Part shown: piece by piece, positions 1-64,000 of the stretch
Position numbering within the stretch: the stretch's first letter is position 1
Layout: each line of letters starts with the position of its first letter
DNA from: Daphnia pulex
Lineage: Eukaryota; Arthropoda; Branchiopoda; Diplostraca; Daphniidae
Assembly: GCF_021134715.1 (NCBI RefSeq)
Contig: NC_060027.1
Location: 5,518,001 to 5,582,000 of the forward strand
Length of the DNA: 64,000 nt
Direction: 5' to 3'
Position numbers and translations under genes: made by a program
The notes under the pieces: generated by a model
Told to the model about the DNA's origin: nothing
The model's input: the letters and a program-made list of their open reading frames with translations, nothing else
The model's database searches: none

Positions 1-153
1 TATCCTTGCATTACGTTCATTGGTTTTGTTTTGTACGTTGTCATTTTGAATTCATTCGCAACATTTTTTGTAAAACTTTTCAAAATGAGAATTCACGGAC
101 CGGTCTCTTGCATTGGAAAGCAAGTTTAAGTTGGCAACAAGCAGTAAAGGAAG

Positions 154-208
154 ATGAGCGTGGCCAACCCCACCAGAAGAAAAAGAAGAACGACGCCAAT
201 TCTGAGGT
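154..208 (+). CDS. possible first coding exon, unknown gene
   Basis: An ATG at 154 opens 18 codons rich in arginine and lysine (MSVANPTRRKRRTTPILR) and runs into a good donor (AG, then GTGAGT) just after 207. It could be the first exon of a plus-strand gene reading into the next few kilobases, but I found no matching second exon. A chance ORF is equally likely. Confidence 0.15.
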
Positions 209-366
209 GAGTTTATCGATCGCTATTTATTAGTTTCAAGTTGAAAACACAGGAGGAAAGAATTTTAATTGAACAAATGTGACGCCAAAAAAAAAGGACC
301 TATTTACATGACATTGTCAAATTCTTCCTCAGAATCGGTGCTGCAATTATCCTCAAATATTTTGCA

Positions 367-1147
367 CTAATCCGCCAAGTTTTTAGCCTTTTCCTCCTTT
401 CTTTGTTTTTTGGCAATTTTCAAAAGATGAAGGGATTTCTTTCTTCTTTCCAGAGAACATTCATTTCGTCCAGAAGGATTTGCAGCCTGATCCACTAGGG
501 GAGGAGTGGCTGCTACGACAGCAACTTCATGTTTGACAACTGTTTGTAAAAAATTTCATATATCCACACATTTATTTTTATCGATGCTTTTAAATTAATA
601 ATACCTTGAACCTCACCAAATGCAGGTTTATCTTCTTCTCCCAATTCATCATCTGCTTCGGACAGTTTAAGGTCATCATCAACTTTAGCTACGGCAGCAT
701 CATGTTTGACAACTGTAAGTAAAAATTTCATATATTCACACATTTATTTTTATCGATGTTTTTAAAGTGACAATACCTTGAACCTCATCAAATGCAGGTT
801 TATCTTCTGCTACTCCCAATTCCAGTTCATCAGCATCTTCATCCAATTCAGGTTCATCAGCATCTTCTGCGTAAATAATTGAGTTTTACAAAAGTGTCAT
901 CTTGGATCTTACATTTTCCTTTACCTGTTAAAGAACAGTCATGCGAGTTCCAAGGATAAATTAAATTCCCGCACCTGGATAAAGTTTAAAAGAAAAAGAA
1001 GATTTAATGAGGTAAACTAAGTTGGTTTAAGGGATTTATTTTTTTACTTTTTGGCTTTTTGCAATCCTTTAAATCTTTAAAATCAATCTTGCCCGTACGT
1101 TCCTTTAGCCTTTCGTCCTCGTAGTCAGATAAATCAAAAACAGACAT
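367..1147 (-). CDS. small acidic protein with duplicated internal exon
   Basis: I do not recognise this protein. Minus-strand coding exons are 1147-1048 (ATG, MSVFDLSDYEDERLKERTGK), 867-778, 712-605 and 539-367 (stop TAG). All have GT/AG borders and matching phase 1, giving 156 aa. Exons 867-778 and 712-605 are related: both end in an EDKPAF(D/G)EVQ motif. Exons 712-605 and 539-367 both start with VVKH. This is exon-intron duplication, and the introns between are also near copies. The middle is Asp/Glu-rich and the C-terminus is basic (RRKKSLHLLKIAKKQRKEEK), so a nuclear or chromatin role would be a guess. A possible extra exon at 974-925 is open in one frame only, and that frame does not fit exon 1. 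It may be skipped or be a frame-breaking alternative exon. Confidence 0.55.
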
Positions 1148-4100
1148 CCTACTTATAACTTATTCGTTATTGCTTCTTAGAAGAATTCTTAGAATTTGCT
1201 TGGAGTTTCCCTAATTTGAATGTGTGTTTTTAATTTTTTATTTCATTAAGTTAGAATTTCATGTCGTCAGAAAATGACGAATAAGCCTCCTTGGATGGTT
1301 GATCACTTATTTTGAAGGAATTTAATAAGTAATAACCTAAATTAAAGCATTTGTTTTGTTTTTTAAAAACAATTTAGCAATAGACAATAACAACAAGTTA
1401 ACAATAGATTTGTAATAAAGTTTTAGACGGAAATTATGAAGATGCTAATAAAAGAGGAAGAGAGGGTTGGTTGCGAATGAAAAAGAAGAGAGCTCTTCAA
1501 TGAAAGAAGACAAAAAAATTAGAGAGGAAAGACTAAAAAAACCAGTCCATTCACTCAGACAGTCCAGCCAAAAATTATAGGTATAATTCAAAGTGAGGAA
1601 AGTTAACAGAATAATGAATTTATTCTTGTACAATACCAGAATCCAAGAATTCCCAAAAATGAAAACAAGGCAAATATTATTTTAAGAAAGTAGGGTATAT
1701 CGGACCTATGTTGGACAGTTTCACTTTTCCGTTTTCTCTCAGCTCCTTAATGAAAATATGTGTGTTGTTTTTTAAATTGTTACTCCTTTAATCACCCGGC
1801 CTGGATAATTTTAAAAACTATAGTTTTATGGTTACAAAAATTATCGGAAAGTTAATGACAGGCTCTCATACAGATTTAACAGAAATTGGACTATTATATA
1901 GATTAACAGTGGAAATAGTTTTTAAAGTAGAAGTTTTCAATGTGGGTGATCTTGGGCCATCAGCATTCATTGTAACAGATGGGGCTGGTGTTTGTTAATG
2001 TCCCCAAAGTATATTACACCCTCATTACGATTCCACTAAACAAAAATTTAAGATTAAAACCAGAAATCAAAAAAAGAGATTTAAAGGGAGTGATCAACTG
2101 AAAGTGACTGGCAGGAGTGACAAATACCGTAACCGTTACATCTTGGGAAAATAAAACAAGCAGACGACGTGGTCTTACCACGGCACCGTTCTAACAAACT
2201 AACAAATTTCAACAAATACATCAAATGTTTTGAGCTTTTCAAGATATCTAAATTTATGGAAAAAGCCATTTGAACTTCTGCAAAATTTCAAAAAGTTTGC
2301 AGAAGATTTAGAGCATATCGATATCGGCGAGCCATAAGTTGAAGGTGATTGTCCCAGAGGGAAGCTCAGGACGAAGATAAAGTCTGCGAGATGAGAGAGG
2401 GCATTGTTTATATTTATTTGTGTCAATAACAAGGGTATAAATAAAGTAAATTTTGAATGAAGGTATCTGAAGAGAAAAATGGAGGCAAGTATGAAGATGA
2501 GTTAATGGAGGAAGTCGAACAAAGTTTAAGTGTTTCTGAAGAATTCAGAATGGTTAAAATGTAAATTAAATAACTTAAAATATGTAAAATGAACATCGTG
2601 TTAGACAAAAGCTGAATTTAGTTGCTTATAGATAGCAATCTTGCTGACATTGATGAGGTGAAATGAAAAAAAAACATACAGATTAAGAGGGATATGAAAC
2701 GAGCCAAGAAAATTGAGAAACAAGAGCGCAAAGAAAATTAAGAAGAAAACGCAGACGGTAATGGAAATAATGAAATGGATAACGTTTGCAAGAAAGAGGC
2801 CGACTAATGCACTGCCAGTACTACTCCTTTGTCGACTAATGTGATGACTAATGACGAAAGTCACGTCTCTTGGTCGTCATGGTTTCGAGGCGACAATTAC
2901 TGGTTTGCATGGACACTTTATAGATTGAGGAATTTGCCTAGAAGACGATTAATAAATTTGGGAAATCTTGCTGATTTAAAAATGATGCTAATGAAAAAAG
3001 ACAATAAAGGGAGAGAAAGAGGAATTTGAAAAGAGCAAAAAAATTGAGAAACAGGAGAAAATGCAGAAAATATGTAACAGAAGTTGTGGGCTGACATTAC
3101 TGGAAAAGTACCGTCTTACTCGCCAAAAATGAAAGTGCGATTGCAATATTATGAAATCTTATTCTTTGTTTTAAGGGCTCGGGAAAGCCTATCGGTCAGC
3201 ATGAATACGTTGCTGGATTGTGTTGTCCGAATCGACGACACTAAAGGAGAAGTACAAATCTACTATGAATGATGCTAGTATACTTCAATCAATGTCCTTA
3301 TCAAAAATTTTGTTTCGTTTCTTTACATAGCGCCGTCATGAAAATTTCCGGGCGTCTGTAAATAAAAATGGCAACCGCCTATTTCTCTTAACAGCTTATC
3401 ATTACAAAGAAAAAGGGCAGCATGATAACGGCAACCCGCCCCAACAAGAAAGTAGCAAGGAACTGCTCCTCTTTCCGACCATTTTGCAGCAGTGATCCAA
3501 TATCCTTCGACGGAAATGCCTGATAATTTACGAAATACGTCTGAAAATTTTGGCTCTGTGGTGTGAGTTAGTGTGAGTTGGGTGTGAGTTAAAATTTTAC
3601 GGAGTAAGGAATTTTTAAGGTTAAAACTAGAAAAATCCCTTTACTAATTATATCAATCGATAGAGAATCGAAAGATCTATAATATTAAATAAGGTTTTGT
3701 CGTTATTTTAAAGAATTTTCTTAAATATTTATGAAAAAAGAAAAACTGGCCAAAATGCGAATGTCGGACAGTTGACGTAAATTCCGGACAGAAAATTTTG
3801 AAATTCCTTTGTTTTCATGTTCATTAATCGACGCAGAATTTTGAGTCTATTCGAGTTATCGGAACCTCAGGCTTAGAAGCTTAGAAATTCATCGTGTTTA
3901 GATTGAACGTTTTGTTGAACCAACCTCCCTTTAAAATACCATAATTTCGAAAAACTGAAGAATGATTGTGTTTTTCTATGCATGTTGTTTGGAAACGATT
4001 TTCTCCGCGGTCTCCAGATGTTTCTTTCCCGTCGGAGTTTTCCCTATCGATTATTTGCCTTAATTAGTGCAAGCACTTCTTGAAATCAGAGTCGAGGCTC

Positions 4101-4330
4101 GGGTTGCAGGTATGGAGCACAATGATAGATGAACCATTAAATTTTACTATCATGCTTTGTTTTACTTTAAGTGACTTTTACTATCACTTCCCGGAGAGAA
4201 TGCCATTCACTTCTCTTCTGTTACTTTGGTGGAATGTGTGTGTTATAACAAATTAAGTTGACCAAAAGATTCTGTCTGAAATACACGAAAATTTCGTTGT
4301 TTTTTACTTCTGATAGTCAAAACGATTAAT
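1148..4330. other. gene-poor stretch, no recognisable gene
   Basis: AT-rich sequence with scattered short ORFs, none of them recognisable. Two ORFs at 2829-3029 and 3084-3272 (plus) have fair composition but no family signature and no clear splice partners. At 1691-1717 there is a 23/27 match to the terminal repeat of the element at 7307-8097, so a related transposon end lies here. Confidence 0.5.
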
Positions 4331-4820
4331 CTTAAAGTTCTTTCGAAGGCGAAAGGAAATGCTTGTAGCAAATCGTTGGTCAGCAGCAGAAAAATTTTGG
4401 TGAAAGAAATTTTGGAAATATTTCAACGTGATCCACAGCGGAGTCTTCCGGTGATTGCTAACATCGTGAGAGCGGTACAGCGGAAAAAAACAGTCGTTTT
4501 ATCTGAAAAACCTTACTTTACTTTACTTTGAATGGGGTAAAAATCTTGTTAAATTTATACATTGAGTGTAACTTTTACATAATTTTTATACAGGTCCATT
4601 TGAAAGAAGCATTCCAGATGGGGACTTCCGTGTCGATGTAGTGTTGGAGACGTCCAGACGCTATGCCCGTTACCACTTCTTCACCACCGATAAGCAGCTA
4701 CATCTTTTACGCAAAGCCAAAAGATGGTACGGCGACGGAACTTTTTTTATCTGTCCAACTCCTTTCTACCTGGTTTTCGGCATCCATGCGTTTATATGTC
4801 ATGGACATCTAGATAAACAG
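4330..4820 (+). pseudogene. MULE/FLYWCH-type transposase fragment
   Basis: The exon 4594-4820 lies between a TTATACAG acceptor and a GTAAGA donor. It encodes a block containing HFFTTDKQLHLLRKAKRWYG followed by DGTF and a PTPFY...GIHAF segment. This is the typical start of the MULE transposase domain in arthropod FLYWCH/MULE elements, where a catalytic Asp sits in the DGTF motif. Upstream, about 4330-4500, the sequence reads like the helical region before it (KEILEIFQRDPQRSLPVIAN). Nothing follows that could supply the rest of the catalytic core, so I read it as a remnant of a Mutator-like element. The family call comes from motif memory, not a search. Confidence 0.55.
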
Positions 4821-5320
4821 GTAAGAAAGTTTTTACAAGAACTCAAACCTTTGAGCTTAAGAATGGTAGTCTTGAATGACATTCAAGTCCGTCTTTCAGG
4901 CTCAATTTTTGCGACGTTCAGGCCCAATAAAATAGGTTCTGAAATATGCGGACCTGAATAAGTGGGCCTCAACGTCGTACACCCTCAAAATGTTTTATAA
5001 TTTTTTATTTGAGATCGTCAGACGCCAGGAATCGTTTTTGATGATGAAAACTCAGCAAGATCTTGTCTCAATTAGTAAATATTTTTTGACTAGTTCTTAA
5101 ATCTTATCTTAATTTTAATCGGTCGGACCTATTGCAGGAAAAGATGGAAAAGAAGTTTACTCAAAAAAACTCAGTTGAGAGCGTACTTTTGCAATCAATA
5201 AGTACAATTCAATACAGTTATGAAAGTCATTCTTAAGAAACTTTTCTTTACTTTCCCAAGATACCATCGCTACCACTACTCATTGAGCCCATATTCCAAG
5301 CTTCACAATATAACAGACAA

Positions 5321-5761
5321 GTGAGTCAAACGAGGCAAGGGAGACAGCTGCCAGGCAGCATGTGTAGCAGACCTACCACTGCACCTGAAAAGACAGTAAA
5401 AGAAGAAGAAGATATACTCTTCCACAACAGTACTATCGTGGACGCCTACCGAGCCACTTCTGGAACCGCTGCAAAGAGAAAAGCATTGCTGTTTGAGGAA
5501 GCTGCTCTTCTAGAAGATAAGTCTCGGATTGTTCAAAAACGCGAAAACTTTCTCGGCAAGCAACGTAGAAACGACGAAGGGCTAGCCGTGCATTGTAACG
5601 CGGTAGCAGTTCACACGCCACCAGCCTCCACGAATGTTAGTGGAGTGGCGAGCAGCCTGAGTTTAGGCATAGCACAAAGCGTCAAGAGTTGGTCCAAGAA
5701 TTCTATCAGAAGATACTTCAGCCACAGTCGCAACAGCCAGCGCTGGTCCCAGAAGGCATAA
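5321..5761 (+). CDS. hypothetical ORF, 146 aa
   Basis: An open frame of 146 codons with a charged middle section (ATSGTAAKRKALLFEEAALL), rich in Ala, Lys, Arg and Ser, that looks helical. No family is recognised. It could be an upstream exon of the gene that follows at 6230-7297, but I found no convincing splice link, and the frame could also derive from a mobile element. Confidence 0.25.
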   Translation: MSQTRQGRQLPGSMCSRPTTAPEKTVKEEEDILFHNSTIVDAYRATSGTAAKRKALLFEEAALLEDKSRIVQKRENFLGKQRRNDEGLAVHCNAVAVHTPPASTNVSGVASSLSLGIAQSVKSWSKNSIRRYFSHSRNSQRWSQKA

Positions 5762-6229
5762 GCCCTACAGCGACAAGACGAGTCGCCCGATCAGCTGGAC
5801 ACATTTCCGCTCGGGCAAGATAGTCATTTGGTAAGCTCCTTGACTTCTGCACCAAAATTTTAACTAACCCGATGGCTTCGCCGATTAACCCGATCGTTAG
5901 CAGCAAAGGTAACAAAACTAATTGTCAAGCGAATCTTGATTAAAAATCTTCTCAAATCTATGTAAAGCGTTGCGGTGTGGAGCCGTTTCCGCGCCTAACA
6001 ACAGCTCCACAGTAAGATCAAAGGGAGTAGAACCGCCCGACGCAGAAAGACGGGCGATGAAGAGATGTTAGAAATTTTGCAACCCCAAAGAGACGTCTAC
6101 TAACGAAGCAGTGGTCTGGAAAAAGAAAGAATTTAAGAAAGATGCACCGGGTGAAACCCACGGCAAAACCAAACAAAAAAGGAAAAGGAAAAGCGTGTTA
6201 TACCCCTTTCATCGACGCCACCAACAGCC

Positions 6230-7297
6230 GTACAGAACAAAGATCTGGTGTGGGACCTTTTTGGTTCTATTACCGACGAAGATCAGCGACTTGCAGGCTC
6301 CCCGTCGGCTCCTCAAATCACGTTAAACAGGGTCCAGGGTGCAGAGACGGAGCAGTCTGGCCCACCAGCAGATGACGTTGAGCTGGAGTTGAAGAAATGG
6401 AAGGAAGTGAATTGGAGAAAAGGAGAATCTTTGTGGAAAGTAAGTTGATTACAAACAAAACTTACCAGAAAAGAGTGCATAATTTTTTTAATTTTTTCAG
6501 ATGTGGTTTGAAGCAGGATTCAACAAATTCTGCTTGTGTTTTACTTGTTTTACTCTACTTGTGCTTGTCTTTGTCTGTTAACAGTCCCTTCAGATGATAC
6601 CGAGGAACAGCAAGTATTGGAAGTCATGAATGAAGACGGAGGAAAGCAAGGTAACTTAAAATTCTTTAGCTCTGGATTTCAAGTAATTTTAGTTCAAAAT
6701 TATTCTTTTCTTTTCTAGATTTACCAGAACTGACTTTGGAAATTGGTGAAGAATTCGATGAATTTAAAAACCTTGATGGTTAGTTTGTAACAACTAATAA
6801 AAAATTAACACTTAGACTACTAGGTATACGTACCCCCCCCCCCCCCCCCAAACGTGGCACGGACACCGTCCCTCTTTTTTTGACACCGACGACGATGATA
6901 CCTGAACGTCCAACTTCCGTTTGAGATACATCTCAAGTATAAATTTATTAATCGAATCCGTTCATTATTTGTAAAACAGGAGTTGGTAATAAAGTTATTC
7001 AAGCCGACGCATCTTTCCTTGAACAACAAAGCTCATATATTCAGTTTTTAAATATTTCTTCTTGATTTGAAGAAGGTGTTTTTCGTTGATTCAAAGGAGC
7101 CCCAGCGAGTAGGAGGAAAGAAAAACTGTCCGCGGGACTCTCTTTTAGATGTTTATGGACTTTTTTCTTCTCTTGTGGGGGTGGTTAAACTAAAATAACT
7201 AAAAATTTTCACGCTTTCAGATGACAAAATCATTCTGAAACGAAATGTGAAGGAAGACTACAGGATTGAATTTTCGAAAAACAAACAAACTGGATAG
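6230..7297 (+). CDS. unclassified multi-exon gene, C-terminal part
   Basis: Unknown function. Plus-strand exons with matching phase: about 6230-6438 (contains NKDLVWDLFGSITDEDQRL and ELKKWKEVNWRKGESLWK), 6501-6537, 6585-6650, 6719-6778 and 7221-7297 (stop TAG). The last three exons fit each other perfectly at phase 1 and give an acidic tail (DLPELTLEIGEEFDEF) ending in IILKRNVKEDYRIEF. The 47-base intron after 6537 is very short and is the weakest junction. The 5' end is not resolved: the first exon is closed upstream by a TGA at 6152, and the 5321-5761 ORF may or may not belong. A transposon with inverted repeats begins 9 bases after the stop. Confidence 0.4.
6833..6849. repeat. poly-C tract
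   Basis: A run of 17 C in the intron between the exons at 6719-6778 and 7221-7297. The length is probably unreliable in assembly. Confidence 0.9.
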
Positions 7298-7306
7298 CAT
7301 GAACGC

Positions 7307-8097
7307 TAGGGGAGACCGGACCCATGTTGGACACTGTTCCAAGTTGGACAGTGTCTTAAAATATAGTAAAAATTGCTTTAAAATTCTAGATTTCACACGA
7401 ATTGTTCTAGATGTGATGATGCTAGATCCTGTGTAGTTTAATTAATTTCCCGACAGTAGAACGGGAGTTATAGGAGGAAGAAAAAACACGATAAATTATT
7501 GCAAAATTTTTAAACACATCAGTGTGTAAAACTGTTTATCCTTTACAATTGTGTGTAAGAAAATTATTTTTAGGTGCTTTGGTGTACCTACAATTAATGA
7601 ATTTGCGGGGGGCATGATTTTGAGGCCATTTTGGACAGTTCCAAGGGGTAATATTGGACAATGGGTAATATATGGACTTCAGCGCCACCTACATTTTTAC
7701 CTATCTCGCCCCATATAAAAGTTGTTATTCTTTCCCTTGAAGAAAACTTTTTCAGTTTTAAAGATATAATTTCCAAAATTTGTTTGGGGTTAAACTACAT
7801 TACCATCTACATTTCCTGATTTTTTCATAATTTTTAATTCATACTATCCCTCTTTTAATACCCTGTCTAACTTGGTACAGGCCCCTGTCTAATTTCAACC
7901 CGGATCGGTAAAAAAACACCGAAAAATGGAAATCAATGTAAATTCTTAAATTTTAAAGTTACACATTTTAAAAAAATCAAGTGGGTGGGGGCAAGGCTAA
8001 AGAATGACCTTAGCAAAAAAAAAACTCTTTTGCCTAAGGGGATCGGGAGACATGCGGGAAAAACCGCGACTGTCCAAGATGGGTCTGGTCTCCCCTA
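7307..8097. mobile_element. 791-bp inverted-repeat element (MITE-like)
   Basis: The termini 7307-7333 and 8071-8097 are inverted copies matching at 25 of 27 positions (outer end TAGGGGAGACC). A TA dinucleotide at each end could be the target duplication. The interior has repeated TTGGACA-type subterminal motifs (about 7336, 7625, 7650) and their reverse complements near 7860-7890, and no coding capacity. This fits a non-autonomous DNA transposon. A third related terminus is at 1691-1717. I do not know the superfamily. Confidence 0.65.
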
Positions 8098-8117
8098 CTT
8101 ACGTTTTCAATCGTCAG

Positions 8118-8294
8118 TATCAAAACAGTAAAGATGGTATCTCAGATGTTGGAGAAGGTGGTTTTGATTCTTCGGGCAGTAATGATGGAGAAGATTACGG
8201 AGACGATGAAGGATCCGAAGAAAGCAGTCTGTGCAGCAGCATGTCCCACTGCACGACTGAATCGGAGTCCGAGGACAATGAAGAGTTTCTTTAA
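8118..8294 (+). CDS. acidic terminal exon, unknown gene
   Basis: After a possible acceptor (ATCGTCAG, ending 8117), a frame runs to a TAA at 8292-8294. It is rich in Asp, Glu, Ser and Gly (GSNDGEDYGDDEGSEESSL). An AATAAA-like signal follows near 8540. It could be an alternative last exon of the gene at 6230-7297, whose 3' flank is interrupted by the 7307-8097 element. No family is recognised. Confidence 0.25.
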   Translation, partial: YQNSKDGISDVGEGGFDSSGSNDGEDYGDDEGSEESSLCSSMSHCTTESESEDNEEFL

Positions 8295-8939
8295 TTCACT
8301 TTGTAGCTGCTTTAAACCCTTTTAAAATTAATGTAAATGCCCTGTTTTTGTACTGTTGAACACAACTGATGTAACTCAAAAAAAATCGTCACTGATAAAT
8401 TGAATTCACTTGGTTAGTCACTTCATCCATTTAGTTTATGAGTCAGCCATCCTTTTCGATGCAGCTAGCTCATTTTTTAGTATTTTATATGGAATATTAT
8501 AACATATTGTTTCCAATAAGTGGAATCATTTTTAAGCTAAAAATAAACCTTATAATAATTAAAATAGCTAGCATTTTGAGAGCGTTTTTATCGGTATTTT
8601 CGACGTTATAGTCCCCTCCCTCTTACCTCATTATTATCCCTCTTTGACCTCCGATTGTTTGAGTTGCTGAATAGGCTCCGAGGGCGCACCTGACAAACCT
8701 AGTTGCCAACGAACAAAAAGCAAAGGACGCGGTCGCAAAACAGCGCAAAGCCGTGGCTTGTCTACCCGAGCACCTCAAGATCGAGCTCGAGCAAGTGGCA
8801 TTTGAAAATATTAAAGTGTCCGAATTTTGATAAATGCCAAAAAACATTTAACACAAAAGATAAACGAGGAAATCACTTCAAAAACTGTCTCATATCGAAA
8901 GTTTGGTGACATTTGTTAGATTTATGTTTAAATCAATAA
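8295..8939. other. intergenic, nothing recognised
   Basis: AT-rich spacer between plus- and minus-strand genes. The small ORF at 8703-8909 has no signature. Confidence 0.5.
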
Positions 8940-8945
8940 TTTATT
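8940..8945 (-). terminator. poly(A) signal of the LDLR-like gene
   Basis: AATAAA on the minus strand, about 55 bases after the stop at 8999. It gives the gene a short 3' UTR. Confidence 0.55.
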
Positions 8946-8998
8946 CACAAAACTATTATTGTACAACAATACCAGGTGCTTTCGTTCTCAACCACATT

Positions 8999-11900
8999 TT
9001 AAGAAGATTGTAGTGCCATAGTTATTTTATCTTCCAAAAAGCTGATTTTTTCCTCTTCTGTTAGCTTATTCCAACTTGCAAGATTAACTACCTGCAGGTG
9101 AAATCCCATTTTCTGGAGAGTCCGCAGTTCCATTTGGTGTACAGTTCTCAAGTTCAAATGATCTTCGGCAGTGTATGCTTGCGGTCGGAAAACTTTCCAC
9201 AACATCCTGAAATACAAATTGAACCGTTTTAATTGAAAAGAACGGACATTAATTGAATAAAGCTTCAAACGAAAATTACAATTGATTGCCAAAAGAAACT
9301 TCGATGTCTTCCACAAAACGTGGTGTGGTGTGGTTTTTGGCGTCCCATACGGAGTTGATAAAAACAGGTTTTTTATCCTGATTAAATACCGTTGCATGAT
9401 CTATAAACGATAAAAGGTTGACAGAAAAAAATGAGTACAAGGTGACTCGGAAAACAATTTCTATAAACTTACCAATATGGTGACCTTTTTTGGTAAATAA
9501 ACGACTTAGGACATGAACAGGTCCATCCAGCACAGCTTGCAGTGCCATTTCAATTGGATATGATGAACCTTCGCCAGAAAGTCCGTCGTTAACGAAAATT
9601 TCATCGCGAATTTCAATTTGGCGCGAGTAAAGTACTTTACTCTCACTTGCACTACGAAACGATGTCCGTTGACCATTTTGTTTGGCTGCGACTTCGATCC
9701 CCCGAGCACTTACATTGGACAGAATCAAGGGGAATTCAAAAAGATATTGCAATCTTCCCCTGGTAAGAATGTCTGTCGAAAAAATATCTTCTGAACTAAT
9801 CGTTTTGTTGGCACTTTTACAGAGGTCCTGATCAGAGAGTTTGTCACAATCTTGATGGTCGCTGCAAACGAGGCTCAACGGAAGGCATTCCGATTCCGGC
9901 TGGCAGTAAAAAGAATGACTCGGACAACGGCTGCTGCATTCGAATGGTGCGATGGAAACCACGTTCGTCTTGGTCGGACAGAAACAAGAGAAACTGGAGC
10001 TGTTCCTCAACACGCACAAGCCGTTGCCGCAAGAAGATGACTTGCACGGGTTTGGGTATTCCGGTTCCAGGATGGAATGACTAGTAAACAAATGATGCAC
10101 ATCCTCAAGCGGCGTTAAAGAGCTGGTCGCAGGTTCGCCCGTCACCGATTGACTGTAAACGACATTTCGGCGCCAGACGGTCCAAGAAATGCGGTTCTCA
10201 AAGAAGGTGAGAGACAGAGGTTGGCCGTTTGTCCTACCAACTACCAGCTTCTTTTTCTGTTGTCCGTCGTAGTCGCAGCTTGAAATTGATTGGCCCTTGT
10301 CCGCCCAGTAGATGCGCGTTTTAACCGTGTCCAGCGCGAGGGCGACAGGATAGGCAGCTCCGCTGTAGTAAATCTCCCGAGTCACTTTGCCATCCATAGT
10401 TGAACGAATGATGCGGCCGCTAGCCGACCGAAGATGCTCGGACCAAAAAAGGGCACCTCTGACGCCATCGATGATGATGTCGGTTATCTTGGCTTGGGAG
10501 TTGACAATGTCAACGTCAGCATCCAGCGTATGAGAGACGACTTTGACCACCGAACGATCTTGATTAGCTACTAGCGCACTGACGTAGACATTTCCTGTGA
10601 TCGAGTCTAGAGCCAATCCAGTGGGAGTCAGTCCTTCCAACTTGTAGGTGAACGCCTGGCCGACATCCCTCATCCGGCTGACACCTGCACTGGTGATCCA
10701 GAAGAGGGTGGAAAATTTGCCGTGATAGGCGATGCCTTTAATGGGAGCATCCTGCGATGCCAGACCACGATGACTAGCAGTCACATTGTTGTTCCGCAGA
10801 AGGGCGACGCGATGCGCACTGGCGGCTATCAGCAACGGCCGTCCGTCCATCACTTTGCAGGTGTATTTATCCGGCTCAAGGTAATACCCTGGCGCACACG
10901 AACAGTCGTAATCGCCTTCGCTATTGGCGCAGTATTGGGAACATCTATTCTCCGATAAGCATTCGTCAATGTCTACGCACTGAGGGCCGTTGTTTTCGGA
11001 TCGGTAGCCGGCCTCGCAGTAGCAAATTGGTCCCTTCGGTCCCGGCACACAATTGTGCTCACAAAAGTTTTCTTCACACGGAGTATCTATAAACGGATTT
11101 AGCAGTCCGTGAATTATTAACAAAGACCATGAATGAGTAGGCACAAGAAATCGGATGGATAATTTGAACATATTACCACAGTTATCTCCTTCGTCAGTGC
11201 CATCTGGACAATCCAAAACTTCATCACAGACCGAATCCATTGGTATGCAATTGCCACTGTCACACCGGAAATCTCCTTCCGAGCAAGAAGAGCCCAACTT
11301 ATAATGACAACTGTAAATAAAAACACAATTAATAAAATCATTCTCAAATTCAAATGAATAAAAAAAAACTTACTCGGACCCGTTCGATGTTATACAATCA
11401 CCAGTGCTGCCGTTGCGACTTAATTTTAAATTATTAACTACAACCATCAATCGATATTGCTCGGCATTCTTAAGGGAAGTAGTACCGATGGAAAATTCGT
11501 GCTTTGTTTCTGGATCTTGTTTGTTCAACCAGTTGATGCGAGAATGTCCAGTCAGCCAGAAAACCGAGTCCAAAGTTAAACTGATGGCAATGGGCGTTTT
11601 CAGGTGTTCTTGGAGTACGGTTCGATTTGAACCTCCAACTTCCATGCGTTCAATCGTACCGCGCAGAGAATCGGTAAAGTACAAGTGCTTGTCGTCGTAC
11701 ACCATAGACGTCACGGTTCCATGGACTTGCACCAAATTATTTAGCCAATTCCCGTCCGTTTCCCATACGGTGATGACGTAACTTTCACTTCCTTCGACAA
11801 CAAACATTAAATTTAATTCAGGTGCTATGGCAATGGCTCTAGGGTTCTTGAGCTGTCGAGCTAAAACCAATCGTTCACGCACTCCGTTTAAATGTTTGCG

Positions 11901-13559
11901 ACCAATCGCAAATTTCACGATGGTACCCCGAGATCTCTCCGTCCAGTAAATGCTTTCCGTGAAAGGATCGACGTCCAACCCTTCGACCACATCGGCATTT
12001 TCGAAGAGAACCACTTCGCGACGAGTGTTCAAATCCATCGAGTAAATGACTCCGTCCACAGTGTCGCTGTAGATGATGGAATTATCCGAAGGGTTGAATA
12101 CCAAGGCGCCAACGTTTTTCAAGTGGAGATTCTTAGACAGATGGACGATTGAATTTGTCTCGTTCTGGTTGTTGTTGTACAAGCGATAAATGTCGGTTTT
12201 AGTAGCGACGATGATGGAAGTATCATCGACAGTAGTGAAATCGCAAGTGCGGTTGTCGCTATTCAACGTCATCGCAGCCGGACAAGCGCAATGAAATCCT
12301 TCCACAGAAGGTGAGAGGAGACAAAGATGGCTGCAACTCGCGTTCTGGCAAGGATTTTGAGTAAATCTTTGCTTCGAAGGATGATGGACTTGAATACTAG
12401 TGAGAATCAATGTGTCATCCCGGATCATCACCTAGAGTAATAAAGACATTTTTACTGTAAAATAATAGCTCAACAAATTGAAAGACCAACTTACTTTAAA
12501 TTGCCCTCCGGTGTTCTTGTCCACGGAAATAATCTCATGTTCGGTTGGGTCGCACCAGAAGACCAGATTGCGGAACAGAGCCAGAGCGAAAGGATTGACT
12601 TCCTTCTGAAGAACCTTGCGGTCGGATCCGTCGATGTGTGAGCTTTCGATGCGATTCAGCTGGACATCGCCCCAGAATATGCGCCCGGTCGCTTCGTCCA
12701 CAGCTAATCCACTAGGCTGGGCCACATCGGTGGTGATTATGTGTGTCCGTTTTGATCCGTCCATGCCAGCCGAGGCAATGTGTGGATGGGAACCCCAGTC
12801 GGACCAGAAGAGCAGACGTTTTTCAGGATAGACGGCCAGAGCGCGAGGTTTGTCCAGTTGACCGCAGACGACAACGCAGATTGTGCCTTGGAGATCGCAG
12901 GCGACAATAGTTTTCCGACCGGAATCGACGAAGTATAGGTGTCTTCCGGGCCCATCAACCATCAAGTCTCCAACCTCTTCTACGCCAACGGAAATGACTT
13001 TTTGATTTCTTGATCCATCCAAACTGGATTTGTAAATTCCCGATTTGCCATCGCTCTTTTCACTCCAGTAAAGAGACTGTTCTTTGTAATCAACCGAGAC
13101 GCCGTGGGCTTGGCTAAGGTCTGACTGAATGAATTTATATTCTTCAGAATCGATCGGCATCGATCGAATATCACTGTCAGTTGTGATCAGCAGAAGAGGT
13201 TCTGAAACAAGAAAACGACAAGAAAATTCCACGTGTTTTACTTACATTCGTCGATATATTTTCATCACGAAAATGTTTACACTACTTAATGAATAATTTT
13301 AAAAATTAGAAAGAAAACTTACTGCATTCGTCTTCGTCAAATCCATCTTCACAATCCTTGACATCGTCGCAGCGCTGTTGGGGTTCGAAACAACCCTCCC
13401 CATTTCCGCATTGAATCTGATTATCCATACATCCTTTAGGCAACACCGAATATCAATTCATTACCAATTTCAAATAAATTACAACAACGATTGCATACCT
13501 CTTGCCGTGAAGCTCGAAAGATGGGCGAACAAAATGAGACAAAAATAGGCAATCTCCAT
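8999..13559 (-). CDS. LDL-receptor-like protein with C-terminal RAP-like domain
   Basis: Eight coding exons: 13559-13499, 13433-13323, 13201-12495, 12431-11374, 11310-11177, 11086-9473, 9400-9280 and 9206-8999. All have GT/AG borders and agree in phase, giving 1337 aa. Order: signal peptide (MEIAYFCLILFAHLSSFTA), LDLR class A (aa 21-58), YWTD propeller (59-293), EGF (318-356), propeller (357-640), LDLR-A (655-690), EGF and calcium-type EGF (691-768, DIDEC), propeller (770-1030), EGF (1036-1060), LDLR-A (1075-1113). This is a lipoprotein-receptor/LRP ectodomain, normally on the cell surface. The last 200 residues are not LRP-like. There is no membrane helix or NPxY tail. Instead a segment resembling FAST_2 (about 1195-1228) precedes a RAP-like end (LQKMGFHLQVVNLASWNKL) typical of mitochondrial FASTKD proteins. 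Two introns (11176-11087, 9472-9401) are multiples of three and read through. Confidence 0.8.
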
Positions 13560-14640
13560 TTAATGTGGAGATTTCCTACTTTGATTATTTGGTATAAAAC
13601 TCTTCAACTAAAAACTTTTAAATTTAGTAGCTTCCCTACGTATTATAAAGGACTAAAGATACACTTAGTCTGAAAATGTGCTTTTCTAACTAGACTTATC
13701 GACAAACGCTACGAAACGGAAAGAGAAAATGATATTGGTTCAGACTTCAGACTGACACCGTTCCAGACACGTTTCTGAGGTTATTCACCTTTGCCTCACT
13801 TACTACAACTGATCTCGTTCATTCGCATTCTTACCTTACCCCCTTGTTACCTAACCCTTCCCTCTACCGCTCAAATGTCCTTTAAAAATAAATTGTGCCT
13901 TTAGCAAGGCGGGCTGGAAATAAAGAAAGGGTTATTGACATCACTTGGCTATGTTTTACTGACCTCTGAGCTAGCTATTTGCAAGTAACGATCTTTTATA
14001 GGCAGGGAAAATGGGAAAGAGCTAAACGTTATGTCACACGGCAATACTAAAACGAAAAAATCCTGCTTTACATTTTAATCAAATGGTGGAGTAGGAAATA
14101 CAAAATACTTTTGTGATTTTATTTCTTATATTGTGCAATTCAGGGTAAAAGAGTTTAATCAAAAATTGAACGGAGATACCTAATAAAAATGGCGAGAAAT
14201 ACATTCCAAAACGCTTTGTTACCTCTCCTTTCCACCTCTTTGAAATCAAAGTTTCCAACACTTTGGGGGCGGTATTACAAATTTTGTATATCCAAATGAC
14301 CAAAAAGAATTCAGCGCCAACAATAGCTAGCATTCTGTTGAGGAATAAAAATTAGGGATCGGTAATGGATATAGTGAACACAGAGTCACAGACTGACAAA
14401 ATAAATTTGAAGATTCTCTTTTTGAGTGTTATACATGTTCGCCTTTTTTTAAGTTAATACATGAGAAAATCAACCGCGGGGTGCGAAGCGATCGGAAGCG
14501 ATCAATTTGTCTCCGGAGGCGCCATCTGATCCAATATTTCGTCACAAAAGGACGATGGGATCCTTTATAAAGATATCGCGTGATCGTCAATCGAAGTCCT
14601 CCCTCCCCCCCCCCACCCTCCCCAGCTCTCACAACTGACA
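13560..14640. other. upstream flank of the LDLR-like gene
   Basis: The presumed promoter side of the minus-strand LDLR-like gene. I see no clear TATA box and no other gene. The stretch near 14600 is C-rich. Confidence 0.4.
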
Positions 14641-14658
14641 TCGCACCCATGCATCCCA

Positions 14659-14745
14659 TATATAAACATATGAGTGTTCAGCGCCACTTTATGTTTGTCC
14701 ACAGCCTTCGTCAGAACGCGTCCGACATCATCCTCACTTGATTGG
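14659..14745 (+). promoter_or_regulatory. TATA promoter and non-coding first exon
   Basis: TATATAAA at 14659-14666 is followed about 12-20 bases later by a TCAG initiator-like site (14678) and then by a short non-coding exon ending at 14745 in a strong donor (GG, then GTAAGT). The natural partner is the peptide ORF at 15501. Confidence 0.45.
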
Positions 14746-15500
14746 GTAAGTCGCTCTATCTTGTCTCTATATTTTGAATACTATTTATTTTTAAATTTTG
14801 CGAAAAAATATCCCATTTTGCGCCATTAGTTAAAAAAAATATTGAACGCCGATCGTTAAATCGGCAAATTAATAATCTTAATGAATCCGTCTTATTTCAG
14901 ATTAGTAAATAAATAACAGATCAGTCTGATTTGCAAGTATTTTATTTTGCTATAGCATAACGGTACCCAGTACTTGTTTCTAGAAAAACAATAAGGAATA
15001 ATTGCAGTCGAATCTGATGAACCACCAATTTATCACCCACAAATTGGGCGACAAGTTGTAGCGCAGAATAAACCGTCTAAAGGATGCGCAGCCTAATGAC
15101 AATTTTGAGTTAAATTCATTAAATGTCATGGAAAAACAACAACGATCGGTTTTTAAAAAAAAGGCGTCTTCAGTACAATCCTTCTTTAAATTATATATTT
15201 CGCTTAAAAACTTGAAATCGCTATGGGAAAATTAGATATATAAAAGAATGAATATGAATTTATTGCGTTCAATTCGTCTTTCAAGTATTAGACCTGAATT
15301 ATTATGCACAAACAAGGAGACGCATGGGCCCGAAGCGTAAATGGACAAAGGTTAATGATTAGGTTAGCCAACACATCAAAATACCGGGCAAACAAAGACA
15401 GGTGAGACTATTCTCATGAACTCGACTTGGGTTTCTATAACGACTCGACCGAGTAAGTCAGTCTATCTGACTTCTTCTTTTATTTTTTGTTCGGAGCCTT

Positions 15501-15662
15501 ATGGCCCTTATCTCTCTCACCCTTGGAGTCTTGCTGAACGTTGCTGCCACCATCGGGGCGTCAGAAAGCTCTGAACACTCGGTGGTTTCCCAGACGGTGT
15601 TGACTCTGGCAATCCAGCGGATGCCTTTGCAGCGCGAGCTTTACTCATCGGATAATATATAG
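15501..15662 (+). CDS. possible small secreted peptide, 53 aa
   Basis: An ATG at 15501 opens 53 codons ending in TAG at 15660-15662. The first 20 residues (MALISLTLGVLLNVAATIGA) have the hydrophobic core and small-residue end of a signal peptide. The rest (SESSEHSVVSQTVLTLAIQR, then 13 residues) has no cysteine and no family I know. A pyrimidine-rich acceptor (TTTTTTGTTCGGAG) ends at 15496, right before the start. The TATA promoter and donor at 14659-14745 lie 0.75 kb upstream, so a two-exon gene with a 5' UTR intron is plausible. It may be a chance ORF or a first coding exon. Confidence 0.35.
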   Translation: MALISLTLGVLLNVAATIGASESSEHSVVSQTVLTLAIQRMPLQRELYSSDNI

Positions 15663-16780
15663 TTCGTCACGACTCTTTTTCCACGATATGTTTTCGTTAT
15701 AGACGCGAGGTTTCTTCTTTAATTATGCTGTAATTCCCCACCAAAATAATAATAAAAAAAGGTCGTCTTTTGTAGCCTATTAGGGTGTATACGGAGCACG
15801 ATTAATGATGGGCGGATTGACTGCTGGCGTGTTAAATAAATAATAGAGCAGATTCACCGTCGTCTTTTCTGTACAGCACACACTGTGTGCGCTGATGAGC
15901 TTGAGAACAGACCACATGTCGATCTGAATACCGTCCCTATTACATATAGGAAACGGTCAATAGAAGACTATGTTTTCATGTGGGCCCCATCATACGCAGC
16001 AAGAAACAACACGAGAAGCCATGAGCGAGCGTGAGGATTCGTACAGGATTTTTTTGCTGAGAGCAACTTGATTTTTCTACTTGTTTTCGTTGAAACTTTG
16101 GATGAGACTCACATCAATTTATGATCGTCACTGTATTGACATCTGCTTGGGGTTCCACAAATACATTCAATTTATCAGTCTACCCGGCCGATATGAAAAA
16201 AAAAATCGTCAATTAAGTTCACACTTGTGGTTCGAAAATCTATTGAAGAGAAGACGGCTGAGAAGAAGCAGTTACGGCTGCTGTATAAAGGAAATATTAT
16301 TTTAAAAAATTTTTATGAGAAACATGGAGACTATATTGAAGTAGTATAGCTGTTGGGAGGGTTAGATGGGTGAAAGCTATTGAGTCGCAACTCCAAAGGT
16401 TGAAAAGAGCGAAAAGGGGTGAACAGGACTGCGGCTGACAGACCCTCTTTTGTCAAGTAGTGAACCGTCAGTACATCAAGCCAAGCGCGTCACAATAAAC
16501 AACTAAAAGGTCATCTAACATGGGCTGCAATATGTGTGTATATATTTCCTTGTCTATTTAGTACACACAAAGCGGATGCGGCTGGCGGCTTATCTAAAAA
16601 AAGAAAGTACTATATTGAATATGTCGATAATCTTTTGATATTGATCACTAATGAATGTTGACACTGTTACGCTGATGCTCTTACGAAACCGCCGTGCTCT
16701 TTGATGATTTTTAAGAATTTAAACTGATCCCAAAAGAGTTTTCTGTTATTAGTATTAAGTATCAAATCGAAACATCAGTG
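15663..16780. other. intergenic, nothing recognised
   Basis: AT-rich spacer. The ORF at 16081-16305 has no family signature. Confidence 0.5.
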
Positions 16781-17160
16781 TTATATTCCCGTACGAAACG
16801 GCAAGCTGATTTTTAGCTTAATTACAGCTATCCATTTAGGGGGGTAAAGCTAGCTGCTTCTAGGGTAAAATTTTTAAAAAACAGCATGGAATTTCAGGGT
16901 TAGATTAAACTTAACATTAGCAGGGGAAAAAAGCTGGCCGTTTAGCAGCTATAGGACAGCTATGATTTATTAGCCTACTAAATACAAGCAAACCTTAAGC
17001 TAGTATATTCTTCCTATTTTATACTTAGAATTACCTAGTATATTCTTCCTATTGCATACCTAGAATTAGTCACATACAAAAATGAGTTCAAATTTCTTTG
17101 TATTTGACGACGAGATTAAAATGCAAAGACTAGGTTATACAGCATGACACAAATGGAGTT

Positions 17161-17345
17161 TAACAGCAAACATATTGCTAAGTTGACGAGGGAAACAAAA
17201 GGCGCATAACTGGCAGTTTGTAGAGGGATGTAACAGCAAACATATTGCTAAGTTGGAGGGAAACAATAAGGCACATAACTGGCAGCTTGTAGAGGGGTGT
17301 AACAGCAAACATATTGCTAAGTTGATGAGGGAAACAATAAGGCAG
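17161..17345. repeat. 69-70-bp tandem repeat, 2.6 copies
   Basis: Units start at 17161, 17231 and 17300, each with TAACAGCAAACATATTGCTA. Most of the array is read as protein on the minus strand by the last exon of the unknown gene. Confidence 0.85.
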
Positions 17346-18399
17346 TAAGGAATAAAGGCAATAAGGAGTTCGGAAAGATGATGGCGTGTTACACCGAGAT
17401 ACTGGAGGAGTCAGAATAACTTCATTGCGATGAACGGCCGAGTGAACGGCACCATTACTTGAGGCACTGCCACCAATACAGCGATCCTGTACATATAAAC
17501 AAATCTTTACTCATGCATGCCAGTGATTATAAACACAGATTTAATAATTACTACATCAGTCCGGGGGATTTTGTTGCGGGTACGAGGAGATGGAGCCAGC
17601 CAATCTACTTCTTCATTACCAGAGTCTGATTCTTCGCTTTCAGATGATGGTAGAGCACTAACACCCAAATCACTGACTTCATCAGCTGTTGGTTTGATTG
17701 CTTGATGGATTGGTTGATCTTTGCTTCTTGATGGATTTCTTTTCGTTGTTTTTCTCTTGTTGTTATCTATGGGTTCTATGAATAAAAGATTAAGTATAGC
17801 AAACACTTTGCGAAAAAAGAAATATTAAGAGAAACCTGAATTTGAAGTATCCCCAACTGTTGGAGGCAAAGACTTCTTGGCATATGAAACAGAAGCAACA
17901 GGTTTGGGGGCCACTTGGGATTTTGGAGTTGAGTGCAAGATTTTGGTGGAGCGTGCAGATTTTGGTTTAGATTTCATCATTGCATCACGAGTTATTTCTA
18001 ACACCTCCATGTCTTCTGTTAAAATGAAAAAATATTGGTTAGAAAGAGTATGCGATATAACATCAAGTTCAACATTACAACCACCTGAGAATGTAATTAC
18101 ATGCCCAGCTCTCAGTTCCAATTGGATCGATGGGTCTTCACCTGAAACACTGTGCTTGGGGAAGCTAAACAAACATGATTTAATACAACTATACGACATT
18201 TAGTTTAAATGTACCATTACTTTAAAGCAACATCAGTCTTCCCAGAAATGAACTCTTTGAGCATGCGAATCTTGTCTTCAAGGTTTGGAAGCGACACGAA
18301 TGTTTTGGGAAAGACTATGGAATCCATAGTCCCAATACCTAGCTCTGTTTTACCTTTTTTAAAGCAGCAAACGAGAACGTGAATTGTGGGGTTTCCCAT
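17178..18399 (-). CDS. unknown four-exon gene with C-terminal repeats
   Basis: I do not recognise this protein. Exons: 18399-18221, 18164-17836, 17775-17555 and 17486-17178. All have GT/AG borders and consistent phase, giving 345 aa. The start is MGNPTIHVLVCCFKKGKTEL. The middle has a predicted beta-rich stretch (LELRAGHVITFSGGCNVELD) and then a basic Ser/Pro/Lys-rich linker. The third exon has an acidic Ser/Glu run (SSESEESDSGNEEVDW). In the last exon a DNA tandem repeat of 69-70 bases (17161-17345) is read in frame and gives repeated QLSNMFAVT(P/S)LYKLPVM segments. It lies between the AGCT-rich inverted termini at 16788 and 19269, so it may be transposon-encoded. The last exon depends on the donor at 17554 being used; otherwise the third exon reads on to a stop at 17507. 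Confidence 0.45.
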
Positions 18400-20044
18400 T
18401 TTTCCAATATTGTTAGGAAAACGATTCCTGATAAGTCAAAACTATAAACTACTTCACACGTCGAAAAAGAAAACGCGTCATGGAGACGAAAGTGAACTAG
18501 AATAATGGCAGCTGGAAATGCCTGAGCGCCAAAAATTGAAAGCGTTGCCAGATTGTGTTTTCGATTATTTTTTAAAAACCAGCAATAAATGGAGTAAAAA
18601 TGAAATTACCGTAAAAAATTGCAAATTAAAAGAAAACAATGAGAATTTTCATTTGGAGATTTTAAATTTACTGTATTCAATCTGTTTCAATTGAATTGGG
18701 TAGGGCCTGGGTAGGGCAGTTACACTTGGATTTTTCCCACGAAAATGACAACCAAACTAAAGTAAAATTAACAGCAGCAGCCAGTGCTTACCACTCCAAA
18801 ATTTTGCTTTAATTAGCCTCCAACGTTGTAAGTTAGCTGGTGGCCATCAATTATGGCCAAATTTTCTATACCCATAAAAATGTATGTTTATTTAAACAGA
18901 GGGCTCTGACTAAAAATTTTATTCGGTACCCTACGACTAGCTAAAAATAGCTTTATGCACAAAGGCTGGTCGCTACTAGCTACCCTTAGCTAAAACTTAC
19001 TGCTGCGCAAATTAGATTAATTTTATAAGTCGAACAACTAGCTCGAAATAGCTTAACGTACATAGGCTGGTCGTTACTACCTACACATGGTTAAATTACT
19101 GCTGAACGCAAGCAGTCTAGTATCAACAGGTTTAAGCTAGCTGGTAGAAACGAGGCTGCTCCCGTTCAGCTGTAATGTAACTTAAAGAAAGATAGTTATG
19201 ACCAACCTACGTACGTAAAGCTATTTTTTAGCTAGTCGTTCAGAGACCCAGCTAAACAAATCGTACGGGTTTTGATACATTGCACTACTTTTCCACACAA
19301 ATTTAAATTGTGTATTCGTAAGGGATTATTACGTTACACGAGACTGATAAGGGTCGAGTCAAATTCACATATCGGAACCTTCATGTGATAATATGTAGGC
19401 TGTGTCTGCCTTTTGATCTTTGAAAATATTTGTATGTTTGTATCTAGTAGGTTTGTGAAAAAAAGTCATGTGCCTAGCCATCAGGCTGTCACTGATCATC
19501 GTTTGTAATTTTAAGAAAGTACCGCAAACTAGTTTTTGCATAAGATTACGGAATGAAGGAGGCGGAAGAGCGGAATTGCAGAGAAGGAAACTACTACGCA
19601 AAATAATTTGTTTTAGATAAACATGCTGCATTTTATTTTTTTAAAGAGTATTACAAAATAAGAGAAATGGGAATCTAACGATGTGGTAGCTGTAAAGCAA
19701 ACATGTGCGAGCCACTCGGCCAGTTATTCATTAAACATTCACGGCGCCCTGTTCGACTCTTCCCCACTAGCTGTTCAATTGTTTGTCGTCGACCCCACGG
19801 ACGGAGGCGTTTTCCTTTTACCGATCACACGCACCTTGATAATTAATTGTATGACCACAATGTCAGTATACTTGTCAAGAATTTTCAAAGTGCGAAGTAG
19901 TTGAGATGACACGTTATAACATTAACAAACTGTAGAACTCACTGAACTTTCATTTTTGCCGTTATATTACATTTGTGTTCTTCAATCTCTTATATTTATC
20001 TTATTTCAACTATTTTGGAAGTTCTTTTGATTATAATTCAGAAA

Positions 20045-23000
20045 ATGGATCGCGTGATGGGCTCTCGTAATAAGCTGGAAGCTCTCTGTCTTGTGTGTGG
20101 GGATAAAGCATCCGGACGACACTACGGCGTCTCTAGCTGTGATGGATGTCGAGGCTTCTTCAAGAGAAGCATTCGCAGGTGATTTACACAAAATTTCTAA
20201 TAATCCATAACATTAAACATTTTCAAACATAAACTGGGTACAGTGAAATTCCATGAACAAACCAATCAGTCTAAGCAGAGTGAAACCTGGGTGATTCTAG
20301 TGTGAAAACCTGAGTGGTAGTAATGGCTAAGTTTGAAAGGAGAAAGCATTTTTACATTTTTAATTTTTAAATTAATTTTCCAAGTCCTATTTCAAAAGCG
20401 ACCGAAGGAAAGGCTTCCGCGTTCGTTTTATTAAAATTCAATCCCGTTTCTAGATATACATTTAATCCGTGTTGAGAATATTTCAGATGTTCACGATTAA
20501 ATAAACATATTTTTGTTCTTAGAAATTTGGACTACATGTGCAAAGAATCGAACCAGTGCATCGTGGATGTCAGCCGTCGTAATCAATGTCAAGCGTGCCG
20601 GTTTCGTCGCTGCCTAGAAGTCAAAATGAAACGAGACGGTAAAAATGATTTTCTTTCTAATTCACACTTTTCTTAAATGTAATAGTAGATTTCTGCTTTG
20701 CGAGTAACGGTTTATGCAATCGGGCTTATTAATTATAGCCAGTAATGCATTTTAGATCAACTGAAATGAAGAGTTCAGTGAAAATTGGTAAAGAATGGGA
20801 AGAAGGAGGAGGAGCTACGGAAAGTGCACCAATCATGTGAGATTCGCACGTTCGGGAATAATAAACAGTTCTTGGCGTCTAGTAGACTAGGGGCGCGCAG
20901 GAGAACCCTGTCCTGGCGCACCACACCCCATAGATCCCTTCATGTGTGCAAGGCATTTCATTGGCTGTCCCCCCCTGAATCACGTGACTTCCAATTGCGT
21001 CGGTGCTATGCGCTATATAAGTGCTGCTAGTAGAGATTCAGACTTTTCGCTGATTTAAAAATAACCTCAATTAATTGGAAAGACATTGCACAACACGTCA
21101 ATTAGTGCTTGCGCTTGATTCTTAGGTATTCAAATTTATGAAAACCCCATAACGGTAAGAAAATGTCTGCAAATATCATCCCATCGCATTGTTGGAACAA
21201 AAGTCTTTTACTTCATGAAATTCATAGCATGAATTTTTACATTAAAATAAAAATCAGACTAGGCTAAGATATTCCCGCTATATTCTTTAAACCGGGATTA
21301 ACAGCCTACAAAAACGGATGGATTGATATTATTTGATTGTTTGTGTAGCAGTACTAGATCATATAGCAATATTAAAAAAGAGTATTTTCCTAGCACGATC
21401 GTTTCAGCATCCATGCTAAATCAATAACACTTTTTTTTATTGGTGGTCGGCTTTGTGAGCAAATATTAGTGGAGTGAAATATTAAGGGAAGTGCCAAAAC
21501 CACAAGGGGGGGGGGGGGGAATGGGGGAATGGGGTTGATGCTTGTGACAATATTGGAAGTAGGTGACGCCATTAACGGATCCCATGTAAGTGATCCCTTA
21601 AGAGTTAGAAAGGTTTTTCTTTTTTTTGTCAAGAGCTTTGGCGTCACCTGTCAGTTTACACGGATGTGAAGGGGCTCCCGTCACAACCAACTGATATGAA
21701 GACCAAATGCTCATCTAATATAACTTTCCATCTTTGATTCTTTTCGTTCAATAAAAAAAAAACTAGCCGTCCAACACGAACGCGCTCCTCGCGGCGCTCT
21801 CAAAAGATCCTACCAGCCGGAGCTCGACCCGACCGTGCAGACAAACGCGACTCCGCTATTGCCGTTAAGTCATCATCAACCACCTCTAACGTCCCTGAGT
21901 GCCGGCTACTCATTCTACTCGGGGAATTTCCCGTTTAACTGGCGGCCAACCATCGGCTTGCATCACGTCCCAAGGCATTTCCCATTGAACATTTTCGTTC
22001 CTCCTCCACCGCTTCCGGCCTCGGACAATAATCTGACTCCATCCATCCCTCTTCTCAATCTCGTCAAAGAAGATGAAGTGAGCAGTTCGGCGGCCGAAGA
22101 TTTACCAACAACATTCAAAAGACGCGATTCAGGTATAAATGTTGTACGTTTTAGATGCTATATAACTCATAAAATATCATTAAAATTAGCAGGGGTCAGC
22201 TACAAGTCACCGACTGTCACTAGTACATCTCCCGTTGCCATGCCGACCGATCCTGTTAGTCAGTTGAACGCCTCTCATCATTGTTTGTCAGGCATTAGAG
22301 ACACCAGCAACGACGTCAATGAAGCAGCTGCTCGTTTACTCTTCTTAACAGTTCGATGGGCGAAATCTATACCATCTTTTTCTCATGTAAAATTCGGGTT
22401 TATATGAAATAGTATTTTTACGTAATCCGTTTTTAAAATGTCTTATTTATTTTTTTTTTAAATTACCCATTAGCTCTTCTATCGGGACCAAAGTCTCCTT
22501 CTGGAGGAAGCCTGGTGCGAGCTCTTTGTTTTAACCGTAGCCCAATGGGGCCTCAGTCTTGACGAAGGTAACAAGAACGATACAATTCTAAAATCAAAAT
22601 TAATAGTAACAGATTGTTCAAAGTTATAAAGCAATCAAACCGGTTAAATCTTGTAAGATTTTTACGAAAGATGAAACCACAATTATTAACTCATTTCAAC
22701 TATTTAAACGCATTGCTTGCGTGCATTGCATAAAAGCCACAGTTGTTTGTTCGTCTTTTTATGTATTGGCTTTGTCTCAGTTTTTCTTGCTCATTACGCA
22801 TTCATTTTTTGATGACGCATAAAAATGCCGTTATAACGGTATACTGCCAATTTTAGTATTTGACACTCGCATTAATAAGGAATTTGACATGACTCTATTA
22901 CTTGACAGTTAACACTATGAGAAACTGCCCAGAGTTGACGAGCGAACGCCACGAGCTGCTGCTGGAAGGTCTGCGACATTTGCACCAAGTGGTCGCACGC

Positions 23001-23435
23001 ATTCACCTCTTACGGCTGGATCACACCGACTTCGCTTGTCTGAAAGCCTTGGTTCTTTTCAAACCCGGTACGCTTATAGGATAAATTATACCTATCTAAT
23101 TAATTAAGCATATTAACTATAGTTTCTGTTTGGAACTTCTTGTAGAAACTCTGGGACTGCGCGACGGTCTGGCCATCGAGATTTTGCAAGACCAAACGCA
23201 GATGATGTTGCACGAGTACTGTTCGTCCTCGTCATCCCCTCAACAACAGTCGCACGACATGTCGCACAGCATGGTGCGGAGTCATCGTCCGTCCCTTGCT
23301 GGCCGTTTCGGCAAGTTGTTGCTAGTTCTGCCGGCCCTGAAGGCCGTCCAGAGCGCTAACGTTGTCGATCTCTTTTTCCGCAAGCTAATCGGCGATACGC
23401 CCATTTCGAGACTCTTGGCAGACTGCACCCTGTAA
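20045..23435 (+). CDS. NR2E6: NR2E-type nuclear receptor
   Basis: Seven coding exons: 20045-20178, 20523-20638, 21767-22132, 22193-22386, 22474-22567, 22909-23067 and 23146-23435. All phases agree, giving 450 aa. The two zinc fingers (aa 14-80) begin [20 protein letters not shown], and the P-box is CDGCRG. The DNA-binding domain ends in the AVQHERAPR extension shared by the tailless/PNR/HR83 group. The second finger ([16 protein letters not shown]) and the CDGCRG P-box fit NR2E6/HR83 best, from memory. A Pro-rich hinge follows, then the ligand-binding domain (about 255-450) with the signature region [15 protein letters not shown]. The C-terminus is [10 protein letters not shown], without a classical acidic AF-2, as in many NR2E repressors. 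An acceptor just before the ATG (TTCAG ending 20041) implies a 5' UTR intron. The 60-base intron 22133-22192 reads through in frame. NR2E is firm; the exact member is not. Confidence 0.88.
20959..21125 (+). promoter_or_regulatory. promoter-like cluster inside nuclear-receptor intron
   Basis: Within the intron after the zinc-finger exons lie an inverted CCAAT (ATTGG, about 20960), an E-box CACGTG (20981-20986), a CCAAT (20991), a TATATAAG (21014-21021) and an initiator-like TTCAGA about 20 bases on. A donor (AG, then GTATTC) follows after 21125, so a short alternative first exon is possible. Confidence 0.4.
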
Positions 23436-24342
23436 GCGCCGTTTCCAAATTCTAATCGAAGATAATATCTCTTTAGCTTACGAATGCAACTTTTAAATTA
23501 AATACCACCGCAAAACCACTTTCAATATTACATTTCTAATTAAGAAATGATTAATATTTTGAATTTTCCCGGCATTCCAGCCAGCACCTTACAACGGGAA
23601 AAAGACAAATCAGTCCTAAGATATTTCTAGTCATTTAGCCAAAAAGTCAAAATTGGCAAGTGTAAATTTTTAATTTTCTTTCTGTCAACTAAGCAAAAGT
23701 TTCGTTGTTATTGTAGTCGTGTTTAATTCTCGGCGTTAATTTTTTTTTACCTTCTTACCAGTCAGATTCAATGGGAAGGTTTCATGTACTAAAATACACT
23801 CAAATGTCGACTCGTTAGAAAAGATTTCAGTATTAAACTGCAAACTATTCCAATGTCATTAACTGGCGATGATTTTGAATCGATCAGAGTTGTCTGATGA
23901 GTGAAACGAAAGTAAGCCGTGTTTTTATTAGAATAATTTAATCTCATGGTAGATAGGAGAATGACAACGCACACACACATAGACCACACGAATCATCAAA
24001 CTGATGGAGGAGAGAAGATGCACACAAAAAAAAATGACGTCATATTTGTAATAATTTTTTCTTTCTTATCTTCCGTCTGGTAGAAGAGGAATTGGCGTTA
24101 AGATAATTCTTGTTTCTTTCTTCTTCTTCTTCTTTTCTTTTTCTTTCAACATCTTTTGATGACCATCAAAGGACGTCTATTGAAGAAATCATTCGGGGAG
24201 GGGCGAGGGGCGGGACCGGGAGGGGCGCGTGTAGCGATATAAAAGGGCTTATATGTAGTGTCTTCATATTTTGTAAATATATAACACGCTAGCGGGAGGC
24301 CACCCATAGGGGGCACACGCGACACACACGCACCACACGCGG

Positions 24343-24376
<34 letters not shown>

Positions 24377-24560
24377 AGAAAAGAGAAAAAAATCATTTCC
24401 AACACACGTCACCAGCACAACAACAAAAAAAGTGTCTTGTAACAAAAAAAGACGCCACTCACGCCGAGCGGGAGGGGATGTAGAGCACCTGGAACGTCAC
24501 GCAAAACAACAAGTCTCCCGACGATGAATCGACAACGGCGGAGACGGATGTTTTGTCATT
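23436..24560. other. 3' flank of nuclear receptor; intergenic
   Basis: AT-rich 3' flank on the plus strand, then low-complexity DNA with a (GA)n run at about 24342-24373. The nuclear receptor and Imp are tail to tail here. No gene is seen. Confidence 0.5.
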
Positions 24561-24573
24561 TCCATAATATTTT

Positions 24574-24748
24574 TTTATTTTGGCTTTTCTTGTTGGTTGG
24601 TTTTTTCTTTTTTGTTTCGTTTTATTTTTTGTGTTTATTCTGTTTGATGGGGTTTTTGGGGGGTTTCGGACTTTTACATCCTTCGCGGTGAACGGCTGGG
24701 GGCCGTCACTTGATGGAAAAAAAATCGTTTGGGTCTTTCATTTTTATT
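24574..24748 (-). terminator. candidate poly(A) sites of Imp
   Basis: AATAAA on the minus strand at 24743-24748, 24621-24626 and 24574-24579, in T/A-rich DNA beyond which no Imp-like signal is seen. They would give a 3' UTR of about 5.5 kb. This is inferred. Confidence 0.3.
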
Positions 24749-25795
24749 TGTTGGTTTGTTGTGTATAAGGGAAGGAATAAGGTTGGGGGATATTCTTCGA
24801 CTGCTACCACAGACTTTCTTCTTCTTTTTTGTGTTTAATGGTTTTTTTTTAAAGGTATTTTAGGGGAGACGACAAAATAATTAAGAGCTAGGTGGGGAGG
24901 TGGTGGAGGGACAAATGCCAAATCCAATTTTTAAAAACAAATAAAAAGTGTTCAATATAGAAATCAAAGTGAATAAGAAAGAATAGCACGAAGGAAAAAT
25001 AAAGATGTTATTTTTTTTTTCTTTTCAAAATGGAACAGGTAAAAAAAAACAAAGAAATCAAATGTAATTCTAGTTTAAAAAAAACGGGTAGCTTTGTGAT
25101 AGGTAGTTGTAGTCTAGCATGGCTAATAGACGATCAAAGTGTGCCAATAAAGGGGGGAAAAGGTGTAGTATTAGGGTTGTGTAACACGAATGGGGTGAGA
25201 CGATGGTAAAGGGGTGGAGCCTAAGTGATAATAATAATAATAAAAAAATAACCAAAAAGAATCATTTGTGTGATTTGCTTCACGTTTCATTTGTCGCTTT
25301 AACATCGTTTACTGTACACCGTCAAATGGTCTGTATGTTTAAAAACAAAACAAAATGCTGCTGTATTTTGCTGTTTCTTCTTCATCTTCATCTTCTTCTT
25401 CTTCCGGTTTTACAGTGTGGAACATAGCAGAGAAAGTTTGCGGAGAGTTTGGACCAGGGGATGTGAATCGGAGGACCGGCCTGATGAAAAGCAGAAGAAG
25501 CAGGGCGAATGGCGAATATTTGCCAACGTCAGGTACATCGAAAGTGAATTCGCCTTCAACTTGTTCGCCACAAAATAAACAACAACAATTTCGTGTCTTT
25601 TTCTTTACCCTACTACGAAATAGCGCCATCGCCTTCGACCTGAGTCCATCAGACCGGTTTAGGATATATCATGAGTGGCGGTTTGTTGCATCATTGTGAT
25701 GCAACCAAAAACCGTGAGCGGTAAAAAAAATTAATAATTTGCATTGACGGGAGCATCCGAGGGGAGGGTTGCGGGGGTTGAAATTGGTGGAACGT

Positions 25796-25803
25796 TGAGG
25801 TAG
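25796..25803 (-). promoter_or_regulatory. let-7 target octamer in Imp 3' UTR (distal)
   Basis: The minus strand reads CTACCTCA, a perfect let-7 seed match (positions 2-8 plus A1), with an A that extends pairing to position 9. It lies about 4.4 kb after the Imp stop. Confidence 0.5.
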
Positions 25804-27588
25804 TTCTGTTCTGAAAAATCGAGGAGGTGTTTCTTTGTTTACCGTTTGATTGGAGTTTTTGCGGAGAGTTTTGTTGTGTGAGGCTGAGTCCGAAATGAGG
25901 AACGACGGGGAGCACATCCGACGCTCGACACGATTCGAAAACGGTTTGAATTTCTTTCTCTCTTTGCTAATTGAATAAAAAAAAACTGATTTTTTTTTAT
26001 ACCATGACGACGCATTGCACACAAAATTTGGACGTAAAAATAGAGAGAGAGAGAGAGGCGTTTAGACGGCCAGAGATAATTTCGGGAGGGGGGACGATGA
26101 AAGGAAAGATGGCGGGCTGCCCTAACACGCGGGGGGGAGAGGATTTTTGTTAAATTTTTTGTTTTCAAATTCGATCAAAGACGAGACGAAACGAGAGACG
26201 ACAAAGCGCGCTAGAAAACGAAAGAATTCAAATGCTGATTACGGGGGGGGGGGGGGCGGGGTCGAGCTATTGTGACGGATTATTATTACGAAGACAAAAA
26301 TGGGAGGGGGCAATTCTTTTTTCACTGCTGCGGGTTGAAAAATGAAAAAAAAAAGCCTATGGAAAATTAAAAGGAAAACAAAAACAGAAATGCAGGATTT
26401 TTTTTTCACGAAGCGACAAAGACGAGTTAGATACGGGGGGAGCCAATTACATAGAGACAATTCTTTTTTAAAACGGAGGTTAACCAACCAATTGCGATTA
26501 ATTTGAAACTATTTTCGGGATTTTGTAAATTTTTTCTTTTGTTTGCAATTTCTGACAACAAAACAAAAAAAAATATTGGATCTTTTTCAGGTTTTTGTTT
26601 TGCTTTGTTTTGTTTCTTTCGTTTGGTAACAAAAGGAAAAAAAACGGAAACTGATCAGATTTTACAAAAACAAAAAAGGGAATCGAAATAATTATTCGAA
26701 ATAAATACACGCTAGAATAAAAAATAAAATAAAATAAAATTCACTAAAAAAGTTTTGCGTTTTCGCTGTCTGCCGATTGGTGTGGTTCCGGGCTCTATGT
26801 CAGCTAGCGTTTCTTATTCTTCATTTTTTTTTTCAATAATTTTTGTAATTTCTTCTTTTTCAAATTTCGGCCACGATGGGAAAAGCAATCTAGAAAAAAG
26901 CTACGGGGTTGAGGGAATGACCATTATGCGCAGTTATTGGGGGGAACGAAATTCAACGGAGGGACGCAAAATTATTTTTCGATATTATTCTCCCCTCCAA
27001 ATAAAGTGTTATGCCAATCAAAAAATTCTAAATTTGCTATCCTGATGAAAAAATAAGTTGTTAACCCTTACTCCATTCTGACGGGATGATTTGATTCGAC
27101 ATTTTTTGTAAGTTAAACCAGCGCGGGCGGTGTGGATTTTCTTTCTGGCGGAGGGGATTTACAAAAAAGTAAATGCAATTCACTTTTTCTTTTTCTTCTT
27201 CAAAAGTTTCCGATGAAATGCAAAACAGAAGGACATTGGGAATCATCGGCAGTGCTTGGATTTCTGTGAAGGGGAAAAAATAATCAAAGAAATGTCTCGT
27301 TGTCGTCGCGAGTTTTTTGAAAAATGTAGGAGCGGAGGGGCAATTATAAAGTGTAGGAGGTCTGCGTAGTCACTGGGATCCTGACCTTTCATCGTTGGTA
27401 AGAGTCTAGACTTTATCGGGGTGAGGGAGAGTAGTAGGAGTTGTTGGGTGTAGACAAGCGTACAGGAAAGTGTGTGTAACAAACATATCCGATGAAAAGT
27501 AAAGAGAGACAGGGGGGACAGACAGAGGAGGTTCAATACAAATACAATTCAACAATTATCCGTAGGTCAGCCACCGACAGTTGCTGAA

Positions 27589-27596
27589 TGAGGTAG
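27589..27596 (-). promoter_or_regulatory. let-7 target octamer in Imp 3' UTR (proximal)
   Basis: The minus strand reads CAACTACCTCA: a perfect let-7 seed octamer with pairing to position 9. It lies about 2.6 kb after the Imp stop codon. Confidence 0.5.
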
Positions 27597-30180
27597 TTGA
27601 CGTCATCTTCCTTCTTCTTTTTCATTTTTCAATTTTTTTTTTTTTTTTGTTTTTCTAGTCGACGAAGTTTCCACATGTGCACACCGATCGGCAAGAGGAA
27701 GAGCCGGGCAGGCAGTCGGACAGATCAATCTCTCTTTTATCAAATGAAATCAAATAAAATGTCAGATATTTTTCCCGTCTTGTGTGTGTGTGTGTGTGGA
27801 GGGGGGGAGGAGGTGTAGGGAGGCAACAGGCAAGTATAGTTCCAAGCCAAAATGTTGTTTTTTGTTTCCTTTTCTTTCAATTCCGAATTTCTCAAGTCAA
27901 TTTCAAAGTTCGGGGCGGGGTGCACTGCGTCGGTTGCGATTCAGATTTTTCAATTCTTTTTCGGATTTCAGTGTGGATGGAGGAATTTGTCGAAAAAATC
28001 CTGGGCGGCAAGAGGCAGGCGGATGTAAACGAGTTCAAAGCTTTTCTCGATCCAAAAAGTTCTGCGAAGAAATGCGCTACAAGTCAAGGTAAAAGAGGCT
28101 GGAAATAAATGTCATATAGAAAAACCAATGGGTGGACTGGCTGATTTCACTACCAGGAATTATTAGAAAACAAACAAATTCGAATTTCGGGGGGAAAAGA
28201 AAAAGATGATGATAACAAAAATAAAAAAAGGCGGACCCTCGGTGTGATATTCTCGGTATTTGTTTTTGCTGTTTGGTGTGTAGGCCAAACGTGGAGAAAA
28301 TGCGCGGTGGTGGTGGGTCGGATCGGAAATGTTTTCATCAGGAAAACTTACTGACAGCAGATGTTTCAATTTTTTCAAAAAAACATAAGGAAACCCAAAG
28401 GTAAGTGGTCCCCCAAGATGAACCCGGTCTCTTCACGGTGCAACAAGTCATCTCTGATTTTGTCCTCAATACCACTGAACATTTCGATATCAAAAATAGT
28501 TCTTGATAACTCTTGACAAAAGAAAACAATTACTTTTTGTGGGAGAATAGAGACAGCTAGAAGGAGAATAGGGTGACGTATTTGGCGCAGCGCGACGACA
28601 TAAACACAGATGACCAACAAGTTGGGGAAATTAATAATCAAAAATTAATCAAATGTTTTACATTTCACATTTCAGAAGATTTTGAACTATGAAATATAAT
28701 AAGAAAAAAGGGGAAACAAATCAGAAGGGGCCATTATAATGAACCAATCAAAAGTGATCAAATAAAAGACAAAATTTGGTTTATAAAGAAAAAGATTGAA
28801 AATTCAAATAAAACAGGAGGGAAAATGGAGACATCCCTGAGACGCAGACGCAGTTGAGCGGAATCCGATTTCGTCCGGATGTGCATGCGTAACTAGGGCT
28901 CGTCCCGATTTTTCGCCAAGAAAACTTGCCAACATCAAAAGAGGAGAAGAAATAGAGAAACGCACACAAAGTGTGGCCATTTTGTACTGAAAACGCGCGC
29001 GCGCCCCACTCACATTTGAAATTAAAAAATAAAAAAAAACACGCACAGAGAGAGAGAGAGAGAAATAAAACAAAAGACACGTTAGAAATTTAGTCCCTCC
29101 AGTCTAACAAAACATGAACGCGCACCATGAAGAAGACAAAAAAAAAAAAAAAAAAAAAAAATATAAGAAGAACAGCACGTATGTCTAGACACACTCGTAT
29201 GTATAAAAGAGTTCGAAGAGACTCGAAAGTCTTCGTCGAGCGCAGGTGGCAGGCACACACACACACACACACTGGCACACACAGAGAGATAGAGAAGCCA
29301 ACCAACTTGGCTCACACGCACACACACACACAACGGTTTTTCGATGCAGGTCCTTTAATTTTTGTAAATGTTTGTTTCACGTATTTTTCTTTGAAAATAT
29401 CCAAGCAACAGGGCCCAACATCGCTTTAATTCTTCTCGCTAAAATATATAAAAATCCCTGAACAAATTGTTGACAGATGCTGGATCGTCGGCCAATCGGC
29501 GAGCGAGTCCGACCCATAAAAAAATGTCGGTTTTTCCCCAGGATCGGTTTTCGGTGTTTCTTCATTTCCTTATTATTCCCGGTCTTGTTTTATATATTTT
29601 ACGTATCGACTCGCTTGTCAATCAAATCCAAAATGAACACTACGTCCAGCAAACTGAATTTTAAAAAATTAAAAAATAAAAAAGACGAAGCCTCAACAGC
29701 TTCTTCTCGTCATCCATCTCTTTTCTTCTTCTTCTTCTTTCTTCTTCACGTTCCGCGCAAAGTATAGGGGGGACTGATGCAAGGCAAAACGTGACTAGGG
29801 GGGTATGGGGGGGTTAATTGGAGATTGGTTGGCGTCAAGGCAATGAAACCCAACGTCGGTCTGCATCCAATTCCGAGTTCTTCTTCCACATGTCCATATC
29901 TTCGTCTCTTTTTTTCTTCTTCTGTTATTTCACTTTTCGTGTGTTGGCTGGGGCTTTTAAAATTCGACGGCCTTTGTGAGAGACACACACACACAACCAC
30001 ACACACGAACGAGAGCCGGACAAAGGAAGCGAAATAGAGCCGGGGGTAGAGAGAGAGAGAGAGAGAGATGGAGAGAAAGGCACACGGAGAGAAGCACAGG
30101 TGGAACTTGGAGCCGGTCGTTTGTTTTTTTCCTTTGTATCTTCCAATTTTTGAATCCAAAGAGAAGAGTCACACGGTCGA

Positions 30181-33100
30181 CTACTGCTCCCGGCCGCGGC
30201 CCTGTGCACCACCACTGACTCCACCACTACTACCTCCACCTGATGTCCTCATTCGTTGGCCGGCACCGGAGACCATGGTCATGGGAGCACCTTGCTGGAG
30301 CGGCGGCTGCTGCTGGCTCATCATGGCCCTGATGCGCCGCTGAGCCGATTGGACGGCAAAAAAGTTGCCGATGATGTGGACGGTCGTCTCCTCGCCGGTG
30401 GAAGCGCCTTGCTCCGGCAATTTGATGACCGACGACGTCGTCCGCTGCATCTCGCGCACGTTCTGCCCGCCCTTGCCGATGATGCGGCCCACCTGGCTCG
30501 ACGCCACCAGGAGCTCGACCGTCAACCGGACGTCCTCGCCGGCCGGCATGAACCCTTCCTCGCGCATCTTCTCGAAAATGAGGTACTGGGCCTTCCACTG
30601 GGCTTCCGGCGTCCCGACGATCGTCACTTTCCTTTCGGCTTGCGGTTCGGCCGTTGTCCCTTCGGGCAGCGAAGTGATTTTCACCGAAGCACCGGAAAAA
30701 CGAATAATGTTCCGAATGTGGGAGCCGCGCGTCCCGATGATAGCACCCACTGCACTATTGGGGATGTACAGGAAACTCGTCTCCTATTCAATTTTTTAAA
30801 AATTTCAGTTTTATTTTTTCAACAGAAAAATATGGAAAAGTGACAGCAGAATAAATCAATTGCTAAATGTTTTATTTTTTTACCTGTTGAGAACCAGTAG
30901 GCGGGACCATGCCCGGCGGATAGACACCTCCTCCTCCGCCGACGCCTACCCCAGCTGGCCCTGCCTGCGCATAGGGTGCCGCGCCAGGTGGATACATCCC
31001 GGGAGCGGCGGCGGGTGGCGTACCCCTGACTGAGGGTGAGAATCCCATTCCCACCGTCGACATCATGGCCATCGGATGCAGACCGGGAAACATCATACTT
31101 TGAGGCTAAATAAGATTTCAAAATTTATACAAGTTAAATACAAGTTAAAGAGTTAACAGATTCTTACAGCCATGGCCTGCAAATCGCTTTCGTAACTTTG
31201 GCGTAACTTGGCACTAATCATCCCCTCGGCCCGTGACATGTTTTCGATGGTTCCCTTGATGGTTATCACTCGCTCCATGTTGAAACTGCTCACGTCATTT
31301 AAACTAAATAGAAGATCAAAATGAAATGCATCAAGTGGCTGATTCATTAAGAAAATATTGACTGGCGCATACCTGGAGACGGTGATTTTGGTTTCCGTTT
31401 CGAGCATGACCCGCTTGATTGTGCTGCCCCCTTTGCCAATGATTCGTCCGATTAGATTATTGTGCGCCAGAATCTTCAGTGAAATTTCCCTGTCGAAACG
31501 AATGAATGAATCAAAATCGCGTCCAGGGGAAAAACAGAAATTAGCTCATCTCGTGCGGTTTTGGATTTACCCCTTGTTGGTGTTATCGGCTTCCTGTTGC
31601 ATCACTTCCAGAACACGACGGCAGGCGTTGGTGCAGTTCTCCGGATTGCCGTAAATGGTAATGGCTTTTTCCAAGGAGCCGACATTCTCCTTCCGATGAA
31701 CATCCACCCTACATGAAATCAATGAATGGTTCCTTTCTAATACTGCGATTCATGGAATTGATTTCCTTTCTCCTACCGAGCTCTGGTTTGTTGCGTGATT
31801 TGTCGGATGGTTCCTCCCTGTCGTCCGATGATGGCTCCCACCATTTCGCTAGCCACCAATACTCTGAATCCAAATGTCGAAATATTTAGTAATTGTCATT
31901 TAATTCGTTTGAGTTGTATGGAAATTCAAGTCTACCTGAGGGGGAAATCGGGTTGTCTCTGCGGTCCTTGATTGCCTCCTCCTCCAAAGGACATGGTTTG
32001 CGATCCAGGGCCGGAGCGTGATCGTCCCGATCCGCTTCCTCCGGCTCCGCCACCGCCGCCACCGCCGCCGCCGCCACCTCCTCCGGCTCCTCCCCGCGAG
32101 CTACCACGTCTCGACTCCATGGCCGATTCGATTTGTAATAGCGATCCTTCAATTTCGACTTCGCTCAGCTCCTTTAATGCGCTGCAAAGAGAAAGAAAAA
32201 AGAAAAAAATTAGAAAAATGAATAAGAAACTTGAAGAGAGAAAAAGACAGCCAGTTTGGTGCGGTAGTAGTAGAGTAGTAGCATAGTATCGCGTATCACG
32301 TTATATAGTATTAGTAGAAGAAGGGGTGAAAAACTGAAAGAAAGGGTGACTGGCCCACCCACACCAATGTTGGTCTCGGATCCTGTTACAGCAGTTGCTT
32401 CGCGTCAACATTGGAAAATGACCCGGTTCTTTTTTATGAGATTCAAGAAACAAAAATTGTCCTTTTAGGTTTGGAATGAAACAAAAATGACGCCTGAAAA
32501 TTTAAACAAATTGAGAAAATAAATCCCAAATTTTACTTTCATTAATCTTAGACTATTATATCCTGAGTTACTGCACTGTTGACGATGATATTGCTGGCTA
32601 AAAATGTTAAGTTGGCAATCGCGTGAGAAAATCCCAGAGGAACCCTATCCAACCGGAAGTTTGGAGAAGAATGACGACATCTCAATTTCGGGGTGAAAAA
32701 AAAAGAAAAAGTTTCAATGACGAAAGATTACACGAGCTGGTCGTAACTAATGTAACATTTTCAAACTGGGAAAATGTTGTCCAGCAGCAGCAGAATGCGG
32801 CAGAGGAAAATGTGTAGGGGGGGTTGAAATGGCTAAAGCTGCAACTCTGTCTGTGCGTGTTGTCCTTGGAATTCTCTCTCTCGTACAACAACAACAACAA
32901 CAACAACGACGTCACTTAACCGAACGACAGTGGAATGGGGGCTGTTGTTTTCACACAAGACACGGCAATTACACCTGACCTGCTTTCGATTCAACGGGAT
33001 CCAGTCGCCAGCTAGCCAGAGAGATAGAACCGACATTCACTACAGCGCGGCCGTGGCTCTTTTGTCTTACAACAACGATGACGCACAACATTCGACAGTC

Positions 33101-36100
33101 CACCAAAATGGGCAAACACAAAACCGAAATTCTTTCAATTGTTGTTGTTGCTGTTGCTGTTGCTCTGGCTGGATGGCTGGCTGATTTGGTTTGTTCACCA
33201 GCGTCCGACGATTAGGGGGGAGCCTTTCAATGTTGTCAGTGACTTTTTGGACGACTCTTTTCGCACGAGGAAACGAGAGTGTAAGGGAAAAAGGCAGCGA
33301 GACACAACAACAACAACAATCAGACACGAGCGATTTCACTGCAAGGACCAAGTGCGCTTGACGACTGAGATTGGGGCGATTGCGTCACACAATTCCAAAG
33401 AGCCCCGAAATGTGTTGTGTGTTGTGAGACCGACGCAGTTCGTCTTGGCACAGATAGTGGTGGTGGCAGTGGCAGTGGCAGTGGCACACACAGAGTCACA
33501 GACAGACGGGAAAAACAGCCGAGCCAACGCAAACAGGGCAGCACGCACCACTGGGGCGACGCAAAAAGTGTCGGGAGTGATTTGGTTTGTTTTTTTGTGG
33601 GTGAAGGATGAAAACAAAACAACAACTGACGACCAACAACCCCGACCGACCACGGCTGCGTGTGTGGGTGTTTTTCTTTGGCTCTCGCCTTTTCTTTCTC
33701 AGTCTCTCCCAGTCACACGTCGCAGTAGCAGACTACGTTGCACGTGCTGCCATCTAGCGCTCAACACACCAATCGGCGATGGGGAATTAATAATAAACTT
33801 TTTAAAAAAAGAAAACAAAAGAAAACAAAAACAAAAAAATGAAATTCCACAAGTTGGGTCGACTTACTTTTCAGCTTCTTCGGGCGTTTCGAAAACGACT
33901 TCAATGGTTTGAAATCCGCCTGGTTGAGGTGACGCCGGGGCGTCTTCTCGCCCGCTGCCTCCGCCGTTTCCGCCGCTTCCACCAGCACCAGCACCAGCAC
34001 CTCCGCTGATCTTTTCACACTTGAGCACCGTTCCTAGCGGCGTCAGGAGCCGCTCCAGTTCTTCGTAACGCACATGGGCTGGCACGTTGCTCAGGTACAG
34101 CGTCCGTGTTAGTACACTGTCGACAAGGGAAAACACCACACCAAAAACAAACAGGTTCAATAATGATATTTGCCAACTCAACTAACACACATGTCATCAG
34201 CAGCCAGAATAAATTTACAAATTCTATGGGAAAAAAGGTCAAAAGACCGGAAGTGCAGGTGGTGCCATTACAAATATTACAGAAATAATTGATGGACATT
34301 TCCGCTAGCATTTCCTATCTCATTCATCGGGAGGAACAAACAAAAAAGAAAAAAGCCGATTGTTAACCGGTTAGAATACTCTGTGTCGACCTGTATATAA
34401 TATCGTTCGCATTACACGTGTTTCCTTTTCAAATTATCTAGAGTGTACACACACACACACACACACACTCTCTCTCTTTAAACAGAATGTAATAACTGTT
34501 TCGAGTGTCAAGGGGAGGATGAATCATTTAAAGAGAAAAGAAACTAATCAAAAAGGTTTCCCAATGATCAAATATCCGGAGAGTAGAGTGGGCGTGATTG
34601 CGGACACTGGTGCCATGCCGACGACATGAGTCGGACGGACGACCACGCGCCCGGTGACGCACGGGAAATGATGCAACGAAGCGCGATCGTCAAAAGAATA
34701 AACGGACGAAAAACACACACACACAGACGAATATAATACACCCGCCAAGATGAAGGACGTCTAACATAATCATATACCGTATGAAATCTCTGGTCGTAAT
34801 CCTCTAGAGGCGGCACACACACACACCACACACACACGACAACGCGCACTCACGACAGACAAAAAAACGAGATGTACAAGTGAGGACGTCGAGGCCACTA
34901 CTGAACGGCCGGACAGTCAGAACTTGCCATCTTATTATTCTTGTGTGTGTGTGTCTACGTCCAGATGTGTGTGTGTGTTGCGACTTAATGGAGCAACTGT
35001 GGCTGAACGAACGAACGAACGAACGGAGAAAGAAAGAAAAATCGGATAAAAGGAGAAAGAAACCAGGCGAATCATTCGTCAAGCCAACACGGGAGCTCCT
35101 CACGGCCCACTTTTGAACGATTCTTTTTTTCTATTTTTCTAGGGAGATCAATTGCATTTTTCACGTCATCACGTTGATGAATCAAATCATAATAATCCGT
35201 AAGAGAAGAAGAAAAGAAAAAGACGTAAGGAAATGAAATGCCATCTCGGTTGGTGTCGTCGAGGATGAGCGAGTGTTTCGTCGCCATCGACGAAGGTTGT
35301 TGTTGGTTGACGTCAGTCAGGTGATGTCACACGGCCGAGAACGGGATTGGTCGCCCGCTGGCTCGGCACGGCCATTGGTGGGTTGGGGAATCGATTCCAC
35401 TAGTAAGGATATGGCAAATGTTTCGGGATAAAAGATTGAACAAGTCAAAACGGAGCAATCCCGCCGGTCAAAAGACGGCACCAACCCATTCGACTCCTCC
35501 TCTTTCGGCGCCAAAGTTTCACTTTAGTCTCAAATTCCTTAAAGTAGAATTTTCCTTTTTTTCTCTCTCTCTCCCCACCACCGTAAAACAAAAATGAACC
35601 CAAAAAGAAAAAGTCTTTTTTTGGCCATGCAGGTTGTCCCGTTGCTTTCCACTCCTGTCCACATCGTCTGGTAAATGGCCAATTTTTGAGTTAAAAGGCA
35701 AGTTGGGGAGGGATTTAAATCGGGGAAAAAACCAAAGAAGAAGTTGAGCAACCATTTTTTTAATTGCCGTGTGCAAAAGGAGAGAGAGAATTCCACCAAG
35801 AAGAACAAGAAGAAGAAGCTACCCGCTTTTTTTATGGGTCAAAAACAGCTTGATAAGTGTACGGCCGTATGCTAATAAACCCCGTAGTAGGTAGGAGTAT
35901 ACACTGGTAGCCTCGTCTATAGCAGCAGCACACACACACACTATACGGAGATGAATTTAGTTTTTTTGATAGCGGCTCCTTGTACGCGCCGAATCCTGTG
36001 GTGATGGCACAGCCCAGCGCTTTTGATTTTCTCTCCTTTTTTCTTTTCTTTTCTTTTTTTGATTTCCAGACTATCTCTCTCTCTCGCTAAAGATACCATT

Positions 36101-39100
36101 GTGTGTGTGTGTGTTTAGAGAGAATCAACCAGACTTGAAAGGCTCAACCTTGCCGATCTCTCCCATACATCTGTCTGGCTCGGCGAATTGTTGGTAGACG
36201 GCCAAATCGAAACGTTCGTCTCGATGCTGTTGGTCGTGTGTCGCCCCAATCGAGCAACCGCCGTATTATTACAGACGCGGGACAAACAAAAATGGAGTAA
36301 TCAATATGTCGTCTCTCCAACGGGAAATGACTAGTACCGCATTCAACGATTTCTTCAAAGCTAAATAAACTGGACTATTAGTGCACTCGCAATGCACAAA
36401 TTGGTTTATTTCTCGGTTTTCCCGTTGTGTGTGGGTTATACTCATTGAGTCGGACGTTGTCGTCGACTGGTTCTGGACCACTGGAGACTATCTCAAATGT
36501 CTTTTTTTGTTTCCTTTTTCTTTTCACGCTGGGGCAGAACCAACTGAGCAAGCCGAGGAGAAGCAAGGCATTGGGTTTCATTCGTCTTTGGGGGATCGAA
36601 TGGATGGTAGTTAAAGCATATCGACTGATTACGAAACGGCTCCAATCTTAATGAAAAGCCAAACATGGATTCAAATGGCGAATTACTGGCGCCGCACCAT
36701 CATTGATGATTCAGATCTTCTTGATTTTCTATTGAAATTGTTTTTTCTTCTCATTAAAATGATGACGGGAAAAAATCGAGCGCAATTTTCGAGTGTTATT
36801 ACTATGATTATCAATTTATCATCGCGGTCGATTCATTCAATTCGACTACTCGTGTGAGAATTGGTAGGGAAAGATGGGACGTAGTTGTTGAAATTGTCGC
36901 TAGATGGTGGGAATTCTACGGTGTGGCGCCGCAGCAGAGGCTTATCGCGCCGTGCAACGACAAAATGGCGGTTGGCCTACGGGTTTCGACTGCCCATCGG
37001 AAATTCCATCCATTGCTCGTCCTTCCCCCTCGAAAACCAGGAAAAAAGAAAAAAAAAAAGTCCACGGCTGATGGCATTAAACTGGTTTTGATTCGCTCTT
37101 GAATCGAGTGTATGACATGAAAATCTATAGGAAAAGAGAAAGAGCTGAGCTGAGCTGCTGTAGGGGTAAAAATGGTGTGCCCTAAGAAAGAGAGATCCTC
37201 TTCGGACCGGTTGCCGCTGACACGGGAGAGATCAATGACCTCCCAGTTATTTGTAACTGTTTCAAACTAGTAGTGAGAGAAGAAAAAGAGAAAAACAATA
37301 AAAAAAAAGGAAAAGGCGCGCGTAGATTGGAATTTCTCTCGACGCAAGGAGAAAACAAGAAAGCGCCAGTCCCACCACCACACAACCTTGTCCGAGGCCG
37401 CTCCGGCCTTGGGACGCCCCAACGTCGGCCATCTTATTTATTTATTCCAGCCCCACCACCACCACCACCACGACCAAACGGGGAAAAAATAAAAGAACCC
37501 GAAAAAAATTGGGCCTATTTCAGCCTTGCGGCCATCTTTGGAAGAAGCCAAAAACGACTATCTCACATCTACAACATCTTCTCCGGCCCTTTTCTTTCTC
37601 TTTTCAAAACATCAGCAGCAGCAGCAGCGCGCGCCGACCAGCAGCATCCGGCGGCCAACACTTTCTGCATTCCATTCTATACTACTCTAGAGCCTCTTTT
37701 TTAAAATTAAATTTTCTCTTTTTCTCTTTTTTTTAAAAGAAGAATACATTCTTTGGGATATTATACAACGCCCATTTTGGAATTGAACTTGATCGTCTCT
37801 GCCTGTATTTGATTCAACACGATTATGATTATAATAGTCGTAGGTTAAAAATGAATGTGAACTCATCGCAAATGTCATTATTGGAATAACCTGGTGAAAA
37901 AAAGAAAAAAAAAAACTGTCGAATCATTTCCGTGTCAGTTTGTTCTGTGCTGGGAAAAGAAAGATATGGAATTCAAAGGATCAATATTTGATGTCCGAGT
38001 GTATATCCTGTTGTTTTTCTTTTTTTCCAACTAGGCAGAATTATTCTGGCAATAGGAAAAAATGATGCTCACAGTCTACTGCATAACATCCCGAGTCACC
38101 ATGTTTGATTTTTCTCTTATTTCCCTTGATGACATAAGACTCTTCTTTCTTCTGGGGAACAGTTCAAGATGGACGACAGATTTTTCTGTTCGGTTGTTCT
38201 GCTCTACGGTACGTCGTCTAGTGTGTGTGTGTAGAGGGTATATATATATATATAGGGCTTCATTAACTCGTAGGAATGTTTCAACGAGATGGTTTAAATA
38301 TAACTTGGCCCCGTTGGAGGGTGGTTCCCGTACGTGTTGCGTGTCTGTTTGTAAATATAGACCGGAGGGCGGAAGCGAACAAGAATGGCACGCGACTGCT
38401 ACAAAACTTGGAGAAAATGGAACTTGAATTCCCCCCCCCCCTCTTTCGTCTTGTCGAAGGAAATAATCACCCACAAAAAAACGGAACTTGACTCGAAATA
38501 GAAATTTTTCCCTTTTTCTATTTTTTCTCTGGATGTGTTGGATGTCATTTGGGGCTCGGCCCAGCTGCCACTGCCCATGTCTCAAAAGACGTACACAGAC
38601 TTACTCCGACTCAATGAATGGAGGAGCAGGTTCGAGCCCCGCAATTGTTTATTGGAATGTCGATTGTTTTGATTATCTTAACTCCTCATTTTTCAAAAAG
38701 TCTTGCCTTTCTAAAAATGGTTGAAAAATAAAAAAGAAAAGAGGAGACATTTCTTCTCCGTGTAAACCTTGGGCCTTTTTTGGGTTATTTTTCTCTGGAC
38801 GGAATGGGAAGTTTTTCATTCATGAAACTGGATCTTTAGTGATCACGTGATCGGATTCTTATCTAGAAGCAACTGCTTTTGGGGTCAATATCTTCCATGG
38901 CCATTCACACACACACACACACACACAACACACACAAGAGAAAGACACACACACAGAGTGAAGAGCCGCCCGTTACTAGGCCGAACGAACGTGGGGGTAT
39001 TTAGCCGCCGCTGCTGCTGCTGCTGCTGTGTGGCAACGTGCGCGCCTCTGTGCGGGAATTTCGACAAAATCGGGAAATAGAAGGAAACTATAGATAACCA

Positions 39101-41099
39101 GAAGGGATGTTGATAACATCTCTAAAGGAGAGGGAGACGAAGAAGAAGAAAAAAAAACCTTTGAACTTTTTGTTGTACGACGGATTTTTCATTGTATACA
39201 CAAACGGGAGCGCAACCGGAAACGCTTCAACACCCCAAGACAATCTCCTCCCATACGTTTCCCACGAGCAAACACACACACACACACACACTTTTAAGTC
39301 TAATAATAATTAAAACAATGAATGTTGTATATAGACTTACTTTCGTCGCCCACCGGCTACTGAAGGCTCGACGACCAACGTGGAACCCATAAAGATTTGT
39401 CCTGCGTTTGAAAAAAACAAATAAATAAAATGAAATGAAATTTTTCAAATTGTTTGATTTCAAAAAATCTATTTGGTCCGAGTTCATTTTGCCCATTCCG
39501 AGAGTCTGAGGGGAATGAATGCGACAATCTTTACTATATTTGAAAGGGAATGAGAAAATAGGGAAGGAAGGCTCTATCTATCTGGCATAAGAGTGTTTGT
39601 GTGTGTACCCGATGGCAGCCTAATTTGAATAAGCCTATACGCGCGCGCGCGCCTGATATCTCGAATCTGTTTTCGTCGTGAAATCACGGCAGTGAGGGGG
39701 CCAGTGTGTGTGCGAGAGGACGGCATTCCACACCGGCCGCATACCTGCATGTGATTATGAAACTAGCTCACAGGCAGCAGCAGCTAGAGCCAGCACCAGC
39801 CCCAACAGCCACTCGTGATTTGTCCACGACTCCTGCTGCTGCTGCTGCTGCTGGATCAATAGACGAACCAGCTACCGGTTTGAGCCGTTTGACTCTTTTC
39901 CTCCGCCCGTTTCCAAATGAACCGGCCAGCAGCAGCAGCGCTCCAATCTCAATTTTTCTCAACGATTTTTGGGCGACAGTTGAACGCGCATCTCTCTTGA
40001 TATTGGCCATCGAGATAATAACGTCGGCAGGAATTTCGCCGTACCTTTTTTCAAAAGACCAAAATTGCGCCAATGATTTTGTCGCAGTCTTTTTCAAACC
40101 GACACTTTGTTGTAGGAAATAAATAAATAAAAAGAACGGCGAAAAAGAAAGAAAAGAGAAGACAAAATCGAAACGCATTCTCAGCTCTTTTTTTTTATTT
40201 TTTTATGGGACCCTATAGACATTTTCATAAACGGGGCTTTAGTTACGATCGGGAGAAAAGAGCGAACGAGAGAGAGAGAGAGACAGCCTCGAGACTGTGG
40301 AATGCGTGCCGTATAATAACTCGCAGCTATTCCTCGAGGTGTGTTCCAGATCCGAAAGCTACCGGCTAGCGTGCTGCTGCTGCTCCTGCTGCTCAACTGC
40401 TGAGACTGCTGCTGCTACGTGCTAGCTCCGCCGACGAGAATTAAAAAATACCTTGGCTGCCCAGTCTGTGTGTGTCTATAACCTCAGTCATATATACGGT
40501 ATCTCTCTCTAGAGAGAGAGACTCGGTAGACGGGCGAGAAACCGACGTAGGGGGGAGGTGCTGGTCACTGAACCGCATAGCAATGACGATATGGTTAGAA
40601 AAAAAAAGAAAAATACATTTTCTTTTTCTTTTGGTGCGCTGGGAAAAAATGGTGTAAGGGAAAGAATTTCATGACTTGGTCGCTATAAAATGTGGAAAAC
40701 ATTGTCGATTCCGTCCGTCGCACGGCGCCACTGTCGCGCGGCGACCAATCGATAATCTCCCCTTTTTCTATTCCTTCCCCATCTGTGTTGTGACAGTTTC
40801 TTTCTTTTTTGAAAAATAAATTCCCTTTTTTCTTCCTTCACCAACGGGGAGAGGCAAATTTTGGGTTAAATTGAAAATCAAATGAAAACAGAAAAATAAT
40901 ATGAAAAATGGGAAAACTTACCGTTGAGTTTCTCAATGGCTCGATCGACGGTGCTCTGTTCTGGGCAATCGATAAAGGCATAGCCGCCCCGTTTGACCAG
41001 GACCGAGCTGACGTTTCCGACGCCGCTCTCTTGAAGCAATTGCCGCAGCGCCGCCTCGTTCGCTTCCGCCGCCAAATTGCCGATGTACAGTTTGCTCAT
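30181..41099 (-). CDS. Imp: Imp / IGF2 mRNA-binding protein
   Basis: Ten coding exons: 41099-40922, 39401-39341, 34116-33868, 32181-31936, 31863-31777, 31708-31571, 31489-31373, 31303-31168, 31105-30884 and 30783-30181. All phases agree, giving 678 aa. It is a cytoplasmic RNA-binding protein that controls mRNA localisation, stability and translation. RRM1 (aa 1-75) has RNP2 LYIGNL and RNP1 RGGYAFID and closes with LVVEPSV. RRM2 (80-185) has LYLSNV but is split by a Gly/Ser-rich insert of about 25 residues. A polyglycine linker follows. KH1 (242-312) has loop GRQG and the family string [13 protein letters not shown]2 (321-392) has GKGG. A Pro/Gly/Ala-rich insert (405-478) separates the KH pairs. 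KH3 (479-555) has GTRG and KH4 (562-640) has GKGG. The tail is Gly/Arg-rich. All four GxxG loops are intact. Very long introns separate the RRM exons from the compact KH exons. Confidence 0.93.
34450..34467. repeat. (CA)n microsatellite, one of many in Imp introns
   Basis: Similar (CA)n or (GT)n tracts occur at about 36101, 38908, 39272, 41483, 43752, 44562 and 45838. They are typical of this genome's non-coding DNA. Confidence 0.85.
35300..35390 (-). promoter_or_regulatory. CRE/CCAAT cluster inside an Imp intron
   Basis: In the 5.2-kb intron between the exons for RRM1 and RRM2: a full palindromic CRE TGACGTCA (35308-35315), a second half-site (TGATGTCA, about 35322), and two CCAAT boxes on the minus strand (about 35346 and 35374), in GC-rich DNA. 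It would read toward the RRM2/KH exons. Confidence 0.35.
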
Positions 41100-44000
41100 C
41101 TTCTTCGGCCGTCCACTCACTTTGGCGTTGCAATTTTTCACTCGCGGATGGCCAACACACAATTCCGGCAGGATCAATCCCCGCGCCCAAAATTTGAACC
41201 CAAAAAAAAAAAAAACCACCAATCGACGAAAAGGGCGACGAGGAACCACCAAGCGCGAGCGACAAAACTGCAGTTGACAACACAAACCAAATAATAATAT
41301 TAAAAAAAAAGGGAAAGAATCAAATGAAATCGATCAGCAGTTGATTAGATATTTGGAGGAGATTTTTCAGGGCTCCATGTAGGCTCGGAGATGACATAAA
41401 CACACTCACACACTCACACACACACTGTTATCCACCGAGCCAGTCGGGCCGGGGTTTGTTCCTTTTCGTGATGATTGCTCTGTGTGTGTGTGTGTGTGTG
41501 CGCCTCCCTTCTCTCTCTCAGTCCTATGGCGGCCTGATGGAGGCGCACTGGGCTCACGCAACCCCACCCCGCCCTGCTGTGTGCCAACCGAGAGGGGAGA
41601 GACGACGACGACGACACTCTAGCCTACTACTATGAACAGCTGAGAGACGGTATATCGACCCAAGCATTCACAATTCAAACCCAACAGTGTTTACGTAGCT
41701 ACACCAGTTTCGTGTGAATTTTGCACCGCTGAATTTCGTTCGACAATTCTTTTTTTTTTGTTCCGCCTTTAAATCAATGAATTCATTTTATTAAAAAAGA
41801 AAACAAGAAAATCGATTGAATTGATTTGTTTTTTCTGTTTGCGCTCTAGTGCGGTTGCCATGGTATTTCAGATGAGTCACCTGAGACGCATGGAAAAAAT
41901 AAACGGCAATTATTTGGTAACTTGTGTCGAGTGTGAGATGACGAAACATTGGCGAAATGGGGTGGAGACCCGACGGGCAAATAAGCTGCGGTCGTGCGTG
42001 CATCTCGTGCAACGGATAGCGATTGGTCGACGCCCGATAGGGGAGTTCACGTGACGCGGAAATTCCTGCCCGCCTCCCGGCTCACCCGATTGGTCGCCAA
42101 GTCCTAACCATAACCCCTATATACACCGCTGGGTTTTTTAAACCGTACATCTTTTTCTTCCTTTAAAAAAAACTGAAATATTTGTTGTGTTTTTTTATCT
42201 TTTTAAAATCCCGATATCGAAACACTGCTGCTCTATTTACAAGGATAATCGTCGTCGGATTCTCCTGTTAATCAGCTCCATTCCTTTGATAGTAGTTGAG
42301 CCTGTGACGTCATAGGCTAATCAATACCGTTTTCCCCTCTCTCCATCTGGAAACGACGGTGGGAAAATCGATTACATCAAAAGTTGTGACAAACGCCGTT
42401 CTTTCAAAATGCCTGATTCTTTACACAAAATGATTAACACTTTTTTTTTTCTTTTTCTTTTACTTGGTTGGAAATTAACAAAAGGTTACATCCTTTCATT
42501 CGGAATAACAAAATTTGTTATACGCCGGGGTATATACGCATCGATTATTCCTTGAAGAAGAAGAAAAAAAAGGTTCAAACTGTTGGCTATAGGTAGACGC
42601 CGATTTAAATATTAAAAGCATCGACATTATACATCTACGCATAAAAACTTATAGCACGCGCCTAACCTGTTTTAGTCATTTGGCTTTGAATCCCAACGGG
42701 TTGATAAAAACATTTCCCAACAAAAGGGCCAAAATGCGCAAGTTTTTTTCTTCTCCTTTTCATCAGTTTCATCCGTACAAACGCGTACGCTCGTTTGTTT
42801 GAACAATTGTGTGTACCACCCAGCTCGACCCCCTCGCGCTTGTTTCCATTTTGAATAGACGCAAAATAATAAAAAGAAAAGAAAGAAAAAAATGAAATAG
42901 AATTTAGACAAAAAGCGGTCCAGTCGCTCGGGCCGATGTCTTTTAACCCTCCGACTGAAATCATTATCCATCCTGATTTTTCCCAGCAGCAGCAGAGCCT
43001 TGCAAATGAAACAGCTATTGAAAGTATGACGTAATCCCGATTAGCTAATGTACCGTGTCTAAATTTGGTCGAGCCTGAAAAACCACCAGGGCCATTCTCT
43101 GAGACTGGGCGAATGATTCGGTTCAATTCGGTGCTGTTGCTGGCCTCCTCTTTTGTACGAATTTCGTGTGAAACGCAATGAGCTTAAATGCTTGGCTAAA
43201 TGATTGTTACATGGACGCGCACATCTGGTGTGTGCTAGACACACATCAAAACGACAGTTACGTCGTCGTCTTTTATATTTGGGCGTCTAGTAATAGTGTT
43301 GATCAAACAAGAATTACGTCTATAAGAAATAAGATCTTTAGTTGAAACGGCCAAATTTGCATTGGAGCTTGCCAGACAAATCATCGGTAATACTTAGTCA
43401 TTTGGAAGGAGCCGGTGAGGAATTTCGAAAGTTTTGTTTTTGTTTTCTTCTACAACGGAAGTTGGATGAAATTCTTTGGATGCTATGTGCTACCTACGTC
43501 AAATTCTAAAGGCATGAGTCGACACAACAGGATTGATCAATAAGAGACGTGGGTTGTATACTCGAAATCTTTAACCAACATACGCGAAAAAATGTTGTTC
43601 ACACACAACACATATGGTCATGTGGTAATAGTATATAGAAGGTTCATTGAGGAATGTTCTTCCGGTCAAGTCCGGAATTGACCGGCTGACGCACCACCAC
43701 CACCACCAACGCCTAATTGAAAAAAGATGGTCCTCAAGGAAAGAACAAGATGTGTGTGTGTGTGTGTGTGGTTGAAAGTGACATCTCCAAATAGTAATCT
43801 CTTCATCGGGAAAAGAGAAATATAGAGTCGAAGAATCTGCTGGTGGTGTTTTGACCAAATATGGTCACGAACGGCAGCAGCCGAGCTCTGACCCCATCCA
43901 GCAGCTGAGGAATGTTGGTTCCATCCATCCACACACGGCTCTTTTGGCTATGGCCTATTTTAAAACCCCAACTGGAGCTTCCATCACACACAACAAGAAG

Positions 44001-46160
44001 AAGAAGAAGCTAAGAAGATGATGATGATTTTCTGTTCTATTGAAAATTCGAATCTCAAGTGACCGTGGTAGAGATAAGGAGAGCGTGAGAACGTGCGTGC
44101 ACCACGCATTATAAAAAAACAAAATGGCGGCCGGTCGATATTATTTCAACCCATTGGCATCAAGCAAGGCAGGAGCTGCTAGGGAAATTACAGTTTTTCT
44201 TAATGGAACCTGTTTGATGTCAGATGAATACAATAAGGACACACACACATGTGTGTGACGAATTCCAATCGCCTTTTATTGATAAATTGGTCAAGAGTCA
44301 AGTTTTGTGACTGTTTCAAACGTATTGTGGGTTGTTGGTCGGTGGTATACACGTCAGAAATGAAGTATCCAGGAGCGATACCGATCGGAATACTTTTGTC
44401 ATTCCCTTTATACACAATCGAATTGAAAGCCATTAAATAAATAAAAGTGTGTGCGTCTTATCTGGTGAAATAATGTGTGGCGTGTGTGGAACATGGAAAT
44501 GCTTTTATCAAATTTTTTTCTTTCCTGGGAAAAGCCTACGTGAACCGGCTTCGATACCACACACACACACACGAATTCTTCTAAATGGTCATGTAATCAA
44601 TGACGTAGAGAGTCACGTCATTGATTCTTCTTTTTTTCCCAATCAACGAAAATGATTTGGCATCAAAGTTAGACAAAAAAAACAGTAAAATAAAGAGTTT
44701 CCACCCTCCCTGGAAATAACCTGGAAAAAGAAAAAGATGCTACACGGACGAGAGGGAACCATTTTTCTCCCCATGTTTCCGCTCTGAAGAAGAAAAATGC
44801 TGGAGGCTATAACGGCCATCCAGCGCCCAAGATGCCTCCGCCGCCGCTTCCTCCCCCTCCCCACTTTCAAAAGAGTCAAAAATATAATTTCTTTTTTCTT
44901 CTTCTCTTTAACCCTCGAAATCCCGCCATTGCCTTCAAACAGTTTCGAAATTTGAATAAAAATTCGAATATTTTTTTTTCTGAATTTCCCACCAAAATAA
45001 AATGAATTTGTGATGGGGTAAGAATAAACTCACATTTAAAGGGGTCGATTAATCCACAAATTCCGGTTGAAAATCATCACTGTTGAAAAACAAACGAAAT
45101 ATAAAAAAAAGGCTGAAGAATTTCCAACTCACGATGACGATCGCGCGCACTACACACGACGAATGTGCGGAACTTATCCGACAGTCGGGGCTACACTGCC
45201 GGTTGGCTAGGGCTAAGGCCTACTGCTAGGCCTGCCTGAACAGGATGGATCCCTGCTGGATGGTTACTAGAGGAGGGGGATGAAATGTTCCCATTGGGGC
45301 GGCTCGTTTTTTCTCCTTTTTTCCCCCCATTTATATATAGAGAAAGAGGGGGGAAAGAGAAGGGGAGGGCACAGCTGCTGCTAGCATAGGCCTATAGTCT
45401 CCCCAAAAGGCCTAAGGGGCTAAAAGAGAAAAAGGAGTGGATGAGCCTCATTCTTTTTCTCTCGACATTGGATTCATCCATCCCCATCTCTTCTTCCTGT
45501 TTTCATCAAGAATTTCCCCCTCTTCTCCACATTCGTCAGTTTGAGGTTGTTCTCACTTCATTCATTCATGGAACTTGCCTCCTCTTTTCGACTCAGGATC
45601 GAATTCTATGACCTTTTTTTCTCCATTCATCCTCCATGTTTTCGTGTTGTGGACTGAGCAGATACGCAGCAAAAGCCAGCGTTCAGAATCGTGATATTCG
45701 ATACGAAACGGAACACAAACCACTTATCACTCTGTTAACAGTCTTGTTTTTGAATAAACATACTCTTACGCTCTCCATGTTTAAACAACGCGCCTTCCTA
45801 CTACATATAATATACTATACACTTTATCTCGATAGCTGTGTGTGTGTGTGTGTCTTTTTGACTTGAGGAGAGCTCGGCTTCGTTGAGCTTGGCTGACCTT
45901 TATCGGTTTTCACAAACGACGCACCAAAGTGGCATGGGAGATTATATTCTGACTTGCCACAATCATTTTTTTCTTTTTTCCCACCCAGCAAGAAATAGTT
46001 CTAGACTTAAACTTAATATTGGGTTTTGTTTTTCATGTTGTTTTATTTTTAACATCAGGATTCAGGCATAACTTTTTCTTTTTTAGTCCGCGTCATTTTT
46101 TCAAGCGAAGCCGTTCCATACTCAAGTTTTAACCACCAGAGAGCACCACAAACGCCCACT
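41100..46160. other. 5' region of Imp and spacer to RAB3GAP1
   Basis: No coding sequence is recognised. It holds two inverted CCAAT boxes (ATTGG at about 42023 and 42089), many microsatellites, and a possible Imp first exon near 45.13-45.30 kb. Confidence 0.45.
45129..45340 (-). promoter_or_regulatory. candidate distal Imp promoter and 5' UTR exon
   Basis: The minus strand reads CTATATATAA at 45340-45331, then GC-rich sequence with no ATG-led ORF, then a good donor (CATC, then GTGAGTTGG) near 45132. This fits a TATA promoter and a non-coding first exon spliced to the Imp start exon at 41099. It has no transcript support. Confidence 0.3.
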
Positions 46161-46293
46161 TTTTGTGATTGGCTTTCCGTTGGAAGATGGCGTTCGCATC
46201 ACTTGATTTTTTGTCAACAAAAACAACACAAGTTCTAGCTGGCTGGGCTGCACTAAGTTTTCCAAAGGAACGAAGCATTTCAGTAAAACAAAC

Positions 46294-48634
46294 ATGGATC
46301 AAGAGGTAACTAATTTCAGTAAAACTTGACCCTTATAGAAGATTCAAACTGCTGCTAATGTCAAAAGGCAGTTATAGCTACGTTAGTTATTTTATTGAGT
46401 ATATAATGGTTGAAAATCACCATTATGTGTCACTGGTTTGCATTTAGTATAAAACTAGTAAATTAGTACGAAATAAAAGAAGAATGTTTTCACATTTAAG
46501 CTTACTTAAGAATAAAGAACCCTATGTAAATGCATCTTTTGTAACTCATACGATAAGTTTTGGGTTCACCTTGATCTAGTTCCAAACATTAGCTTTCTTT
46601 TAAAGTCAAATATACTCATGTTGAAATAATTGACTGGAGTATAACTATAAATAACATTTATTCAGGATGAAGAAGTATTCGAGATTGTTGATTTCACATC
46701 TGCATCCGAGTGGGAAGTGTTTACTTCAAGATTGGAAGAAATTCTATTCTCTTGGCAACTATCTCTAAAAGACAAAGAAGAAGAAACTACAGTTTTTCTA
46801 GGTCTAAATGGAGAATGGAAATCCTCATCTGAAGACATCAGCTTCGCAGGTTGTAAATATTAAAGTGACACAAAAAATATATTTCTAATTACACATACAC
46901 ATTAAAAACATTACAGGACATCCTTTCATATTAACACACCATTGGGTAGAAGAATCTGCTGAAAAAGGAAAAAGAAGCGAATCGGTTGTAGAAAAAAAAG
47001 GCTGCCAAGTGTTTGAATCTTTAATGGACAAAAACCATGACTTTCCTTTCAACAAATGCCATTCGCTCGCAAAATTTTACGGGCTCGCTGATTTTGTTAT
47101 TATGTCTCCAGCGGGCAATGAAATGTTGACTTCAGAAGACCGAATCAATCTCCTCCTAAGCTCCGTTACCATCGCAGTTAATAACGTTCAAAGGTATACC
47201 ATTGATTTAGAATTCTTTTTACTGTTTACTTATTTATTAACGTATTTTGATTGCCCAATAAAACAGTCGAGTTCCGGTTTTTGTTCAGTTACATTCCAAG
47301 TCGCAGCAACTTTATCAAGGAACATTTGAATCTAAAAATCTTCGAACGGACTTTCAAATGGTTCATCTCAAACGTATCCCCCCAACTTGTAAACACTTGT
47401 CAGGTTGGTTTACTCCCGAAATATTCCTATCTGAAAAATATTAATCGTCTTTTTCGATGTTTTTGTATATAGGACTAATTGAGCTTTTCAAGGAAAAGAT
47501 TGGAAGTAGTTCAATCAACCCTGTAGAGTGTTCGGTGTGTTTAACTTATTCTTTAATCGATATACGAAATGCTGGATGGGATAACTGGCCTCAACAACCG
47601 CCAGATTTTGAATCTAAAGGAGGAGTGGTAGGAAACGCCACTCTTAGCCAACTTGGTTTTGGTGCAATTAAGGATCCCATAAAGTAAGTTACTGAACAAG
47701 ATGAAAGAATTTTTAATTCATTTCAATTTTCTTTTATTTATTTACAGGGAAATTCTGGTTTCTGCAGTTTGGAATAACAATCTGAACGAAGATGTAGTGG
47801 TTGACAGTGAAGTGTACACGGACTTGGTTCCCATTGAAGCGCCTCTATGGATTGTTCGCCTTGTGTTGAACGATAAAGTGCCGTCATTACTCATCAAGAG
47901 CCTTTGTTCATTCCTAGATTTGTGCGGTTCAAAGGAATCTACTGAACAACTTCTTGGCAAAAACTACACGGTTCTTCAAAGTCCAGGTAAATTTTATAAT
48001 TCAACCAACAATCGGAATTGCTCATTTCAATCAAAACGGTTTCTACAGACAGTCCGGAATATGAGCGTGCTCTAGGAGCCTTAACTAAAGAACGAACAGG
48101 TTATGGGATATTGTCCTCTAAAAGATTGCCTTTTGCTAGTAAAAAAGCTCAAACTGGTGGACCGATTCCCGAAAATATGTTGGTGAATCTTCTCAATTTT
48201 CTGTTTCCGGACGCTGAAGGAGATTTAGAGGTACAACAATTTTTTTTTGAATCAAGATTCACTAGGAAATAGCTTTTAATGCTTTTTATTTTCCAAAAAA
48301 TCAAAACAAAAAATGTAACAGATTCAAACTCATCCGTATCCTGAAGAGTTTCAGTCCGACTGTTCTGCCTCTTTGGACATTAAATGGAAGGTATGACGAA
48401 GTTTAACGAACTTTAATGGTAAGTGGGGTGTGATAATCAATGATTTTTTGTATGAATAAAGGAAAGTTTCTCGGCCTTCAAGACGTCTCCAGTGGACAGT
48501 TTGGTGTGGCGGCTGGCCACCACTGCCGTCTACACAATGACACACCTCAACGGGATCGAGGGTGTAGCCCATTGGTGGCACGAGATCGTTCTAGAACTGC
48601 GCTATCGCTGGGAACATGGCTATACCATTCCGGG
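46294..48634 (+). CDS. RAB3GAP1: RAB3GAP1, N-terminal half only
   Basis: Catalytic subunit of the Rab3 GAP complex, which stimulates GTP hydrolysis by Rab3 and acts in Rab18 exchange. Nine exons: 46294-46305, 46666-46849, 46917-47193, 47267-47403, 47473-47683, 47748-47986, 48049-48230, 48322-48390 and 48462-48634. All agree in phase, giving about 494 codons. Family strings seen: EVFEIVDFTSASEWEVF at the start, then KFYGLADFVIMSPAG, FQMVHLKRIPP, WPQQPPDFES, LNFLFPDA and GVAHWWHEIVLELRYRWEHG. The whole N-terminal region is present, and the last exon ends at the IPG motif with a proper donor (GTAAGT). Vertebrate RAB3GAP1 has about 980 residues, and the catalytic arginine lies in the missing half. 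Only 193 bases separate this donor from the stop of the next gene on the opposite strand. Reading through the donor adds about 29 unrelated residues. Confidence 0.9.
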
Positions 48635-48827
48635 GTAAGTCCACGTTTTAAACAACAAAATAACAAACGAAACAAAATCGAGTATCGACAAATCCTCCAA
48701 AACAAGTTAGAAATGTTATAAAGCGTTTGACCAAGCAACTCGCTTTCTACATGTTAGAAACACGTCACAGACAATGGTTAATTGAAACTCGAAAGAACAA
48801 GAAAAAAAGAAACTCCGCATTTCACTT

Positions 48828-51800
48828 TCAGAGACGCACCAGGTCATTGCGCATAGTGTTGTGAGCCATGTAAATATCCATGTCGTGGTCGGTCCAGTTT
48901 TCAGTCTCGCCGGAACGAACTGACGACCCAGGCCGCAATCTGTGTTGGCTGCTGTGTCTTTGTTGCTGAGAATGCATGCCATTCATGGGTTGATGTGGCC
49001 GGCGGCCGGCCAGCAGTCCGCTTGTACTGCTGCTTCCGGTTGGTTCGCGGTCCGTTTCCCAGCTACTTTCATCCCCTGTCGTCTGCTGTTGTTGATGTTG
49101 TTGATCCGACGAATCCTGTCCGTTTTGCTGAAGATGGGCAGCTCGGCGTCGTAATTGTTCCGAACGCCGACTCGAGTATTGACTTCCCGCTCTGGTTGAT
49201 GCCCGGCTAGCACGAGATGCCCGTCCGTTGACAGCTGCTGCTGCCGCCGCCAGTTCGCTCATCCGTAAATCCGCCAAAGAATGATGTGATGCGCGGAGAT
49301 CTAATTTTTGTGATTATTATTATAAATATGTATCTATACAATATAGGTAGAGTAAGTGTCAAATGTCCATCGTGGTTGGTCATGAATCCGTCAAGATTTT
49401 TTTTTTTTTTTTTAATCCATCGCCCGTCATATGTACACCATCAAGTCAAGTTGTGGTAAATGTTTAGTATTTAAAGATTAATGGGTAGCAAGGTTTAAGC
49501 TTGAGTTGATGAAAGTGTTTCAGTGGAAGAAGCGGGCAAGGATTCGGCTGGAATAAGGGTCGTAGTACTAGTTGTCAGGGCTTCGTTCGTTGCGTTGTCC
49601 GTTTGACTGGTGGGTAGGGTGGAGTTTGCGGATTTTTGAGTTTTACTTTTGCTGTGGTGTCTTTTGTTATGTCCGTTTTGGTCCGTCGTCTTGGAAGCTT
49701 TGCCACTACATCCGTTTCTACCTGCTCTTGATAGTCCCATTCCAGATAAAGTTGGTAATCCAGCCATTGCATTCATACTTCCGCCCATTCCGGCCATGCC
49801 GAGGGGACCTAATCCCATTGCGCTCAAATGGTGACCCATTGCTCCGCTCATTCCGTGGTGTAGTCCAGGTGGAAGGTATGAAGGGCCTCTGCCGGACATG
49901 GCCGAAACACTTCGTTGCGTTGGGCCGTCGATCAGTGATCTCGAACGAAGTAAGTTGACTCCGCCATTGGCCGATTTGTTCATCGAATAGCCGGAAACAT
50001 GCGAACGGGCGTCATCGGCAATAAACCCACCATTGACTGATCCCATTACGGAACCTTTGAGAATTTTGGGAGATTTTCTCAATGAGAATTGAATGAACTT
50101 TTTACTTGACGATTGTAATATTACCTGGACGGTCGCTGTGGTACATCCTGGCTCGAGGTATACTTCGTGAACTGTACATGGATAGTTGATCCCAATCTTT
50201 GCTACTTCCGCCAAGTTGTCCTAGTCCCATATTTCCCATATTGGCCAGTGGGGATTGAACTTGCGAACCGGCCAGGGAAGTAGCCGTCGTGCTAATTCCG
50301 TTGTGATGCCCACCGTTCGTACCAGCTGCCAAGACGTTGTTTAGTCTTAATTTTTCATTTTTCTGCGATCTCTTGCGATTGCAACAAATGAAAATGACGA
50401 CAGCTATGACAACCGTTCCGCAAATGGCAGCGCTTGCAGCGATGATGATCTTGTCCATGTGCGAAGCTGCTTGCGGTTCAGTGCGGATTTCTCGGCATTG
50501 TGGGAATGGGACAGTTTCCGGTGTGACGTTGCTTTCTTCCAGTGAAACGACGCAAACCACCAAACTCTCCTGTAACCATTTTTTTTCAATATTGATTAAT
50601 TTCGGCTACTTATTGATGGTTTTATTTGATCTTTATTGAAAATTTACCTGAGCGGGAACATTCTTAATTTTGAATTCTCGTTCAGATGGGTCAAGAGGCG
50701 GCCCAGGTTGAAAATTAGCATCGCCAAAAAGACGATAGACCACTCGGAAGCCGAGAATGTTGTTGGCTTCAGAGTCCCATTGGATGACGACGGAAGTGTC
50801 TTGACGATAAGCGTCTTTGACGATAACCTCTCGTTCTGCCGCAATCGAAGAAGCAATACCGTCCAGATGGTTTCCTGATGAGTGGACATCACCTGCGTAG
50901 CCGTTGCTATTCCCCGTGATCAAATTAGGCCTTCCGCCCGGACCGTAAGGTCTTGTTCGCGATCCACCAGCTCCTCCCCGAACAAGTTTGTTGGTATTGG
51001 TAGAAGCTGGCGTTGTCCTCGTATAACTATTCCTGTAGCCATATATAGATTTTAGAATTGGTTCGTGCGGGACAGGCAGAAGATGAATTTGCTACCTGTG
51101 AGTTGCTGGCGATGGTGAAGTGAGCCGTGGAGGAGGGCCTGCTTCTGTAGATGGACGAGATAATGATGGCTGTGGTTGCATCTGTTGTCGACGCGGGGGT
51201 TGTTGTGTCGGTGTTGGTGGCGGCGATGGAATCATTCTTTCAACGTCTTCTTCGTATTGATCATCTATCACACGATTCGTGGTAGTAGTCCGAATAGTGC
51301 TGCTGCTACGCACACCGACCATTGCGGTGATGGTGGTCGACGGTGGAACCATTGGTGTGAATTTGTCTTCTTTGATGACGTCTTCCACGCATTTCAATTC
51401 TATAAAAAGATTCATCAAAACGAATACTGAGTGGGTCAGAAAAATCGAGGGTTTTTTTTTTACCATCGGGACCGAGTTGGTAGAAACTGCGAGTGCGGAA
51501 ATCGGGCGGGCTTCCGCAAAATTGTGGACTACGTTCACGGCTGGTAACCTGCAAGTCAGTGTCGCGAATCCATTCGGCGACCCAGCGAAGTCGACAATCG
51601 CATTCGAGGAATCTGCCGCCCAGACTGAGACCACGTAACGTCCCATTCAAGTGAGCAAAGGCTTTTCGTGGTAAAGTAGCCAGTGGGTTTCCGTCGAGGG
51701 CCAGCAGGGTGAGCATCGCAGCCGGAGAGAAAGCATCGTCGGGTAGGACGTTCATCAAATTAAACCCCACGTCTAGCACCTGTTTGCGATGCAAAAATAC

Positions 51801-53431
51801 CACAATGAAAAACAATAAACTTAATAACATAGCTACTAATAAGGTTTTGTGTTGTCGTCGTCGGGATGAATAACTCCTGACCGACAGCAATTTTTGAATG
51901 CCCAGCAGGTCCTTCCATCTGTCGGCTATTTTCGATTTGTTTATCTCTTTTCGCGTTCACGCTTAAAATACGCTCGACAATTTGTTAGTCTTTGCTGTGC
52001 ATTTTTAGTTTTTTATGAACGGTTTGCTTGGCCAAGATTCCAGCTCACGCGCTCGTTGACCGTTTCGGATTATCGTCCGTAACGAAAAAAATATATTTAT
52101 TATTTTTTTTTGCCAGAAGCGCTCACAGGCACAGCCATAAATTAGGCAAGAGCCAATGCCTCTAGCTGTATCGTTTGCAATGGAGCAATTATTATACGTA
52201 CAGTGAAATCGGGGACAAAGAGGAGCACAATTGTCTTTTTGAATGTGTCTTGACCTCAAATGTTGGATGGCCCAATTAGGAAAGGAAAACCCCCATATTT
52301 AACGATGGTAATGTGTCTGGAGGGAATACTGCCATTGGGACAATTAATATGTTATCATTTTTAAATTATGTGTCGAGAGGCGACCCATAAATAGGTCGCG
52401 TGTCATGAGGTTACAAGGTGTCACATTTTTGAAAAACGGAAATTGGTTGTTTGAAATAACCGCCCGTTGATTATTTCTCAATCGATTTGCGTTTTCCAAC
52501 CATATTTTTTTTTTTTTTTTTAATTAAATAGAGTCAATAGTGATTTGCTTACCCTGAGTTGCGTGAGAGGGGCCAAGCCTTGAGTTGGAAATTCGGTAAT
52601 GAGATTGTTCAACAGACTGAGGGAGCTGAGTGTGTCGTTGACGCCGATGAATGCGTCCGGTTCGATCGTCGAAAGAGAATTACGCTCCATGTTGAGAGCC
52701 GTTAATGAGTCCAGATGTCGAAAGAGCCCACCACTTAAACTGCGGATTCCGTTTTGAGCCAGATCGAGGAAAGCCAAAGCGCTCAGAGAACGAACGGCTT
52801 CGGCAGGTACTTCACGCTGTCGTGTTCCTTTCAGGTTCAAGTTTTTGAGGGTGCGTTCCAGTCCCCGGAACGAATGCGATGATAACGTCATATTTCCATT
52901 GTCAGCCAGTTTAAGCGTGTTCAATTTGAGCGGACCAAAGGCGTCATCAGGCAAATGGCTTATCCGGTTGCCAGACAGGTCCAGCAGTGCCAACACTTTG
53001 AGCGGTCGTAAGGATTCAGTTGGCACAACCGTCAGGAGATTGTCTTGCAAGTTGAGATTTTTTAACGTCGTTTCCTGGCCAACGAAAGCCCGCGGCTCGA
53101 TGTTGCGAATTTGACAGCGGGACATTTGAACGTTGTGGACAGTGAGTAGACTGAGGAAGTTGTCTTGCAGATCTGTCACGGTACTGTTGTGCACATAGAA
53201 CAAGTCGATGATCTGACTTTGAGCGTGATCGTTTAACGCCTCCATTAGCAATGTGAAATTGACTTGGCCACACTGTAGCGTCAATTCTTGCGCCAAGTTG
53301 TACGAGCAAGCGCAGGAACCGTGCAGCCCTGGGACATTACGTGACCACGGGCACTGGGCCGTTACGCCACCGGCCGCAACCAGGCATCCAATGGACAAAA
53401 CCAATAACAGCGATCCAATCCTCCTCTCCAT
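48828..53431 (-). CDS. LRR-FN3 single-pass membrane protein
   Basis: Exons: 53431-52553, 51779-51464, 51399-51096, 51032-50648, 50569-50125, 50054-49722 and 49300-48828, giving 1044 aa with consistent phase. Order: signal peptide (MERRIGSLLLVLSIGCLVAA), Cys-rich LRRNT, about eleven leucine-rich repeats, LRRCT (FLECDCRLRWVAEWI), a Ser/Thr/Pro/Gln-rich stalk, one fibronectin III domain (VVIQWDSEANNILGFRVVYR), and a membrane helix (IIIAASAAICGTVVIAVVIF) with a basic stop-transfer NRKRSQK. The long Gly/Ser/Met-rich cytoplasmic tail ends in WTDHDMDIYMAHN and NDLVRL. The architecture matches neuronal adhesion receptors of the LRFN/FLRT/ELFN kind, but I cannot name an orthologue. If exon 6 is not spliced at 49722, it reads on to a stop at 49495 and gives a 962-residue form with a different tail. 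Confidence 0.88.
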
Positions 53432-54310
53432 TCCAGTCTAAAACTAAATAGAATGACGTAGAGATTAACATATCAGGATATCAAATTACCGAAATATTTT
53501 TGGGTGTTTTTTTTCCCCCTTCAAATGATTTATTCTGGCTGGCAGGTAAAAAAATGCTACCGCGGTCAGTGACTCTTTTGATACCCTCGAGATACTCAGA
53601 GATCGAGCCGCTCGTCTTTTACAGACTTTCCGGATCGAAACACATCAGAACAGGCATCCCGACTCGGGGCATTAAAAGATACGATAAATCTAACTCGTGA
53701 TTTGAAAGGTTCCGCCCATCACACTTTTACTCTGGAGCCATTTCGATGTGTTTCTTTTTTCCTCTAAACTTTTCGGTCAGGATAAAGTAGCATATGCACC
53801 GTCACGGCGGATATCTCAATGTGGGATAACAGGAAAACGGTCTGATTTGACTATTCGAAAACATTTTTACGGCTCGCCGGGTTATGTGCATCGAGAGCCT
53901 TTTTCAGCATTTTGAAGAAAACAGGTTAAACCAAACTCAAAATCGTGAAATCTTTTTTTGAAGTATCGACGCGTGACTTGTTCGTCCCCATCTATTTTGT
54001 GATTTATGGCGTTTTGGTCAACAAAGGGAACCTGGAAATTGATATGCACGCCATATGCTATTGAATTGTAAAACTCCCGCTGTTGCCGAGAGCCAAACGA
54101 AACCTGACGATTAGCATAGACATTGAAACTTCCGGAGGGGAGCCAAACGATCTTGACAGTTGTGTTTGCGTAGGCAAACTTTGTCAATTCCACGCTCTAT
54201 TCTGTACCGTGTAGAATTGTAGACTTGGTGTGCGGCGTGAATGAATGGAACAATCCATCCCATATTTATCTACATCTTACATAAAGAGGATGGGCCGTGT
54301 TAGTAGGGAA
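53432..54310. other. upstream flank of the LRR gene
   Basis: Presumed promoter side of the LRR gene. A minus-strand ORF of 103 aa (54193-53882) begins MELTKFAYANTTVKIVWLPS. Its composition is protein-like but no family is recognised, so it may be a small gene or chance. Confidence 0.35.
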
Positions 54311-54365
54311 CCTCTCTAATTATGTTGCAATGCGATGATCATGTGTATTCAAATAATTATATGTT

Positions 54366-54484
54366 TGTCAGGAGTGGGATTTGAACCCACGCCTTCATTG
54401 AAGACCAGACTACTGCAACTTATTTTATTGAAGCAAGGATTATGTCCTTGAGTCTGGCGCCTTAGACCGCTCGGCCATCCTGAC
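54366..54484 (-). tRNA. tRNA-Leu(CAA), intron-containing, copy 1
   Basis: The minus strand starts GTCAGGATGGCCGAGCGGTC and ends with GGGTTCAAATCCC and a perfect acceptor stem. The anticodon is CAA. An intron of about 36 bases follows the base 3' of the anticodon, the usual place. The long variable arm is typical of tRNA-Leu. It looks functional. Confidence 0.92.
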
Positions 54485-54638
54485 CTCATCAGATCTAGCT
54501 AAATTCCTTTGCATTACAGATGTGGGATTTAAACTCTTCTAACTCATTCAAGAGTTCCTTGCCCTAGGCTGTTTATACCAGGACAACAATTGTATTATGT
54601 TGTATTGATTTGGAATATGTATTTTTCAAATGATTTCA

Positions 54639-54710
54639 TCCCATATTGTCTAGTGGTTAGAATACCTGGCTCTCACCGAGGAGTCCCGAGTTCAATTCCC
54701 GGTATGGGAA
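54639..54710 (+). tRNA. tRNA-Glu(CTC) copy 1, degenerate
   Basis: 72 bases, TCCCATATTGTCTAGTGGTT start, anticodon CTC. There is a G-G mismatch in the anticodon stem (CCTGG/CGAGG) and an A-C mismatch in the T stem (CCGAG), so it is probably decaying. Confidence 0.8.
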
Positions 54711-55068
54711 AAGAGGAACTGGACAATTTTGCAAGTTTTGGCCATTTTTGTCAAATATATCTGGCAAACAGTTTCTGCGTTTCCAGAACTATTGCAATCG
54801 GCTTAACTTACATACATACGAGCCAAAATCTTTCTAGTACATTGGATATACTAAGTACATCGGCATGTTTCCATCGAGACTCCTTCAAAAAATAGTTTCT
54901 TTGCAAAAAAATTCGCCAAGGAATAAGAAATGACATCTATGTCAATTATTCATGTGTGAACGAAAAAGAAATGAACAACTATATTTTACCTAAAGAGTAA
55001 AATTTGTGTAAATTGACTTCAATTCCGTAGGTTGACTAGTCTGCTAAGAAATAGCAAGATTGCTAAAC

Positions 55069-55140
55069 TGCGATGGCCGAGAATCCAACTCTGGTCAATT
55101 GCTTGGAAGGCAACTATGCTAACCACTATACCACTATCGC
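55069..55140 (-). tRNA. tRNA-Gly(TCC) copy 1, T-loop altered
   Basis: 72 bases on minus, GCGATAGTGGTATAGTGGTT start, anticodon TCC. The T-loop reads TTGG instead of TTCG and the T stem has a mismatch, so the internal B box is weakened. Confidence 0.8.
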
Positions 55141-55325
55141 TTGACGTAAGTTAGCGTCATGATTTCCGTATTGTCACATCTTTTTAAATTACAGAAAATC
55201 GACCAGTATTACCACTTGGTGACCTTGTATCGTGGTACATTAAGCATTCTCTATCACTATATCAAAGCAACCTCTCTAATTATGTTGCAATGCGATGATC
55301 ATGTATATTCAGATAATTATATGTT

Positions 55326-55444
55326 TGTCAGGAGTGGGATTTGAACCCACGCCTTCATTGAAGACCAGAATACTGCAACTTCTTTTATTGAAGCAAGGAT
55401 TATGTCCTTGAGTCTGGCGCCTTAGACCGCTCGGCCATCCTGAC
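55326..55444 (-). tRNA. tRNA-Leu(CAA), intron-containing, copy 2
   Basis: Same as copy 1 except for single changes at the intron end. The arms and the acceptor stem are intact. Confidence 0.92.
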
Positions 55445-55603
55445 CAAATCAGATATACCTAAATTCTTTTTCCCTACAAATGTGGCATTAAAACTCTTCT
55501 AACTCATTCAAGAGTTCCTTGCCCTAGGCGATTTATACCAGGACAACAATTGTATTACGTTGTATTGCGTTTGAATATGTATTTTTTTTGAATATGTATT
55601 TTT

Positions 55604-55640
55604 TTGAGTCTGGTGCCTTAGACCGCTCGGCCATCCTGAC
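55604..55640 (-). pseudogene. 5' half of tRNA-Leu, unit 2
   Basis: The 5' 37 bases of tRNA-Leu end at the anticodon (GACTCAA) and then run into A-rich DNA. The A box is kept; the B box and 3' half are missing. The same fragment occurs in four units. Confidence 0.85.
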
Positions 55641-55794
55641 CTCATCAGATCTAGCTAAATTCCTTTGCATTACTGATGTGGGATTTAAACTCTTCTAACT
55701 CATTCAAGAGTTCCTTGCCCTAGGCTGTTTATACCAGGACAACAATTGTATTATGTTGTATTGATTTGCAATATGTATTTTTCAAGCGATTTCA

Positions 55795-55866
55795 TCCCAT
55801 ATTGTCTAGTAGTTAGGATACCTGGCTCTCACCCAGGAGGCCCGGATTCAATTCCCGGTATGGGAA
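55795..55866 (+). tRNA. tRNA-Glu(CTC) copy 2, T-stem change
   Basis: Acceptor and anticodon stems are intact. The D-loop reads TAGTAG and the B box is GATTCAATTCC instead of GGTTCAATTCC, breaking one T-stem pair. Confidence 0.82.
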
Positions 55867-56224
55867 TAAAGGAACTGGACAATTTTGCAAGTTTTGGCCA
55901 TTTTTGTCAAATACATCTAGCAAACAGTTCCTGCGTTTCCAGAACTATTGCAATCGGCTTAACTTACATACTTACGAGCCAAAATATTTCTAGTACATTG
56001 GATATACTAAGTACATCGGCATGTTTCCATCGAGACTCCTTCATAAAATGGTTTCTTTGCAAGAAATATCGCCAAGGAATAAGAAATGACATCTATGTCA
56101 ATTATTCATGTGTGAACGAAAAAGAAATGAACAACAATATTTTACCTAAAGAGTAACATTTGTGTAAATTGACTTCAATTGCGTAGGTTGATTAGTCTGC
56201 TAGGAATTAGCCAGATTGCTAAAC

Positions 56225-56296
56225 TGCGATGGCCGAGAATCGAACTCGGGTCAATTGCTTGGAAGGCAACTATGCTAACCACTATACCACCATCGC
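56225..56296 (-). tRNA. tRNA-Gly(TCC) copy 2, intact
   Basis: A perfect cloverleaf by eye: GCGATGG pairs with CCATCGC, the anticodon is TCC, the T arm is CCGAGTTCGATTCTCGG and the discriminator is A. It is the best Gly copy of the array. Confidence 0.94.
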
Positions 56297-56481
56297 TTGA
56301 CGTAAGTTAACGTCATCATTTCCGTATTGTCACATCTTTTTAAATTACAGAAAATCGACCAGTATTACCACTTGGTGACCTTGTATCGTGGTACATTAAG
56401 TATTCTCTATCACTATATCAAAGCAACCTCTCTAATTATGTTGCAATGCGATGATCATGCGTATTCAGATAATTATATTTT

Positions 56482-56600
56482 TGTCAGGAGTGGGATTTGA
56501 ACCCACGCCTTCATTGAAGACCAGAATACTGCAACTTCTTTTATTGAAGCAAGGATTATGTCCTTGAGTCTGGCGCCTTAGACCGCTCGGCCATCCTGAC
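56482..56600 (-). tRNA. tRNA-Leu(CAA), intron-containing, copy 3
   Basis: Intact arms, and the same intron as copy 2. Confidence 0.92.
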
Positions 56601-56776
56601 CACATCAGATACACCTAAATTCTTTTGCTCTACAAATGTGGCATTAAAACTCTTCTAAATCATTCAGGAGTTCCTTGCCCTATTTCAATTTATATATTTC
56701 GGCGATTTATACCAGGACAACAATTGTATTACGTTGTATTGCGTTTGAATATGTATTTGTTTTAATATGTATTTTT

Positions 56777-56813
56777 TTGAGTCTGGTGCCTTAGACCGCT
56801 CGGCCATCCTGAC
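56777..56813 (-). pseudogene. 5' half of tRNA-Leu, unit 3
   Basis: Same 37-base 5' fragment as at 55604-55640. Confidence 0.85.
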
Positions 56814-56967
56814 CTCATCAGATCTAGCTAAATTCCTTTGCATTACAGATGTGGGATTTCAACTCTTCTATCTCATTCAAGAGTTCCTTGCCCTAGGCTG
56901 TTTATACCAGGACAACAATTGTATTATGTTGTATTGATTTGGAATATGTATTTTTCAAGCGATTTCA

Positions 56968-57039
56968 TCCCATATTGTCTAGTGGTTAGGATACCTGGCT
57001 CTCACCCAGGAGGCCCGGGTTCAATTCCCGGTATGGGAA
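56968..57039 (+). tRNA. tRNA-Glu(CTC) copy 3, intact
   Basis: Canonical: TCCCATA pairs with TATGGGA, the anticodon arm is CCTGG/CCAGG around CTC, and the T arm is CCGGGTTCAATTCCCGG. It is the only fully intact Glu copy here. Confidence 0.95.
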
Positions 57040-57397
57040 AAGAGGAACTGGACAATTTTGCAAGTTTTGGCCATTTTTGTCAAATACATCTGGCAAACAG
57101 TTTCTGCGTTTCCAGAACTATTGTAATCGGCTTAACTTACATACATACGAGCCAAAATCTTTCTAGTACATTGGATATACTAAGTACATCGGCATGTTTC
57201 CATCGAGACTCCTTCAAAAAATAGTTTCTTTGCAAAAAAATTCACCAAGGAATAAGAAATGACATCTATGTCAATTATTCATGTGTGAACGAAAAAGAAA
57301 TGAACAACTATATTTTACCTAAAGAGTAAAATTTGTGTAAATTGACTTCAAAACCGTAGGTTGACTAGTCTGCTAAGAAATAGCAAGATTGCTAAAC

Positions 57398-57469
57398 TGC
57401 GATGGCCGAGAATCCAACTCGGGTCAATTGCTTGGAAGGCAAGTATGCTAACCACTATACCACTATCGC
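57398..57469 (-). tRNA. tRNA-Gly(TCC) copy 3, T-loop altered
   Basis: Anticodon TCC. It shares the TTGG T-loop change with copy 1, which points to exchange between units. Confidence 0.8.
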
Positions 57470-57654
57470 TAGACGTAAGTTAGCGTCATAATTTCCGTAT
57501 TGTCACATCTTTTTAAATTACAGAAAATCGACCAGTATTACCACTTGGGGACCTTGTATCGTGGTACATTAAGCATTCTCTATCACTATATCAAAGCAAC
57601 CTCTCTAATTATGTTGCAATGCGATGATCATGTATATTCAGATAATTATATGTT

Positions 57655-57773
57655 TGTCAGGAGTGGGATTTGAACCCACGCCTTCATTGAAGACAAGAAT
57701 ACTGCAACTTCTTTTATTGAAGCAAGGATTATGTCCTTGAGTCTGGCGCCTTAGACCGCTCGGCCATTCTGAC
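57655..57773 (-). tRNA. tRNA-Leu(CAA) copy 4, acceptor mismatch
   Basis: It starts GTCAGAATGG, where the others have GTCAGGATGG. One acceptor pair is lost; the rest is as in copy 2. Confidence 0.85.
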
Positions 57774-57932
57774 CACATCAGATATACCTAAATTCTTTTT
57801 CCCTAAAAATGTGGCATTTAAACTCTTCTAACTCATTCAAGAGTTCCTTGCCCTAGGCGATTTATACCAGGACAACAATTGTATTACGTTGTATTGCGTT
57901 TGAATATGTATTTTTTTTTAATATGTATTTTC

Positions 57933-57969
57933 TTGAGTCTGGTGCCTTAGACCGCTCGGCCATCCTGAC
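57933..57969 (-). pseudogene. 5' half of tRNA-Leu, unit 4
   Basis: Same 37-base fragment, again cut at the anticodon. Confidence 0.85.
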
Positions 57970-58123
57970 CTCATCAGATGTAGCTAAATTCCTTTGCATT
58001 ACAGATGTGGGATTTAAAATCTTCTAACTCATTCAAGAGTTCCTTGCCCTAGGCTGTTTATACCAGGACAACAATTGTATTATGTTGTATTGATATGGGA
58101 TATGTATTTTTCAAGTGATATCA

Positions 58124-58195
58124 TCCCATATTGTCTAGTGGCTAGGATACCTGGCTCTCACTCAGGAGGCCCGGGTTCAATTCCCGGTAGTGGAA
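58124..58195 (+). tRNA. tRNA-Glu(CTC) copy 4, acceptor mismatches
   Basis: The 3' acceptor strand reads TAGTGGA instead of TATGGGA, so two pairs are lost. Copy 5 has the same change. Confidence 0.8.
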
Positions 58196-58554
58196 ATGAG
58201 GGACTGGACAATTTTGCAAGTTTTGGCCATTTTCGTCAAATACATCTGGCAAACAGTTTCTGCGTTTCCAGAAAATTTTGCAATCGGCTTAACTTACATA
58301 CTTACGAGTCAAAATCTTTCTAGTACATTGGATATCCTAAGTAAATCGGCATGTTTCCATCGAGACTCCTCCATAAAATGGTTTCTTTGCAAGAAATATC
58401 GCCAAGGAATAAGAAATGACATCTATGTCAATATTTCATGTTCGAACGAAAAAGAAACGAACAACTATATTTTACCTAAAGAGTAACATTTGTGTAAATT
58501 GACTTCAATTCCGTAGGTTGACTAGTCTGCTAAGAAATAGCAAGATTGCTAAAC

Positions 58555-58626
58555 TGCGATGGTCAAGAGTCGAACACGGGTCAATTGCTTGGAAGGCAAC
58601 TATGCTAACCACTATACTACCATCGC
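58555..58626 (-). tRNA. tRNA-Gly(TCC) copy 4, degenerate T arm
   Basis: Anticodon TCC is kept. The T arm (CCGTGTTCGACTCTTGACC) has several mismatches, so it is probably a pseudogene. Confidence 0.75.
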
Positions 58627-58811
58627 TTGACTTACATTAGCTTCATCATTTCCGTATTGTCACATCTTTTTAAATTACAGAAAATCGACCAGTATTACCA
58701 CTTGGTGACCTTGTATCGTGGTACATTAAGCATTCTCTATCACTATATCAAAGCAACCTCTCTAATTATGTTGCAATGCGATGATCACGTATATTCAGAT
58801 AATTAAATGTT

Positions 58812-58930
58812 TGTCAGCAGTGGGATTTGAACCCACGCCTTCATTGAAGACCAGAATACTGCAACTTCTTTTATTGAAGCAAGGATTATATCCTTGAGTC
58901 TGGCGCCTTAGACCGCTCGGCCATCCTGAC
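58812..58930 (-). tRNA. tRNA-Leu(CAA) copy 5, acceptor mismatch
   Basis: The 3' acceptor strand reads CTGCTGAC where the others have CTCCTGAC, losing one pair. The intron and anticodon are as in the other copies. Confidence 0.85.
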
Positions 58931-59090
58931 CACATCAGATATACCTAAATTCTTTTGCCCTACAAATGTGGCATTAAAACTCTTCTAACTCATTCAAGAG
59001 TTCCTTGCCCTAGGCGATTTATACCAGGACAACAATTGTATTACGTTGTATTGCGTTTGAATATGTATTTTTTTTTGAATATGTATTTTC

Positions 59091-59128
59091 TTCAGTCTGG
59101 TGCCTTAGACCGCTCGGCCATCCTGACC
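59091..59128 (-). pseudogene. 5' half of tRNA-Leu, unit 5
   Basis: Same fragment as in units 2-4, with a changed base at the anticodon (GACTGAA). Confidence 0.8.
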
Positions 59129-59281
59129 TCATCAGATGTAGCTAAATTCCTTTGCATTACAGATGTGGGATTTAAAATCTTCTAACTCATTCAAGAGTTC
59201 CTTGCCCTAGGCTGTTTATACCAGGACAACAATTGTATTATGTTGTATTGATATGGAATATGTATTTTTCAAGCGATTTCA

Positions 59282-59353
59282 TCCCATATTGTCTAGTGGC
59301 TAGGATACCTGGCTCTCACTCAGGAGGCCCGGGTTCAATTCCCGGTAGTGGAA
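59282..59353 (+). tRNA. tRNA-Glu(CTC) copy 5, acceptor mismatches
   Basis: Same TAGTGGA acceptor change as copy 4. The T arm is intact. Confidence 0.8.
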
Positions 59354-59713
59354 ATGAGGAACTGGACAATTTTGCAAGTTTTGGCCATTTTTGTCAAATA
59401 CATCTGGCAAACAGTTTCTGCGTTTCCAGAAAATTTTGCAATCGGCTTAACTTACAAACTTACGAGTCAAAATCTTTCTAGTACATTGCATATCCTAAGT
59501 AAATCGGCATGTTTCCATCGAGACTCCTTCATAAAATGGTTTCTTTGCAAGAAATATCGCCAAGGAATAAGAAATGACATCTATGTCAATAATTCATGTG
59601 TGAACGAAAAAGAAACGAACAACTATATTTTACCTAAAGAGTAACATATGTGTAAATTGACTTCAATTCCGTAGGTTGACTAGTCTGCTAAGAAATAGCA
59701 ATATTAGCTAAAC

Positions 59714-59785
59714 TGTGATGGCCGAGAATAGGACTCGGGTCAATTGCTTGGAAGGCAACTATGCTAACCACTATACCACCATCGC
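59714..59785 (-). tRNA. tRNA-Gly(TCC) copy 5, degenerate T loop
   Basis: Anticodon TCC is kept. The T-loop is TCCTATT instead of TTCGATT and the acceptor has one changed base, so it is probably inactive. Confidence 0.75.
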
Positions 59786-60263
59786 TTAACGTAAGTTAGC
59801 GTCATCATTTCCGTATTGTCACATCTTTTTAAATTACAGAAAATCGACCAGTACTACCACTTGGTGAACTTGTATCGTATTACATTAAACATTTCTCTAT
59901 CACTATCTCAAAGCAACAAATGACCCAAACCGGTGCTATTTAGTGTTTCGTTAATAACTTAACACTGGAAAGGCATTACAATTTAATTTTTTTATCAATC
60001 ATCAAAGAAATGAATGGGCTATTTCACGTGTCATTATTTTTTTCATTTGTAGTGTTTTTCACTTTAAAAATGCTTAGATTAATAGGAAAGAATATTACAT
60101 CAAACGGGGTCAATTTTTTTAATTATGCGATAACTAGAACAATAATGATTCGATTTTAATCAATATTTTTTCTAGAACGTTAAACATTAAAGTCTATACA
60201 AAAATTAAAAAAAAAAAATCTTTTTTTTTTCATAACATGTATTATTTAGTGTATTTGTTCAAT

Positions 60264-60425
60264 ATGACCCGTGGTCAAGTTGACCCCGTTCTCCCCGGAG
60301 CGCTGCCTGTAAGACCTCCAGAAAAAATGTGGAACCCGCCCGCGACGGCTTATATCAGAGCGCTTTTCGAGTTGGGACCTTTCCAGGACGAATATTTCAA
60401 TTTGCTGTACGGCGACTTTGCGCTA
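60264..60425 (+). CDS. hypothetical exon, 54 codons
   Basis: An ATG at 60264 opens MTRGQVDPVLPGALPVRPPE and ends in YFNLLYGDFAL at a good donor (CTA, then GTAAGT). Codon use is less AT-rich than the surroundings. No family is recognised and no downstream exon was found. Confidence 0.3.
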
Positions 60426-60599
60426 GTAAGTTTCGTCAGTGCCCGAATTAAGAATCGCTAGGAGCCGAAGGGATCAAGGTGGTGCGGCGAAGGATAGCGG
60501 CAACATTACGGATTCCCTCGGACGGAACCTTGGCCAAGCGTTTAAATTACATCGGAGTTTGTGTTTATCGCTATTGAATCTATTTGCTTCATCAGACAC

Positions 60600-61640
60600 T
60601 TGTTTGCCGAGAGTCTGTTTAAACCACCATCCTTTGAGTTACCAATCCAATGCTACAACCACTACACCAACAGCGGTGTTTAGATGCAAGTCTCGACCAT
60701 ACCTAACGCGTAGTTCATACTTCTACATTGTCAGTGACATCGCCCAGCAAGACAATATCGATTTATTTACTTCAGTGTAAAAATTCATCGTTTTGGGAAC
60801 TATTTACATTCGATTGTTATATGCCTGAAAGTGGATTTGAACCATCGACTATTTACTTACTTATCCAAATCTATAACCACTACAACAAACAGCAGTGTTT
60901 ATGATGAATTTCCGACGTGACCAAATGGATAGCGCATACTTAACTTTGTAATATCCGTCCCCCAGCGAGAGCAAAAGTGTTTTATTGACAATGGTATCAG
61001 AATTCCTCTATATTATACTAATTTATTCATGCCCAAAATGGTTTTGAACCACCAACCTTTGTATTACGAATCCAATGTTATAACCATTACACCAACAGCG
61101 GTGCGATAAGAAGTCAACAGTCCCGACGTCACCGAGTGGACAGCACATACTCACACATAGTCATTGCTATCGCCCAGCGTGAGCAAAATCGATTAGTCGG
61201 CATCAGTATTAAAACTAGTCAATTGTGAGACTATTTGCTTCATTACATAGTTTGAGGGTGGGTTTGAAACATCTATACCAACCTTTGCATTACTATTACA
61301 ATGCTATAACCACTACACCAACAGCGGAGATTAATGTTAAGTCACAACGTGACCAGGAGGTTAGCGCATACTTACACATCTTCATGGTAACAACACATCA
61401 TGAGCAAAATCGATTTATTTGAATCGGTTTTTGAATTATTAGATATTGAAAATATTTGCATCATTACACAGTTCTTTGCCGAAAGTGGGTTTGAACCACT
61501 AACCTTAGAGTTACCTACCCAATGCACTAACTACTACACCAACAACGGTGATGATACTAAAGTCCCGACGTGACCAGTTGCATAGCGCATACTTACATAT
61601 TGTCATGGATATCGCCCAGCTTGAGTAAAATTAAAGTCCT
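60600..61640. repeat. diverged tandem repeats with tRNA-like segments
   Basis: About five copies of a 200-235-base unit. Each has a minus-strand tRNA-like stretch (GGTGTAGTGGTTRTAGCATTGG, then a B-box-like GGTTCAAACC) and a plus-strand CGACGTGACC...GCGCATACTTA block (about 60692, 60913, 61114, 61347, 61567). It resembles tandem tRNA pseudogenes or a tRNA-derived SINE. Confidence 0.6.
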
Positions 61641-62440
61641 TGGATTTGAAGACATTTTTTAAAATCGCTACCGATCGCTAAACATAATTTGGTCGCTACT
61701 CCTGCTATTCTTACATCAGAAAGATATTAGCTGACTGTGGGTTTGAACCATCAACGCGTAAACTTTTTTCAGTGATGTCACTCATCGCTCGATCTGATCA
61801 AATCTGTTGGACTGTTTATCGGACAATTTTTAAGGTTTATTCTAAGGTTGTATTAATCGCCCGGCATGAGCAAAGCGGGTGAATTATTTTGCGAATGGTC
61901 GTTTCAATAAATCGATGTTTAATTAACAGATAAATAAAAAAAATGTGTAGTGGCTATAGCGTTCATAAACGGCGAAATAATACTTGGCATCACGATTATA
62001 AGTGCGATACTTTGAAATCTATCAGCTTGGATATCCGAAGAATATAAAAAAAATAACAGTTATCAGCCATACTTGAACCTTAACCATTACTGTCCCTAAG
62101 CAAGTACGCTAACCAGTACACCATTTGCTGATATATTGTGTTTGTAAAACACTGTTAAAATATTTTCCATTGGCGAAAATTTGGAAATTTGTTTTTGTTT
62201 TTATTATTTTTGGTATTTATTGATATACTTTAATATTATTAATTCACGGTTGAGCGCACATGGGAACTACCCCCATTGCCATGTCTGTGCTCCATTTTTT
62301 GGCCCGTAGGCCGAGGCGGAATTTAGTTCCTCTTGGGTTTGAAAAGTTGGGAAAGAAAGGAAAAGAAAGGAAAAAGGGATCCAAGAAGGTTTTCAGGGGT
62401 TGACTACGGACAAATGGTATAAAGGATTAAGTCGTTTAAC
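61641..62440. other. spacer, further tRNA-like remnant
   Basis: At about 62085-62130 (minus) there is another A-box-like (TGTACTGGTTAGCGTACTTG) and B-box-like pair. The GC-rich palindromic patch near 62300-62330 (GGCCCGTAGGCC) could be the 3' hairpin of the Helitron. No gene is seen. Confidence 0.35.
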
Positions 62441-62458
62441 TGTGTGATGATGATGTGT

Positions 62459-63990
62459 TTACAAAAGGACTTCTTTGTAAAGAATATTGACGGTGAATAC
62501 TTTTTCTTTTTCCTCTTCAGTGGCTGTCAGGTGATTTCTCAAAAGCCGTCCTTGCTTTGCAGATTCAGATATTTCGACTTTCACACCTGTGGGTTTTTCC
62601 CCGATAAAAAAAAAACAAAAATGTAAAACATACTATTAAGTAAAAGAAGTAAACAAAAATCTATAATAATTGTTTCTGAACCTTCTTTCGATGTTGCACG
62701 TGAAAAAGCCACATACAGATGACCGTGAGAAAAGACAGGCTCATGGAGGAAAATGCCGACACGATCAAAAGTCTGGCCCTGTGACTTGGTGATGGTTATG
62801 GCAAATGCCAACAGCACAGGAAATTGGAGTCTCTTGAGGATGACAGGAAGATCGGAATCGGTGGGCGACAGCGTCATTCGCGGGATGTAAACCGTGTGAC
62901 CCTTGTTATTGCCGGCAGCTATATCTGCAACGATCAGATTTTCTCTGAGTGCTCTGATGATGGCTCCCACTTTCAACTTGAGCACATGAGTGGGAATTCC
63001 GGACACGTTAAAGGTGTTGAGAATCTTGGTTGGATAATTGGCAATTTCTTCGGGATCGTCCGAGTCAATCTTATCGATGCTTTTGTACTGATGCACTATT
63101 CCAGGCATGTCTTTGATGATCTGATTGTTGATCCGTAAGCAATCAACGTTCTTTGGACAGAGAATGGCTCGACTGCAAATCTGCTGAGAGACCTCGGGAT
63201 CCAAAAGCAGAGCAGCAACACCAAAAACATGCTCAATCAAATTCCGTCCAAGGTCAAGAAACTCGGCAGGAATTTCGATGAGATCGGGATTGTTAAGTCT
63301 TATAATCGTTGGCAGAGTACCGTTTACAAGCTGAATAAGCCAGTCAGCGTAGTCTTGATTGCCGGCCACGGTACGCATATTCTGGGTTAGACGAAGATGA
63401 CGAAACAGAGGCCACGTTGCGTTATTTCGGATTGTAGCTTCCACCACCTTCCCCCTGTTTCCATGTCGGACGACTGGTAAACATTGACGAAAGTCACCAC
63501 CAAGAAGAAGGACTATTCCACCATGAGGTAAATTTTTCTTTTCCAATTTTTGAAAGAGGAAATTAAAAGCGTCGAGAGCGTGATTTGTCTTCATGGTGGC
63601 TTCGCCGGAAATGATGAGATTGGCACTTGAAATCAAATTAGCGAGAGGGCTGCCATCTACAATTTTCGATCTGGTAACTTCGGTAATTGGAGGGTAGATC
63701 TTAAATTGGGAATGGTACGTTGTGCCGTCAATCAACAACGTAGAAGCGATGCCGGTAGAAGCGACGGCGATGACTGTCTTCCCTTGGCCTTGCAGAACGG
63801 TGATCACAGTGTTGTACAAAAAGGTCTTGCCAGTACCTCCAGGCCCATCCAAAAAATACTGATGGGGAACTGAGTTGTTGTTGTCGTTGACGGCAGCCAT
63901 GATTTGATCATAGGCGGCTCGTTGACCTTCGTTCAATTGAGTAACCATCAGTTCACCCAATCGTCTCTTTTCTATCCTGGTAATTGCAGT
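62459..63990 (-). mobile_element. Helitron PIF1-type helicase, 3' part
   Basis: Two exons are visible: about 63985-62682, and 62586-62459 (stop TAA), joined over a 95-base intron in matching phase. The protein is the helicase end of a Helitron Rep/helicase. Walker A GPGGTGKT, motif III GGDFRQCLPVV, the LTQNMR arginine motif, TITKSQGQTFDRVGI and the GHLYVAFSRAT motif VI are all present. The spliced C-terminus (KEGVKVEISES ... VNILYKEVLL) is the usual Helitron ending, whereas the unspliced frame ends in an unrelated hydrophobic tail. Walker B reads IISGEA instead of the usual IIWDEA, so the metal-binding Asp is Gly. The Rep nuclease part should lie beyond the right edge. An acceptor-like TTACCAG near 63980 follows an in-frame stop, so another intron is likely there. 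Confidence 0.85.
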
Positions 63991-64000
63991 ATTCTCTTAA

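Follow-up and report, generated by a model that had tools for sequence, protein, structure and literature searches.

A chimeric LDLR-family gene with a FASTKD-type RAP end in Daphnia pulex

Structure of the chimeric gene

The window analysed here is a stretch of 64,000 nucleotides at positions 5518001-5582000 of contig C11 in the Daphnia pulex genome (133 Mb on 13 contigs). Its minus strand carries a chimeric gene (13559-8999), and all features of this gene given below are on that strand. The gene model has eight exons, seven introns that are all GT-AG and a single open frame of 1337 amino acids. Exon 1 (13499-13559) encodes the signal peptide MEIAYFCLILFAHLSSFTAR, with a hydropathy of 1.49 at residue 1, and exon 2 (13323-13433) the first LDLR class A (LDLR-A) module at residues 22-57, recognised by Pfam and by a motif scan. 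The first YWTD propeller lies in exon 3 (12495-13201) and an EGF module with the second propeller in exon 4 (11374-12431), both with Pfam matches; exon 5 (11177-11310) encodes the second LDLR-A module (Pfam and motif scan). Exon 6 (9473-11086) contains the junction: it runs through EGF modules, the third propeller, another EGF module, the third LDLR-A module (residues 1078-1113, 9819-9926, by motif scan) and an 88-residue linker (9555-9818) into the start of a FASTKD-derived block. This block continues through exon 7 (9280-9400), assigned from the gene model and sequence comparison, to exon 8 (8999-9206), which encodes the RAP domain (9199-9026) and the stop. An AATAAA at 8940-8945, 53 nt 3' of the stop, is a consensus match only. 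The order of propellers and EGF modules is our reading of the sequence alongside the Pfam matches of the protein (PF00057, 48.4 bits; PF00058, 115.4 bits; PF14670, 56.1 bits). The N-terminus reads as a hydrophobic signal peptide with Cys-rich secretory modules behind it, and the LDLR-A, EGF and YWTD modules of the LDLR family are all present.

A preliminary description of this DNA had proposed that a secretory LDLR-family ectodomain is joined to a FASTKD RAP end. The gene model agrees that the last LDLR-A module, which ends at residue 1113 (9819), continues in frame within exon 11086-9473 into the tail. PF08373, searched on residues 1115-1337 as that description had asked, detected RAP in this 223-residue tail at 32.9 bits (E 6.4e-8), above the curated Pfam cut-off of 24.2 bits; the last exon alone scored 36.4 bits and the whole protein 29.9 bits. 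The FAST_2 end suggested ahead of RAP stands in part: its second half aligns at 9363-9551, split by the intron at 9472-9401 (PF08368, profile positions 50-88 of 89), but at 14.4 bits it stays under the cut-off of 26.9 bits, and a Pfam search of the whole protein did not list FAST_2. The sequence GHHIDHATVFNQDKKPV has to be corrected, as the form in which it was quoted crosses the intron at 9472-9401, and a further intron (9279-9207) lies ahead of the last exon. Together with two introns in common with a FASTKD-type gene and a second intact copy, both described below, the Pfam matches bear out the proposed joining, and the fusion is confirmed as a gene structure. The abbreviation RAP is shared with the 'receptor-associated protein' LRPAP1, which is unrelated to the RNA-type RAP domain; this identification was rejected, since the Pfam match is to the RNA-type domain.

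FAST_1 gave no match in the protein by Pfam, nor at this locus among the eight matches of a genome search. Without FAST_1 and a full FAST_2, the gene is not a member of the FASTKD family. It is not a membrane receptor of the LDLR family either, as it lacks the anchor and the internalisation end: a hydropathy scan of the protein found no membrane helix besides the signal peptide, in agreement with the earlier reading of the tail. From the last LDLR-A module to the C-terminus, cysteine is absent, and N-glycosylation sequons occur at residues 1117, 1148 and 1251, the first two within the linker. Tail and linker contain 26 K/R and 27 D/E residues and are thus not basic.

Elsewhere in the window, the start of a nuclear receptor zinc finger is found on the plus strand at 19946-20182 (zf-C4, 55.1 bits, profile positions 2-32 of 70), in a gene directed away from the fusion gene. 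A tandem array at 54639-59785 has five units, each about 1.16 kb long and with a tRNA-Glu(CTC) and a tRNA-Gly(TCC) on opposite strands. A 196-bp repeat inside this array matches a spot near 4.078 Mb of the same contig and presumably resembles the complement of a tRNA-Leu. A 471-codon frame with the motif GGTGKT on the minus strand (62581-63996) is one that we take to be PIF1/Helitron-type helicase-like.

Copies and relatives in the genome

Seven candidates emerged from a six-frame search of the genome for RAP and yielded seven matches, five of them above the cut-off including the window gene; the two below it were a relative of the window tail on contig C9 and a FASTKD-type gene on C8. The identical search in control genomes gave a sub-cut-off signal in 2 of 14. 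Searched with the window tail, the genome returned the tail itself, two sites on C9 and, weakly (E 0.0019), a FASTKD-type gene at 4.078 Mb of C11. One of the C9 sites is a second intact fusion (7977151-7972073, minus strand) with 12 exons, GT-AG introns and 1403 amino acids. It encodes, in order, a signal peptide, five LDLR-A modules, EGF modules, two propellers, six LDLR-A modules and the same tail. Pfam scored the whole protein at 256.3 bits for LDLR-A, and at 19.2 and 16.1 bits for FAST_2 and RAP, both below their cut-offs; its RAP exon alone reached 22.6 bits against 24.2. From the last LDLR-A module onwards the C9 copy has one cysteine, in the linker, and AATAAA is absent within 300 nt past its stop. 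The other C9 site, near 3.185 Mb, is a broken tail copy that begins just ahead of the last LDLR-A module, has a stop right behind that module and ends abruptly in the RAP exon after FRPQAYS; over 790 bp it shares 89% identity with the intact C9 copy. The terminal LDLR-A module follows the third propeller in the window gene (9926-9819) and directly follows the second LDLR-A cluster in the C9 copy.

The tail shares its intron positions with a FASTKD-type gene. In the gene at C11:4.078 Mb (minus strand) a phase 1 intron follows GQFV and a phase 2 intron follows GCQ. Equivalent introns occur at the same places and in the same phases in the window gene (after GHHI, 9401-9472, and after GNQ, 9207-9279) and in the C9 copy (after GHNI and GNR). 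The FASTKD-type genes on C3 (11.66 Mb) and C8 likewise have a phase 2 intron at roughly the second place, and the FASTKD-type gene at 12.83 Mb of C3 has a phase 1 intron in the region, for which a positional match to the fusion intron is not established. Since related introns occur in other FASTKD-type genes, the introns indicate descent from FASTKD genomic DNA and not from this one gene in particular. An origin of the tail as a retrocopy was ruled out, as both FASTKD introns are present. 'Exon capture', as the event had been called, is inexact, because the junction is intra-exonic and the end arrived as genomic DNA with its last two introns.

In an unrooted tree of seven tails, all from genes of the D. 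pulex genome, the two fusion tails were sisters (support 97.9/94) and grouped with the C11 FASTKD-type gene against the four other FASTKD genes (96.4/97). With two splice junctions corrected or cut, these values were 99.6/99 and 91/93. Among the five FASTKD-type genes of the genome, the one at C11:4.078 Mb is the closest apparent relative of the fusion tails (91/93 to 96.4/97). Aligned to this gene, the window tail scored 171, against 26 for shuffles, and none of 500 shuffles reached this score; when the two fusion tails were compared as a profile with the four other FASTKD genes, the match was weak (probability 20, E 0.0011). The similarity begins at about residue 1202 (9554), and the linker upstream of it resembles neither the C11 FASTKD-type gene nor the linker of the C9 copy. 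The FDSGDY of the C11 gene is FRPQAY in both fusions and is also missing from the four other FASTKD genes.

A search with the propellers found an ordinary receptor on the plus strand of C11 (4061300-4067637). Its 1853 amino acids include a membrane helix at residue 1707, with a cytoplasmic end after it, and from its domain order we take it to be of the vitellogenin receptor (VgR) type. By one motif, which misses some modules, it has 11 LDLR-A modules against three in the window gene; none lies between its third propeller and the membrane helix. Further receptor copies are dispersed in the genome. Four copies of a propeller fragment next to a coding fragment that we take to be leucine-rich-repeat-like lie at C3:7144112, C8:5344629, C10:7148249 and C9:2509355. 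They are 98.2-99.5% identical to each other over 3.66 kb in all six pairs; over 2.08 kb the propeller fragment shares 89.5-90.2% identity with the ordinary receptor. The four are a recent dispersed chimeric duplication. Another copy at C9:8223714-8225102 has six stops in the matched stretch; its identity is 81% with the ordinary receptor and 83% with the C9 fusion.

Selection, age and origin of the fusion

The window and C9 tails are 61% identical over 133 codons. Their dN/dS is 0.24-0.29 (NG86: dN 0.31, dS 1.30; LWL85: dN 0.29, dS 1.00); a tail dS of at least 1 is poorly measured, YN00 yielded no estimate, and NG86 returned no dS when the tails were compared with the FASTKD gene. The window and C9 tails differ at 43 first, 27 second and 62 third codon positions. 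In a neutral simulation with substitutions only, equal rates and the window tail as ancestor, none of 4000 runs at K 1.0 and 1 of 4000 at K 1.3 left both copies open, and the highest protein identity was 29%, compared with 61% for the real tails. The linker serves as an inner control: between window and C9 it scores 24 against 23.1 for shuffles, of which 192 of 500 reach this score, whereas the tails score 404 against 28.9 (0 of 500). Since the tails are similar while the adjoining linkers are unlike, the FASTKD-derived block was kept by selection, and it is under purifying selection between the two copies.

The preliminary description had offered two outcomes, a secreted soluble receptor and a dead-end chimera. 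The first fits, as a predicted product. The second would be a decaying duplicate with an open frame but no function, and the receptor is indeed prone to duplication, as the four near-identical fragments, the six-stop copy and the broken C9 tail show; a pairwise dN/dS is also compatible with recent loss of function in one copy. It is disfavoured by the purifying selection on the tail, with its low dN/dS, the codon-position bias, the simulation and the unconserved linker, and all modelled splice sites are intact in both copies. We therefore consider a dead end unlikely.

The age of the join can be approached through the receptor part. Exon 3 of the window gene is 62-63% identical to the C9 copy and to the ordinary receptor; compared with the latter, identity is 59% over the first two propellers and 53% over the third propeller and EGF modules. 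Over the first two propellers, dN and dS are 0.29 and 1.67 against the ordinary receptor and 0.30 and 1.41 against the C9 copy. The dS of tail and propellers is comparable, so the tails would have split at about the time when the window gene and the ordinary receptor diverged. This suggests that the join of receptor and FASTKD end is old and maintained by selection. Our best reading is that the gene is probably an old, selected chimera of the LDLR/yolk-receptor family, predicted to be secreted in soluble form and capped by RAP.

The C9 copy has a more complex history. Its propellers are 94% identical to the ordinary receptor (dS 0.21) and its middle 4 kb 88% identical, but its flanks are not. 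In 250-bp windows including introns, identity is 85-96% in 14 of 16, and 71% and 79% in the two end windows. Outside the tract, the 5' flank and the 3' side score no better than shuffles (30 of 60 and 29 of 60 reach), and exon 1, with 69% identity, still scores above shuffles (0 of 100 reach). The middle of the C9 copy has the look of a gene-conversion-like tract over an old fusion, and it may later have been overwritten by the ordinary receptor. The alternative, that two receptor copies captured a tail independently, would account for first propellers that are 94% identical to the ordinary receptor in a gene whose tail is only 61% identical to the window tail. However, the fusion tails are sisters in both versions of the tree, and the terminal LDLR-A module of the C9 copy has its best match in that of the window gene (82; next 68). 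In the reverse direction, the window module matches a different C9 module best (84), ahead of the C9 terminal one (82). As the old-young-old profile of the C9 copy fits conversion, a double capture seems quite improbable.

For the origin of the chimera, the arrangement of the parent kinds is informative. The ordinary receptor and the C11 FASTKD-type gene are convergent, with 10,756 bp from stop to stop; by our own arithmetic, the chance that one of five FASTKD genes lies this close is about 0.001. With convergent parents, a single inversion with its ends inside both genes yields a receptor 5' part joined to a FASTKD 3' part. The fusion may thus have arisen from a copy of the region at C11:4.06-4.08 Mb, with inversion breakpoints in the 3' part of the receptor and in the FAST_2 exon of the FASTKD gene. 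We infer the inversion from this geometry, and it has left no visible scar. Other genes of C11:4067100-4078900 left no trace by tblastx in the window or in two C9 regions of 20 kb and 18 kb with fusion sequence: the 43 rows were all in the window, 42 of them in one tRNA-array-like zone of 300 bp and one being the RAP exon. The model does not account for where the last LDLR-A module and the linker came from.

It could also be that the locus makes two adjacent transcripts, an early-ending receptor and a separate RAP protein, the link between the halves being one of gene structure. This is very unlikely, as a single open exon contains the junction in both copies, neither Pfam nor the genome search showed FAST_1 or an N-terminal FASTKD part between the halves, and the halves have the same order in two copies. 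Least probable of all is an additional membrane form made by splicing to a distant membrane exon: isoforms are frequent in LDLR-family genes, but the membrane and cytoplasmic end of the ordinary receptor gave no significant match in the window (best E 5.6) or in the 20 kb and 18 kb C9 regions (best E 1.4).

Predicted product and comparison with known systems

Since the chimera combines a signal peptide with disulphide-rich modules and lacks an anchor, its secretion is to be expected. The product would enter the secretory pathway and be released as a soluble receptor, which could bind part of the ligands of the family (yolk or lipoprotein particles) without internalising them. This binding may be weak, given the three LDLR-A modules that were kept. 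The FAST_2/RAP block might fold into a cap at the C-terminus, with a possible role in assembly or for a partner. With half of FAST_2 missing and tail and linker not basic, RNA binding in the old manner seems doubtful. A more tentative reading, which we consider less likely than not, is that RAP, described in organellar and other intracellular RNA proteins, was recruited to the secretory pathway and is a selected domain there. The soluble yolk-type receptors would then form a small family in which RAP has found a new partner, such as nucleic acid that is extracellular or carried by yolk, or serves self-assembly.

If expressed, the gene would bring a RAP domain into the secretory pathway, as part of a type of receptor that changes from importer to soluble binder once the anchor is lost. 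New-gene birth is also unusually clear in this case: both parent kinds persist as convergent neighbours and the junction within an exon, the retained donor introns and a second copy for a test of selection can still be traced. The conversion-like tract points to later exchange with the parent gene.

In the open-licence literature we found no paper on a combination of an LDLR-family or vitellogenin receptor with RAP, on FASTKD in Daphnia, or on duplication of the vitellogenin receptor in Daphnia. A survey of RAP proteins describes organellar and RNA-related roles and states that, besides FAST_1 and FAST_2, no domain is highly enriched, with a few others such as Mpp10, Aquarius_N and DEXDc found at most twice (PMC8190603). 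For FASTKD4, a structural study reports that the FAST and RAP domains build a positively charged, Vsr-like cavity, and that mutation of the putative catalytic Asp left MT-ND3 stability unaltered (PMC11879112). A sequence search of the PDB gave best E values of 0.082 for the FASTKD tail and 0.98 for the window tail, both to unrelated proteins; as the tails have no relative there, the published FASTKD4 structure is unusable for placing tail residues. The first propeller with EGF had its best PDB matches in LRP2, LRP4 and LRP6.

The window gene resembles LDLR-type receptors of the vitellogenin receptor/yolkless kind in its signal peptide, LDLR-A modules, EGF modules and three YWTD propellers, but a FAST_2/RAP block replaces the membrane helix and cytoplasmic end. 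With the FASTKD family (FAST_1-FAST_2-RAP, active in mitochondrial RNA metabolism) it shares RAP, the second half of FAST_2 and two introns in place and phase, whereas it lacks FAST_1 and the N-terminal FASTKD part and has a signal peptide. Soluble receptors can arise through loss of the membrane anchor, and the window gene is like these in having an ectodomain and a signal peptide but no anchor. Unlike them, it does not have a short new end: its anchor was swapped for a foreign block, and this block is conserved between the two copies.
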